From NCBI RefSeq assembly GCF_018139625.1, contig NZ_JAGSOH010000074.1, positions 1-38,827 of the forward strand: 38,827 nucleotides of DNA. Reading direction: 5' to 3'. The position numbers were made by a program, and so were the translations under genes. The stretch's first letter is position 1. Each line of letters begins with the position of its first letter. The stretch is from Actinospica acidithermotolerans (GTDB lineage: Bacteria; Actinomycetota; Actinomycetes; Streptomycetales; Catenulisporaceae). Below the pieces are notes generated by a model. That model was not told where the DNA came from and did not search any database. It worked only from the letters and a program-made list of their open reading frames with translations. Positions 1 through 38,827 of the stretch are shown here, piece by piece.

Positions 1-1302
1 GGTCAGCAGCGTGCGCAGGGCGGCGAGCAGCCGGTCTACGTCGGCCGAGGTCGAGCCCACGCCGAAGGACGCGCGGATCGCCCCGTCGGCGGCGAGGCCG
101 AGCCTGCCGAGGAGCGGGTGCGCACAGAAGCGGCCGTCGCGCACGCCGATGCCGTGCTCGGCCGACAGGTACGCGGCGACCCAGCCCGCGTGGTAGCCGG
201 CGACGGTGAAGGAGACGACGCCGATCGCATCGACGGGGGAGGAGACGGGGGCGGCAGCCGGGGATTGCGGAGAAGCGGCGGAGGCGCCCGAAGGCGAACC
301 CTCGCCGTCAGCCCAGATGCTCAGCACGCTGATCTCCGGAAACTGCGCGAGGCCGGCCAGCAGCCGCGTGCGCAGCCGGTCCTCGTGCTCGGCGAGTGCC
401 GCGCCGCCGACGGACGCGAGTTCCTCGCAGGCCCGCGCGAGCGCCGCCGCGCCGAGGACGTTCGGGGTGCCGCCCTCGTGCCGGGCCGGGCCGGTGGCCC
501 AGTCGGTCGAGGCGGTGGCTACCTCGCGGACGGCGCCGCCGCCGGCCAGGTAGGCGGGGGCGGCGTCCAGCCAGTCACCGCGGCCGACGAGCACGCCGGC
601 GCCGTAGGGCGCGTAGAGCTTGTGCCCGGAGAGCGCGAGGTAGTCGACATCCGAGTCGGTCAGCGAGACGCGGCGGTGCGGGGCCAGCTGCGCCGCGTCG
701 ACCGCGATGCGGGCGCCGTGGCGGTGCGCGATCCGGGCGAGCTCCTTGATCGGGAGCAGCTGGCCGGTCACGTTCGAGGCGCCGGTCACCGCGAGCAGCG
801 CGGTCGGCGTGGCGGCCAGCGCGGCCTCGACGGCGGCGAGCGTCTCGCGGAGGGTCGGCGCGGCCTCCAGGACCGCGTCGCCGCGGCGCTGCCAGGGCAG
901 CAGGTTGGCGTGGTGCTCGATGTCGAGGTAGAGGACGGAGCCCCCGGCGGGCACGCAGTGCGCCAGCAGGTTCAGGGCGTCGGTGGTGTTGCGGGTGAAG
1001 ACGACCAGGTCGTCCTCGCGGGCGCCGAGGAAACGCCCGACACAGCCGCGGGCGTTCTCCAGCAGCGCGGTGGACACCTGCGACGCGTAGCCGGCCCCGC
1101 GGTGCACCGAGGCGTAGTAGGGCAGGGCGGTCGCCAGGTGGTCGGCCACCGCGCGCAGAGCGGGCGCGGAGGCGGCGTAGTCAAGGTTCGCGTAGGAAGT
1201 CGAGCCGCCGGTCACCAGCGGTACCGGCAGGTCGGCACCCACCACCGGAAGCAGCGCATCAGTGCATTCGGCCGTTGCGAAGACAGTCATGGTGTCGGTC
1301 AT
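1..1302 (-). CDS. PLP-dependent class V aminotransferase / cysteine desulfurase-like (truncated by window edge)
   Basis: The frame is open for 434 codons from an ATG at 1302 to the window edge, so the C-terminus is missing; a second in-frame ATG lies at 1290. The protein reads as a fold-type I class V aminotransferase of the SufS/Csd type. The PLP Schiff-base lysine is in the SGHKLY motif (about residue 228), with VDAAQLAPH just before it and DIEHHANLLPW further upstream. A cysteine in RDGRFCAHPL (about residue 393) sits where group II desulfurases carry their persulfide cysteine. That makes sulfur transfer from cysteine possible, although many actinomycete members of this branch are annotated only as aminotransferases. 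No suf or isc genes are next to it. An AGGGG sequence about 10 nt upstream serves as ribosome binding site. Family assignment is secure; the substrate is not known. Confidence 0.9.
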   Translation of the reverse strand, partial: MTDTMTVFATAECTDALLPVVGADLPVPLVTGGSTSYANLDYAASAPALRAVADHLATALPYYASVHRGAGYASQVSTALLENARGCVGRFLGAREDDLVVFTRNTTDALNLLAHCVPAGGSVLYLDIEHHANLLPWQRRGDAVLEAAPTLRETLAAVEAALAATPTALLAVTGASNVTGQLLPIKELARIAHRHGARIAVDAAQLAPHRRVSLTDSDVDYLALSGHKLYAPYGAGVLVGRGDWLDAAPAYLAGGGAVREVATASTDWATGPARHEGGTPNVLGAAALARACEELASVGGAALAEHEDRLRTRLLAGLAQFPEISVLSIWADGEGSPSGASAASPQSPAAAPVSSPVDAIGVVSFTVAGYHAGWVAAYLSAEHGIGVRDGRFCAHPLLGRLGLAADGAIRASFGVGSTSADVDRLLAALRTLLT

Positions 1303-1673
1303 AGCAGTTCGCCCCTGGAGGGTTCAGGGAAACGCGACGACCGTTATGCCGCGGTGACGGCGTACCGCATGCCGTACCGGAGCGTATGGAGACGTCGACG
1401 AATCCGCGCTTGCCGTACGCCTTCCGCACGGCCCGGTCCTCACCCGGGGCACCCCATCGCGGACGAAGGGTTGCCGACCAGCGAGCCGGGGCTTATCGCT
1501 GGTACTCATGACCTTGATCGAAGACGCTAGCACGCGGTCCCGGCCGCGCGCATCCGTGGTCCGCTTCCTAAGACGGATTCACCCGTTTACCATCGTCTGA
1601 GCCGGGCGGGCGGGAGCACCCGAGCCGGGCAGGCAGGCGTACGAGCAGGTCACGGGGCGAGAGCGGAGATTCG
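1303..1673. other. Intergenic region between divergent genes
   Basis: About 370 bp between the divergently transcribed aminotransferase and GNAT genes. It must contain both promoters, but no pair of promoter boxes stands out. Visible features are an imperfect dyad around GCATGC with flanking CGTACCG repeats (1361-1379) and a 16-bp imperfect direct repeat of GAGCCGGGC type (1599-1614 and 1622-1637). Short antisense ORFs here look like high-GC noise. Confidence 0.5.
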
Positions 1674-2771
1674 GTGGAGATCAGGACTTTCCTAGGCGCG
1701 GACGCGGACGACTCCGTCCTCGCCCGCTTCCACGCGCTGTTCGAGGCGGACGGCCGGCGCACGTTCCCGGGCTTCCCGGCGCAGCCGTTCCCGGGGTACG
1801 CCGCGAACATGCGCGCGAGCCGGCACTACGATCTCGGCCCGCGGCGCGTCTGGGCCGCGTGGGAGGACGGCGAGCTGCTCGGCTACGGCACCGTCGTCTA
1901 TCCGGACCGCCACATGCTCGAGACCGCGATCCCGCGCGTCATCGTCGACGAGGCGCATCGCCGGCGCGGCATAGGCACGGCGCTGCTGCGCGAGATCGCC
2001 GCGGACGCGCGTGCCGAGGGGCGGGCCACGCTCGCCTACGAGCAGGTCCGGATCGGTACGGACGGCGAGCACTGGGCCCGCGCCGTCGGCTTCGCGAACA
2101 CGCAGCTCAGGCGCTGGCAGATGCTGCACGTCGCGGACGTTGACCCGGCGCTGTGGGAGGTTCCGGTGCCCGCGGGCTACCGGCTCGTGCGATGGACCGA
2201 CGCCGCGCCGGACGACCTGGTCGCGGCCTTCGCGCAGGCGCGCAACGCGATCGCCGACGCCCCGCACGGCGATTCCTCGCTCCTCGAGCCGGAGTGGACG
2301 GTCGAGCGGATCCGGCAGTCCGAGGCGGACATCCGGGCGGCGGGCGAGTCCGCGCGCTTCGTCGTCGCCGTGTGCGAGCGGAGCGGAGCCGTCGCCGCGG
2401 TCACCGGGATGCTCCTCGAACCCGGCCGGGTGGATCTCTGCTGGCAGCGGGACACGGCCGCCGTCGCCGATCACCGCGGGCTCGGGCTCGGCCGCGTGGT
2501 CAAGGCGGCGATGATGCGCTGGCTGACCGTGGACATCCCCGGCCTCGGCAGGGTCGTCACCAACACGGCCGCGGACAACGCGTCGATGAACCGGGTCAAC
2601 GAGCAGGTCGGGTACACCCACTACGCGGACATCGGCCTGTTCGAGGCCTCCGTCGAGCAGATCGGCGCGGCACTGGGGACGGCCGCCGCCGTCCCCGCGC
2701 CGCGCACCGAACCGGCCCTCGGCGGTATCACCCGGCCGCGTACTTCTGCAGCCCCTTCTGGACCTCGGTGA
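1674..2771 (+). CDS. Tandem-domain GNAT family N-acetyltransferase
   Basis: 365 codons from a GTG at 1674. The protein has two GNAT folds in tandem. The N-terminal domain carries an acetyl-CoA pyrophosphate loop of the R/Q-x-x-G-x-G/A type at about residues 96-104 (RRRGIGTAL). The C-terminal domain (about 165-340) has a weaker loop, DHRGLGLGR, followed by VVTNTAADNASMNRVNEQVG, the usual final strand-helix region of GNATs. Double-GNAT proteins of this length are common in actinomycetes and often act on small-molecule or antibiotic amines, but no substrate can be read from the sequence. The last 15 codons overlap the convergent small gene by 44 bp. After about residue 345 the sequence is low-complexity and probably unstructured. 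Confidence 0.88.
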   Translation: MEIRTFLGADADDSVLARFHALFEADGRRTFPGFPAQPFPGYAANMRASRHYDLGPRRVWAAWEDGELLGYGTVVYPDRHMLETAIPRVIVDEAHRRRGIGTALLREIAADARAEGRATLAYEQVRIGTDGEHWARAVGFANTQLRRWQMLHVADVDPALWEVPVPAGYRLVRWTDAAPDDLVAAFAQARNAIADAPHGDSSLLEPEWTVERIRQSEADIRAAGESARFVVAVCERSGAVAAVTGMLLEPGRVDLCWQRDTAAVADHRGLGLGRVVKAAMMRWLTVDIPGLGRVVTNTAADNASMNRVNEQVGYTHYADIGLFEASVEQIGAALGTAAAVPAPRTEPALGGITRPRTSAAPSGPR

Positions 2772-3024
2772 AGTCCATCACCGGAATCACGTCGATCCCG
2801 GCGCCGAGCTCCTGGAAGAAGGGCTCGGCGATGCTCGGGATGTCGGAGAGGTCGGCGAGGTCGAACACGAAGAACCCGGTGCGCTTGCCGTTGTGCGCGC
2901 CGAAGTACACGGCCTCGGGCTTGAGCGCCGCCAGCGTGGACTCCATGACCTGCCCCAGCTTGTTGTCGCGGATCGCGGCGTTGGCCTTGTCGGTGTCCAT
3001 CTCGACCGTCAGCAGTACCCGCAT
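2728..3024 (-). CDS. Small ferredoxin-fold (DUF3303-like) protein
   Basis: 98 aa from ATG 3024. The sequence begins with a beta strand (MRVLLTVEMD), has a helix with IRDNKLGQVMESTLAALKPE, then YFGAHNGKRTGFFVFDL and a final PVMDFTEVQKGL. This pattern matches small dimeric alpha/beta-barrel proteins annotated in Streptomyces as DUF3303 or, without evidence, as panthothenate synthetase. No catalytic motif is visible and the role is unknown. It converges on the GNAT gene with a 44-bp overlap of coding ends. The assignment rests on remembered family similarity rather than a search. Confidence 0.75.
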   Translation of the reverse strand: MRVLLTVEMDTDKANAAIRDNKLGQVMESTLAALKPEAVYFGAHNGKRTGFFVFDLADLSDIPSIAEPFFQELGAGIDVIPVMDFTEVQKGLQKYAAG

Positions 3025-3111
3025 GATGTCACCCGCCTCGCGGAGAGAAGTTTCAAACCGTATGCGGGTAATTCTCGTCCGACTGGATCATGCGGGTGAG
3101 GATCCTTAGCT

Positions 3112-3127
3112 CGCCTCACGAGAGGCG
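3112..3127 (-). terminator. Possible stem-loop terminator after M16 genes
   Basis: CGCCTC-ACGA-GAGGCG forms a perfect 6-bp stem with a 4-nt loop, 24 nt downstream of the stop codon of the minus-strand M16 gene. There is no U-tract, as is usual in high-GC actinomycetes, so this is a weak call. Confidence 0.3.
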
Positions 3128-3150
3128 GCCGAGCGGTCCGAGAAAAGCGG

Positions 3151-4515
3151 CTACGCCTCCCGGACCGCCTTCGCCAGCTCCGTGCCGAAGGCCGACTCGT
3201 CGCCCTCGACCGCCACGACGAGATCCTGCGGGCGCAGCACCGCGCGCACGGCCTCGTTGACCTCGTCGAGGGTGACCTCGAGCAGTCGGGCGTGCTCGGT
3301 GGTGATGTAGTCGCCGGGCAGGTCGTGCCTCGTCATCTCGATCAGCCGGTCGCCGACCGCGCCCGGGCTCTGCAGGCCGATCGGAGTGGCGCCGGCCAGG
3401 TAGGCGCGGGTCAGCTCCAGCTCGGCCGCGGTCGCGCCGCCGTCGAAGAACTCGTTGATGATGCGCAGCGCGTCGGCCACGGCCGGAGCCGTCGAGTCCG
3501 TCTGCACCTCGGTGTTCGCTGAGTAAAGGCCCTGCGGCCGACCCAGGTCGAAGGACGAGTGCGCGCCGTAGGTGTAGCCCTTCACCTCGCGCAGCTCGTG
3601 GTTCAACCGGGAGCTGAACGAGCCGCCGAGGATCGTGCTGGCCACGCGCAGCGCCACGATGTCCACGCCCGCGGCCATCAGCTCCCTGCGGGTCGGCACC
3701 GGGTGCCCGATGCGCAGCGTCGACTGCACCGCGCCCGGACGGTCCGCGATCGTCAGCCGCTGCCGCTCGGCCAGCGGGGCGCCGCCGTCCGGCGTGGCCG
3801 GGGCCCCGGTCGCCGCGTCCGCGAACACCGCGGCGGCCAGCGCCTCCAGGTCCAGCAGGTCCAGGTCTCCGGCCACCAGCAGCACGCCGGGCCCGCGCAG
3901 CCAGCGCGCGTGGAACTCCCGCACCGCGTCGCCGGTCAGCGCGGCGGTGCTCTCCGGCGTGCCGCCGGCGAGACGGCCGAAGCGCGCCTGCTCGCCGTAC
4001 AGGGCGTTGCGCAGCGCCTGCTGCGCGCGCACGCCGGGGCGGGCGAACTGCTCGCGCTTGGCCGAGGCCAGGTCGCTCAGGAAGCGGCGGGTGTCCACGT
4101 CGCGGAACGCGGGCCGGCGCACCGCCTCGGCGAGCAGGCCGACGCCCGCCTCCGCGCGGGAGACCGGCAGGTCGATGGTCACCTTCGTGCTCTGCCAGCC
4201 GCTGTCCACGCCCCAGCGCCCGCCGAGCGACTCGACCGCGGCGCCGAACTCGTCGGCCGTGTAGTTCTCGGTGCCCTCGTCGAGCAGGCTCGCGGTGGCC
4301 CGGGACAGGCCGTCCAGCGCCACGGCGCCGTCCGCCGGCAGCGGCTCGGCCAGCGCGCCGCCGCCGAGCATCACGCCGAGCCAGGCGAGCGGCTGGCCGG
4401 GCAGGTGCGCGGCGACGACCCGGCCGCCGGCCAGTTCGAGCTTGCGCACCTCGGGGAAGGCATACGGCCGCTGGGCCGCCGCGGTCGGACGCGCGGCCAG
4501 TCGGGGTGAGGTCAC
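3151..4515 (-). CDS. M16 family peptidase-like protein, non-catalytic partner
   Basis: 454 aa from GTG 4515. The fold is that of an insulinase/pitrilysin (M16) subunit, but the zinc motif HxxEH is absent: the corresponding helix reads GLSRATASLLDEGT. The protein keeps the Arg/Tyr substrate-binding region typical of the second subunit (GGSFSSRLNHELREVKGYTYGAH, about residues 295-320). In bacterial two-subunit M16B peptidases one subunit carries zinc and the other supplies the R/Y pair; this gene is that second subunit. Its start lies 1 nt after the stop codon of the catalytic gene upstream, so the two are almost certainly translationally coupled. Cytoplasmic location is inferred from the lack of a signal peptide. 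Confidence 0.92.
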   Translation of the reverse strand: MTSPRLAARPTAAAQRPYAFPEVRKLELAGGRVVAAHLPGQPLAWLGVMLGGGALAEPLPADGAVALDGLSRATASLLDEGTENYTADEFGAAVESLGGRWGVDSGWQSTKVTIDLPVSRAEAGVGLLAEAVRRPAFRDVDTRRFLSDLASAKREQFARPGVRAQQALRNALYGEQARFGRLAGGTPESTAALTGDAVREFHARWLRGPGVLLVAGDLDLLDLEALAAAVFADAATGAPATPDGGAPLAERQRLTIADRPGAVQSTLRIGHPVPTRRELMAAGVDIVALRVASTILGGSFSSRLNHELREVKGYTYGAHSSFDLGRPQGLYSANTEVQTDSTAPAVADALRIINEFFDGGATAAELELTRAYLAGATPIGLQSPGAVGDRLIEMTRHDLPGDYITTEHARLLEVTLDEVNEAVRAVLRPQDLVVAVEGDESAFGTELAKAVREA

Positions 4516-4516
4516 G

Positions 4517-5851
4517 TCAGTTCCCTTCGCTCGCGGTGGAAACCCGGTACTCCAGGGTGACCCGGTTGTTCGGGGTGAAGATTCGCTCGGCGGCGGCCCG
4601 CACGTCCTCGGCGGTCACGCTCAGCAGCTCGGGCAGCCGGTCGCGCACCCGGTCCGCGTCGCCGAACAGCACCGCGTGCCGGCTCAGCTGGTCGGCCCGG
4701 GAGCCGACCGAGGACAGCTCGCGCGCCCAGTCCGCCTCCAGCATCGAGCGGGCGCGGTCCAGCTCCGCCTCGGTCGGAGCCAGGCTCGCCGCCTGCTCGC
4801 AGACCTCGAAGTAGGCCGCCAGCAGCTCGGCCGGGTCCACGCCGGGGCGCGGGGTGACCATGCCGCTGAGCATCGACTCGTGCCAGGCCAGCTGCCAGGA
4901 GGCCAGGTAGGAACCCTCGGCCTGGGCCAGTTCGCGCTTGGTGACCAGCTCGCTGAACAGCCGCGCGCCGCGCCCGCGGCCGAGGACCGCGGCGAGCACC
5001 TCGTCGGCCGCCGCGCCGGGCCGGCCGAACCGGGTGGCCCGGAAGCCGAAGAAGAAGCGGGGCAGCGGCACCGGCTCCACGACCACCTCGTGCACCGGGC
5101 CCTCGATCCCGGCCGGCAGCGCGGCCACCGACGGGGCCGCCGGGCGCGGCCGGGCGGGCAGCGCGCCGAAGTACTCCTCGGCGAGCCCGCGCACCTGCGC
5201 CTCGTCCGCGTCCCCGACCACGGTCAGCACCGCGTTGTCCGGGGAGTAGTAGGACTCGTAGAAGGCGGTGAAGTCGGACTGCTCGGCGCTGTCCAGCTCC
5301 GCCATCGAGCCGATCGTCGAGTGGTGGTACGGATGGCCCTCGGGGTAGGCGAGCGCGAGCAGGATCTCGGCCCAGCGGCCGTAGGGCACGTTGTCGTACC
5401 GCTGCCGCCGCTCGTTCTTGACGACCTCGCGCTGGTTGTCCAGGTTCTCCTGGGTCAGCGCCAGGCTGCCCATCCGGTCCGCCTCGAGCCACAGCGCCGT
5501 CGGCAGCGCCGCGCTCGGCACGGTCTGGTAGTAGTTCGTCCGGTCCGCGCTGGTGGTGGCGTTGATCGCGCTGCCGCCGACCTCCTGCAGGACACTGAAA
5601 TGCTCGGTCTTGCCGACCTGCGCCGAGCCCTGGAACATCAGGTGCTCGAAGAGGTGCGCGAAGCCGTGCTTGCCGGCCGGCTCGTGCCGCGAGCCGACGT
5701 TGTACCAGAGGTTCACGCCCGCGATGGGCGAGGTGCGGTCCTCGCACACCACCACCCGCAGGCCGTTGTCCAGCGAGAACTGCCGCACCGGCCAGCGGAA
5801 GCCGCCGTCCGCGGCGGGGTTCTCGGCGGTACCTTCGCTCGGCTGTCGCAC
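4517..5851 (-). CDS. M16 family zinc metallopeptidase, catalytic subunit
   Basis: 444 aa from GTG 5851. The open frame extends much further upstream, but this start has GGAGG 7 nt ahead and homology to the family begins just after it (FSLDNGLRVVVCEDRTSP); an adjacent GTG at 5854 is the alternative. The inverted zinc motif HLFEH lies at residues 66-70 (H66, E69, H70), and the third ligand is E147 in KNERR, at the expected distance of about 77 residues. This is the catalytic half of an M16B heterodimer that clips unfolded peptides; its partner follows 1 nt downstream. The pair is widespread in actinomycetes, and its physiological substrate is not generally established. Confidence 0.94.
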   Translation of the reverse strand: MRQPSEGTAENPAADGGFRWPVRQFSLDNGLRVVVCEDRTSPIAGVNLWYNVGSRHEPAGKHGFAHLFEHLMFQGSAQVGKTEHFSVLQEVGGSAINATTSADRTNYYQTVPSAALPTALWLEADRMGSLALTQENLDNQREVVKNERRQRYDNVPYGRWAEILLALAYPEGHPYHHSTIGSMAELDSAEQSDFTAFYESYYSPDNAVLTVVGDADEAQVRGLAEEYFGALPARPRPAAPSVAALPAGIEGPVHEVVVEPVPLPRFFFGFRATRFGRPGAAADEVLAAVLGRGRGARLFSELVTKRELAQAEGSYLASWQLAWHESMLSGMVTPRPGVDPAELLAAYFEVCEQAASLAPTEAELDRARSMLEADWARELSSVGSRADQLSRHAVLFGDADRVRDRLPELLSVTAEDVRAAAERIFTPNNRVTLEYRVSTASEGN

Positions 5852-5898
5852 CACGCGCCCTCCAGGCAGGGTCTCAGATCCACTCGCTCCTGATGCCC

Positions 5899-5926
5899 AA
5901 CATACAGGGCGGGCCGGATGATCGAA
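5899..5926 (-). promoter_or_regulatory. Candidate promoter for the M16 operon
   Basis: On the minus strand TTCGAT (5921-5926) and TATGTT (5899-5904) are spaced by 16 nt, about 50 nt upstream of the chosen GTG. The fit to a housekeeping promoter is moderate. Confidence 0.35.
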
Positions 5927-5953
5927 GGGCGCGCGGCTGCTGAGGATTTCATC

Positions 5954-5980
5954 GGGAATTTCCCAGCTTGCCCGAAGGTT
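5954..5980 (+). promoter_or_regulatory. SigR-type promoter (GGGAAT-N18-GTT)
   Basis: GGGAAT at 5954-5959 and GTT at 5978-5980 are separated by exactly 18 nt. That is the consensus known for the thiol-oxidative stress sigma factor SigR/SigH of actinobacteria (GGAAT-N18-19-GTT). It lies 77 nt upstream of the ATG of the membrane protein gene at 6057. The -35 box is also part of a small palindrome (GGGAATTTCCC). A sigR-like gene is present at 23.4 kb in this same window, so the regulator is available. Confidence 0.6.
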
Positions 5981-6056
5981 CAGGATGCATGCTGCGGTGA
6001 CGGAGCGGGGATCTTTACCAACAGCCCGCCGGACGACGACTTGGGGAGAGTGCGCC

Positions 6057-6713
6057 ATGGATTTCGACCTCGGCCCCTCCAGGATCCTGCCACGCTGGGT
6101 CGTCGTGTTCTTCCTCGGCGGCGCCGTGGTGCTGATCCCGTGGATCGTGCTGATGTTCACGGTGCCGGACGCGGTGGACGTGACCCGGCGCTGGGAGCTC
6201 GTCTGGGGCGGCTTCGACTGCTTCCTGGTTCTCGGCTTCGCGCGCACGGCCTTCAACCTGATCCGGCGCTCGCCGCGCGGCGCGGTCACCGCCGCGATGA
6301 CCGGCACGATGCTGCTGATCGACGCCTGGTTCGACGTGCTCACCACGCACCGCGGCGGCCAGCTGATATCGATCCTGATGGCCGCGTTCGCCGAGATCCC
6401 GTGCGCGCTGATCTGCTTCTACGTCTCCCGCCGGATCACCGACCTGTTCGAGCAGACGAAGGAGTACCTGGTCGCCGCCGGGTTCACCGTGCAGGCCGGC
6501 CGCGTGGTCCCGCCGGCCGGCTTCCCCGGCGCCGCGGTCCCGGCCGAGCCCCCGGCCGCGCCGGTCGCCGCCGCCGAGGCGGCGGGCCTCGGAAACGCAT
6601 CAGGGCCCGAACCCGCCGTGGCGGCGGATCCGGGCCCGGTGCTCCGGCAGATCTCAGAGCGCGGTCTTGGCGCTCCAGTAGGCCAGCAGGGGCTCCTCGC
6701 CGAGCAGCTCTAG
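6057..6713 (+). CDS. Four-TM membrane protein, putative SigR-regulon member
   Basis: 218 aa from ATG 6057, with GGGGAG 8-10 nt upstream; a longer in-frame start at 5985 would lie next to the predicted promoter and is less likely. Four hydrophobic segments are visible, at about residues 15-35, 48-65, 80-98 and 102-122 (WVVVFFLGGAVVLIPWIVLMF, FDCFLVLGFARTAF, AAMTGTMLLIDAWFDVL, ILMAAFAEIPCALICFYV). A cytoplasmic Ala/Pro-rich tail follows. I do not recognise a named family. The gene is convergent with the DinB-like gene and their coding ends overlap by 60 bp. Control by SigR is inferred from the promoter just upstream. Confidence 0.8.
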   Translation: MDFDLGPSRILPRWVVVFFLGGAVVLIPWIVLMFTVPDAVDVTRRWELVWGGFDCFLVLGFARTAFNLIRRSPRGAVTAAMTGTMLLIDAWFDVLTTHRGGQLISILMAAFAEIPCALICFYVSRRITDLFEQTKEYLVAAGFTVQAGRVVPPAGFPGAAVPAEPPAAPVAAAEAAGLGNASGPEPAVAADPGPVLRQISERGLGAPVGQQGLLAEQL

Positions 6714-7463
6714 GCCGGCTTCGGCGCCGCCCTTGCGCTGGGTGATCCACAGCGCCAGGTCCGAGGCCGTGCCGCGCACCGCGGCGGCGCCCTTGACGTG
6801 CGCGTGCGACCAGCGGAAGCCGTGCGGCTCGAGCGTGATCAGCCATTCGCCGGGCAGCTCGCTCTCGTCCAGGTCCGTGGCGTGCAGGTGGATCGTCTCG
6901 CCGTCGCCGTGCAGCTCGCGCACCGCCGGGCGGAAGCGCTTGGTGTACGGCACGTTGGCCAGGAACTCGTCGATGGTGTCCACGGCCACCGCCTGCTCCA
7001 GCGCGGTCGCCTCGCCGAGGACCGCCAGCTCGGCGTCCACCCGGTGGATCGCCGTCTCGTGCAGCATCCGGCGCAGCCAGAAGCGCACGTGCTGGTCGCC
7101 GCCCCACGCGTAGCACGGCGCGTCCAGGTCGGCTCGGCCCAGCGCCTCCACGAGCGCGGCGCCGCCCGCGGCGACCCAATCGGGCGCGGCGGACCAGGCG
7201 TCCTTCGGGAAGCCGATCTCCTGCGCGCTCAGCTCGATCCGCTCCTGCGGGAGCCGGGTGACGATGGCGGTGGCCCAGCGGTGGATCCGGCCGAGGTGCT
7301 CGACCAGGTCGGCCAGGGTCCAGTCCGGGCAGGAGGGGACCGGGCGGCCGGGATCGGCCTCCGCGACCAGCGCGGCGATCCGGGCCACGTCCGCCTTGAT
7401 CAGGTCCAGTACGCGGGGGGCTTCGAGGGCATGGCAGGCGGGCGACGGGGCGAGGGTGGGCAC
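6654..7463 (-). CDS. Maleylpyruvate isomerase-like / DinB-fold mycothiol-dependent protein
   Basis: 269 aa from GTG 7463, chosen for GGAG about 8 nt upstream and because the family N-terminus (LDLIKADVARIAALV) begins shortly after; a start at 7556 would add 31 unmatched residues. The DinB/MDMPI four-helix domain shows CPDWTLADLVEHLGRIHRW and MLHETAIHRVDAE, whose histidines form the metal site. The C-terminal SCP-like domain ends in ALWITQRKGG. Family members use mycothiol as cofactor or conjugate it to electrophiles, and most are of unknown substrate. Its 3' end overlaps the convergent membrane gene. Confidence 0.9.
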   Translation of the reverse strand: MPTLAPSPACHALEAPRVLDLIKADVARIAALVAEADPGRPVPSCPDWTLADLVEHLGRIHRWATAIVTRLPQERIELSAQEIGFPKDAWSAAPDWVAAGGAALVEALGRADLDAPCYAWGGDQHVRFWLRRMLHETAIHRVDAELAVLGEATALEQAVAVDTIDEFLANVPYTKRFRPAVRELHGDGETIHLHATDLDESELPGEWLITLEPHGFRWSHAHVKGAAAVRGTASDLALWITQRKGGAEAGLELLGEEPLLAYWSAKTAL

Positions 7464-7772
7464 CGGTCGGACTCCTTCACGGATGACGGGGCCGTCCGCG
7501 GGTACGCGGAAGCGGCGAGCTGGCTGGTTCAGGCGTGGGAGAGCGTTCTCGCACAACGCTCCACCCGAGGGAGTGAAATTACGCGGTATCGCTGGATTCT
7601 GCCCCGATCAGGGCGAAGCCATGCGTTCCGCGGATGAGTTGATTCAGCATGCCCGGTCCGCGGCCGGTACGCCACGTGAGATAGATCATGCGGACGGGGG
7701 TCCCCCCGCGCCGCGCCTGGGTAGAGTTGGATCCTTAAGAAGATCGGTGGAATCCCGGCGAGGGAGTCTGAA
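7464..7772. other. Intergenic region between divergent genes
   Basis: About 310 bp between the DinB-like and DMT transporter genes. A TAGAGT box at 7724-7729 could be the -10 of the transporter promoter. A short GC hairpin of CGGGGG/CCCCCG type lies at 7697-7710 just upstream of it. No coding potential is convincing. Confidence 0.4.
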
Positions 7773-8723
7773 GTGAGTTGGGGATTGGCGGGCGCTCTGA
7801 TCGCCTGCCTCTGCTACGGGGTGGCCACCGTCTTCCAGGCGATGGGCGCCCGGCGCGTCGAGGGTACCGAAGGAGTGGACCCGCGGCTGCTGATGCGCGT
7901 GCTCGGTTCGCTGCCGTTCCTGCTCGGCACGGCCATGGACGCGCTGGGCCTGATCTTCAACCTCTTGGCGCTGCGCCAGCTGCCGCTCTTCGAAGTGCAG
8001 GGCATCGTCAACACCAACCTCGCGGTCACCGCGGTGTTCGCGAGCGTGCTGCTGAACATCCATTTGACCAGCAAGGACAAGCTCGCGGTCGCGGCCGTCG
8101 TCGGCGGCCTCGTGCTGCTCGGCTTCGCCGCCGGTCCCGAGGGCTCCGGCAGCTTCACGATCGCCGGACGCTGGGCGCTGCTCGGCGTCTCGCTGCTGCT
8201 GGCGGTCACCGCGCTGGTGCTCGGCAACGTCTACAAGAGCGCGCACCCCGCCCTGCTCGGCACGGTGGCGGGCTTCCTGTTCGGCGTCTTCGGGATCGCG
8301 GTGCGCGTGCTGCCCTCGATCGAGCCGGCGAAGCTGGTCACCGAGCCGGCCGCGTACGCCGCGGTGATCGCCTCGGTCACCGGCTTCCTGTTCTTCACCA
8401 CGGCGCTCCAGCGCGGCTCGGTGAACGCGACCGCCGCCGCGCTGGTGGTGGGGGAGACGGCCGTGCCCGCGCTCATCGGCGTGACCCTGCTCGGCGACAG
8501 CGCGCGCCCGGGCTACGGCGTGGTGGGCGTCTTCGGCTTCCTGCTCGCGGTCGGCGGCGCGCTCGCCCTCGCGCGCTTCGCCGAGATCCCCGAGCAGGAG
8601 CCGGACGGGGACGCCGTCCTATTGGATCAGACCTCTGACGAGCGGGACGCGGAGGACGGCGCGGGCACCGCACCGCCCGGCTCCGCCGGCCCGGCCTCGG
8701 CCTCGTCCACGGCCATCTCCTGA
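7773..8723 (+). CDS. DMT-superfamily (EamA-like) integral membrane transporter
   Basis: 316 aa from GTG 7773, with GGGAG 7 nt upstream. The protein is strongly hydrophobic with about nine to ten predicted transmembrane helices in two halves; it opens WGLAGALIACLCYGVATVFQ and repeats an EamA-like pattern near VIASVTGFLFFTTALQRG. Length and architecture match drug/metabolite transporter proteins, including the branch related to NIPA-type magnesium transporters. Substrate and direction are unknown. The charged C-terminal tail from about residue 285 is cytoplasmic. The last 97 bp overlap the convergent DedA gene. Confidence 0.85.
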   Translation: MSWGLAGALIACLCYGVATVFQAMGARRVEGTEGVDPRLLMRVLGSLPFLLGTAMDALGLIFNLLALRQLPLFEVQGIVNTNLAVTAVFASVLLNIHLTSKDKLAVAAVVGGLVLLGFAAGPEGSGSFTIAGRWALLGVSLLLAVTALVLGNVYKSAHPALLGTVAGFLFGVFGIAVRVLPSIEPAKLVTEPAAYAAVIASVTGFLFFTTALQRGSVNATAAALVVGETAVPALIGVTLLGDSARPGYGVVGVFGFLLAVGGALALARFAEIPEQEPDGDAVLLDQTSDERDAEDGAGTAPPGSAGPASASSTAIS

Positions 8724-9349
8724 AGCGTCTCCCGGTCCCTGGCCCGCTGCCTGCGGCGCCTGACCAGGACGACCGCCGCGATCGCGGCGGCGATGGCCCC
8801 GAGCAGCGAGTAGCTGACCACCGAGGTGTAGTGCTCGACCCGCTGCCAGGCCGAGCCCGCCAGGTAGCCGACCAGGATGTACGCGGTGGCCCAGGTGACC
8901 CCGCCGATCGCGTTCCACAGCAGGAACGTGCCGTACTTCATCCGGCTCGTCCCGCACAGCCCGGGCACCAGCGCGCGCAGCACCGAGACCCAGCGGCCGG
9001 AGAAGACCGCGCGGCCGCCGAGCCGGTGGATGGTCTGCTTGCCCTGCTCCACGTGCTCCGGCTTGACCAGCCGCTTCGGCAGCCGCGCGAGCAGCGAGTC
9101 GCCCCAGCGCCCGCCGACCCAGAAGCCGATCGAGTCGCCGACGATCGCGCCCAGGATCGCCGCCGCGAGCACGCCGGGCAGCGAGACCCGGTGCTCGTAG
9201 GCGAGGAATCCGCCCACCACGACCGCGGTCTCGCCCGGTACCACGAATCCCAGGAAGACCGAGGACTCCAGGGCCGGCAGCAGGAAGACCAGCGCCAGCG
9301 CGGACCAGCCGCTGAAGATCAGCAGGTGGTTGATGATCACGTTGAGCAC
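8627..9349 (-). CDS. DedA family membrane protein
   Basis: 240 aa from GTG 9349. DedA/SNARE-associated (VTT) features are clear: re-entrant segment ALESSVFLGFVVPGETAVVVGGF near the N-terminus, the GDSIGFWVGGRWG helix, and the signature GRWVSVLRALVPGLCGTSRM near residue 120. DedA proteins are lipid scramblase or undecaprenyl-phosphate/phospholipid carriers in the cytoplasmic membrane. The start is 1 nt downstream of the hisN stop, so the two are in one operon with probable translational coupling. The C-terminal tail is charged and overlaps the convergent transporter gene. Confidence 0.93.
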   Translation of the reverse strand: MLNVIINHLLIFSGWSALALVFLLPALESSVFLGFVVPGETAVVVGGFLAYEHRVSLPGVLAAAILGAIVGDSIGFWVGGRWGDSLLARLPKRLVKPEHVEQGKQTIHRLGGRAVFSGRWVSVLRALVPGLCGTSRMKYGTFLLWNAIGGVTWATAYILVGYLAGSAWQRVEHYTSVVSYSLLGAIAAAIAAVVLVRRRRQRARDRETLQEMAVDEAEAGPAEPGGAVPAPSSASRSSEV

Positions 9350-9350
9350 G

Positions 9351-10154
9351 TCAGTCCCCCGTGTCCTCGCCGAGATACGCCAGCAGCGCCTCGTGCAGCA
9401 GCCCGTTCGACGTCATCCCGGAACCGGCCGAGGGCGAGGGGTCCCCGTCCACGGCGCTGAACCGGCCCCCCGCCTCGGTCACGATGATCGCGGGCGCGGC
9501 CACGTCCCACAGGGACAGCTCCGGCTCAGCCGCGATGTCCACCGCCCCCTCGGCCACCAGCATGTGCGACCAGAAGTCCCCGTAGGCGCGGGTGCGCCAG
9601 CACGCCCGGGAGAGCGCCAGGAAGCCGTCGAGCTTGCCGTACTCCTCCCAGGAGATCACCGAGGAGTAGGCGAAGGAGGCGTCCTTGAGCTCCCTGACCT
9701 TCGAGACCTGCAGCCGGCTGGCCTGCGAGAGCGAGCGGCCGGTGTAGGCGCCGCCGCCGGCCGAGGCCCACCAGCGGCGGCCCAGCGCGGGCGCCGAGAC
9801 CACGCCGACGACGGGCCTGCCGTCCTCCATCAGCGCGATCAGGGTGGCCCACACCGGCACCCCGCGCACGTAGTTCTTGGTGCCGTCGATCGGATCGACG
9901 ATCCAGGTGCGCCGGCCGTCCGCGCGGCCCGCGACGGTGCCGAACTCCTCGCCCAGCATCGAGTCGCGCGGACGGGACCGGCCGAGCGCGCTCCGCAGCA
10001 GTTCCTCCACCGCCCGGTCGGCGTCGCTGACCGGGGTCAGGTCGGGCTTGGTCTCGACCTTGAGGTCGAGGGCCTTGAAGCGCTGCGTCGTGAGCGAATC
10101 AGCCTGATCCGCCAGCACGTGCGCGAGCCTGAGGTCGTCGTCGTATCCCGTCAC
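9351..10154 (-). CDS. hisN: Inositol-monophosphatase-family histidinol-phosphatase (HisN)
   Basis: 267 aa from GTG 10154. The Li-sensitive phosphatase motifs are complete: GEEFG (about 68-72), WIVDPIDGTKNY (about 84-95) and LWDVAAPAIIVTEAGG (about 219-234) supply the metal ligands Glu, Asp, Asp and Asp. Actinobacterial proteins of this size and sequence hydrolyse histidinol phosphate in histidine synthesis; an inositol phosphatase function is the alternative. In many actinomycetes hisN sits directly beside aroA-rsgA, but here it is about 9.7 kb away and coupled to a dedA gene instead. Confidence 0.85.
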   Translation of the reverse strand: MTGYDDDLRLAHVLADQADSLTTQRFKALDLKVETKPDLTPVSDADRAVEELLRSALGRSRPRDSMLGEEFGTVAGRADGRRTWIVDPIDGTKNYVRGVPVWATLIALMEDGRPVVGVVSAPALGRRWWASAGGGAYTGRSLSQASRLQVSKVRELKDASFAYSSVISWEEYGKLDGFLALSRACWRTRAYGDFWSHMLVAEGAVDIAAEPELSLWDVAAPAIIVTEAGGRFSAVDGDPSPSAGSGMTSNGLLHEALLAYLGEDTGD

Positions 10155-10190
10155 AGCACCAAACTACCGTTTGCGGCCGCCGGGACGCTC

Positions 10191-10868
10191 TCAGCTGCCG
10201 GTGCCCGGCCGCACCGCCTCCACGTGCAGGGTCACCACGTCGCCCTTGCAGGCCGTCGAGTCGAAGGCGATGTACAGCAGGTTGCTGGTGTTCGGCGGAT
10301 AGACCTGCAGGTAGGTCGTCGGCGTGGGCTGGCACGTCGTCGGAGGCCAGTTGGCCGCGTCGCCGATCTGCAGGACCGCGTACGCGTGGCCGCCCGGCTG
10401 CAGCGTCACCAGCGAGGGAGTCACCTGCGGGCTGCGGGCGGCGGGCTGGCCCACCTGCTGCACCGGGGTCCCCGCGCCGAAGGACACGCCCGGGTAGCCG
10501 TACATGGTGCACGGTTCGTTGTTCAGATTCTTGAAGACGATGTCGACGTAGATCGATCCGGCCGTCCCCTGCTCGCCGCTGACCGAGCCGTTGAGATAGC
10601 GCGCCGAGCACGTCGCGACGCCGGAGGAGCCGCTGCCGCCGCTGCCGCTGCCGGCGGTGCTGGTCCCGCCCGCGGTCCCGGTGGCGTTCGCCGGAGTCGC
10701 CGAGGCGGCCGCCGCCGTGCCGGCGCCGCCGGTGCCCGCGGTCGCCGCCGGGTGCGAGCCCGAAGCGGTACTCGCCGCGTTCCCGCCCCCGGAGGAGCCG
10801 CCGACGCACGCCGTGCAGAGGACCAGCGTGCCCGCGGCCACTCCCAGAGCCGATATGACCTGCTTCAT
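10191..10868 (-). CDS. DUF4232 lipoprotein
   Basis: 225 aa from ATG 10868, with GGAAG upstream. It starts with a lipoprotein signal peptide (MKQVISALGVAAGTLVLCTAC, lipobox ending TAC at about residue 21). A Gly/Ala/Ser/Thr-rich linker follows to about residue 85, then a DUF4232 beta-sandwich domain containing the usual ...NEPCTMYGYPGVSF... core. The product is predicted to be anchored on the outer face of the membrane; the function of DUF4232 is unknown. A 36-bp gap separates it from hisN, so it may be the first gene of a DUF4232-hisN-dedA transcript. Confidence 0.9.
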   Translation of the reverse strand: MKQVISALGVAAGTLVLCTACVGGSSGGGNAASTASGSHPAATAGTGGAGTAAAASATPANATGTAGGTSTAGSGSGGSGSSGVATCSARYLNGSVSGEQGTAGSIYVDIVFKNLNNEPCTMYGYPGVSFGAGTPVQQVGQPAARSPQVTPSLVTLQPGGHAYAVLQIGDAANWPPTTCQPTPTTYLQVYPPNTSNLLYIAFDSTACKGDVVTLHVEAVRPGTGS

Positions 10869-10915
10869 CGATCCGCTTCCTTCCACCCCTAGACGGCTTG
10901 CGCTCGTACGGTCCG

Positions 10916-10928
10916 TACCCGTCCGGCC
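10916..10928. promoter_or_regulatory. Perfect palindrome upstream of DUF4232 gene
   Basis: GTACGGTCCGTAC is a perfect 13-bp dyad centred on one base, 48 bp upstream of the lipoprotein ATG. It has the symmetry of a regulator binding site; the regulator is unknown. Confidence 0.35.
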
Positions 10929-11017
10929 ACAAGCAGAGACCTCCCTTTCGGTCATTCGGTTGGAGCATTCCGCGCGGCGGCTCCGTTGACGGCCCAGGTC
11001 GGCTCGGCAACACTTAA

Positions 11018-11031
11018 ACCGAACGTTCGGT
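11018..11031. promoter_or_regulatory. PaaR-type (TetR family) operator
   Basis: ACCGAACGTTCGGT is a perfect 14-bp palindrome. It fits the core ACCGNNCGNNCGGT that I recall for PaaR, the TetR-family repressor of phenylacetate degradation in Corynebacterium and relatives. A TTGACG box lies 27 bp upstream, so binding could block a promoter reading toward paaC. No paaR gene is present in the window. Confidence 0.6.
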
Positions 11032-11200
11032 CGGTTAGAGCCGGACGCTCCCGACGCCCTTCGGCCTTCCTCCGGATCGTTCCGGCGGGGGCGGTTTCCG
11101 CGAGCGGCACCCGGGAAAAAGAGCCCTATTTCACTCCGGCCCGGGACTAGGACTGCCGCCATCCGACTTACTATGAGTTGCCTAGGGAGGTGCGAGGCCT

Positions 11201-11989
11201 GTGAACACACGTGTGCGCGGCCTGACGGTGCTGGCCAGGACGCTTAAGCCGCTGGACGCCTACGTGCTCCGCCTCGGCGACGACGCGCTGATCGCCTCGC
11301 ACCGGCTCACCGAGTGGCTCACCCGCGCCCCCGACCTGGAGGAGGAGGCCGCGCTGGCGAACGTGGCGCTGGACCAGCTCGGCCAGGCCAGGTTCCTGCT
11401 CGGCTACGCGGGCCGCTCCAGCGGCCTGACAGAGGACGAACTCGTCTACCGGCGCGGCGAGCGCGAGTATCGCAACTGCCTGCTGGTCGAAGTGCCGAAC
11501 GGCGATTTCGCGCACACGATCCTGCGGCTGCTGCTCTTCAGCGCGTATCAGCGCGGGCTCTACGAGGCGCTGAGCGAGTCGGCCGACGACGAACTCGCCG
11601 CGTTCGCCAAGAAGGCCTGCGTCGAGGTCGATTACCACTACGAATACGCCGCCGGGTGGACCCTGCGGCTCGGCGACGGCGGCGAGGAGGGCCACGACCG
11701 GGCGGGCGCCGCGCTGGCCGAGCTCTGGCCGTACACGGCCGAGCTGTTCGCCGGCGACGAACTGGTCACCGCCCTCGCGGCCGAGGGCCTGGTGCCCGAG
11801 CCGGAGGCGATCCACGGCCCGTGGACGGAGCGGGTCGTCTCGATCCTCGCCGAGGCCACGCTGGGCACCTCGCCGAGCGTGGCCTGGCGGCCCGGCGGCG
11901 GCCGGAGCGGGCTGCACACCGAGGCGCTGGGCCGCCTGCTCGCCGAGATGCAGTCCGTGCACCGCGCGCACCCCGGGGTCACCTGGTGA
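11201..11989 (+). CDS. paaC: Phenylacetyl-CoA epoxidase structural subunit PaaC
   Basis: 262 aa from GTG 11201, with GGGAGG 10 nt upstream. Typical PaaC features are present: LRLGDDALIASHRLTEWLTRAPDLEEEAALANVALDQLGQAR, then EREYRNCLLVEVPNGDFAHTILRLLLFSAYQ, and a C-terminal LWPYTAELF. PaaC is the ferritin-like but metal-free partner of the catalytic diiron subunit PaaA in the PaaABC(E) oxygenase that epoxidises the ring of phenylacetyl-CoA. Neither paaA nor paaB is next to it; the preceding 330 bp are non-coding. Its stop overlaps a 46-codon ORF in a GTGA junction. Unless paaA and paaB lie elsewhere, this subunit has no known partner. Confidence 0.92.
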   Translation: MNTRVRGLTVLARTLKPLDAYVLRLGDDALIASHRLTEWLTRAPDLEEEAALANVALDQLGQARFLLGYAGRSSGLTEDELVYRRGEREYRNCLLVEVPNGDFAHTILRLLLFSAYQRGLYEALSESADDELAAFAKKACVEVDYHYEYAAGWTLRLGDGGEEGHDRAGAALAELWPYTAELFAGDELVTALAAEGLVPEPEAIHGPWTERVVSILAEATLGTSPSVAWRPGGGRSGLHTEALGRLLAEMQSVHRAHPGVTW

Positions 11990-12126
11990 CGGTCATGCAC
12001 CACGCCCGCACTGCCGGTTCCGCCGGCTCGGCCGGCTCCACACGCCCCCCGGCGCACCGGCTCGTCTCCCGGATCGCCGGCCCGGAGACGGCCGGGCCCG
12101 AGCCGTTCCCGGCGGTGCGGGCATGA
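11986..12126 (+). pseudogene. 46-codon ORF in the paaD position, possible paaD remnant
   Basis: This ORF starts at a GTG overlapping the paaC stop (GTGA) and ends at a TGA overlapping the paaE ATG (ATGA), so it occupies precisely the slot of paaD. It has only 46 residues: an N-terminal stretch with a Gly-Ser-Ala repeat (GSAGSAGS), a middle RLVSRIAG, and an ending EPFPAVRA. Normal PaaD is about 160 aa with a DUF59 domain and C-terminal zinc ligands; none is left here. The ending resembles the EPF-containing tail of actinobacterial PaaD as I recall it, which suggests an in-frame internal deletion. It may instead be a spacer that merely keeps translational coupling. Confidence 0.4.
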
Positions 12127-13199
12127 GCCTGGCCTTCCATCCGCTCCGTGTCGGCGTACTCGAAGCACTCACGCCCGACGCGGTGCGGATCATCCTCGAG
12201 GTGCCCGAGGAGCTGGCGGAGGCGTACCGCTACATCGCGGGCCAGCACGTGACCATCCGCTTCTCGGCGCAGGGCCCGGACGGCGAAGGCGTCGAGCTGC
12301 GACGCTCGTACTCGCTGTGCGCCCCGCCGAGCGAGAAGGCCCCGCGCACGCTGCAGATCGCGGTCAAGCGCTCGGTCCCCGGCGGCTTCGGCGACTACGC
12401 GGTACGGAAACTGGCTGTCGGCGACACCCTCGACACGCTCACACCCACCGGCCGCTTCCACGCGTATCCCGAGCCGGGCACGCACCACGTCGCCATCGTG
12501 GCGGGCAGCGGAATCACGCCGGTCTACGCGATCCTCGCCGACCGCCTCGCGCACGATCCGGCCAGCCGCGTCAGCATCGTGTTCGGCAACCGGACCACGG
12601 CCGAGATCATGTTTCTCGAGGACCTCGCCGACCTGAAGGACCGTTACGGCGAGCGGCTGAACCTGCTGCATGTCCTGTCCCGCGAGGAGCGCGGCATCCC
12701 GCTGCTCAGCGGCCGGATCGACGCCGAACGCCTGCCGGACCTGCTCGCCGCGGTCGACGCCACCGCGGACGACGCGTACTACCTCTGCGGCCCGACCGCC
12801 ATGGTCGAATCCGCGCGCGACGTGCTGCACGGGATGGGCGCCGAGCGCGTGCGCTTCGAGCTCTTCGACAGCGGCCCGCGCCGCGCCCCGCACCCCGAGG
12901 CCAGGTCCGCCGAGACCGCGACGGCCACCCTCAACGTCACCCTCGCCGGCCGCACCACCGTCTGCGCCATGCGCCCGGACGACGTCTGCGTCCTCGACGC
13001 AGTCCTGCGTCACCGACCCGACGCACCGTACTCGTGTACCGCGGGCGCCTGCGGTACCTGCCGAGCGAAGGTCACCGCCGGCGCCGTCGAGATGACCCAC
13101 GACTACGCGCTGGAGGACGCCGAGAAGGCCGCCGGCTTCGTTCTGACCTGCCAGTCGCTGCCGACGACCGGCGTCGTCGACCTCGACTTCGACGCCTGA
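12123..13199 (+). CDS. paaE: Phenylacetyl-CoA epoxidase reductase PaaE
   Basis: 358 aa from ATG 12123. Domain order is FAD-binding (RRSYS at 60-64), NAD(P)-binding (GSGITP at 129-133, LCGPTAMVE at about 221-229), and a C-terminal plant-type [2Fe-2S] ferredoxin domain with C305, C310, C313 and C343 in CX4CX2CX29C spacing. PaaE passes electrons from NADPH to the diiron centre of PaaA. The gene is translationally coupled to the short ORF upstream. It converges on a second FAD/NAD reductase gene (flavohemoglobin-like). All cofactor motifs are intact, so the protein is probably active whatever its present partner. Confidence 0.94.
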   Translation: MSLAFHPLRVGVLEALTPDAVRIILEVPEELAEAYRYIAGQHVTIRFSAQGPDGEGVELRRSYSLCAPPSEKAPRTLQIAVKRSVPGGFGDYAVRKLAVGDTLDTLTPTGRFHAYPEPGTHHVAIVAGSGITPVYAILADRLAHDPASRVSIVFGNRTTAEIMFLEDLADLKDRYGERLNLLHVLSREERGIPLLSGRIDAERLPDLLAAVDATADDAYYLCGPTAMVESARDVLHGMGAERVRFELFDSGPRRAPHPEARSAETATATLNVTLAGRTTVCAMRPDDVCVLDAVLRHRPDAPYSCTAGACGTCRAKVTAGAVEMTHDYALEDAEKAAGFVLTCQSLPTTGVVDLDFDA

Positions 13200-13254
13200 T
13201 CGATTCCGGCGCCTGATCAGGGCCGAGGCCCGACTGGTTCCGACGCCCGGTCAC
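13188..13254. repeat. Tandem repeats spanning the paaE / flavohemoglobin stop junction
   Basis: Three imperfect copies of a TTCCGACGCCTGATCA-type unit lie at 13188-13203, 13204-13220 and 13238-13254. The first contains the paaE stop (TGA 13197-13199), the third the convergent gene's stop (TCA 13251-13253), and the middle copy carries both as TGATCA. It also includes the palindrome CCTGATCAGG (13212-13221), which could act as a bidirectional terminator core. Confidence 0.55.
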
Positions 13255-14432
13255 GCCGACTGCGCCAGGGCCAGCCGTCGCACGTCGAGGATCACGCCGG
13301 ACTGCCGGTCGAAGGAATCGAAGCGGATACGCCGCTCGTCCACACCGAGTTCGAGCAGCGGACCCACGGTGCCGGCCACCATGGGCCCGGGGCCGGCGAG
13401 GAAGACGTCGTGCCGGGTCCAGTTGTCGTGCTCCAGCGCCTGACGCCGCAGCACATCCGCCAGCGTGCCGCGCTCGCCGCGGAAGCGGTAGTCGTCGGAT
13501 ACGCAGGGGACGACGCGCAGGCACGGATCGCGGCGGACGAGCATGGAGAGCTTGTCCATGGCATACAAATCCTCCGCTCGGCGTACGCCGAAGTAGAGGT
13601 GCACCCGTCGGCGGTCATTCCAACGGCTCAACTCCTCGGCCAGCGCGACCATGGGTGCGAGGCCGGTGCCGCCGCCGACGAGCAGGATGTCACGCTGCGA
13701 ACGCGGGTCGCAGACCATGGTGCCGACAGGAGGCCCCAGGCGCACGGTGTCGCCGAGGTATGTGTGATGCACAAGCGCGGAAGAGACCCAGCCCGCGTCG
13801 ATCGCCTTGACGTGCAGGGAGAGCAGCCCGTCGGGCGCCGGCGCGTTCGCGATCGAATACGACCGCCACACCCGCGGCCAGCGCATCGTCTCCACCGAAG
13901 CGTACTGCCCGGCCTTGTACGGGTACGGCGAATCCGGCTCCAGCGTGACGATCGCCGTCGACCCGTTCGGCCGCGCGTGCCCGACGACGCGGGCGGTCCA
14001 CCAGGGCGGAGCGGTCAACGCCGCCTCGTTCGCCGCCTCCACCATCAGCCCCGCGACACGCTGGAACGCGGCGCACCAGCAGCCGTCCATCTCGGCCGTC
14101 CAGCGCGGCCCGGCGAACCTGCGCAGGGTGCTCAGCAGGCACTGGCCGACGACGCCGTAGTGCTCGGGCCGTACGCCGAAACGCCGGTGGTCGCGGCCGA
14201 GCTGGCGCACGTACTCCTCGAGCGCCTCCGTGTCGTGCGCCCGGTGCACCAGCGTGACCAGCGCCGTGATCAGCCGGTCCCGGTGCGCGTCCATCATCGG
14301 GGGGAACAGGTCCCGCAGCGACGGGTCCTCGAGGAACAGCAGCGCGTAGAAGTGGCTCGCCAGCTTGTCCGCCTCGGCCTCGACCAGCGCGAACGACTCC
14401 TGAATGAGGCGGGGATCGAAGGGCGTCGGCAT
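13251..14432 (-). CDS. Flavohemoglobin-like globin-FAD/NAD reductase
   Basis: 393 aa from ATG 14432, with GAGGGG upstream; an in-frame start at 14504 would add 24 unmatched residues. The N-terminal globin domain (1-135) has the proximal histidine H91 in RPEHYGVVG and a B10 tyrosine (Y29). It is followed by a ferredoxin-reductase domain with RSYS (190-193, FAD), GGGTGLAP (253-260, NAD) and a C-terminal FAGP/DSF-type end. The architecture is that of NO dioxygenases (Hmp). The distal E7 position, usually Gln in QRDRL, is His50 here (AHRDRL). Neither an NO-sensing regulator nor its box is visible. It is convergent with paaE. Confidence 0.9.
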   Translation of the reverse strand: MPTPFDPRLIQESFALVEAEADKLASHFYALLFLEDPSLRDLFPPMMDAHRDRLITALVTLVHRAHDTEALEEYVRQLGRDHRRFGVRPEHYGVVGQCLLSTLRRFAGPRWTAEMDGCWCAAFQRVAGLMVEAANEAALTAPPWWTARVVGHARPNGSTAIVTLEPDSPYPYKAGQYASVETMRWPRVWRSYSIANAPAPDGLLSLHVKAIDAGWVSSALVHHTYLGDTVRLGPPVGTMVCDPRSQRDILLVGGGTGLAPMVALAEELSRWNDRRRVHLYFGVRRAEDLYAMDKLSMLVRRDPCLRVVPCVSDDYRFRGERGTLADVLRRQALEHDNWTRHDVFLAGPGPMVAGTVGPLLELGVDERRIRFDSFDRQSGVILDVRRLALAQSA

Positions 14433-14617
14433 CCGGGGGTCCCCTCGTGGTCGGTTGCTTGGGCTCCGCCCGGCGGCAGGCCGTCGGGATGAGTTAGTCC
14501 TCACGCTAGGTCATTCGGCTGCTACGCGTGGTGCGTTCGGGTGAATTCGCTGGTCCGCGCCAGGCTCGATCCGCGACCGAACGGGCGTATGACGATGACT
14601 CAGGGTGACCCGGGCGT

Positions 14618-14631
14618 GAGCGACGTCACTC
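14618..14631. promoter_or_regulatory. Imperfect dyad upstream of SDR gene
   Basis: GAGCGACGTCACTC is a near-palindrome around GACGTC, about 35 bp upstream of the SDR ATG. It is a candidate regulator site only; the regulator is unknown. Confidence 0.25.
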
Positions 14632-14665
14632 GACGCGACCGGTCCGCGGTGCAAGGATCGGCGGC

Positions 14666-15451
14666 ATGACTACCGCTCTCATCACCGGCGGCACGGCGGG
14701 CATCGGGCGCGCGTTCGCCGACAAGTTCGCCGCGCTCGGCTACGACCTCGTCCTCGTCGCCCGGAACCAGGAACGGCTCGACGAGGCGGCCGCCGAGCTG
14801 CGCGGCGAGGCCGGCGAGGAGCGGAAGCACGGCCCCGTCCGGGTGGAGACGCTCAGCGCGGACCTCGCCACGGTCGAGGGCCGGGCGCTGGTGGAGGAAC
14901 GGCTCGGCGAGAAGGACCGGCCGGTCGACATCCTCGTCAACAACGCGGGCTTCGGCCTCGGCCACTCGTTCCGCTCCGGCAGCCTCGACGACGAGGAGCG
15001 CCTGATCGACGTGCACATCCGCGCGGTGCTGCGCCTCACCCACGCGGCCCTGCCCGGCATGGTGCTGCGCGGCAAGGGTTCGGTGATCAACGTCGCCTCG
15101 GTGGCGGCGTTCGTCCCGCGCGGCACCTACAGCGCGTCGAAGGCCTGGGTCGTCAGCTTCAGCGAGTCCGTGGCCGCCGAGCTGAACGGAACCGGCGTGC
15201 GCTGCATGGCCCTGTGCCCCGGCTTCACCCATACCGAGTTCCACGACCGCGCCGAGGTCGACCCCAACGAGATCCCGAGCTGGATGTGGCTCAACGCCCC
15301 CGACGTCGTCGACGCCGCGATCGACGATCTCCGCAAGGGCCTGACGGTGAGCGTCCCGAGCATCAAGTACAAGGCCCTGGTGGGCGCGAGCAAGGTGGTC
15401 CCGCGGCGCTTGAGCACGCGCGTCGGTCGCGGCGTGTCCAAGCGCTGGTAG
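14666..15451 (+). CDS. Short-chain dehydrogenase/reductase
   Basis: 261 aa from ATG 14666, with AAGGA about 9 nt upstream. The NAD(P)-binding loop TGGTAGIG is at 7-14, NNAG at about 91-94, the catalytic serine is in INVASVAAF, and YSASK supplies Tyr and Lys. Classical SDR length and order, of the DltE/YohG-like cluster often labelled ketoacyl reductase. Substrate is unknown. The C-terminus is basic (VVPRRLSTRVGRGVSKRW), perhaps amphipathic. The gene is convergent with the HTH-DUF3887 gene with a 37-bp gap. Confidence 0.92.
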   Translation: MTTALITGGTAGIGRAFADKFAALGYDLVLVARNQERLDEAAAELRGEAGEERKHGPVRVETLSADLATVEGRALVEERLGEKDRPVDILVNNAGFGLGHSFRSGSLDDEERLIDVHIRAVLRLTHAALPGMVLRGKGSVINVASVAAFVPRGTYSASKAWVVSFSESVAAELNGTGVRCMALCPGFTHTEFHDRAEVDPNEIPSWMWLNAPDVVDAAIDDLRKGLTVSVPSIKYKALVGASKVVPRRLSTRVGRGVSKRW

Positions 15452-15488
15452 GCGGGCGCGCCCGGCGCGTCCCCGGGGCGTGGTGCCG

Positions 15489-16112
15489 TCAGACTCCGGG
15501 CCGCAGTACGAAGAGCCCGGCGATGCGCCCGTCGGCGTCGAACACGACGCGCCCGGTCATCGGACCGCCCTCGAACTCCAGCGGCACATTCACGATCGTG
15601 TGCTCGCCGAACGGCCGCGCGACCGGGTCGCCGCAACTCTCGTAGGCGCCGACCAGCGAGGTCAGCTGCGGCCAGGTCTGCGCGAGCTTGTCGGGCGGCA
15701 GCTGCGCGCGCATCGTGTCGTCGAACTTCGCGATGAGCTCGTCGTCGCGCCCTGACATCCACGCCTCGAGCACCTCGAGGGCGAGCCGTCCGGCGTCGGG
15801 CAGCGGATTCACGGTCATCGGGGCTCCTGTTCGGGGATGGACCGGTTTGCCGAATCGCTGGAACGCGGCCTGACGGCTGGTGCCGAGGGCGTCGCCGATC
15901 TCCTGCCAGGTGTGCCCGACTGCCCGGGCCCGGTCGACGCTGAGCTGCAGCGCGGCGTCCGCCACCGCCCGCAGCCGGGCCGCCAGCCGCACCGTGTTCA
16001 GCTCCGCCGGCACGTGCCGCTCGTCGCCGTGCCGCAGCGCGTCACCCAGCGCGGCAGCCGCATCCCCGACCGCCGCGGCCATCGCCTCGTCGGTGCCGCC
16101 GTCCCTGGTCAT
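15489..16112 (-). CDS. HTH regulator with C-terminal DUF3887 domain
   Basis: 207 aa from ATG 16112; a GTG at 16130 gives 213 aa, but the GGAGG at 16124-16128 then overlaps the start codon, so the ATG is preferred. The N-terminal half is helical with a helix-turn-helix (GHTWQEIGDALGTSRQAAFQRFG, about residues 67-90). The C-terminal half (about 110-207) is a DUF3887 domain of the SnoaL-like type. The gene is divergent from a 48-aa zinc-ribbon gene, and a large double dyad fills the gap between them. It probably represses itself and the small gene; this is inferred from layout, and no ligand is known. Confidence 0.8.
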   Translation of the reverse strand: MTRDGGTDEAMAAAVGDAAAALGDALRHGDERHVPAELNTVRLAARLRAVADAALQLSVDRARAVGHTWQEIGDALGTSRQAAFQRFGKPVHPRTGAPMTVNPLPDAGRLALEVLEAWMSGRDDELIAKFDDTMRAQLPPDKLAQTWPQLTSLVGAYESCGDPVARPFGEHTIVNVPLEFEGGPMTGRVVFDADGRIAGLFVLRPGV

Positions 16113-16129
16113 CGCCGATGTCGCCTCCA

Positions 16130-16179
16130 CGTGTCAAGGTAGCCTTTACAGCTCTGCCTGTAAAGGCTACCTTGACACG
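16130..16179. promoter_or_regulatory. 22-bp inverted repeat formed by two 19-bp operators
   Basis: Arms of 22 bp (16130-16151 and 16158-16179) are perfect inverted copies around a 6-nt loop. Each arm is itself a dyad of the form TGTNAAGGNNNCCTTNACA (16132-16150 and 16159-16177), centre-to-centre 27 bp. The element lies between the HTH-DUF3887 start and the divergent small gene, and touches the alternative GTG start of the regulator. It looks like a paired operator for cooperative binding, most simply by the adjacent HTH protein. Confidence 0.65.
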
Positions 16180-16208
16180 AGAGGGAATCGCGACACGAGG
16201 GGACTGAC

Positions 16209-16355
16209 GTGTTCGAGTACCGATGCACGGACGGCCACCGGTTCCAGCGGACCTGGTTGCAGGGCCTGCTCACCATCCACCTCGGCCTGTGGAAGTACGG
16301 GCGCTGCCCGGTGGACGGCAGGTGGAGGCGGTACCGGCTGATCAGGCTCGACTGA
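16209..16355 (+). CDS. 48-aa zinc-ribbon-like small protein
   Basis: GTG 16209 with AGGGG 6 nt upstream opens 48 codons ending at TGA 16353-16355. The peptide begins VFEYRCTDGHRF, has an aromatic/hydrophobic middle (TWLQGLLTIHLGLWKYG), then GRCPVDGRWRRYRLIRLD. One Cys near each end, with His and a second Cys-Pro turn, suggests a minimal metal knuckle. Similar short proteins occur in actinomycetes next to HTH regulators, but I know no function. It is expressed divergently from the HTH-DUF3887 gene across the shared double operator, so co-regulation is likely. Confidence 0.7.
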   Translation: MFEYRCTDGHRFQRTWLQGLLTIHLGLWKYGRCPVDGRWRRYRLIRLD

Positions 16356-16418
16356 GAGACCGCTACGACTGAACGGGCCGCTGCGACAGAGAGACCACTG
16401 CGACTGAGCAGGCCGCTA
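16349..16418. repeat. Four tandem 17-18-bp units spanning a convergent stop junction
   Basis: Units at 16349-16365, 16366-16383, 16384-16400 and 16401-16418 share the pattern CGACTGAgcaggCCGCTA. The first holds the stop (TGA) of the 48-aa gene, the last holds the reverse stop (CTA) of the epimerase gene. Units 1 and 4 each contain both a plus-strand TGA and a reverse CTA, so the ancestral stop-to-stop junction seems to have been multiplied. Confidence 0.65.
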
Positions 16419-17309
16419 CTTCTGCGTGAAGTAGCCGGCGCGCTCGATGTCCTCGATGAGGCCAGGCTGCTGGGGATCCCAGCCGTAGCGCTCGCGGGTG
16501 AGCGTGCTGGACGTGGGGTTGTCGATCTGCGCGAAGCCGGTGAAGCCGCCGAAGTAGGCCGGGATCTCGGCGCCCGCGACGGACCTGACCGGCACGTCGA
16601 GGCCGGCGCCGATGGCCTCGGCGATGCGGCGGAACTCGACGCCCTGCTCGGCGGCGGCGTGCAGGGTGCTTCCGGCCGGGGCGGATTCGAGGGCGAGGCG
16701 GAACAGGCGCGCGACGTCGAGGCGGTGGACGGCGGGCCACACGTTCTTGCCCTCGCCGGGGTAGGCGGCGTAGCCCTTCTCCCGTGCGAGGCCGATCAGC
16801 AGCGGGACGAAGCCCTTGTCGCCCTCGCCGTGCGCGCTCGGCGCGATCCGGATCGCCGAGGCGCGCACGCCCCGCTTCGCGAAGATGATCGCGGTCTGCT
16901 CGGAGACGCGGGGATAGAGCGGCGGGATCGGCGCGGGCACGTCCTCGGTGAGCAGCACGTGGTCCCGGATCAGCGCGGTCCCGGCCGCGACGACGAGCGG
17001 TTTGTCGGAGCCGGCCATCGTCTCGCCGAAGGCCTCGATGACCAGCCGGTCGGTCTCGCAGGACGCGTCGAAGTCGGCGAAGTCGTGGATGAACGCGGTG
17101 TGGATCACGCCGTCCGCCGCGTCCGCCTCGGAACGCAGGACATCGAGATCGTGCAGCGTGCCGCGCCGCACCTCGGCCCCGGTCGCGGCGAGTGAGGCGG
17201 CGCCCTCGTCGGAGCGGGCCAGGCCGACGACCTGGTGTCCCGCGTCGAGCAGGTCGCGGACGACGGCGGAGCCGATGAAGCCGGTCGCTCCGGTGACGAA
17301 TACGCGCAT
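16416..17309 (-). CDS. NAD(P)-dependent epimerase/dehydratase family (extended SDR)
   Basis: 297 aa from ATG 17309, with GAGGGA 6 nt upstream. Rossmann motif GATGFIG is at 7-13. The protein lacks a clean YxxxK: the segment after the serine-containing strand reads [16 protein letters not shown], so catalytic competence is uncertain, as in many atypical SDR5/NmrA-like proteins. [18 protein letters not shown] is the usual substrate-side motif. It is divergent from a LysR regulator with a clear dyad between them, suggesting that the regulator controls it. Substrate is unknown. Confidence 0.88.
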
Positions 17310-17383
17310 GATTCTCTTCCCTCGGTAAGGTCCTCCGGTTACTCCTTCACGATGCGCGACGAGAGCCGCGCGTGTCCAAGTCC

Positions 17384-17409
17384 TGTTCCGGATGGAGTAA
17401 TACGGAACA
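17384..17409. promoter_or_regulatory. LysR-type dyad between epimerase and lysR genes
   Basis: TGTTCCG and CGGAACA form perfect 7-bp arms separated by 12 nt. Each outer edge gives a T...A pair, as in LysR-type boxes. The site is in the 168-bp divergent intergenic region, the standard position for LysR control of both genes. A further 7-bp inverted pair (TTACTCC 17339-17345 / GGAGTAA 17394-17400) overlaps it. Confidence 0.5.
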
Positions 17410-17465
17410 TGCATCACACCAGCTAGTACCCAGGGTGGAGGCTATTCGGTCTAGAGAGTGCGCGA

Positions 17466-17478
17466 TATCATTCTTGTA
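17466..17478 (+). promoter_or_regulatory. -10 box placing lysR on a leaderless transcript
   Basis: TATCAT (17466-17471) sits 6 nt before the ATG at 17478 and no Shine-Dalgarno sequence is present. Transcription would start at the A of ATG. A weak TTCGGT (17445-17450) is a possible -35. Confidence 0.4.
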
Positions 17479-18440
17479 TGACGGATACGGCATCGCACGC
17501 CTCCGAGAACGCCTCCGTCCCTCCCGCCAGCCCCGCTGCCGGCCACGCCGCGGACCTCGACCTGCGGCTGGTGCGCTACTTCACCGTCGTCGCCGAGTAC
17601 CGGCACTACGGCCGCGCCGCCGCCGCGCTGCACGTCGCGCAGCCCTCCCTCAGCCGCCAGATCGCCAGGCTCGAGGCGCAGATCGGCGCCAGGCTGCTCG
17701 ACCGCACGACGCAGGGCACGAAGCTGACCGAGGCGGGCGAGGTCTTCCTGCCGCAGGCCAAGGCCCTGCTCAGGTCGGCCGGGCAGGCCGTGGCGCGCAC
17801 CCGGGCCGCGGCGGAACCGAGCCGGATCACGATCGGCTACATCAGCGGGATCATCGTCACGCCGGCGGTCCGCGAGCTGCGCCGCCAGCATCCCGAGGCA
17901 GACGTGCAGGCTGTGCACCTGGGCTACGACGAGGTGCGGGACGCGCTGCTCGACCACCGGGTGGACGCGGCGGTGGCAAGGCTGCCGTTCGCGACCGACC
18001 GGCTGCACGTCACGATCCTCTACGACGAGCGGCGGGTGGTGATCGTGCCGCTGGACCACCGGCTGGCCGGCAAGGAGTCCGTCACCCTGGACGACATCGC
18101 CGACGAGCCGCTGCCGCAGATGCGCAACTCCGATCCGGCCTGGTCGGCGTTCTGGAACATCGAGCCGAGGCCCGGCGGCGGCCGGGCGCCGAAGGGCCCG
18201 CTCATCGACGCGATCGAGGACAAGTTCGAGGTCGTCGCGGCGGGCCAGGCGGTGGCCATCGCCGCGCAGCAGCTCGGCCAGGTCCTGCGGCCCGACCTGA
18301 CGACCGTTCCGCTGGAGGGGGTCGAGCCGGTGCACGTCGCGCTCGCCACCCGGTCCGACGACCGAAGCCGCCTCGTCGCGGCGTTCCGCAAGATCGCGTC
18401 CTCGCAGCTCACCGGCCCAGATCCGGGTGCGCCGCACTAG
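17478..18440 (+). CDS. LysR family transcriptional regulator
   Basis: 320 aa from ATG 17478. A 25-residue Ala/Ser/Pro-rich N-terminal extension precedes the winged HTH (LRLVRYFTVVAEYRHYGRAAAALHVAQPSLSRQIARLEAQIGARLLDR, about 28-80). The effector-binding domain starts near ITIGYISGIIVTPAVRELR. Divergent placement from the epimerase/dehydratase gene indicates that gene as target. The start has no ribosome binding site but a -10 box 6 nt before it, suggesting leaderless translation. A MITE begins right after the stop codon. Confidence 0.93.
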   Translation: MTDTASHASENASVPPASPAAGHAADLDLRLVRYFTVVAEYRHYGRAAAALHVAQPSLSRQIARLEAQIGARLLDRTTQGTKLTEAGEVFLPQAKALLRSAGQAVARTRAAAEPSRITIGYISGIIVTPAVRELRRQHPEADVQAVHLGYDEVRDALLDHRVDAAVARLPFATDRLHVTILYDERRVVIVPLDHRLAGKESVTLDDIADEPLPQMRNSDPAWSAFWNIEPRPGGGRAPKGPLIDAIEDKFEVVAAGQAVAIAAQQLGQVLRPDLTTVPLEGVEPVHVALATRSDDRSRLVAAFRKIASSQLTGPDPGAPH

Positions 18441-18441
18441 G

Positions 18442-18607
18442 TAGGGCGTGTTTTGAAACTAGCGTCGGATCAGGCCGCGGCGTCTGACGCGTGCGATCGC
18501 AAGGCGCCGGGTCGTGCGCATACTGGGCGTACGTGGGCGATCCGGCAACGCGGCGAGCGTGCGTGGCAGGCGTCGCGGACCCGGCGATAGTTTCAAAACA
18601 CGCCCTA
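18442..18607. mobile_element. MITE-like element, 20-bp terminal inverted repeats
   Basis: TAGGGCGTGTTTTGAAACTA (18442-18461) is repeated exactly in inverse orientation at 18588-18607. The outermost TA on both sides can be read as the target duplication, as in IS630/Tc1-type insertion. The 166-bp element has no ORF, and the sequence inside the termini continues as an imperfect inverted repeat (ACTAGCGTCGGATC versus ACTATCGCCGGGTC), so the single strand could fold into a long hairpin. A GGGCGTGTTTTGAAA terminus recurs in Streptomyces genomes as I recall. It lies between lysR and the F420-type gene without disrupting either. Confidence 0.7.
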
Positions 18608-18617
18608 GAATCGCCGG

Positions 18618-19100
18618 ATGCGGATAACTCGGCTGGTGCCGGCTCGGCTGATCGGCGGCAAGTACGCCTCGGCGATCGGCCGACGGGTGTTCCCGCCGGT
18701 TGACACGGCCCTGCAGCGCGCGACGCGCGGACGCGCCTCGCTCACCCGCGCCATTGGCATGCGCCTGCTGATGCTGGAGACCATCGGGCGCCGCTCGGGC
18801 GAACCGCGTGTCACACCTCTGATCTTCGCGACACAGGACTCGGACTTCGTCGTCGTCGGCTCGAACTGGGGCCAGGCACACAACCCGGCCTGGGCCCTCA
18901 ACCTGGTCGCGAACCCGGACGCCGTCGCCACGCTGGACGGCGAGCGCATCCCGGTCCGTGCCCGGCGGCTGACGGAGCAGGAGCGCGCCGAGGTCTGGCC
19001 GCTGATGCTGGAGGTCTATCCCGCGTACGACGAATACGCCAGGCGAGTGCAGGCGAGCTCCGGTCGGGAGATCATGGTCTTCCGATTGGAGCGCGCATGA
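18618..19100 (+). CDS. F420-dependent (DDN-type) nitroreductase-family oxidoreductase
   Basis: 160 aa from ATG 18618. The sequence contains the deazaflavin-dependent nitroreductase signature: TIGRRSGEPRVTPLIF, VVGSNWGQAHNPAWALNLVANPDA, and a final YPAYDEYARR. This split-barrel family binds cofactor F420H2 and reduces quinones or nitro compounds; a few members use flavins. No ribosome binding site is evident; a TAGAAT box (18606-18611) 6 nt before the ATG, formed at the MITE edge, would give a leaderless mRNA. The ATG of the next gene overlaps its stop (ATGA). Confidence 0.9.
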   Translation: MRITRLVPARLIGGKYASAIGRRVFPPVDTALQRATRGRASLTRAIGMRLLMLETIGRRSGEPRVTPLIFATQDSDFVVVGSNWGQAHNPAWALNLVANPDAVATLDGERIPVRARRLTEQERAEVWPLMLEVYPAYDEYARRVQASSGREIMVFRLERA

Positions 19101-19702
19101 CAGACACCTCAGTCATCTCGGTCGTACCCGCGAACGAGGCGCCCTGGGACGACCTGCAGACGGTCTTCGGGAGCCGCGGCGAGGCCCATCGCTGCCAATG
19201 CCAGTGGTTCAAGGTGCCGGCGGCCCAGTGGCGTGCGCTCAGCCCCGAGGACCGCGCCGAGCAGTTGCGCGGCCAAACGGAGTGCGGTTATCCGGACGCC
19301 GGTACGACAAGTGGCCTGATCGCGTACCTCGACGCCGAGCCTGTCGGCTGGTGCGCCGTCGAGCCGCGCACCGCCTACCCGCGCCTGCTGAACAGCCGCA
19401 TCCCCTGGTCCGGCCGCGAGGAGTCCAAGACCGACGAAAGCGTCTGGGCCGTGACCTGCTTCGTCACCCGCGTGGGCTATCGCAGGCGCGGTGTCAGCAA
19501 GGCCCTGGCCGCCGCCGCGGTCGATTTCGCCCGGGCCCGCGGCGCCCGCGCGATCGAGGGCTACCCGATCGCCGCCAAGCCCGGCCAGGAGTTCTCCTGG
19601 GGCGAACTGTACGTAGGCAGCCGCAGCGTCTTCCTCGCCGCCGGCTTCCGCGAGCTCACCCGCCCGACCGAACGCCGCGTCGTGATGCGGGTTGATTTCT
19701 GA
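19097..19702 (+). CDS. GNAT family N-acetyltransferase
   Basis: 201 aa from ATG 19097, overlapping the previous stop by 4 nt, so co-translated with the F420-type protein. The N-terminal part has a cysteine-containing AHRCQCQWFKV segment typical of a common actinobacterial GNAT branch. The acetyl-CoA loop is YRRRGVSKAL (about 132-141) after WAVTCFVTRVG, and the protein ends with SRSVFLAAGFRELTRPTERRVVMRVDF. Substrate is unknown. The last codons and stop have been duplicated downstream. Confidence 0.9.
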   Translation: MTDTSVISVVPANEAPWDDLQTVFGSRGEAHRCQCQWFKVPAAQWRALSPEDRAEQLRGQTECGYPDAGTTSGLIAYLDAEPVGWCAVEPRTAYPRLLNSRIPWSGREESKTDESVWAVTCFVTRVGYRRRGVSKALAAAAVDFARARGARAIEGYPIAAKPGQEFSWGELYVGSRSVFLAAGFRELTRPTERRVVMRVDF

Positions 19703-19813
19703 GCGCGGGTCTCAGGGTCGTCGGTCCGAGCGAACGCCGGCCGCGTCGTGATGCGGGTCGAGCGAACGCCGAACTCGTCGTGATGCGGGTTGATTTCTGA
19801 GCGCGGGTCTCAG
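19678..19813. repeat. Duplicated stop junction between GNAT and rsgA
   Basis: A 38-bp segment at 19678-19715 is repeated exactly at 19776-19813, with a partial middle copy at 19742-19758. Each full copy carries both the GNAT stop (TGA) and a reverse TCA that in the last copy is the rsgA stop (19810-19812). The original convergent junction, with stops 7 nt apart, has therefore been duplicated so that the two genes are now about 107 bp apart. Confidence 0.75.
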
Positions 19814-20817
19814 TCGCCCGAGGTGAGTGCCGTCAGGAGGCGGCGGAGGGAGTCGAGGCGGGCCGGGTCGACGCCTTCGGTCTCGTCGAGGAGGCAGTCG
19901 GGGGCGTCGGCCATGTGGGTGCAGCCGCGCGGGCATTCGGCGGTGATGGCGGCGAGGTCGGGGAAGGCGGCGACGACGGCCTCGGGGGAGACGTGCGCTA
20001 GGCCGAACGAGCGTACGCCGGGGGTATCGATCACCCATCCGCCGGGAAGCTCCTCGGTCTCCGGCAGCCGCAGGGCCACGGCCGAGGTGGAGGTGTGCCG
20101 GCCGCGGCCGGTCACGTCGTTGACCACGCCGACGACGCGGTCCGCGCCCGGGATCAGCGCGTTGACCAGCGTGCTCTTGCCGACGCCCGAGTGGCCGACC
20201 AGGACGCTCGTCTTTCCCGCGAGCTCCTGCCGCAGCGTCGTCAGGTCGCCGCCGCGCTCGGTCACCACGACGGTCACGCCGAGCGGCTGGTAGGCGGCCA
20301 GCAGCGGGCTCGGGTCGGCGAGGTCCGCCTTCGTCAGGCAGAGCACCGTGGCCAGGCCCGCCTCGAGTGCGGCGACGAGGCAGCGGTCGATCATCCGCGG
20401 CCGCGGCTCCGGGTCGGCGAGTGCCGTGACGATCACCAGTTGGTCCGAGTTCGCGACGATCACGCGCTCGACGGGGTCCGTGTCGTCCGCCGTGCGTCGC
20501 AGCACGTGCTGCCGGGGCTGCACCCGCACGACGCGGGCCAGGGAGTCGGGGCCGCCGCGCAGGTCGCCGACGAGCGAGACCCGGTCGCCCACGACCACGC
20601 CCTTGCGGCCCAGCTCGCGGGCCTTCATCGCGGTGACCTCGGCGCCCTCGCGCTCGCCCGAACTCACCAGGCACGTGTACCGGCCGCGGTCCACGGCCAG
20701 CACCATCGCGTCGGCGGCGTCCTCCTGCGCGGGACGGATCTTGGTGCGGGGCCGGGAGCCGCGCGGATTGGCCCGGACGCGGACGTCGTCCTCGTCGAAG
20801 TCCCGGCCGCGCCTCAC
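19810..20817 (-). CDS. rsgA: Ribosome small subunit-dependent GTPase RsgA
   Basis: 335 aa from GTG 20817, chosen because actinobacterial RsgA begins just so (MRR...DEDDVRVR) and GGAG lies about 10 nt upstream. The order OB-fold, circularly permuted GTPase, zinc domain is visible: TKAD (G4) precedes GHSGVGKSTL (G1) and DTPGVRSF (G3); zinc ligands are in ECPRGCTHMADAPDC. RsgA helps mature the 30S subunit. The frame stays open for another 96 codons upstream through the 111-bp repeats, so an Arg/Asp-rich N-terminal extension from ATG 21105 cannot be excluded. It is downstream of aroA on the same strand, the usual actinobacterial order. Confidence 0.94.
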   Translation of the reverse strand: MRRGRDFDEDDVRVRANPRGSRPRTKIRPAQEDAADAMVLAVDRGRYTCLVSSGEREGAEVTAMKARELGRKGVVVGDRVSLVGDLRGGPDSLARVVRVQPRQHVLRRTADDTDPVERVIVANSDQLVIVTALADPEPRPRMIDRCLVAALEAGLATVLCLTKADLADPSPLLAAYQPLGVTVVVTERGGDLTTLRQELAGKTSVLVGHSGVGKSTLVNALIPGADRVVGVVNDVTGRGRHTSTSAVALRLPETEELPGGWVIDTPGVRSFGLAHVSPEAVVAAFPDLAAITAECPRGCTHMADAPDCLLDETEGVDPARLDSLRRLLTALTSGD

Positions 20818-20855
20818 CAAGGGAGCACTCCACGCGGGAACGCACAGCCGCCCGC

Positions 20856-21167
20856 CGTCGTCCCGCGTACGTCGGTATGGCGTCCGTTCCGGCGAACGCT
20901 GCCCGGTCGCGGCGGACGCACGTCGCCCGCCGTCGTCCCGCGTAGGCCGGCACGCAGGTCGCTCACCGTCGTCCCGCGAGAATCGGTACGGCGTCCGTTC
21001 CGGCGAACGTTGCCCGGTCGCGGCGGACGCACGTCGCCCGCCGTCGTCCCGCGAAGGTCGGCACGCAGGTCGCTCACCGTCGTCCCGCGTAGGTCGGTAC
21101 GGCATCCGTTTCGGCGAACGCTAAAATCCGGTCGCGGCGGACGCGCGTCGGCCGCCGTCATCCCGCG
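20856..21167. repeat. 111-bp tandem repeat derived from the aroA 3' end
   Basis: The 12-mer CGTCGTCCCGCG recurs at 20856, 20931, 20967, 21042, 21078 and (one change) 21156, with spacings 75, 36, 75, 36 and 78: a unit of 111 bp. On the minus strand each unit contains GCCGGAACGGA followed by ACGCGGGA(C/T)GACGGCGG, which is the aroA 3' end including its stop codon (changed from TGA to CGA in the copies). Units also include a possible hairpin GGCGGGC/GTCCGCC. The array fills the aroA-rsgA gap, and because 111 is a multiple of 3 it keeps the upstream rsgA frame open. Confidence 0.85.
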
Positions 21168-22474
21168 TAGTCCGTTCCGGCGAGCAGCGCCGCCCAGCGT
21201 CCGGTGAAGTCCGGCAGCGTCTTGCCGGTCGTTGCCACGTCCTGCACCTGCACGCCAGGGACCGCGAGGCCGAGCACCGCGCCCGCGGTGGCCAGCCGGT
21301 GGTCCTCGTACGTGTGGAACACGCCGCCGTGCAGCGGGGCGGGCTCGATCAGCAGCTCCTCCGGCAGTTCCTTCACCCGGCCGCCGAGGCCGTTGATCTC
21401 CGCGGCGATCGCGGCGAGCCGGTCGGTCTCGTGCAGCCGGATGTGGCCGATGCCGCGCAGCCGCGAGGGGCCGTCGGCGAGAGCGGCCAGGGCCGCGATG
21501 GTCGGGGTGAGCTCGGCCTCGTCGGCCAGGTCCAGGTCCACCCCGTGGATCGTGCCGGAGCCGCGGCACTCCAGGCCGGACTCGGTGAACTCGCAGGTCG
21601 CGCCCATCAGCGTGAGGATCTCGCGGAGCCGATCGCCGGGCTGCGTGGTCTGCCGCGGCCAGTCGGCGATGGTCACCGCGCCGCCGGTGACCAGTGCCGC
21701 GGCCAGGAACGGGGCGGCGTTCGACAGGTCGGGCTCGATGGTCTGGGTGACCGGCTTGATCGCGCCGGGCCGCACCTGCCAGCGCTCCGGCTCCGAGTCG
21801 TCCACCTCCACGCCTGCCTCGCGCACCATCTGCACCGCCATCGCGATGTACGGCAGCGAGGGCAGCCGGCCGCCGACGTGGCGCACGTCCACGCCCTCGG
21901 CGAAGCGCGCGCCGCTCAGCAGCAGTGCGGAGACGAACTGCGAGGAGGCCGACGCGTCGATCTCCACGGCGCCTCCGCGCAGGCCGCCGCGCCCGAGCAC
22001 GGTGAGCGGGAAGTGGCCCGGATGCCCCGCGTCGTCGATCTCGGCGCCGAGCGCGCGCAGCGCGTCCACCAGCGGGCCGACCGGACGCTCGTGCGAGCGC
22101 GGGTCGCCGTCGAAGCGCACCGGGCCGTCGGCCAGTGCGGCGATCGGCGGCACGAAGCGCATCACCGTGCCCGCGGCGCCCATGTCCACCTCGGTGCCGC
22201 CGGTGAGCTGTTCGGCGGGCTTGACCAGCCAGGACGCGACCGCCCCGGCGGCGGTGGCGGGGACGTCCTCGATCTCGGCGCCGAGCGCGCGCAGCGCCCC
22301 GGCCATCAGCAGCGTGTCCCGGCTGCGCAGCGGGCGATAGAGCGTGGACGGGCCCTCGGCCAGCGCGGCCAGCACCAGCGCGCGGTTGGTCGCGGACTTC
22401 GAACCGGGCACGGTCACCCGGGCGCGGATCGGTTCAGTGGCGGCCGGTGCGTCCCACAGCTCGTCTCTGCTCAT
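21158..22474 (-). CDS. aroA: 3-phosphoshikimate 1-carboxyvinyltransferase (EPSP synthase)
   Basis: 438 aa from ATG 22474; the open frame continues upstream but family similarity starts at [16 protein letters not shown]. Substrate motifs include GSKSATNR (S3P binding, about 24-31), [13 protein letters not shown] (about 92-104, the counterpart of LGNAGTAxR), [15 protein letters not shown], and [13 protein letters not shown] and HETDRLAA in the second half. The enzyme transfers enolpyruvyl from PEP to shikimate-3-phosphate in aromatic amino acid synthesis. It is divergent from the SRAP gene with 30 bp between the start codons. Its last codons are the seed of the repeat array before rsgA. Confidence 0.97.
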
Positions 22475-22504
22475 GGCCCAAGGGTATCCGGGAAGATGGG
22501 GGAC

Positions 22505-23209
22505 ATGTGCGGGAGATATGTGGTGGCCACGCCGTACCGGCAGCTGGAGCTCGAGTTCGGGGCCGTGGCAGGGAACGGATTCGCGGCGTCCTTCGCCCCG
22601 AACTACAACACCGCCCCGACCGACCCGGTCCCGGTGGTGTGGCAGCGGCGCGAGGACGAGGGCGAACGGCGGCTTTCGGTGGCGCGCTGGGGGCTGATCC
22701 CTTACTGGGCGAAGGACCCGGGCGTCGGCGTGCGGGCGTTCAACGCGCGGGTCGAGACGGCCGCCGAGAAGCCGATGTTCCGCAGCGCCTTCGCCCGGCG
22801 GCGGTGCGTGCTGCCCGCCGACGGCTACTACGAGTGGAAGAAGGACGGCGCCCGCAAGCAGCCGATGTTCATCCACGCGGCGGACGGCGGGAAACTGGCG
22901 TTCGCGGGGCTCTACGAGCGGTGGATCGACCCCGGGAACCGGCCGCTGTGGTCCGTCTCGATCCTCACCGGACCCGCGCTCGGTCCGCTCGCCGAGATCC
23001 ACGACCGGATGCCGCTGGCCCTGGCGCGCGACGCGATCGACCCGTGGCTGGACGAGGGCGTCCGGGACGTCGACCAGGTGCGTTCCTTACTCGACCTGAC
23101 GGCCGCCCCCGCCTGGACGGCTCATCCGGTCGGCCCCGAGGTGGGCAACGTGCGCAACAACGGCCCCGAGCTGATCCGGGAATTAACCGGCCCGGAGACG
23201 CTGTTCTAG
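22505..23209 (+). CDS. SRAP domain protein (YedK/HMCES-type abasic-site shield)
   Basis: 234 aa from ATG 22505. The catalytic set is complete: Cys2 (MCGRY), N80 (FNARVET), E110 (GYYEW) and H166 (IHDRMP). SRAP proteins remove their first Met and cross-link Cys2 covalently to abasic sites in single-stranded DNA, protecting them. The gene lies head-to-head with aroA and directly upstream of sigR. The GGGAAT box of a SigR-type promoter is inside its last codons and the GTT box just before its stop. No SOS box is seen. Confidence 0.95.
23178..23205 (+). promoter_or_regulatory. SigR-type autoregulatory promoter of sigR
   Basis: GGGAAT (23178-23183) and GTT (23203-23205) are spaced by 19 nt, within the SigR consensus range. 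The site is at the end of the SRAP gene and upstream of a potential long start of sigR (ATG 23227), matching the position of the SigR-dependent p2 promoter known from Streptomyces coelicolor. Confidence 0.6.
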
Positions 23210-23281
23210 ACCACGTGCCTGGATTGATGACGAGAAGCCCCCTGCAGTCGGCCGACGACGTGTTCGTGCGGCCTCGACTCG

Positions 23282-23308
23282 TTGACCCGACGCCTCAGCG
23301 GCTAGAGT
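23282..23308 (+). promoter_or_regulatory. Candidate housekeeping promoter of sigR
   Basis: TTGACC (23282-23287) and TAGAGT (23303-23308) are spaced 15 nt (16 if GTTGAC is used). Transcripts from here would only support the short sigR start at 23383 or 23389, like the constitutive p1 promoter in Streptomyces. Confidence 0.45.
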
Positions 23309-23382
23309 CGGGTGGGGTCAAGGTGGTCGGCGCCGTTCGGGAGCGCCGTGGCCTTGTCCTGGACACGGAGGTTGCAGCAGGC

Positions 23383-24066
23383 GTGGGCATGATCGCGGAT
23401 CACGGCCGTCCCGCGGCGTCGGCGGACGTCGAGGACACGCTCGCCGTCGGCGCCGAACCCGAGGCCGCCGCGCTCGACGGGGAGACCCCGGCGGAGCGCG
23501 ACGCGCGGTTCGAGCGGGACGCGATGCCGTACCTCGACGCGCTCTACTCGGCCGCCCTGCGGATGACCCGCAACCCGGCCGACGCCGAAGACCTGGTGCA
23601 GGAGACCTACGCCAAGGCGTACGCGTCCTTCCACCAGTTCCGGCCCGGCACGAACCTCAAGGCCTGGATGTACCGCATCCTGACGAACACCTTCATCAAC
23701 GGCTACCGGAAGAAGCAGCGCGAGCCGCTGTCCGCCGGGACCGACGAGATCGAGGACTGGCAGCTGCACCGCGCCGAGTCGCATACCTCCACCGGGCTGC
23801 GCTCGGCCGAGGTCGAGGCGCTCGACCACCTGCCCGACTCGGACGTCAAGGAGGCGCTGCAGTCCATCGGCGAGGACTTCCGGATGGCGGTGTATCTCGC
23901 GGACGTCGAGGGCTTCCCGTACAAGGAGATCGCGGACATCATGGGTACACCCATCGGCACGGTGATGTCCCGGCTGCACCGGGGACGGCGCCAACTGCGG
24001 GAACTGCTGGCCGACTACGCGGAGCAGAGGGGCTTCGGCGGCGAGAAGAAGGAGACGGTGTCATGA
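23383..24066 (+). CDS. sigR: ECF sigma factor SigR/SigH (thiol-oxidative stress)
   Basis: 227 aa from GTG 23383 with GGAGG 11 nt upstream; ATG 23389 is an alternative. Region 2 ([70 protein letters not shown]) and region 4 ([39 protein letters not shown]) are nearly diagnostic for the SigR/SigH group. SigR directs transcription of thioredoxin, mycothiol and protein quality-control genes during disulfide stress. The frame continues upstream; an in-frame ATG at 23227 would add 54 residues, close to the 55-residue unstable form sigma-R prime of S. coelicolor. The stop overlaps the rsrA ATG (ATGA). Confidence 0.92.
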
Positions 24067-24383
24067 GCTGCGGCCACCCGCACGACGACTGCGCGTCGGT
24101 GCTCGAACACGTCTATGAGTACATCGATCACGAGATGGCGGACGACGACCTCGCCACCGTGAAGCAGCACCTCGACGACTGCAGCCCCTGCCTCGCCGAA
24201 TACGGTCTCGAGCAGGCGGTGAAGTCGCTGGTGCACCGCTGCTGCTCGGAGGTGGCGCCGGAGGACCTGCGGGCCAAGGTGCTCTCCAAGATCCGCCAGG
24301 TCCAGGCCGGCGCGGTGGCCGAGGCCGACCGCGTCCCGGCCGAGGAGCCGGACGCCGCGAAGCAGAGCCCGGCCCTGTCGTAG
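24063..24383 (+). CDS. rsrA: Redox-sensing zinc anti-sigma factor RsrA
   Basis: 106 aa from ATG 24063, overlapping the sigR stop, so the pair is translationally coupled. Residues C10, H36, C40, C43, C60 and C61 correspond one-to-one, offset by one, to the S. coelicolor RsrA set C11, H37, C41, C44, C61 and C62. The HxxxCxxC zinc anti-sigma motif is QHLDDCSPC. Oxidation forms a disulfide (C10-C43 by analogy), expels zinc and frees SigR. The tail after residue 80 is Ala/Glu-rich and variable. Confidence 0.95.
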
Positions 24384-24659
24384 CCCCCCGGCGGCGGGTC
24401 CGCCGCGGCCCGGCCGCCGCGCCGGGTACCGGCCGATCATCGCAAGAGCCTGAGTCGCGGGTCCGTGCGGCGCCGTTCGGCGGCGTACCGTGACGCCGGG
24501 GTGACCGAACGTTCACGGCGCGCCGACCAGCGCACTCGACGTTCGCTCGATGAAATGAATTCCTCACGACTACGCCCCCTCGCGGCGCATATCCTCAGTA
24601 GGCTTAGCCGGTAGTCCGATCGGAGGGACCGATCGACGGGGCTGGCGAGGACGGACCGG
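24384..24659. other. Intergenic region between rsrA and HD-GYP gene
   Basis: About 275 bp. It begins with a GC-rich inverted stretch (CGGCGGC/GCCGCGG) right after the rsrA stop that may end the sigR-rsrA transcript. A GAACGTTC core at 24507-24514 and a hairpin near the next gene are the only other structures seen. Confidence 0.4.
24617..24635 (+). promoter_or_regulatory. Stem-loop in the HD-GYP 5' leader
   Basis: CGATCGG-AGGGA-CCGATCG has perfect 7-bp arms and ends 24 nt before the ATG at 24660. The loop carries a GGAGGGA purine stretch. It could be an operator or could sequester a ribosome binding sequence; no function is known. Confidence 0.4.
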
Positions 24660-26420
24660 ATGCCGCAGCGCGCACGGTACTTCTTCTCCGCCGTGATCGC
24701 AGCGGCGGCGATCGTCGGGGCCTGCGTGCTGCCGGAGACCGACTGGGCGCACGTGCCCCGCGCCCCCTTCCTGGTCCTGCTGCTGCTGCAGGTCGTGCTG
24801 AACCTCACCATCAGGCTGCCGGACACCCAGGAGAGCCCGGCCGGGCCGGCCATGGTCTCGGTGCTGCTGGCCGCGATCGTGCTGCTGCCGCCCGGCGCCG
24901 CCGCGCTGACCGGCGCGGTCGGCTCCTCGTGCATGGTGCTGCGGCGCGGCGATCCGCTGCGCGTCGCCTTCGCCTGCGCCGTCGCCTTCCTGGCCGCCGC
25001 GGCCGCGGGCGGGGTCTACCGCGCCGCCGACGGCTACGTCGCGCTGACCGGCTCGGACTTCCCGCGCGCGCTGCTGCCGATAGGCCTCGCCGTGCTGGTG
25101 CTCAGCATGGTCCCGGCCGCGCTGATCGAGGCCTTCCTGGTGCAGGCCGGACGGCAGACGCCGCGGGCCGCGTGGCGCGACTTCGAGCTCAGGATGGTCC
25201 CGCGCAACATCGCCTACGCCCTGGTCGGCCTGCTCACGGCGGTCCTGTGGAGCGTGTCCTACGACGCGCTGGCCGCGATCGTGCTGCTCGGCCCGGTGGT
25301 CGTCACCCGCTGGGCCACGGTGCAGTACGAGGAGCAGCGGATCGCGCACGACGCGATCATCAGGACCCTGGTCCAGGCCGTCGAGATCAAGGACCTCTAC
25401 ACCCGCGGGCACAGCGAGCGGGTCGCCAAGATCAGCGAGATGATCGCCGCCGAGCTGCGGCTGACGCCGGAGCGCGTCGAGGTGCTGCGGTACGCGGCGA
25501 CCCTGCACGACGTGGGCAAGCTCGGCGTGCCGACCCGGCTGCTGCGCAAGACCGAGCGGCTGGACGACGAGGAGTTCGAGGAGATCCGGCTGCACCCCTC
25601 CCGCGGCGTCGAGGTGGTGCGCGACATCGCCTTCCTGGACGAGGCGTACAGCGCGATCCTGCACCACCACGAGCGGATGGACGGGCTCGGCTATCCGAGC
25701 GGCCTGCGCGGTATGAGGATTCCGCCGTTCGCGCGGATCATCGCGGTGGCCGACGCCTTCGACTCGATGACCTCGACCCGCTCCTACCGCGGCGCCCGCG
25801 GCTCCGACGAAGCGCTGACCGAGCTGCGCGCCAACGTGGGCAGCCAGTTCGACCCGGCGATCGTGGACGCGATCGCGGCCGCGCTCTCCCGCGCCGAGCT
25901 CTCCGGCCGCCCGTGGCGCGGCGACGGCACCGCCTGCCCGAACGGCCGCGGCGGCCGGCCGGAGCTCGCCGAGCTGCCGCCCGGGGCCGTCGTCGCCCAG
26001 TTCGACCACGACGACCCCGCGTACCAGTTGCTCGCCGTGGACCTCGAGCTCGCCGAGAAGCCGCAGTCCGACGACTACGCGCCCGGCCCCGATCCCGAGG
26101 CCGAGCCCTCGATAGACGAGCCGGAGTACGCCGACCCGGACTTCGCCGGCCTGGAGTCCGTCGTGCTGGAGTCCGCCGAGCGCGAGTCCGCCGAACCGGC
26201 GTCCGTCGTGCTGGAGTCCGCCGAGCGCGAGTCCGTGGCGGCCGAGGCCGCCGAACCGGAGTCCGCCGACGCCGGGTTCGCCGAGCACGCGGCGCCGCGC
26301 GAGGAGCTGCGCCTCGGCCCTTTTCGCCCCGAGCTGAACCTGCCCGCGCAGGCCAAGCGGGAGGCGAAGGCCGATCTCGACGCCCCGACGAACACGGGCC
26401 CTGAGACGGAGGCTCGATGA
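24660..26420 (+). CDS. Membrane-anchored HD-GYP domain phosphodiesterase/hydrolase
   Basis: 586 aa from ATG 24660. About six hydrophobic segments occupy residues 5-215. The HD-GYP domain (about 230-400) is intact: H251, the HD pair H283-D284 with K286 (LHDVGKLG), the HHHERMDGLGYPSGL motif (335-349), and DAFDSMTSTRSYR. Intact HD-GYP domains usually degrade cyclic di-GMP or related cyclic dinucleotides. After about residue 420 the sequence is acidic and repetitive, with two 15-residue copies of SVVLESAERES type. The stop overlaps the next ATG (ATGA), coupling it to a second HD gene. Confidence 0.9.
   Translation: MPQRARYFFSAVIAAAAIVGACVLPETDWAHVPRAPFLVLLLLQVVLNLTIRLPDTQESPAGPAMVSVLLAAIVLLPPGAAALTGAVGSSCMVLRRGDPLRVAFACAVAFLAAAAAGGVYRAADGYVALTGSDFPRALLPIGLAVLVLSMVPAALIEAFLVQAGRQTPRAAWRDFELRMVPRNIAYALVGLLTAVLWSVSYDALAAIVLLGPVVVTRWATVQYEEQRIAHDAIIRTLVQAVEIKDLYTRGHSERVAKISEMIAAELRLTPERVEVLRYAATLHDVGKLGVPTRLLRKTERLDDEEFEEIRLHPSRGVEVVRDIAFLDEAYSAILHHHERMDGLGYPSGLRGMRIPPFARIIAVADAFDSMTSTRSYRGARGSDEALTELRANVGSQFDPAIVDAIAAALSRAELSGRPWRGDGTACPNGRGGRPELAELPPGAVVAQFDHDDPAYQLLAVDLELAEKPQSDDYAPGPDPEAEPSIDEPEYADPDFAGLESVVLESAERESAEPASVVLESAERESVAAEAAEPESADAGFAEHAAPREELRLGPFRPELNLPAQAKREAKADLDAPTNTGPETEAR
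26156..26235 (+). repeat. In-frame 45-bp period repeat in HD-GYP C-terminus
   Basis: A 35-bp block at 26156-26190 is repeated exactly at 26201-26235 (period 45 bp, 15 codons). It encodes SVVLESAERES within an acidic Ala/Glu/Ser tail; additional degenerate copies surround it. Confidence 0.8.
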
Positions 26421-27859
26421 CCGGCGCCGACCGCTACTTCCGCCGGCCGGGCCCCTTTCCTGAGCAGGCTGGCCCGCGCCCGCAGGCGCGGCACCACGTC
26501 GTCGCCACGCCGGTGCTGCTCGGCTGCCTGCTCGCGGCGGGTGTGCTCGCGGCGGTGCTGAAGCTGTTCGTGCACGGCCCGGTCCAGGTGGCCGACGCCA
26601 TCGCCTTCGGCGCGGTGATCGCGGTCGGCGAGGCGCTGCGGATCACTCTGCCGGGCGGCCGGGACAACGCGCCGCTGGCCGCCACCGCGTCGCTCGGCTA
26701 CGCGCTGACCACCACGATCGGCGGCAAGCCCGCGCTCTGGGGCCCGGTGCAGGTCGTCGTCGTGGTCGCGGTCGCCGCCGTGATCGGCTCGATCCCGCAG
26801 GCGATCGCCGGACGCCCGGCCCCGATCGGGTACCTCGTCCGGCGTATCGGTGTGACCGCGATGATCGCCTGGCTGCTCCGTTCGGTGCTGGCCTCGACCG
26901 TCGTGTCGGCCACGCACACCGAGCGCTTCCTGCTGCTGAGCGCGATGGCGATCCTCGCCCTGCTGATCGACCCCGGGCTCGCGGCCGTGTTCGCGACGTC
27001 CTCCGGGTACTACGCGAACGGCTCGCTGATCGGCCACTCCGAGTACGGCGACTCGTCCTTCGGCCAGGTCAGGCCGCCGCAGCACGCTGCCGTGCCGCGC
27101 AGCATGAAGCGCTTGCTCGGCCGCTGGTTCGAGGAATGCGCGGCCACGGCGCGGGTCTGCCCGGCCGTCGCGGCGCTGTCCGTCGCGACCGCCCTCGCCG
27201 CCGATCCGCTCGGCCTGTGGGTGCTGCCGGTCGCCGCCGTGCCGGTCCTCGTGATGCAGCGGGCGCTGCGCCGCTACTCGGCGATCCGCGCCACCTACCA
27301 GCAGACGATCCGCGCGCTGTCCCGGATGACCGACCTCGCCGGGTACACCGACCCCGGCCACGCCCGCCGCGTGTGCCGGCTGGCCCTCGCCATCGGCCGC
27401 GACCTGGACCTGACCGAGCCGGAACTGCTCGACCTCGAATACGCGGCGCTGCTGCACGACATCGGCCAGCTCTCCCTCGCCGACCCGCTGCCCGGCGGCG
27501 CCACCGTGCTGGCCACGCCGTGGGTCGCGGCCGAGGTGGCGGCTCGCGGCGCGGAGGTCGTCCGGCAGACCGGCGTGCTCGACCGCGTCGCGCGGGTGCT
27601 GGAGGCGCAGCCGCTGTCCTACCGGGCCCAGCTCGCCGTCTCCGAGGCCGCAGTCGGGGACGACGAGGCGGTCGGCGACGAGAGCGAGCGCCGGGCCGCC
27701 GCGATCCTGCGGGTGGCCAACGACTTCGAGGACCTGCGCACCGCCGAGCCAGGACCCGCCGCGCACGTCAGGGCCCTGGCGCGGATGAGACGCGGGATAG
27801 GCGACCCGTACGACCCGCGCGCCGTCGAGTCGCTCACCAGGCTGGTCCCGGCCGAATGA
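26417..27859 (+). CDS. Membrane HD-domain protein, degenerate HD-GYP partner
   Basis: 480 aa from ATG 26417, overlapping the upstream HD-GYP stop by 4 nt. It has the same plan: several membrane segments in residues 30-280, then an HD domain with H315 (GHARRV) and H347-D348 (LLHDIGQLS). The second half of the domain has lost the HHE...DGxGYP block: the matching region reads GVLDRVARVLEAQPLSYRAQ. It may keep a metal site but is probably not a normal HD-GYP enzyme. A partner or regulatory role for the upstream protein is plausible given the coupling. Similar HD-GYP gene pairs occur in actinomycetes, but I know no demonstrated role. Confidence 0.85.
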   Translation: MTGADRYFRRPGPFPEQAGPRPQARHHVVATPVLLGCLLAAGVLAAVLKLFVHGPVQVADAIAFGAVIAVGEALRITLPGGRDNAPLAATASLGYALTTTIGGKPALWGPVQVVVVVAVAAVIGSIPQAIAGRPAPIGYLVRRIGVTAMIAWLLRSVLASTVVSATHTERFLLLSAMAILALLIDPGLAAVFATSSGYYANGSLIGHSEYGDSSFGQVRPPQHAAVPRSMKRLLGRWFEECAATARVCPAVAALSVATALAADPLGLWVLPVAAVPVLVMQRALRRYSAIRATYQQTIRALSRMTDLAGYTDPGHARRVCRLALAIGRDLDLTEPELLDLEYAALLHDIGQLSLADPLPGGATVLATPWVAAEVAARGAEVVRQTGVLDRVARVLEAQPLSYRAQLAVSEAAVGDDEAVGDESERRAAAILRVANDFEDLRTAEPGPAAHVRALARMRRGIGDPYDPRAVESLTRLVPAE

Positions 27860-27910
27860 CGCCGGAGCCGGGTATCCGTGCCGTTCCCCCGGGATTGGTA
27901 GTGTTCAGCC

Positions 27911-28126
27911 ATGAGCGAAGTGGTCCGCGCGGAGATGGTGGCGAACGTCGCCGAGGTGCACGTCGAGGCCGGTGACGAGGTCGGGGCCGGGACCGCGCTG
28001 GTGCTGCTGGAGTCCATGAAGATGGAGATCCCGGTGCTCTGCGAGTTCGGCGGCACGGTGACCGAGGTCCAGGTCGTGCCCGGCGACGTGCTCCAGGAGG
28101 GCGACGTCATCGCCGTTCTCGGCTGA
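27911..28126 (+). CDS. Stand-alone biotinyl/lipoyl attachment domain protein
   Basis: 71 aa from ATG 27911. It is essentially one biotinyl domain, with the modification site K37 in ESMKMEIPV flanked by two half-motifs (EVHVEAGDEVGAGTALVLLE and VTEVQVVPGDVLQEGDVIAVLG). Small proteins of this kind serve as biotin carriers for acyl-CoA carboxylases or transcarboxylases, yet no carboxylase gene is nearby. There is no Shine-Dalgarno sequence; TAGTGT 6 nt before the ATG suggests a leaderless transcript. A biotin-related gene, bsaP-like, follows 11 bp downstream. Confidence 0.93.
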   Translation: MSEVVRAEMVANVAEVHVEAGDEVGAGTALVLLESMKMEIPVLCEFGGTVTEVQVVPGDVLQEGDVIAVLG

Positions 28127-28137
28127 CGCGCGACCCG

Positions 28138-28338
28138 ATGGCCATGACCGACTCCGTCCCCACCGCCCCGTACTGCGGCCACTGCGGCGAGCCCGCGCCG
28201 AGCCCGCATCCGGCCTGCGAAGCGCGCCTGGCGCTCGAGCCGCCGCGCTACTGCGCCCAGTGTCGCAGGCGGCTGATCGTCCAGGTGCTGCCCACCGGCT
28301 ATCGCGCCCGCTGCTCCGCGCACGGCGACCTCGGTTGA
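28138..28338 (+). CDS. bsaP: BsaP-like biotin synthase auxiliary protein (zinc/iron-sulfur ribbon)
   Basis: 66 aa from ATG 28138 (ATG 28144 is an alternative). The protein has YCGHCGEP, then ALEPPRYCAQCRRRLIVQVLPTGYRARCSAHG, with cysteines at 13, 16, 27, 39, 42 and 59. This closely follows the family, first studied in mycobacteria, whose product supports the radical-SAM biotin synthase BioB. It is normally next to bioB; here it sits 11 bp after a biotin carrier domain gene and no bioB is in view. The identification is from memory of the motif EPPRYC..C.RRxxVQVxPTG.xArCSxHG. Confidence 0.75.
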   Translation: MAMTDSVPTAPYCGHCGEPAPSPHPACEARLALEPPRYCAQCRRRLIVQVLPTGYRARCSAHGDLG

Positions 28339-28368
28339 TCTAGCCGCGGCTTCAGACCATCGCCGGGT

Positions 28369-28412
28369 CCGCCCAAGCCCGCGCGCCGGCCCGCCCAACC
28401 CCGCGCGCCGGC
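28369..28412. repeat. 22-bp tandem duplication next to the GNAT stop
   Basis: Units 28369-28390 and 28391-28412 differ at one position; both end in GCGCGCCGGC. The second runs into the reverse stop codon (CTA 28412-28414) of the GNAT gene, in the convergent gap with the BsaP-like gene. Confidence 0.7.
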
Positions 28413-28915
28413 TAAAGCTCCAGCACGTACGCGCGCAGCATGAGGTCCGTGGTCGGCGCCCAGTCCCGCTCCGGGACCCGGGTGAAGCCGAGCCGGCCGT
28501 AGAGCCGATGCGCCGCGACGTGCTGCGGGCCCGTGGAAAGCACGAGACGCGGCGCCCCCGCGAGCTTCGCGCGGTCTATGCACGCGCGCACCAGGGATTC
28601 GCCGACGCCGCGGCCGCGCGCCGGTGCCGCCGTCGCCAGCATCCGGAACTCCGCCTCGGCACCCGTCGCCAGGTCCTGCCACGGCGAGCCGGGCGCGGCG
28701 TAGACGACGGTGCCGAGGAGGTCTTCGGGCTCCTCGGCACCGTCGTCGAACGCGACGAGCAGGGTGGTGGCCGGCGATTCCCAGCGGGCCCGGGCATCGC
28801 GCAGCACCTGCACGTACTCCGGGCCGGCCAGGCCGTCGGCTTCGTACACCTCGGCGGTCAGCGCGCCGATCCGATCCAGCTCTGCTTCCCGCGCCTCGCG
28901 CACCACCAGATCCAT
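28412..28915 (-). CDS. GNAT family N-acetyltransferase
   Basis: 167 aa from ATG 28915 (an ATG at 28936 would add 7 residues). Standard single-domain GNAT: VREAREAELDRIGALTAEVY at the N-terminus, EFRMLATAAPARGRGVGESLVRACID with the acetyl-CoA loop RGRGVG at about 104-109, and VLSTGPQHVAAHRLYGRLGFTRVPERD. The length and the ending DLMLRAYVLEL match the compact actinobacterial type. Substrate is unknown. It stands alone, convergent with the BsaP-like gene and 33 bp downstream of the symporter stop region on the same strand. Confidence 0.92.
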   Translation of the reverse strand: MDLVVREAREAELDRIGALTAEVYEADGLAGPEYVQVLRDARARWESPATTLLVAFDDGAEEPEDLLGTVVYAAPGSPWQDLATGAEAEFRMLATAAPARGRGVGESLVRACIDRAKLAGAPRLVLSTGPQHVAAHRLYGRLGFTRVPERDWAPTTDLMLRAYVLEL

Positions 28916-28948
28916 ACACGCGATCTTACGTGGCAAGGGACGCGCCGC

Positions 28949-30589
28949 TCAGACGGTCTCCGGCTCCGTCGTCACGCTCGCCGTCTGCTCGAGATCGCTG
29001 TCATGGTCGTAATCGGCCGGTGACGTGGCGTCGACCCCGGCCGGCGCCTTGATCGCGCGGAGCACGAGGTTCGACACCACGAGCACGACCAGGTTGACCA
29101 CGAGCGCGGTGACGGCGATGTATGCCTTCTGATGCGTCCACGGGATCAGCGCCACCTGCGAGGCGAAGTGGTGCTGCGTGGCCGAGGACTGCTGCCACGC
29201 GACGACGGTGCCGTACACGATGCCCGCCGCCCAGCCCAGCAGCAGCGCCCAGCGGTGGAAGTAGCGCGTGTACAGGCCGCCGACGATCGCCGGGAAGGTC
29301 TGCAGGATCAGCACGCCGCCGAGCAGTTGGAAGTTGATCGCGCTGGTGGCGTCCAGGCCGAGCACGAAGGCGAGCGCCCCGAACTTGACCAGCAGCGAGA
29401 CCCACTTCGAAACGTTCGTCTGCTGCGAGTCGGTCGCGGCCGGATTGACGAAGTCGACGTAGATGTTGCGGGTGAACAGGTTCGCCGCCGCGATCGACAT
29501 GATCGCCGCCGGGACCAGCGCGCCGATGACGATCGCCGCGAGCGCGATCCCGGCGAACCAGGACGGGAACATCGCGTCGAACAGCGCCGGAACCGCGTGC
29601 TGAGCGTTGCCCCCGAGGCTCTTGCCGGTGAACCCGGCGGCGATCGCCATGTAGCCGAGCAGGGCGACGAAGCCGAGCATCAGCGAGTAGACGGTCAGCG
29701 CGGAGACGTTGCGGCGCACGGTGCTGCGCTGCTTCGTGGCCAGCACGCCGATCTGCGCGTGCGGGTACATGAACAGCGCCATCGCCGAACCGATCGCGAG
29801 CGTGGCGAACGGCAGGGTGCCGCCGTGGGCCAGCAGCGTCGAACCGGCGGGCAGGTGCGTCACCGGGTTCTTGGCCGCGAGCCGGGTGCTCGCCGCGCCG
29901 AAGATGTGCGTCCAGCCGCCGAGGCGGGTCGGGATGTAGATCACTGCGACGAGGATCGTCACGTAGATCAGCAGGTCCTTGACGAACGCGATCATCGCCG
30001 GGGCGCGCAGGCCGGAGGTGTAGGTGAACGCGGCGAGGATGATGAAGGCGACGAACAGCGGCAGGTCCTGGGCGAAGGAGGAGCTGTTCGAGCCGATGCC
30101 CATCACGTACAGCACGGACTGGATGCCGACGAGCTGCAGCGCGATGTACGGCATCGTCGCCACGATCCCGGTGACCGCGATCGCCAGCGACAGCGAGCGG
30201 GAACCGTGCCGGCCCTTCACGAAGTCGGCCGGGGTGACGTACCCGTGCTTACGGGAGACCGACCACAGCCGCGGCAGGAAGATGAACACCAGCGGCCACA
30301 CCAGGATCGTGTATCCGACCGCGAAGAAGCCGAGCGCGCCGCCGGCGAACAGCGCGGCCGGGACCGCGACGAATGTATAGGCGGTGTACAAATCCCCGCC
30401 GATCAGGAACCAGGTGATGAAGCCGCCGAAGGAGCGGCCGCCCAGTCCCCATTCGTGCAGATGCTGCGGAGAGCCGGTGCGCCGCCAGCGCGCGGCGAGG
30501 AAGCCGAGCACGGCGACGAGTACGAACAGCGCCGTGACCACGCCGAGTTCGACGCCGTGCACGCCGGTGGAGGCCGCGAGGTACCTCAT
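28949..30589 (-). CDS. Sodium:solute symporter (SSS family), MctP-like
   Basis: 546 aa from ATG 30589. About thirteen transmembrane helices are expected; the N-terminal part shows GGRSFGGFITWFLIGGDLYTAYTFVAVPAALF, the sodium/substrate region of SSS proteins, and later GALVPAAIMSIAAANLFTRNIYVDF, a conserved SSS motif. Sequence style and the DUF3311 partner resemble the monocarboxylate/acetate permease branch. The start codon overlaps the DUF3311 gene stop (ATGA), so the two are coupled. It ends in an acidic cytoplasmic tail. Substrate (pyruvate, acetate, propionate or similar) is inferred only. Confidence 0.92.
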   Translation of the reverse strand: MRYLAASTGVHGVELGVVTALFVLVAVLGFLAARWRRTGSPQHLHEWGLGGRSFGGFITWFLIGGDLYTAYTFVAVPAALFAGGALGFFAVGYTILVWPLVFIFLPRLWSVSRKHGYVTPADFVKGRHGSRSLSLAIAVTGIVATMPYIALQLVGIQSVLYVMGIGSNSSSFAQDLPLFVAFIILAAFTYTSGLRAPAMIAFVKDLLIYVTILVAVIYIPTRLGGWTHIFGAASTRLAAKNPVTHLPAGSTLLAHGGTLPFATLAIGSAMALFMYPHAQIGVLATKQRSTVRRNVSALTVYSLMLGFVALLGYMAIAAGFTGKSLGGNAQHAVPALFDAMFPSWFAGIALAAIVIGALVPAAIMSIAAANLFTRNIYVDFVNPAATDSQQTNVSKWVSLLVKFGALAFVLGLDATSAINFQLLGGVLILQTFPAIVGGLYTRYFHRWALLLGWAAGIVYGTVVAWQQSSATQHHFASQVALIPWTHQKAYIAVTALVVNLVVLVVSNLVLRAIKAPAGVDATSPADYDHDSDLEQTASVTTEPETV

Positions 30590-30882
30590 GCCCCCGCCTC
30601 CCCGCCGTCGCGCCCGGCCGGCTCGGCGGGTGCGGCGGCGCGGAACTCCTTGCGCCGCCGCTCATCGATCTTCATCGCCCAGTAGGCGGCGACCATCAGG
30701 ATCCCGGTGACGACCACCAGGAGCAGTTGGTACCAGTAGAAGAACGGGAATCCGCCCAGCTTGGGCGTCGCGGTGTTGTACGTCGGCACGGCGATCACGG
30801 CGACCGTCGGCGCCAGGATGCAGAGGGCTGCGAACAGCCGCAGCGGAGTGATCATCCCGGGCGGGGTGGTTCCCCCGGCCAT
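30586..30882 (-). CDS. DUF3311 small membrane protein, symporter partner
   Basis: 98 aa from ATG 30882. A GTG at 30888 would overlap the GGAGG (30888-30892), which instead sits 5 nt before the ATG, so the ATG is chosen. Two membrane helices are visible (LFAALCILAPTVAVIAVPTY and FFYWYQLLLVVVTGILMVAAYWAM) with the DUF3311 core KLGGFPFFYWYQ between them. DUF3311 proteins are regularly encoded directly upstream of SSS transporters and are thought to be an accessory subunit. The stop overlaps the symporter start. Confidence 0.92.
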   Translation of the reverse strand: MAGGTTPPGMITPLRLFAALCILAPTVAVIAVPTYNTATPKLGGFPFFYWYQLLLVVVTGILMVAAYWAMKIDERRRKEFRAAAPAEPAGRDGGEAGA

Positions 30883-30982
30883 GGGCACCTCCAGGAGTGA
30901 GAGCTACATCACAGTGGGTATCTCTTCTGGAGGTTAGTTGCGAATCGGCCGCTTGCCACGGAAGCAGTGCATTTCAATTGGG

Positions 30983-31246
30983 TCACAGCATGCGCACGTG
31001 CCGCACCTTCAACGCGAACAGGCTCAGCACGAGCAGCAGCGTCAGCGCGTTCGGCAGGATCACCGCGAGCGCGGAGACCGCGAAGCCGTAGACCAGCCAG
31101 AACGCGACGCCGAATCCGAACATGGCGAACCAGCCCCAGGAGAAGTCCTGGGTGGACCTGGTGCGGAAGGCCTTGGCCACCTGCGGCAGCCACGCCGCGG
31201 TGGTCATCGAACCGGCCAGCAGGCCGATGAGCATGGCGGTGTTCAC
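30983..31246 (-). CDS. SemiSWEET / PQ-loop small sugar-transporter-like protein
   Basis: 87 aa from GTG 31246, preceded by a long GGAGGAGGGGG purine stretch. Three transmembrane helices form one PQ-loop/MtN3 repeat: LIGLLAGSMTTAAWLPQVAKAFRTRS (PQ at 21-22), DFSWGWFAMFGFGVAFWLVYGF, and VILPNALTLLLVLSLFALKVR with the conserved Asn66. SemiSWEETs work as dimers and let sugars cross the membrane down a gradient. It is transcribed away from a ROK regulator, whose operator lies between the two genes, so sugar-dependent control is plausible. Confidence 0.9.
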   Translation of the reverse strand: MNTAMLIGLLAGSMTTAAWLPQVAKAFRTRSTQDFSWGWFAMFGFGVAFWLVYGFAVSALAVILPNALTLLLVLSLFALKVRHVRML

Positions 31247-31297
31247 GACCGACCCCCTCCTCCACGGTCCCGGGCGGGTGCTCCGGGCCTCGATAAT

Positions 31298-31326
31298 TTT
31301 GTGCAGACGCTGTACAAATACATAAT
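31298..31326 (+). promoter_or_regulatory. Promoter and dyad operator of the ROK gene
   Basis: TTTGTGCAG-ACG-CTGTACAAA (31298-31318) is a 21-bp dyad with one mismatch per arm. It overlaps a promoter with TTGTGC (31299-31304) and CATAAT (31321-31326), 16 nt apart. The GTG start of the ROK gene is 6 nt after the -10 box, giving a leaderless mRNA. Autorepression by the ROK protein is the simplest reading, and the SemiSWEET-like gene 52 bp to the left may be co-controlled. Confidence 0.6.
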
Positions 31327-31332
31327 CAGGGG

Positions 31333-32577
31333 GTGACCCCACCCCTGTCCAGTTCGATCATCGGTCCGAACGGCAACGATTCGGCCAACAACGCCTCGCG
31401 CCTGCTGACGCTCCTTCACCAGGCCGGCGGCGAGGCGACGCGGGCCGAACTGACCGCCCGGCTCGGCTGCGGACGCTCCGCCGCCGGGTACGCGCTGACC
31501 GACCTGGTCAACCGCGGACTGGTCAGGATCGACGAGCACCCGGCCGCCCGCCGCGGCGACGGCGCCGGCGCCGGCGGTCCCGGCCGTCCGTCGCACCACG
31601 TGCTCGTCGCGCCGACGTCGCCGGTCGCACTCGCCGTGCACCTGCGCGTGGACACCCTCGACGTCGCAGTGGTCGAGCTCGGCGGCCGCGTGCTGCGGGT
31701 GGAGCGCGAGCCGGTCGAGGAGCGCCCGGAGGTCGCCTCGATCTTCCTGCGCATCGGCAGGCTGCTGCGCAAGATCGGCCGGGAGGCGGGCCGGCCCGTC
31801 GCCGGCGTCGGGGTCTCGATGCCGTCCCCGGTCCGCACCGAGGACGGCTACGCGCTCGAACCGCGGCACCTGGAGTGGGCCGGAGTCCCCACCCGGGACC
31901 TCGTGCGCCAAGGCCTCGACGAGCCGTGGCCCGTCCACGTCGGCAACGACGCGAACCTCGCCGCCCTCGCCGAACACCGCCACGGCGCCGGCCGCGGCGC
32001 GCACCAGCTGCTCTACCTGACGACCGAGCACATCGGCATCGGAGGCGCGCTGATCAGCGGTGGAAACGTCTTCGGCGGCGCGCGCGGCTACGCGATGGAG
32101 GTCGGCCACACCACCGCCGACCCCGACGGCCCCCGCTGCTCCTGCGGCTCACGGGGCTGCCTGGAACTCGTCGCCGACACGAGAGCCCTGATGCGTGCCG
32201 CGTTCCTGCCGGACGCCCCGGTGACCGGCATCGAATACCGCGCCCGCGTCCTGCTGGAGGCCGCCGAGCGCGCGGACCCGGCCGCGCTGGCCGCCGTGGA
32301 CCACGTCGCCACCCTCCTCGGCAGCGGCATCGCCGGCCTGATCAACCTCCTGGACCCCGACCGCATCGTCCTGGGCGGCCTGCTCGCCAAGCTCTACCCG
32401 CTGGGCGCCGACCGCATCGCCGCCGAGATCACCGAACGCTCCTTCCTCGAGCGGGCCGTCCCCGTCCCCGTGGCCCCGGCCACCCTCGACTGCGCGGCCC
32501 TCCTCGGCGGCGCCGAGCTGGTCCTCGACCAGGTGCTCCAGACCCTCCAGGTGACCATCGATCATTCCGCCGGGTAA
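31333..32577 (+). CDS. ROK family transcriptional regulator
   Basis: 414 aa from GTG 31333. A winged helix (LLTLLHQAGGEATRAELTARLGCGRSAAGYALTDLVNRGLVR, about 23-64) precedes a ROK sugar-kinase-like domain. The zinc site is visible as GH(TT)..., CSCGSRGCLE (about 272-281), and VHVGNDANLAALAE is the ROK substrate loop. ROK repressors bind sugars or sugar phosphates as inducer. The targets are probably itself and the divergent SemiSWEET-like gene. The start has no spaced ribosome binding site, consistent with the leaderless promoter. Confidence 0.93.
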   Translation: MTPPLSSSIIGPNGNDSANNASRLLTLLHQAGGEATRAELTARLGCGRSAAGYALTDLVNRGLVRIDEHPAARRGDGAGAGGPGRPSHHVLVAPTSPVALAVHLRVDTLDVAVVELGGRVLRVEREPVEERPEVASIFLRIGRLLRKIGREAGRPVAGVGVSMPSPVRTEDGYALEPRHLEWAGVPTRDLVRQGLDEPWPVHVGNDANLAALAEHRHGAGRGAHQLLYLTTEHIGIGGALISGGNVFGGARGYAMEVGHTTADPDGPRCSCGSRGCLELVADTRALMRAAFLPDAPVTGIEYRARVLLEAAERADPAALAAVDHVATLLGSGIAGLINLLDPDRIVLGGLLAKLYPLGADRIAAEITERSFLERAVPVPVAPATLDCAALLGGAELVLDQVLQTLQVTIDHSAG

Positions 32578-32621
32578 TTCGATCACGCCGCACAGTCGCC
32601 ACGTCGGCTAGCCTCGCTGAT

Positions 32622-32777
32622 GTGCTTTCCACGGCCGAGAGCGTGAAGATCCTCGTCGTCGACCCCACCGACCACGGCTTCAACCTGCCGGTCGTCGGCC
32701 TGCTGGCCGTCGGCATCCTCGTCCTGATCGGCCTGCTCGTCTACCTCCTGACCCGCCGCGACCGCACCCGCCGCTAG
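32622..32777 (+). CDS. 51-aa single-pass membrane peptide
   Basis: GTG 32622 opens 51 codons to TAG 32775-32777. A short polar N-terminus (VLSTAESVKILVVDPTDHGF) leads into one hydrophobic segment (LPVVGLLAVGILVLIGLLVYLLT) and ends in an arginine cluster (RRDRTRR), giving an N-out, C-in membrane peptide. A TAGCCT box (32609-32614) 7 nt before the GTG and the lack of a ribosome binding site suggest another leaderless gene. The stop shares the tetranucleotide CTAG with the convergent SARP stop. I recognise no family. Confidence 0.6.
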   Translation: MLSTAESVKILVVDPTDHGFNLPVVGLLAVGILVLIGLLVYLLTRRDRTRR

Positions 32778-35700
32778 CCGATGCCACCGGCCCCGGCGAG
32801 CTCCTCAAGCCAAGCCGCCGCCGGCTCGTACTCGACGACCTTCATCCGCCCATACAGATCCACCGCGGCGCGCAGATGCTCCACCCCTGACTCCAGCATC
32901 CCCAGCCGTACCTCGCACCGCGCCATTCCCTCCAGCGCCCGCGCCTTCTCCAGCGGATGCTCGGCCCTGACCGCGAGATCCAACGCATCCCGGTACAGCG
33001 CCAGTCCCGCCTCGGCGCCGTTCGATGCGGCCCGGTACGCGGCGATGGTGTTCCGGACCTCCGCCTCTCCGACCAGGTACTGGGCTTCGAGGTTGATCTG
33101 CAGCGCCCGGTCGAGGTGCGGCGCGACGAGATCGAGTTCACCCGCCGCGCAGAGCAGTTTCGCGAGTTCGTTCCTGGCCTGCGCTTCGCCGAAGGCGTTC
33201 CTGATCTCAAGGCTGAGATCCAGCGACCGGGTGAGCCAGCCCTCTGCGACATCGACGTGCCCTTGCGCGGCTGCGATGCGGCCGCGCTCGAAGTAGATGT
33301 TGGCCTCGCCGAGTCTGAAGCCGATCTCCAGGTGCAGGGTCAGCGCCTCGTCCAACTTGTCCGCAGCCGCCTCGAAGTCCCCGGTGAGCAGCTGCTGACG
33401 CCCGATTTCCTGCAGTACGTTCGCAGTGGAGATCTTGTTCGCGGTCTGCCGTGTCAGCTCGAGGCCGCGGTCGAGCATCGGCCGTACCGCGCCGAAATCC
33501 TCGAGCGCGTAGGCCGCGCGGCTGCTGGTGAGCAAGGTGTTCGCTTCGCCGTCCTTTGATCCGGCCGCCCGGTAGAGGTCGGCTGCCTGCGCGAAGTGCT
33601 CACGAGCGCTCGCGTTGCGGCCCTCGCAGTGGGCGAGTATCGCGAGGCGGAAGACCACGCCGGCCAGCAGGACCGGGGGACCGACCTCACGGTAGATGGC
33701 GCTCGCCTGTTCGTACGGTTCGACGGCGAGGTGGTTGTCGCCGCGTTGGAAGTGCGTCGCCCCGATGGAGCTCAGGACGTCGGCCTCCGCGCGCCGGTCG
33801 CCGAGTTCTCGGACGATGGCCAGCGCTCGCCCCAGATGATCGAGCGCTGTTTCGGCTTCGCCGAGTCCGCAGATGGCGACGCTCAGCTCGCAGAGGATGC
33901 GCACTTCTTCGGCTCGGTCGCTTCGATCGCGGGCCGAGGCCAGCAGGATCGTCAGCAGTTCCGCCGCCGTGCTCCAAGGCCCCTCGGACCGGTGGAACTC
34001 GGACAGGGCATCGATGAGTGTGTCGCGTCGGTGGGTGCCCGTGGACGGGTGCGCGATGAGCGCCAGCAGGTTCGCGTGTTCGGTGCGGCGCCAGAGCCGT
34101 GCCGAGGACAGTTCGGCGAGGTCCGGGAAGGGCTTGATCACCTTGGATACCCGCTGGGCCAACAGCCGGGGGGCCGGGCCGTCCGCGGCGCAGGCGACGG
34201 CGAGGTAGTAGTCCACCAGCCGGTCGAAGGCGCCGGTGGAAACTGCGGGATCCTCGGCGGCGAGGGTGCGGGCGTGGGCACGCAGGAGGTCGTGGAGGCG
34301 GTAGCGGCCGGGGGTGTGCTGAATCAGCAGGTTGTGGTCTAGCAGGGTACTGAGGTGGTGCTCGGCGGTGGAGAGGTCGGTGGCGGCGAGGTGGGCGGCG
34401 GCGTAGAGGTCGAAGTCGGGTCCCGGGACCAGGCCCAGCAGGCGGAACAGTTGCTGCGCGAACTCGGGAAGTATGCGGAGCGAGGCGTTGAAGACGGTGG
34501 TGAGGTCGCGGTCGTCGTCCTGGAGGCCGGCCAGCCGGTTGGCCTCCTCGGCCAGTTCGGCTGTCAGCGTCTCGACGGTCAGAGTGCTGTCGTGGCGGAG
34601 GCGGGCGGCGACGATGCGCAGGGCCAGGGGCGTGTGGGCGCAGAGGGTGGCGAGTTCGGCTGCGGCGTCGGCGCGGGCGGCGAGGTCGGCTGCGCGGGCG
34701 GGGCCGGCAACTTCGCGGAGCAGGGCCGCGGCGTCGTCGTGGGAGAGGACGTCCAGGGCCAGCAGGTGTGCACCGTCCAGGCTGGTCAGGCGGTTTCGGC
34801 TGGTGACGAGGACCAGACAGCCGGGTGCTGCGGGCAGCAGGGGACGGACCTGGGCCGCGTTCACGGCGTTGTCGAGGACGATGAGGGTTCTGGTGCCGGC
34901 GAGCTTGGAGCGGTACAGGGCGGTGCGGGCTTCTACATCGCCTGGGATTGCCTGCGGGGGCACTCCCAGAGAGCGCAGCAGGTAGTCGAGGGCGTCTTCG
35001 GGGGCTATCGGATCGAGGTCCGCGGCGTAGCCGTGGAGGTCGATGAAGAGTTGGCCGTCGGGGTAGCAGTCGCGCATGCGGTGCGCGGCGCGGATGGCTA
35101 ATGCGGTTTTGCCTACGCCGCCCATGCCATTGATGGCGGAGATGACCACCGTGCCCGAGGGCTGGGCTCCCGATCCATCGGTGGCACGTGACGTCAGTTC
35201 GTCGAGTTCGGAGTGGCGGCCGGTGAATAGGCGGGTGTCGGCGGGGAGTTGGCGTGGTGTGGGGAGTGCTGAACGGGGAGTTCCCGTGCCGACGGAGGTG
35301 GAGGTGTTGAGCGACGGAGGCACGGCGAGCGACGGGGACGCGTTGAAGATGTTCCTACGCAGGGCCTGGATCGCGGTACCTGGCTCGCCGCCTAGTTCGG
35401 CGATCGTAGTGCGGCGCAGGTCGCGGTAGACGTCTAGGGCGTCGGTGCGGCGGCCTGCGCGGTAGAGGGCGAGCATGAGTTGGGCGTGTAACGCCTCGCG
35501 GAGCGGGTTCGAGACGGTCAGGACCTTGAGTTCATCGATGATTTCGGCGTGGCGCCCCAGGTTGAGGTCGGCCTCGATGCGTCCTTGGAGGGCGACGAGT
35601 CGGTCCTCGGCGTAGCGCTGGATGGCCGGATGGCTGTGCAGGGCGGGGACGTCGACGAGCATTTCGCCGCGCCACAGGTCCAATGCCGCGGCGTAGAGCT

Positions 35701-36055
35701 TTCTGGCGCTGAGCCACTCGGCGGATGCGGCTGCCTCGTTGGCCTGGACGAAGTGGTCGGTGAAGGCCGCGAGGTCGAGGTCTGCGGGGGCCACGTGCAG
35801 GAGGTAGCCCGGCGGCACGGCGCGGATCAGGGCACTGTCGCCAAGGGCCTGGCGAAGGCGCATTAGTTGGTTGTGCAAGGGCGCGCCGGAATCGGCTTTG
35901 TCGCCCCAGAGCAGCTGGACGAGCCGATCCGCGTGGACGACGGTGTCGTGGTCCAGGACCAGGGCGGCGAGGAGGGCGCGGCGGAGCCGGCCGCGGATCG
36001 GGATCTCGGTTCCGTCGGACCAGACGCGGAGCGGGCCGAGCAGGGAGTAGCGCAT
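32774..36055 (-). CDS. SARP-type regulator with NB-ARC ATPase and TPRs (AfsR-like), second of two
   Basis: 1093 aa from ATG 36055. Domain order: OmpR-like winged helix (1-90; RLRRALLAALVLDHDTVVHADRLVQLLWG), bacterial transcriptional activation domain (95-240), NB-ARC ATPase with Walker A GMGGVGKTA (310-318) and Walker B TLIVLDNA (about 388-395), then many tetratricopeptide repeats from about 680 to the end. AfsR-like proteins activate secondary metabolism or development genes in response to phosphorylation or nucleotide. It starts 1 nt after the stop of its paralogue and is surely co-transcribed. Target genes are not identifiable here. Confidence 0.94.
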   Translation of the reverse strand: MRYSLLGPLRVWSDGTEIPIRGRLRRALLAALVLDHDTVVHADRLVQLLWGDKADSGAPLHNQLMRLRQALGDSALIRAVPPGYLLHVAPADLDLAAFTDHFVQANEAAASAEWLSARKLYAAALDLWRGEMLVDVPALHSHPAIQRYAEDRLVALQGRIEADLNLGRHAEIIDELKVLTVSNPLREALHAQLMLALYRAGRRTDALDVYRDLRRTTIAELGGEPGTAIQALRRNIFNASPSLAVPPSLNTSTSVGTGTPRSALPTPRQLPADTRLFTGRHSELDELTSRATDGSGAQPSGTVVISAINGMGGVGKTALAIRAAHRMRDCYPDGQLFIDLHGYAADLDPIAPEDALDYLLRSLGVPPQAIPGDVEARTALYRSKLAGTRTLIVLDNAVNAAQVRPLLPAAPGCLVLVTSRNRLTSLDGAHLLALDVLSHDDAAALLREVAGPARAADLAARADAAAELATLCAHTPLALRIVAARLRHDSTLTVETLTAELAEEANRLAGLQDDDRDLTTVFNASLRILPEFAQQLFRLLGLVPGPDFDLYAAAHLAATDLSTAEHHLSTLLDHNLLIQHTPGRYRLHDLLRAHARTLAAEDPAVSTGAFDRLVDYYLAVACAADGPAPRLLAQRVSKVIKPFPDLAELSSARLWRRTEHANLLALIAHPSTGTHRRDTLIDALSEFHRSEGPWSTAAELLTILLASARDRSDRAEEVRILCELSVAICGLGEAETALDHLGRALAIVRELGDRRAEADVLSSIGATHFQRGDNHLAVEPYEQASAIYREVGPPVLLAGVVFRLAILAHCEGRNASAREHFAQAADLYRAAGSKDGEANTLLTSSRAAYALEDFGAVRPMLDRGLELTRQTANKISTANVLQEIGRQQLLTGDFEAAADKLDEALTLHLEIGFRLGEANIYFERGRIAAAQGHVDVAEGWLTRSLDLSLEIRNAFGEAQARNELAKLLCAAGELDLVAPHLDRALQINLEAQYLVGEAEVRNTIAAYRAASNGAEAGLALYRDALDLAVRAEHPLEKARALEGMARCEVRLGMLESGVEHLRAAVDLYGRMKVVEYEPAAAWLEELAGAGGIG

Positions 36056-36056
36056 G

Positions 36057-38516
36057 TCAGAGATCTTCGCCGTCGGCGGGTCCGGTCAGCTCGGCGAGGT
36101 ACCCCTCCGCCCGGGCTGCCTCGGGTCCGGTCAGCTCGGCGAGGTACCCCTCCGCCCGGGCCGCCTCGGGTCCGGTCAGCTCGGCGAGGTACCCCTCCGC
36201 CCGGGCCGCCTCTGGCACGGCCAGCTGACGGTAGATCTCGACGGCCTCCCGCTGCGCCTGCACGGCCCGCGGCCGGTCGGTGTCCGCGAGGCACGTGGCG
36301 ATGCCGGCGAGGGCTTCCGCCTGGAGCGCCGCGGCGTCCACGTCGCGTGCGCTGGTCAGGGCCTTGCGATACCAGGCGAGTGCCGCTTCGGTATCGCCGA
36401 CGTCTGCGACGAGTGCGCCCATCAGAATCCACGCCTCCGCGCGCCCGACCTCGTCGCCCGCGTGCTCGTAGGCGGCGATGGCGGCGGTCAGCAGATCCCG
36501 GGATTCCCCGACCTGCTCCAGCAGGGCCAGCAGGTTGCCGCGCTCGGCGGAGATCCAGGCGACCGCCTCCGCGTCGTCTCGCAGTGGCCTGACGACGGCG
36601 AGGTTCGCCGCCCGGCGCGCGGACGGCGGCCGCACCTGGCGGGCGAGCCGGTCGGCGGCGACCTGGGCGGTGGACTCGTAGTAGTCGAGCAGCCGGTCGA
36701 ACGCCGCGCCCTGCTCGCCGGGCGGGGCGGCGAGGCCGCGGGCGAACGCGCGCAGCAGGTCGTGCATCCGGTAGCGGCCGGGCGCGTGCTCGGCCAGCAG
36801 GTTCTGCTCGAGCAGCGAGTCGAGCAGCCGGCCCGCCTCCCGCAGCGGGGCGTCGAGCAGGTTGGCCGCGGCGTATGCGTCGAGGTGCATGCCGGGCAGC
36901 GGGCCCAGCAGCCGGAACAGCCGCGCCTCGGGCTCCGGCAGCCCGCGGTAGGAGGACTCGAAGACGCCGGCCAGGGTCCGCTCCTCGTCCCGCAGGCCCT
37001 CCATCATCCGGTCCGGCTCCGCGCGCAGCTGAGCGACGAGCCCGGCGACGGTGGTCCCGCGGTGGTGCCGCAACCGGGATGCGACGATCCGCACGGCGAG
37101 CGGGACGAAGCCGCACAGCTCGACGAGTTCGCGCGCGGCGGGTTCTTCCGCCGCGATCCGGTTCTCCCCGGCGACCATGCGCAGCAGCGCGATCGCCTCG
37201 TCCGGGGCCAGCGCGTCGAGCGCGAAGAAGTGCGCGTCGTCCAGGCCCATCATCCGGTTCCGGCTGGTGATCAGCACCACGCAGCCCGAGGTGCCGGGCA
37301 GCAGCGGCATGACCTGCGCCGTGCTGGCGGCGTTGTCCAGCAGGATCATCGTCCGGGTGCCGGCCAGCCGGGAGCGGTAGAGCGCCGCGCGCTCGTGCGG
37401 GTCGGCCGGGATCGCGCGCGGCTCGACGCCGAGCGAGCGCAGCAGGTAGTCCAGCGCGTCCTCGGCGCTCAGCGGCGCGAGTTCGGCGTCGTAGCCGCGC
37501 AGGTCGATGAACAGCTGGCCGTCCGGGAAACGCTCGGCCAGCCGGTGCGCGGACCGCACGGCCAGCGCGGTCTTGCCGATCCCGGCCATCCCGTTGATCG
37601 CGGAGATCACGAACATCCCGGCCTCTTCGTCCGCGTTCTGCGCCAGCGCGACCAGCTCGTGGAACTCGGCCGCCCGGCCGGTGAACAGCCGCGCGTCCAC
37701 CGGAAGCTGGCGCGGCACGTGCCGGGGCGCCGGGGTGCCGACCGCCGCGGGCGTGGCGGGGCTCTGCTTCGGCAGGCTCAGCGACGCGGCCGAGTCGAGG
37801 ATGTCGGCGTGCAGCGCCTGCACCGCCGCGCCTGGCTCCACCCCCAGCTCGTCGACCGTGGCACGCCGCAGGTCCCGGTAGACGGCCAGGGCGTCGGCCT
37901 GGCGTCCGGCGCGGTAGAGGGCCAGCATCAGCTGCGCGTGGAACGCCTCGCGCAGCTGGTACGACACTGTCAGGGTTCTCAGTTCGCCGATGAGTTCGTC
38001 GTGGCGGCCGAGGTTGAGGTCCGCCTCGATCCGGCCCTGCAGCGCCAGCAGCCGGTCCTCCGCGAATTGGTGCACGGAGGCGTGGTCCAGCAGCGTCGGG
38101 ACGTCGACCAGCATCTCGCCGCGCCACAGGGCCAGCGCCGCCGCGTAGCGGGTGGCCGAGCGCGCCCAGTCGCCGTCCGCCGCGGCCTGCCGCGCCTGGG
38201 CGCAGAGTCCGGAGAACTCGTCGAGGTCCAATTCATCGGGCTCGACGTGGATCAGATAGCCGGGGGCGACGGCCTGGATCCGCTCGGCGTCCGGTCCCAG
38301 GGCCTGGCGCAGCCGCATGATCTGGTTGTAGAGCGAGGTCGTGGTGGACGACGGCGGCCTATCGCCCCAGATCATGTCGCCGAGCCGGTCGGCGGAGACC
38401 ACGGAGTCGCGGTGCAGCAGCAGCGCGGCGAGCAGCGTGCGTCGCAGGGTCCCGCGAATCTCCACGGGGCCGTCCTCGCCGTGCACCTGCACGGGTCCGA
38501 GCAGAGCGAAACGCAC
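36057..38516 (-). CDS. SARP-type regulator with NB-ARC ATPase (AfsR-like), first of two, with C-terminal repeats
   Basis: 819 aa from GTG 38516, chosen because the protein then opens VRFALLGPVQVHGEDGPVEIRG, matching its paralogue; AAGG lies just upstream. Winged helix and BTAD domains (1-245), NB-ARC with Walker A GMAGIGKTA (309-317) and Walker B TMILLDNA, the NB-ARC motif ITSRNRM, and a shorter helical-repeat tail from about 640. The C-terminus consists of three copies of the 15-residue unit EAARAEGYLAELTGP. It resembles the downstream gene over its first 550 residues (I estimate well over 50 percent identity in the DNA-binding part), so the pair arose by tandem duplication. Confidence 0.93.
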   Translation of the reverse strand: MRFALLGPVQVHGEDGPVEIRGTLRRTLLAALLLHRDSVVSADRLGDMIWGDRPPSSTTTSLYNQIMRLRQALGPDAERIQAVAPGYLIHVEPDELDLDEFSGLCAQARQAAADGDWARSATRYAAALALWRGEMLVDVPTLLDHASVHQFAEDRLLALQGRIEADLNLGRHDELIGELRTLTVSYQLREAFHAQLMLALYRAGRQADALAVYRDLRRATVDELGVEPGAAVQALHADILDSAASLSLPKQSPATPAAVGTPAPRHVPRQLPVDARLFTGRAAEFHELVALAQNADEEAGMFVISAINGMAGIGKTALAVRSAHRLAERFPDGQLFIDLRGYDAELAPLSAEDALDYLLRSLGVEPRAIPADPHERAALYRSRLAGTRTMILLDNAASTAQVMPLLPGTSGCVVLITSRNRMMGLDDAHFFALDALAPDEAIALLRMVAGENRIAAEEPAARELVELCGFVPLAVRIVASRLRHHRGTTVAGLVAQLRAEPDRMMEGLRDEERTLAGVFESSYRGLPEPEARLFRLLGPLPGMHLDAYAAANLLDAPLREAGRLLDSLLEQNLLAEHAPGRYRMHDLLRAFARGLAAPPGEQGAAFDRLLDYYESTAQVAADRLARQVRPPSARRAANLAVVRPLRDDAEAVAWISAERGNLLALLEQVGESRDLLTAAIAAYEHAGDEVGRAEAWILMGALVADVGDTEAALAWYRKALTSARDVDAAALQAEALAGIATCLADTDRPRAVQAQREAVEIYRQLAVPEAARAEGYLAELTGPEAARAEGYLAELTGPEAARAEGYLAELTGPADGEDL
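36081..36215 (-). repeat. Three 45-bp in-frame repeats at the 3' end of a SARP gene
   Basis: Units 36081-36125, 36126-36170 and 36171-36215 are almost identical (only one or two changes). Each codes for EAARAEGYLAELTGP, ending about 21 bp before the stop codon. Near-identity points to recent expansion and probable copy-number variation between strains. Confidence 0.9.
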
Positions 38517-38827
38517 CGAGCCTTCTTCCTTCCGACCATCGGCCCGTCCCCGGAGCGCGACAGCCAGATAGTAGCCCGACGCGGTGCGTGACCGGAACAG
38601 GGTTATGTGACCGGCGTGGTAGTCGGACGGTAGGCGGGTCCGCCATGCTGGGGCCAGGTGCCCGGGTGCACGCGAAGCGTTCGCGAGCGTGCGCACGCGG
38701 TGATCGGCCGTTGATTCCCTTCGCGCGGCGGCGATCGCCTGCGGGGTGCCGGCTCGTGCGGGGGCCGGCGGGGTCGGTGGGCCCCTGCCGGCCCCCGGCC
38801 GTCGGCGGCGTCCTCGGGAGGGGAGGG
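38517..38827. other. Upstream region of the SARP pair (window edge)
   Basis: About 310 bp without a supported gene. On the minus strand TACTAT (38568-38573) is a good -10 candidate about 50 nt before the GTG. A perfect hairpin CGCGAA-GCG-TTCGCG lies at 38671-38685. The remainder to the edge is GC-rich; the neighbouring gene is outside the window. Confidence 0.4.

What the first reader, a model, noticed from the sequence alone, without database searches (positions are those of the whole stretch)
27911..28338. Orphan biotin module: biotinyl carrier domain beside a BsaP-like protein, without bioB or a carboxylase
BsaP-type proteins are known as helpers of BioB, usually encoded next to it. Here the gene is 11 bp after a stand-alone biotinyl domain. 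The pairing suggests a link between biotin synthesis and carrier supply, or a second role for BsaP on another enzyme.
Basis: partly seen in the sequence, partly recalled or inferred. Interest (0 to 1): 0.55.

Follow-up and report, generated by a model that had tools for sequence, protein, structure and literature searches.

The report
Biotin helper gene, not an orphan
A small helper gene for making the vitamin biotin sits beside a small biotin-carrying protein gene in a soil actinobacterium; the biotin synthase gene it most likely serves appears to lie just past the end of the sequenced piece, and this grouping is an old, widely shared gene neighbourhood rather than a new system.

Summary
The two genes are real and correctly placed: 27911-28126 is a TB7.3-type stand-alone biotinyl carrier (NF004547) and 28138-28338 is BsaP (NF052237), 11 bp apart. 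"Orphan, without bioB" is an artefact of the contig end. The genome has bioD and the start of bioB at the edge of another contig. Synteny with two Actinospica relatives puts the rest of bioB in a gap of about 0.6 kb just past window base 38827, about 10.5 kb from bsaP. The bioB fragment carries two BsaP-type marker residues. No second bsaP was found. The pair is conserved: in 100 bsaP-bearing genomes outside family f6, TB7.3 lies within 1.5 kb of bsaP in 63 and bioB in the fetched stretch in 92. But in 27 of 40 examined genomes with TB7.3 and no bsaP, TB7.3 lies beside sigR-rsrA, and Actinospica durhamensis deleted TB7.3, fusing its start to bsaP. So the "pair" is the seam between a sigR-rsrA-TB7.3 block and a bsaP-bioB block; a second role for BsaP is not supported.

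The parts
27911..28126 (+). TB7.3-type stand-alone biotinyl carrier protein, 71 aa; biotin-acceptor Lys37 in ESMKMEI
   Evidence: NF004547 104.6 bits over cut-off 75; PF00364 50 bits; Lys at -35 from the C-terminus
28138..28338 (+). BsaP, biotin synthase auxiliary protein, 66 aa; C13,C16,H24,C27 and C39,C42,C59,H62
   Evidence: NF052237 83.7 bits over cut-off 39; the only hit over cut-off in the genome; these six Cys and two His conserved at 0.98 or more in 107 homologues, family f6 not included
27899..27904 (+). TAGTGT, possible -10 element 6 bp before the carrier's ATG, possibly giving a leaderless carrier-bsaP transcript (TANNNT motif recalled)
   Evidence: read; GGTASTGTTC shared with G001 and G002 upstream of the same start (in G002 a short tandem duplication makes the start ambiguous); inference, no transcript data
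23482..24066 (+). sigR/sigH-type ECF sigma factor (approximate start, inside a longer ORF)
   Evidence: TIGR02947 353 bits over cut-off 251.55
24063..24383 (+). rsrA-type anti-sigma factor
   Evidence: TIGR03988 98.9 bits over cut-off 62.5
24660..26420 (+). HD-domain protein 1 of the sigR-rsrA-HD-HD-TB7.3 block
   Evidence: PF13487 135 bits; homologue in 30 of 100 bsaP regions
26417..27859 (+). HD-domain protein 2 of the same block
   Evidence: PF13487 33 bits; homologue in 29 of 100 bsaP regions; the counts for the two HD proteins probably overlap, since they share a domain
28412..28936 (-). GNAT acetyltransferase after bsaP
   Evidence: PF00583; homologue in 14 of 100 bsaP regions, median gap 33 bp between frames
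28949..30589 (-). Sodium:solute symporter between bsaP and the inferred bioB
   Evidence: PF00474; homologue in 11 of 100 bsaP regions
38481..38827 (.). End of contig; extrapolating from two relatives, the bioB 3' end lies a few tens of bases beyond this point, on the - strand
   Evidence: G002: 38481 = L126 7054, C4 base 1 = L126 6078, bioB model match L126 5747-6658; G001 agrees

Best explanation
bsaP at 28138-28338 is the only BsaP found in the genome and most likely serves the BsaP-type biotin synthase encoded about 10.5 kb downstream on the other strand, most of which falls in an assembly gap between this contig (C394) and contig C4. BsaP probably works as described for mycobacteria: a small metal-binding protein that lets BioB put sulfur into dethiobiotin (its chemistry is inferred from Qu et al., not shown here). 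The 71-aa carrier is a TB7.3-type biotin acceptor, biotinylated on Lys37 (inferred). Its wider linkage is to the sigR-rsrA(-HD-HD) block. The two genes touch because this locus is the seam between the sigR-rsrA-TB7.3 block and the bsaP-bioB block, an arrangement seen in eleven families of the sample. In Actinospica bsaP points the same way as TB7.3 and probably shares its promoter, so the two are probably co-transcribed (inferred). Nothing seen requires a new role for BsaP or a direct BsaP-carrier interaction.
For: Both families over curated cut-offs. One bsaP in the genome and one per genome in all 15 bsaP-bearing genomes of the relatives sample, two of them one-contig assemblies. bioB start and bioD on C4; own BioB with Glu at both testable BsaP-type positions. 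Synteny puts bioB just past the window end, leaving a ~0.6 kb gap that the missing part of bioB fills. 63/100 regions with TB7.3 within 1.5 kb, 92/100 with BioB, 56/100 with SigR, 56/100 with RsrA, 48/100 with TB7.3, BioB and RsrA together. In 40 examined genomes with TB7.3 but no bsaP, 27 have TB7.3 beside sigR-rsrA and none has BioB there. A. durhamensis deleted TB7.3 and kept bsaP and bioB.
Against: The C394-C4 join is inferred, not sequenced. The Cys128 position of the own BioB is in the gap, so only two of the published markers were tested. TB7.3 and bsaP co-occur (118 of 135 bsaP genomes have TB7.3 against 112 of 259 others), and the seam is seen in eleven families, which could mean a functional link; relatedness was not removed from these counts, and 45 of the 63 regions are from two families, f19 and f20. 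13 of 40 TB7.3-only regions show no sigR/rsrA (some on short contigs), and the 40 were picked by me from printed places, out of 112 such genomes. In 38 named loci with BsaP, TB7.3 is near in only 2.
Confidence: 0.86

Rival explanations
1. The three biotin genes (TB7.3, bsaP, bioB) form a functional unit: the carrier takes up or stores biotin made by BioB-BsaP, or signals biotin status, and selection keeps them together next to the thiol-stress sigma factor.
For: Adjacency in eleven families with two main orientations; co-occurrence 118/135; bsaP and TB7.3 both without a match in the 39 f2 genomes that have a bioB, and 6 of 6 f2 bioBs examined are of the other type.
Against: TB7.3 found in 107 genomes without a bioB match and beside sigR-rsrA without bsaP (27 of 40); 17 of 135 bsaP genomes gave no TB7.3 match at E 1e-18; TB7.3 deleted in A. 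durhamensis; in the 11 f6 genomes with both places printed on one contig they lie at least 0.9 Mb apart.
Confidence: 0.1
2. BsaP here serves a second enzyme other than BioB.
For: Divergent BsaP-like proteins exist without a BsaP-type BioB: G311 (no bioB match, 5 contigs) and G421 (beside a Cys128-type BioB).
Against: The window's BsaP scores far over the cut-off and the genome has a BioB with BsaP-type residues; 131 of 135 bsaP genomes have bioB (counting the own fragment), and three of the four others (G161, G212, G258) are drafts of 380 or more contigs.
Confidence: 0.03
3. The adjacency is recent and accidental in this genome.
For: None found.
Against: TB7.3 within 1.5 kb of bsaP in 63 of 100 regions, from 9 families, within 0.5 kb in 13 of 14 other bsaP-bearing relatives (f1 and f3), and in named Actinomadura flavalba.
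Confidence: 0.01

Closest known systems
BsaP (Rv1590 / Msmeg3195), Qu et al. 2024, PMC11099021
   Same: NF052237 equivalog; the conserved Cys-x2-Cys ... Cys core; own BioB fragment has the Glu/Glu markers of BsaP-associated BioB.
   Different: Not directly downstream of bioB; codirectional with TB7.3 instead. Has an N-terminal Cys-x2-Cys ... His-x2-Cys motif that the three Mycobacterium/Nocardia/Rhodococcus sequences examined lack.
TB7.3 (Rv3221c), biotinylated protein, NF004547 family
   Same: 71 aa, SMKM motif, Lys at -35; downstream of a SigH/SigR-RsrA pair (the mycobacterial gene order is recalled).
   Different: Two HD-domain genes lie between rsrA and the carrier, and bsaP follows it.
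sigR-rsrA thiol-stress locus of actinobacteria
   Same: sigR and rsrA models over cut-off upstream.
   Different: Here it runs on into TB7.3, bsaP and, by inference, bioB-bioD.

Membership tests
BsaP (NF052237) | Score over the curated cut-off | tested here: met
   83.7 bits against 39
BsaP (NF052237) | Three conserved Cys (Cys44, Cys47, Cys64 of the M. tuberculosis protein) | tested here: met
   C39, C42, C59 in the window; frequency 1.0 in 107 sequences
BsaP (NF052237) | Genome encodes a BsaP-type BioB | tested here: met
   Own BioB fragment has Glu at the Ser43 and Arg95 positions of E. coli BioB (positions placed by motif from recall); the Cys128 position is in the gap
BsaP (NF052237) | Gene directly next to bioB | tested here: not met
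   About 10.5 kb apart by synteny; usual but not defining: bioB and bsaP at separate sites still complement
BsaP (NF052237) | Required for dethiobiotin-to-biotin conversion | not testable with these tools
   Needs a mutant or an enzyme assay
TB7.3 / NF004547 biotinyl carrier | Score over cut-off and stand-alone length | tested here: met
   104.6 bits against 75, 71 aa
TB7.3 / NF004547 biotinyl carrier | Biotin-acceptor Lys, 35th from the C-terminus, in MKM | tested here: met
   Lys37 of 71; rule quoted from a passage of PMC3048393
TB7.3 / NF004547 biotinyl carrier | Biotinylated in the cell | not testable with these tools
   Needs a streptavidin blot
   bioB start on C4 and synteny to the window end

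The most novel reading that the evidence does not exclude
sigR-rsrA-TB7.3-bsaP-bioB is an ancestral actinobacterial redox-biotin supercluster in which the thiol-stress sigma factor block and biotin synthesis are kept together for a reason (repair of an oxygen-sensitive, sulfur-sacrificing BioB under thiol stress, with TB7.3 as a biotin buffer). In it the general form of BsaP carries two four-ligand metal sites (C-x2-C...H-x2-C and C-x2-C...C-x2-H/C), of which the characterised mycobacterial protein keeps only the second.
Probability: 0.15. Interest if true: 0.6.

Novelty: new member of a known kind. Interest (0 to 1): 0.3.

Why it matters
It shows that this bsaP is very probably not an orphan and that bsaP need not sit beside bioB. 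It places BsaP-BioB and the little-studied carrier TB7.3 in one widely shared neighbourhood beside sigR-rsrA. I did not see that neighbourhood described in the papers found, but most of those were seen only as search listings. The extra N-terminal Cys/His motif and the His-to-Cys swap at the last ligand position suggest a fourth metal ligand in BsaP that can be tested.

Tried and rejected
Second bsaP in the own genome: only weak hits (C83 at 38% identity, E 0.007, which the BsaP model did not pick up; 13.7 and 13.2 bits against a cut-off of 39); rejected. BATS domain search of the own genome: none, explained by the gap. PDB sequence search with BsaP: best hits are CxxC stretches of disulfide isomerases (best E 0.002), rejected as motif chance. 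Structure model of BsaP (mean pLDDT 85): best Foldseek E 0.66 and no chain at Z 2; weak zinc-ribbon hits are not used as evidence. A sigma-R promoter before the carrier: looked for by eye from a recalled consensus, not seen. In one search two control queries (YedK, EPSPS) were cut from wrong coordinates and are dropped; the other far-neighbour controls (DUF3311, SWEET, ROK, SARP) gave 1, 0, 0 and 1 of 100. The BioB tree is a quick tree with 31 of 93 inner branches open; its counts (5 changes of bsaP strand against bioB, 13 of TB7.3 proximity) are parsimony counts on it. The alignment of G001 with the window was poor across the deletion; the deletion is read from the blastn blocks.

Full report
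What is there. 27911-28126 encodes a 71-aa biotinyl carrier that passes NF004547 (104.6 bits, cut-off 75), and 28138-28338 a 66-aa protein that passes the BsaP equivalog NF052237 (83.7 bits, cut-off 39). Eleven bases separate them. Upstream lie sigR (TIGR02947), rsrA (TIGR03988) and two HD-domain proteins. Downstream lie a GNAT protein, a sodium:solute symporter, a DUF3311 protein, a PQ-loop protein, a ROK protein and a BTAD/NB-ARC/TPR regulator.

The organism. The window is the whole contig C394 of a 7.9 Mb, 422-contig genome. Its same-genus relative G001 is Actinospica durhamensis CSCA 57: contig length 31,578 in both collections, and 324 of 360 sampled 50-mers shared, which is what the overlap of the two fetched stretches allows. 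So the window is from the genus Actinospica, as the genome collection groups it.

bioB is not missing. The bioB model finds a truncated start at C4:9-329 (98.8 bits, under the cut-off of 225, model positions 4-111 of 307). Just upstream is a bioD-like gene (Pfam AAA_26; named bioD from sequence and position, no bioD model was run). No BATS domain is in the assembly, so the C-terminal part is in a gap. In G002 (one contig) window base 38481 aligns to L126 base 7054 and C4 base 1 to L126 base 6078; the bioB model match lies at L126 5747-6658. Extrapolated over the last 346 bases, the window ends at about L126 6708, leaving a gap of about 630 bp; bioB's 3' end lies a few tens of bases past the window end. 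G001 gives the same picture with a gap of about 650 bp. The distance from bsaP is therefore about 10.5 kb, on the opposite strand; in G002 and G001 it is 8.4 and 8.6 kb. Such a gap, taken up by the missing part of bioB, has no room for a second bsaP, and none was found elsewhere.

BioB type. Qu et al. (PMC11099021; parts 1 to 3 of 7 of the text read, plus passages) list residue changes that mark BsaP-associated BioB. At the positions of E. coli Ser43 and Arg95 the own fragment has Glu and Glu; the Cys128 position is in the gap (the positions were placed by motif, with the E. coli sequence recalled). G001 and G002 have Glu, Glu and Ala. Six of six bioBs examined from family f2 have Asn at the first position and keep the Cys, and no f2 genome is among the bsaP or TB7.3 matches of the class sample, which has 39 f2 genomes with bioB.

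Conservation of the pair. Of 147 genomes in the relatives sample, 15 have bsaP, one copy each. In 14 of these 15, window included, a NF004547 carrier over cut-off lies within 0.5 kb of bsaP; the exception is G001. Of 394 genomes of the class, 135 have bsaP, 230 TB7.3 and 195 bioB at the thresholds used (E 1e-4, 1e-18, 1e-30). I fetched the surroundings (at most about 9.9 kb each side, clipped at contig ends) of bsaP in 100 genomes, that is all class genomes with bsaP except G000 and 34 of family f6. TB7.3 is present in 63 of 100, always within 1.5 kb, in 41 within 0.5 kb; BioB in 92 (65 within 0.7 kb); SigR in 56; RsrA in 56; TB7.3, BioB and RsrA together in 48. Nine families have TB7.3 near bsaP there, f20 (31 of 33) and f19 (14 of 15) giving 45 of the 63; f1 and f3 make eleven. 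Family f16 (0 of 9) and fourteen smaller ones (20 genomes) have none. In 32 loci TB7.3 is upstream and codirectional, in 31 convergent. In a set of 96 loci with a long BioB, 62 of them with TB7.3, bsaP is opposite to bioB and with TB7.3 in 30, with bioB and opposite to TB7.3 in 29, with both in 3. In 39 named records, found with exact peptide patterns of this BsaP and so a biased set, 38 have BsaP by profile; TB7.3 was near in 2 (Actinomadura flavalba and a Catenulisporales MAG), and 35 show bioB directly upstream of bsaP on the same strand.

Which linkage is wider. I fetched 40 regions around TB7.3 in genomes without bsaP, picked from the places printed, out of 112 such genomes. SigR and RsrA were found in 27 of 40, codirectional in 26; BsaP and BioB in 0 of 40. 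So TB7.3 travels with sigR-rsrA without a bsaP or bioB beside it. Of 230 TB7.3 genomes, 107 gave no bioB match. For f6, in 11 genomes with both places printed on one contig the two genes lie at least 0.9 Mb apart.

A natural deletion. In A. durhamensis (G001, 97% complete) no carrier over cut-off was found. The blastn blocks jump from window 27947 (in the carrier's 13th codon) to 28171 across only 23 bases of G001, and the G001 bsaP frame has what was the carrier's start: MSEVVLAQTAAN... against MSEVVRAEMVAN.... The promoter-like GGTASTGTTC before the start is shared by window, G001 and G002. So bsaP seems to have taken over the carrier's start, and the carrier can be lost while bsaP and a BsaP-type bioB are kept. 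G001 is a draft of 940 contigs, so this one case could still be an assembly fault.

How BsaP may work. The mechanism is that of Qu et al.: BsaP is needed by BioB for sulfur insertion, and their data suggest an Fe-S cluster on three conserved Cys. Across 107 sequences here (f6 not included) six Cys and two His are conserved at 0.98 or more: C13, C16, H24, C27 and C39, C42, C59, H62. In two of two Solirubrobacter sequences the last His is Cys, and in Mycobacterium tilburgii, Nocardia and Rhodococcus (three sequences) the whole N-terminal motif is absent. I infer that H62 is the fourth ligand of the functional site and that most BsaPs have a second site. The predicted model (mean pLDDT 85, 23 sequences) gave no significant fold match.

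Verdict. The genes are ordinary members of known families; the orphan reading fails; the conserved seam is worth knowing and its function is open.

Noticed in passing
L127 (G001:C876) about 5960-6200; compare window 27911-28171: In Actinospica durhamensis a deletion of about 200 bp removed most of the carrier gene and joined its first codons in frame to bsaP.
   Followed up: yes
L264, L266, L267, L268, L269 (BsaP frames): Mycobacterium, Nocardia and Rhodococcus BsaP (one sequence each) lack the N-terminal CxxC...HxxC motif present in nearly all 107 others aligned; two Solirubrobacter sequences have Cys in place of the C-terminal conserved His.
   Followed up: partly
L195 (G311) 9501-9770 and L218 (G421) 9447-9614: Divergent BsaP-like proteins without a BsaP-type BioB: one genome with no bioB match, one beside a bioB that keeps the Cys128-type residue.
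   Followed up: partly
L045-L050, L052, L053 against L056, L058-L065: Seven of ten genomes of genus g2 (G003, G005-G007, G009, G011, G012) carry two bioB genes, one BsaP-type and one of the other type elsewhere.
   Followed up: partly
Regions L126-L130 and L134-L233: bsaP points with TB7.3 in about half of the loci that have both and with bioB in the other half; the quick BioB tree needs five changes of strand.
   Followed up: partly
window 34268-38481: G002 and G001 sequence aligns to two neighbouring stretches of the window, 34268-35976 and 36525-38481 (G002 values), suggesting two tandem related BTAD/NB-ARC-type regulators, the second running towards the contig end.
   Followed up: no
window 24660-27859: Two adjacent HD-domain proteins after rsrA, with homologues near bsaP in five families; role unknown.
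   Followed up: no
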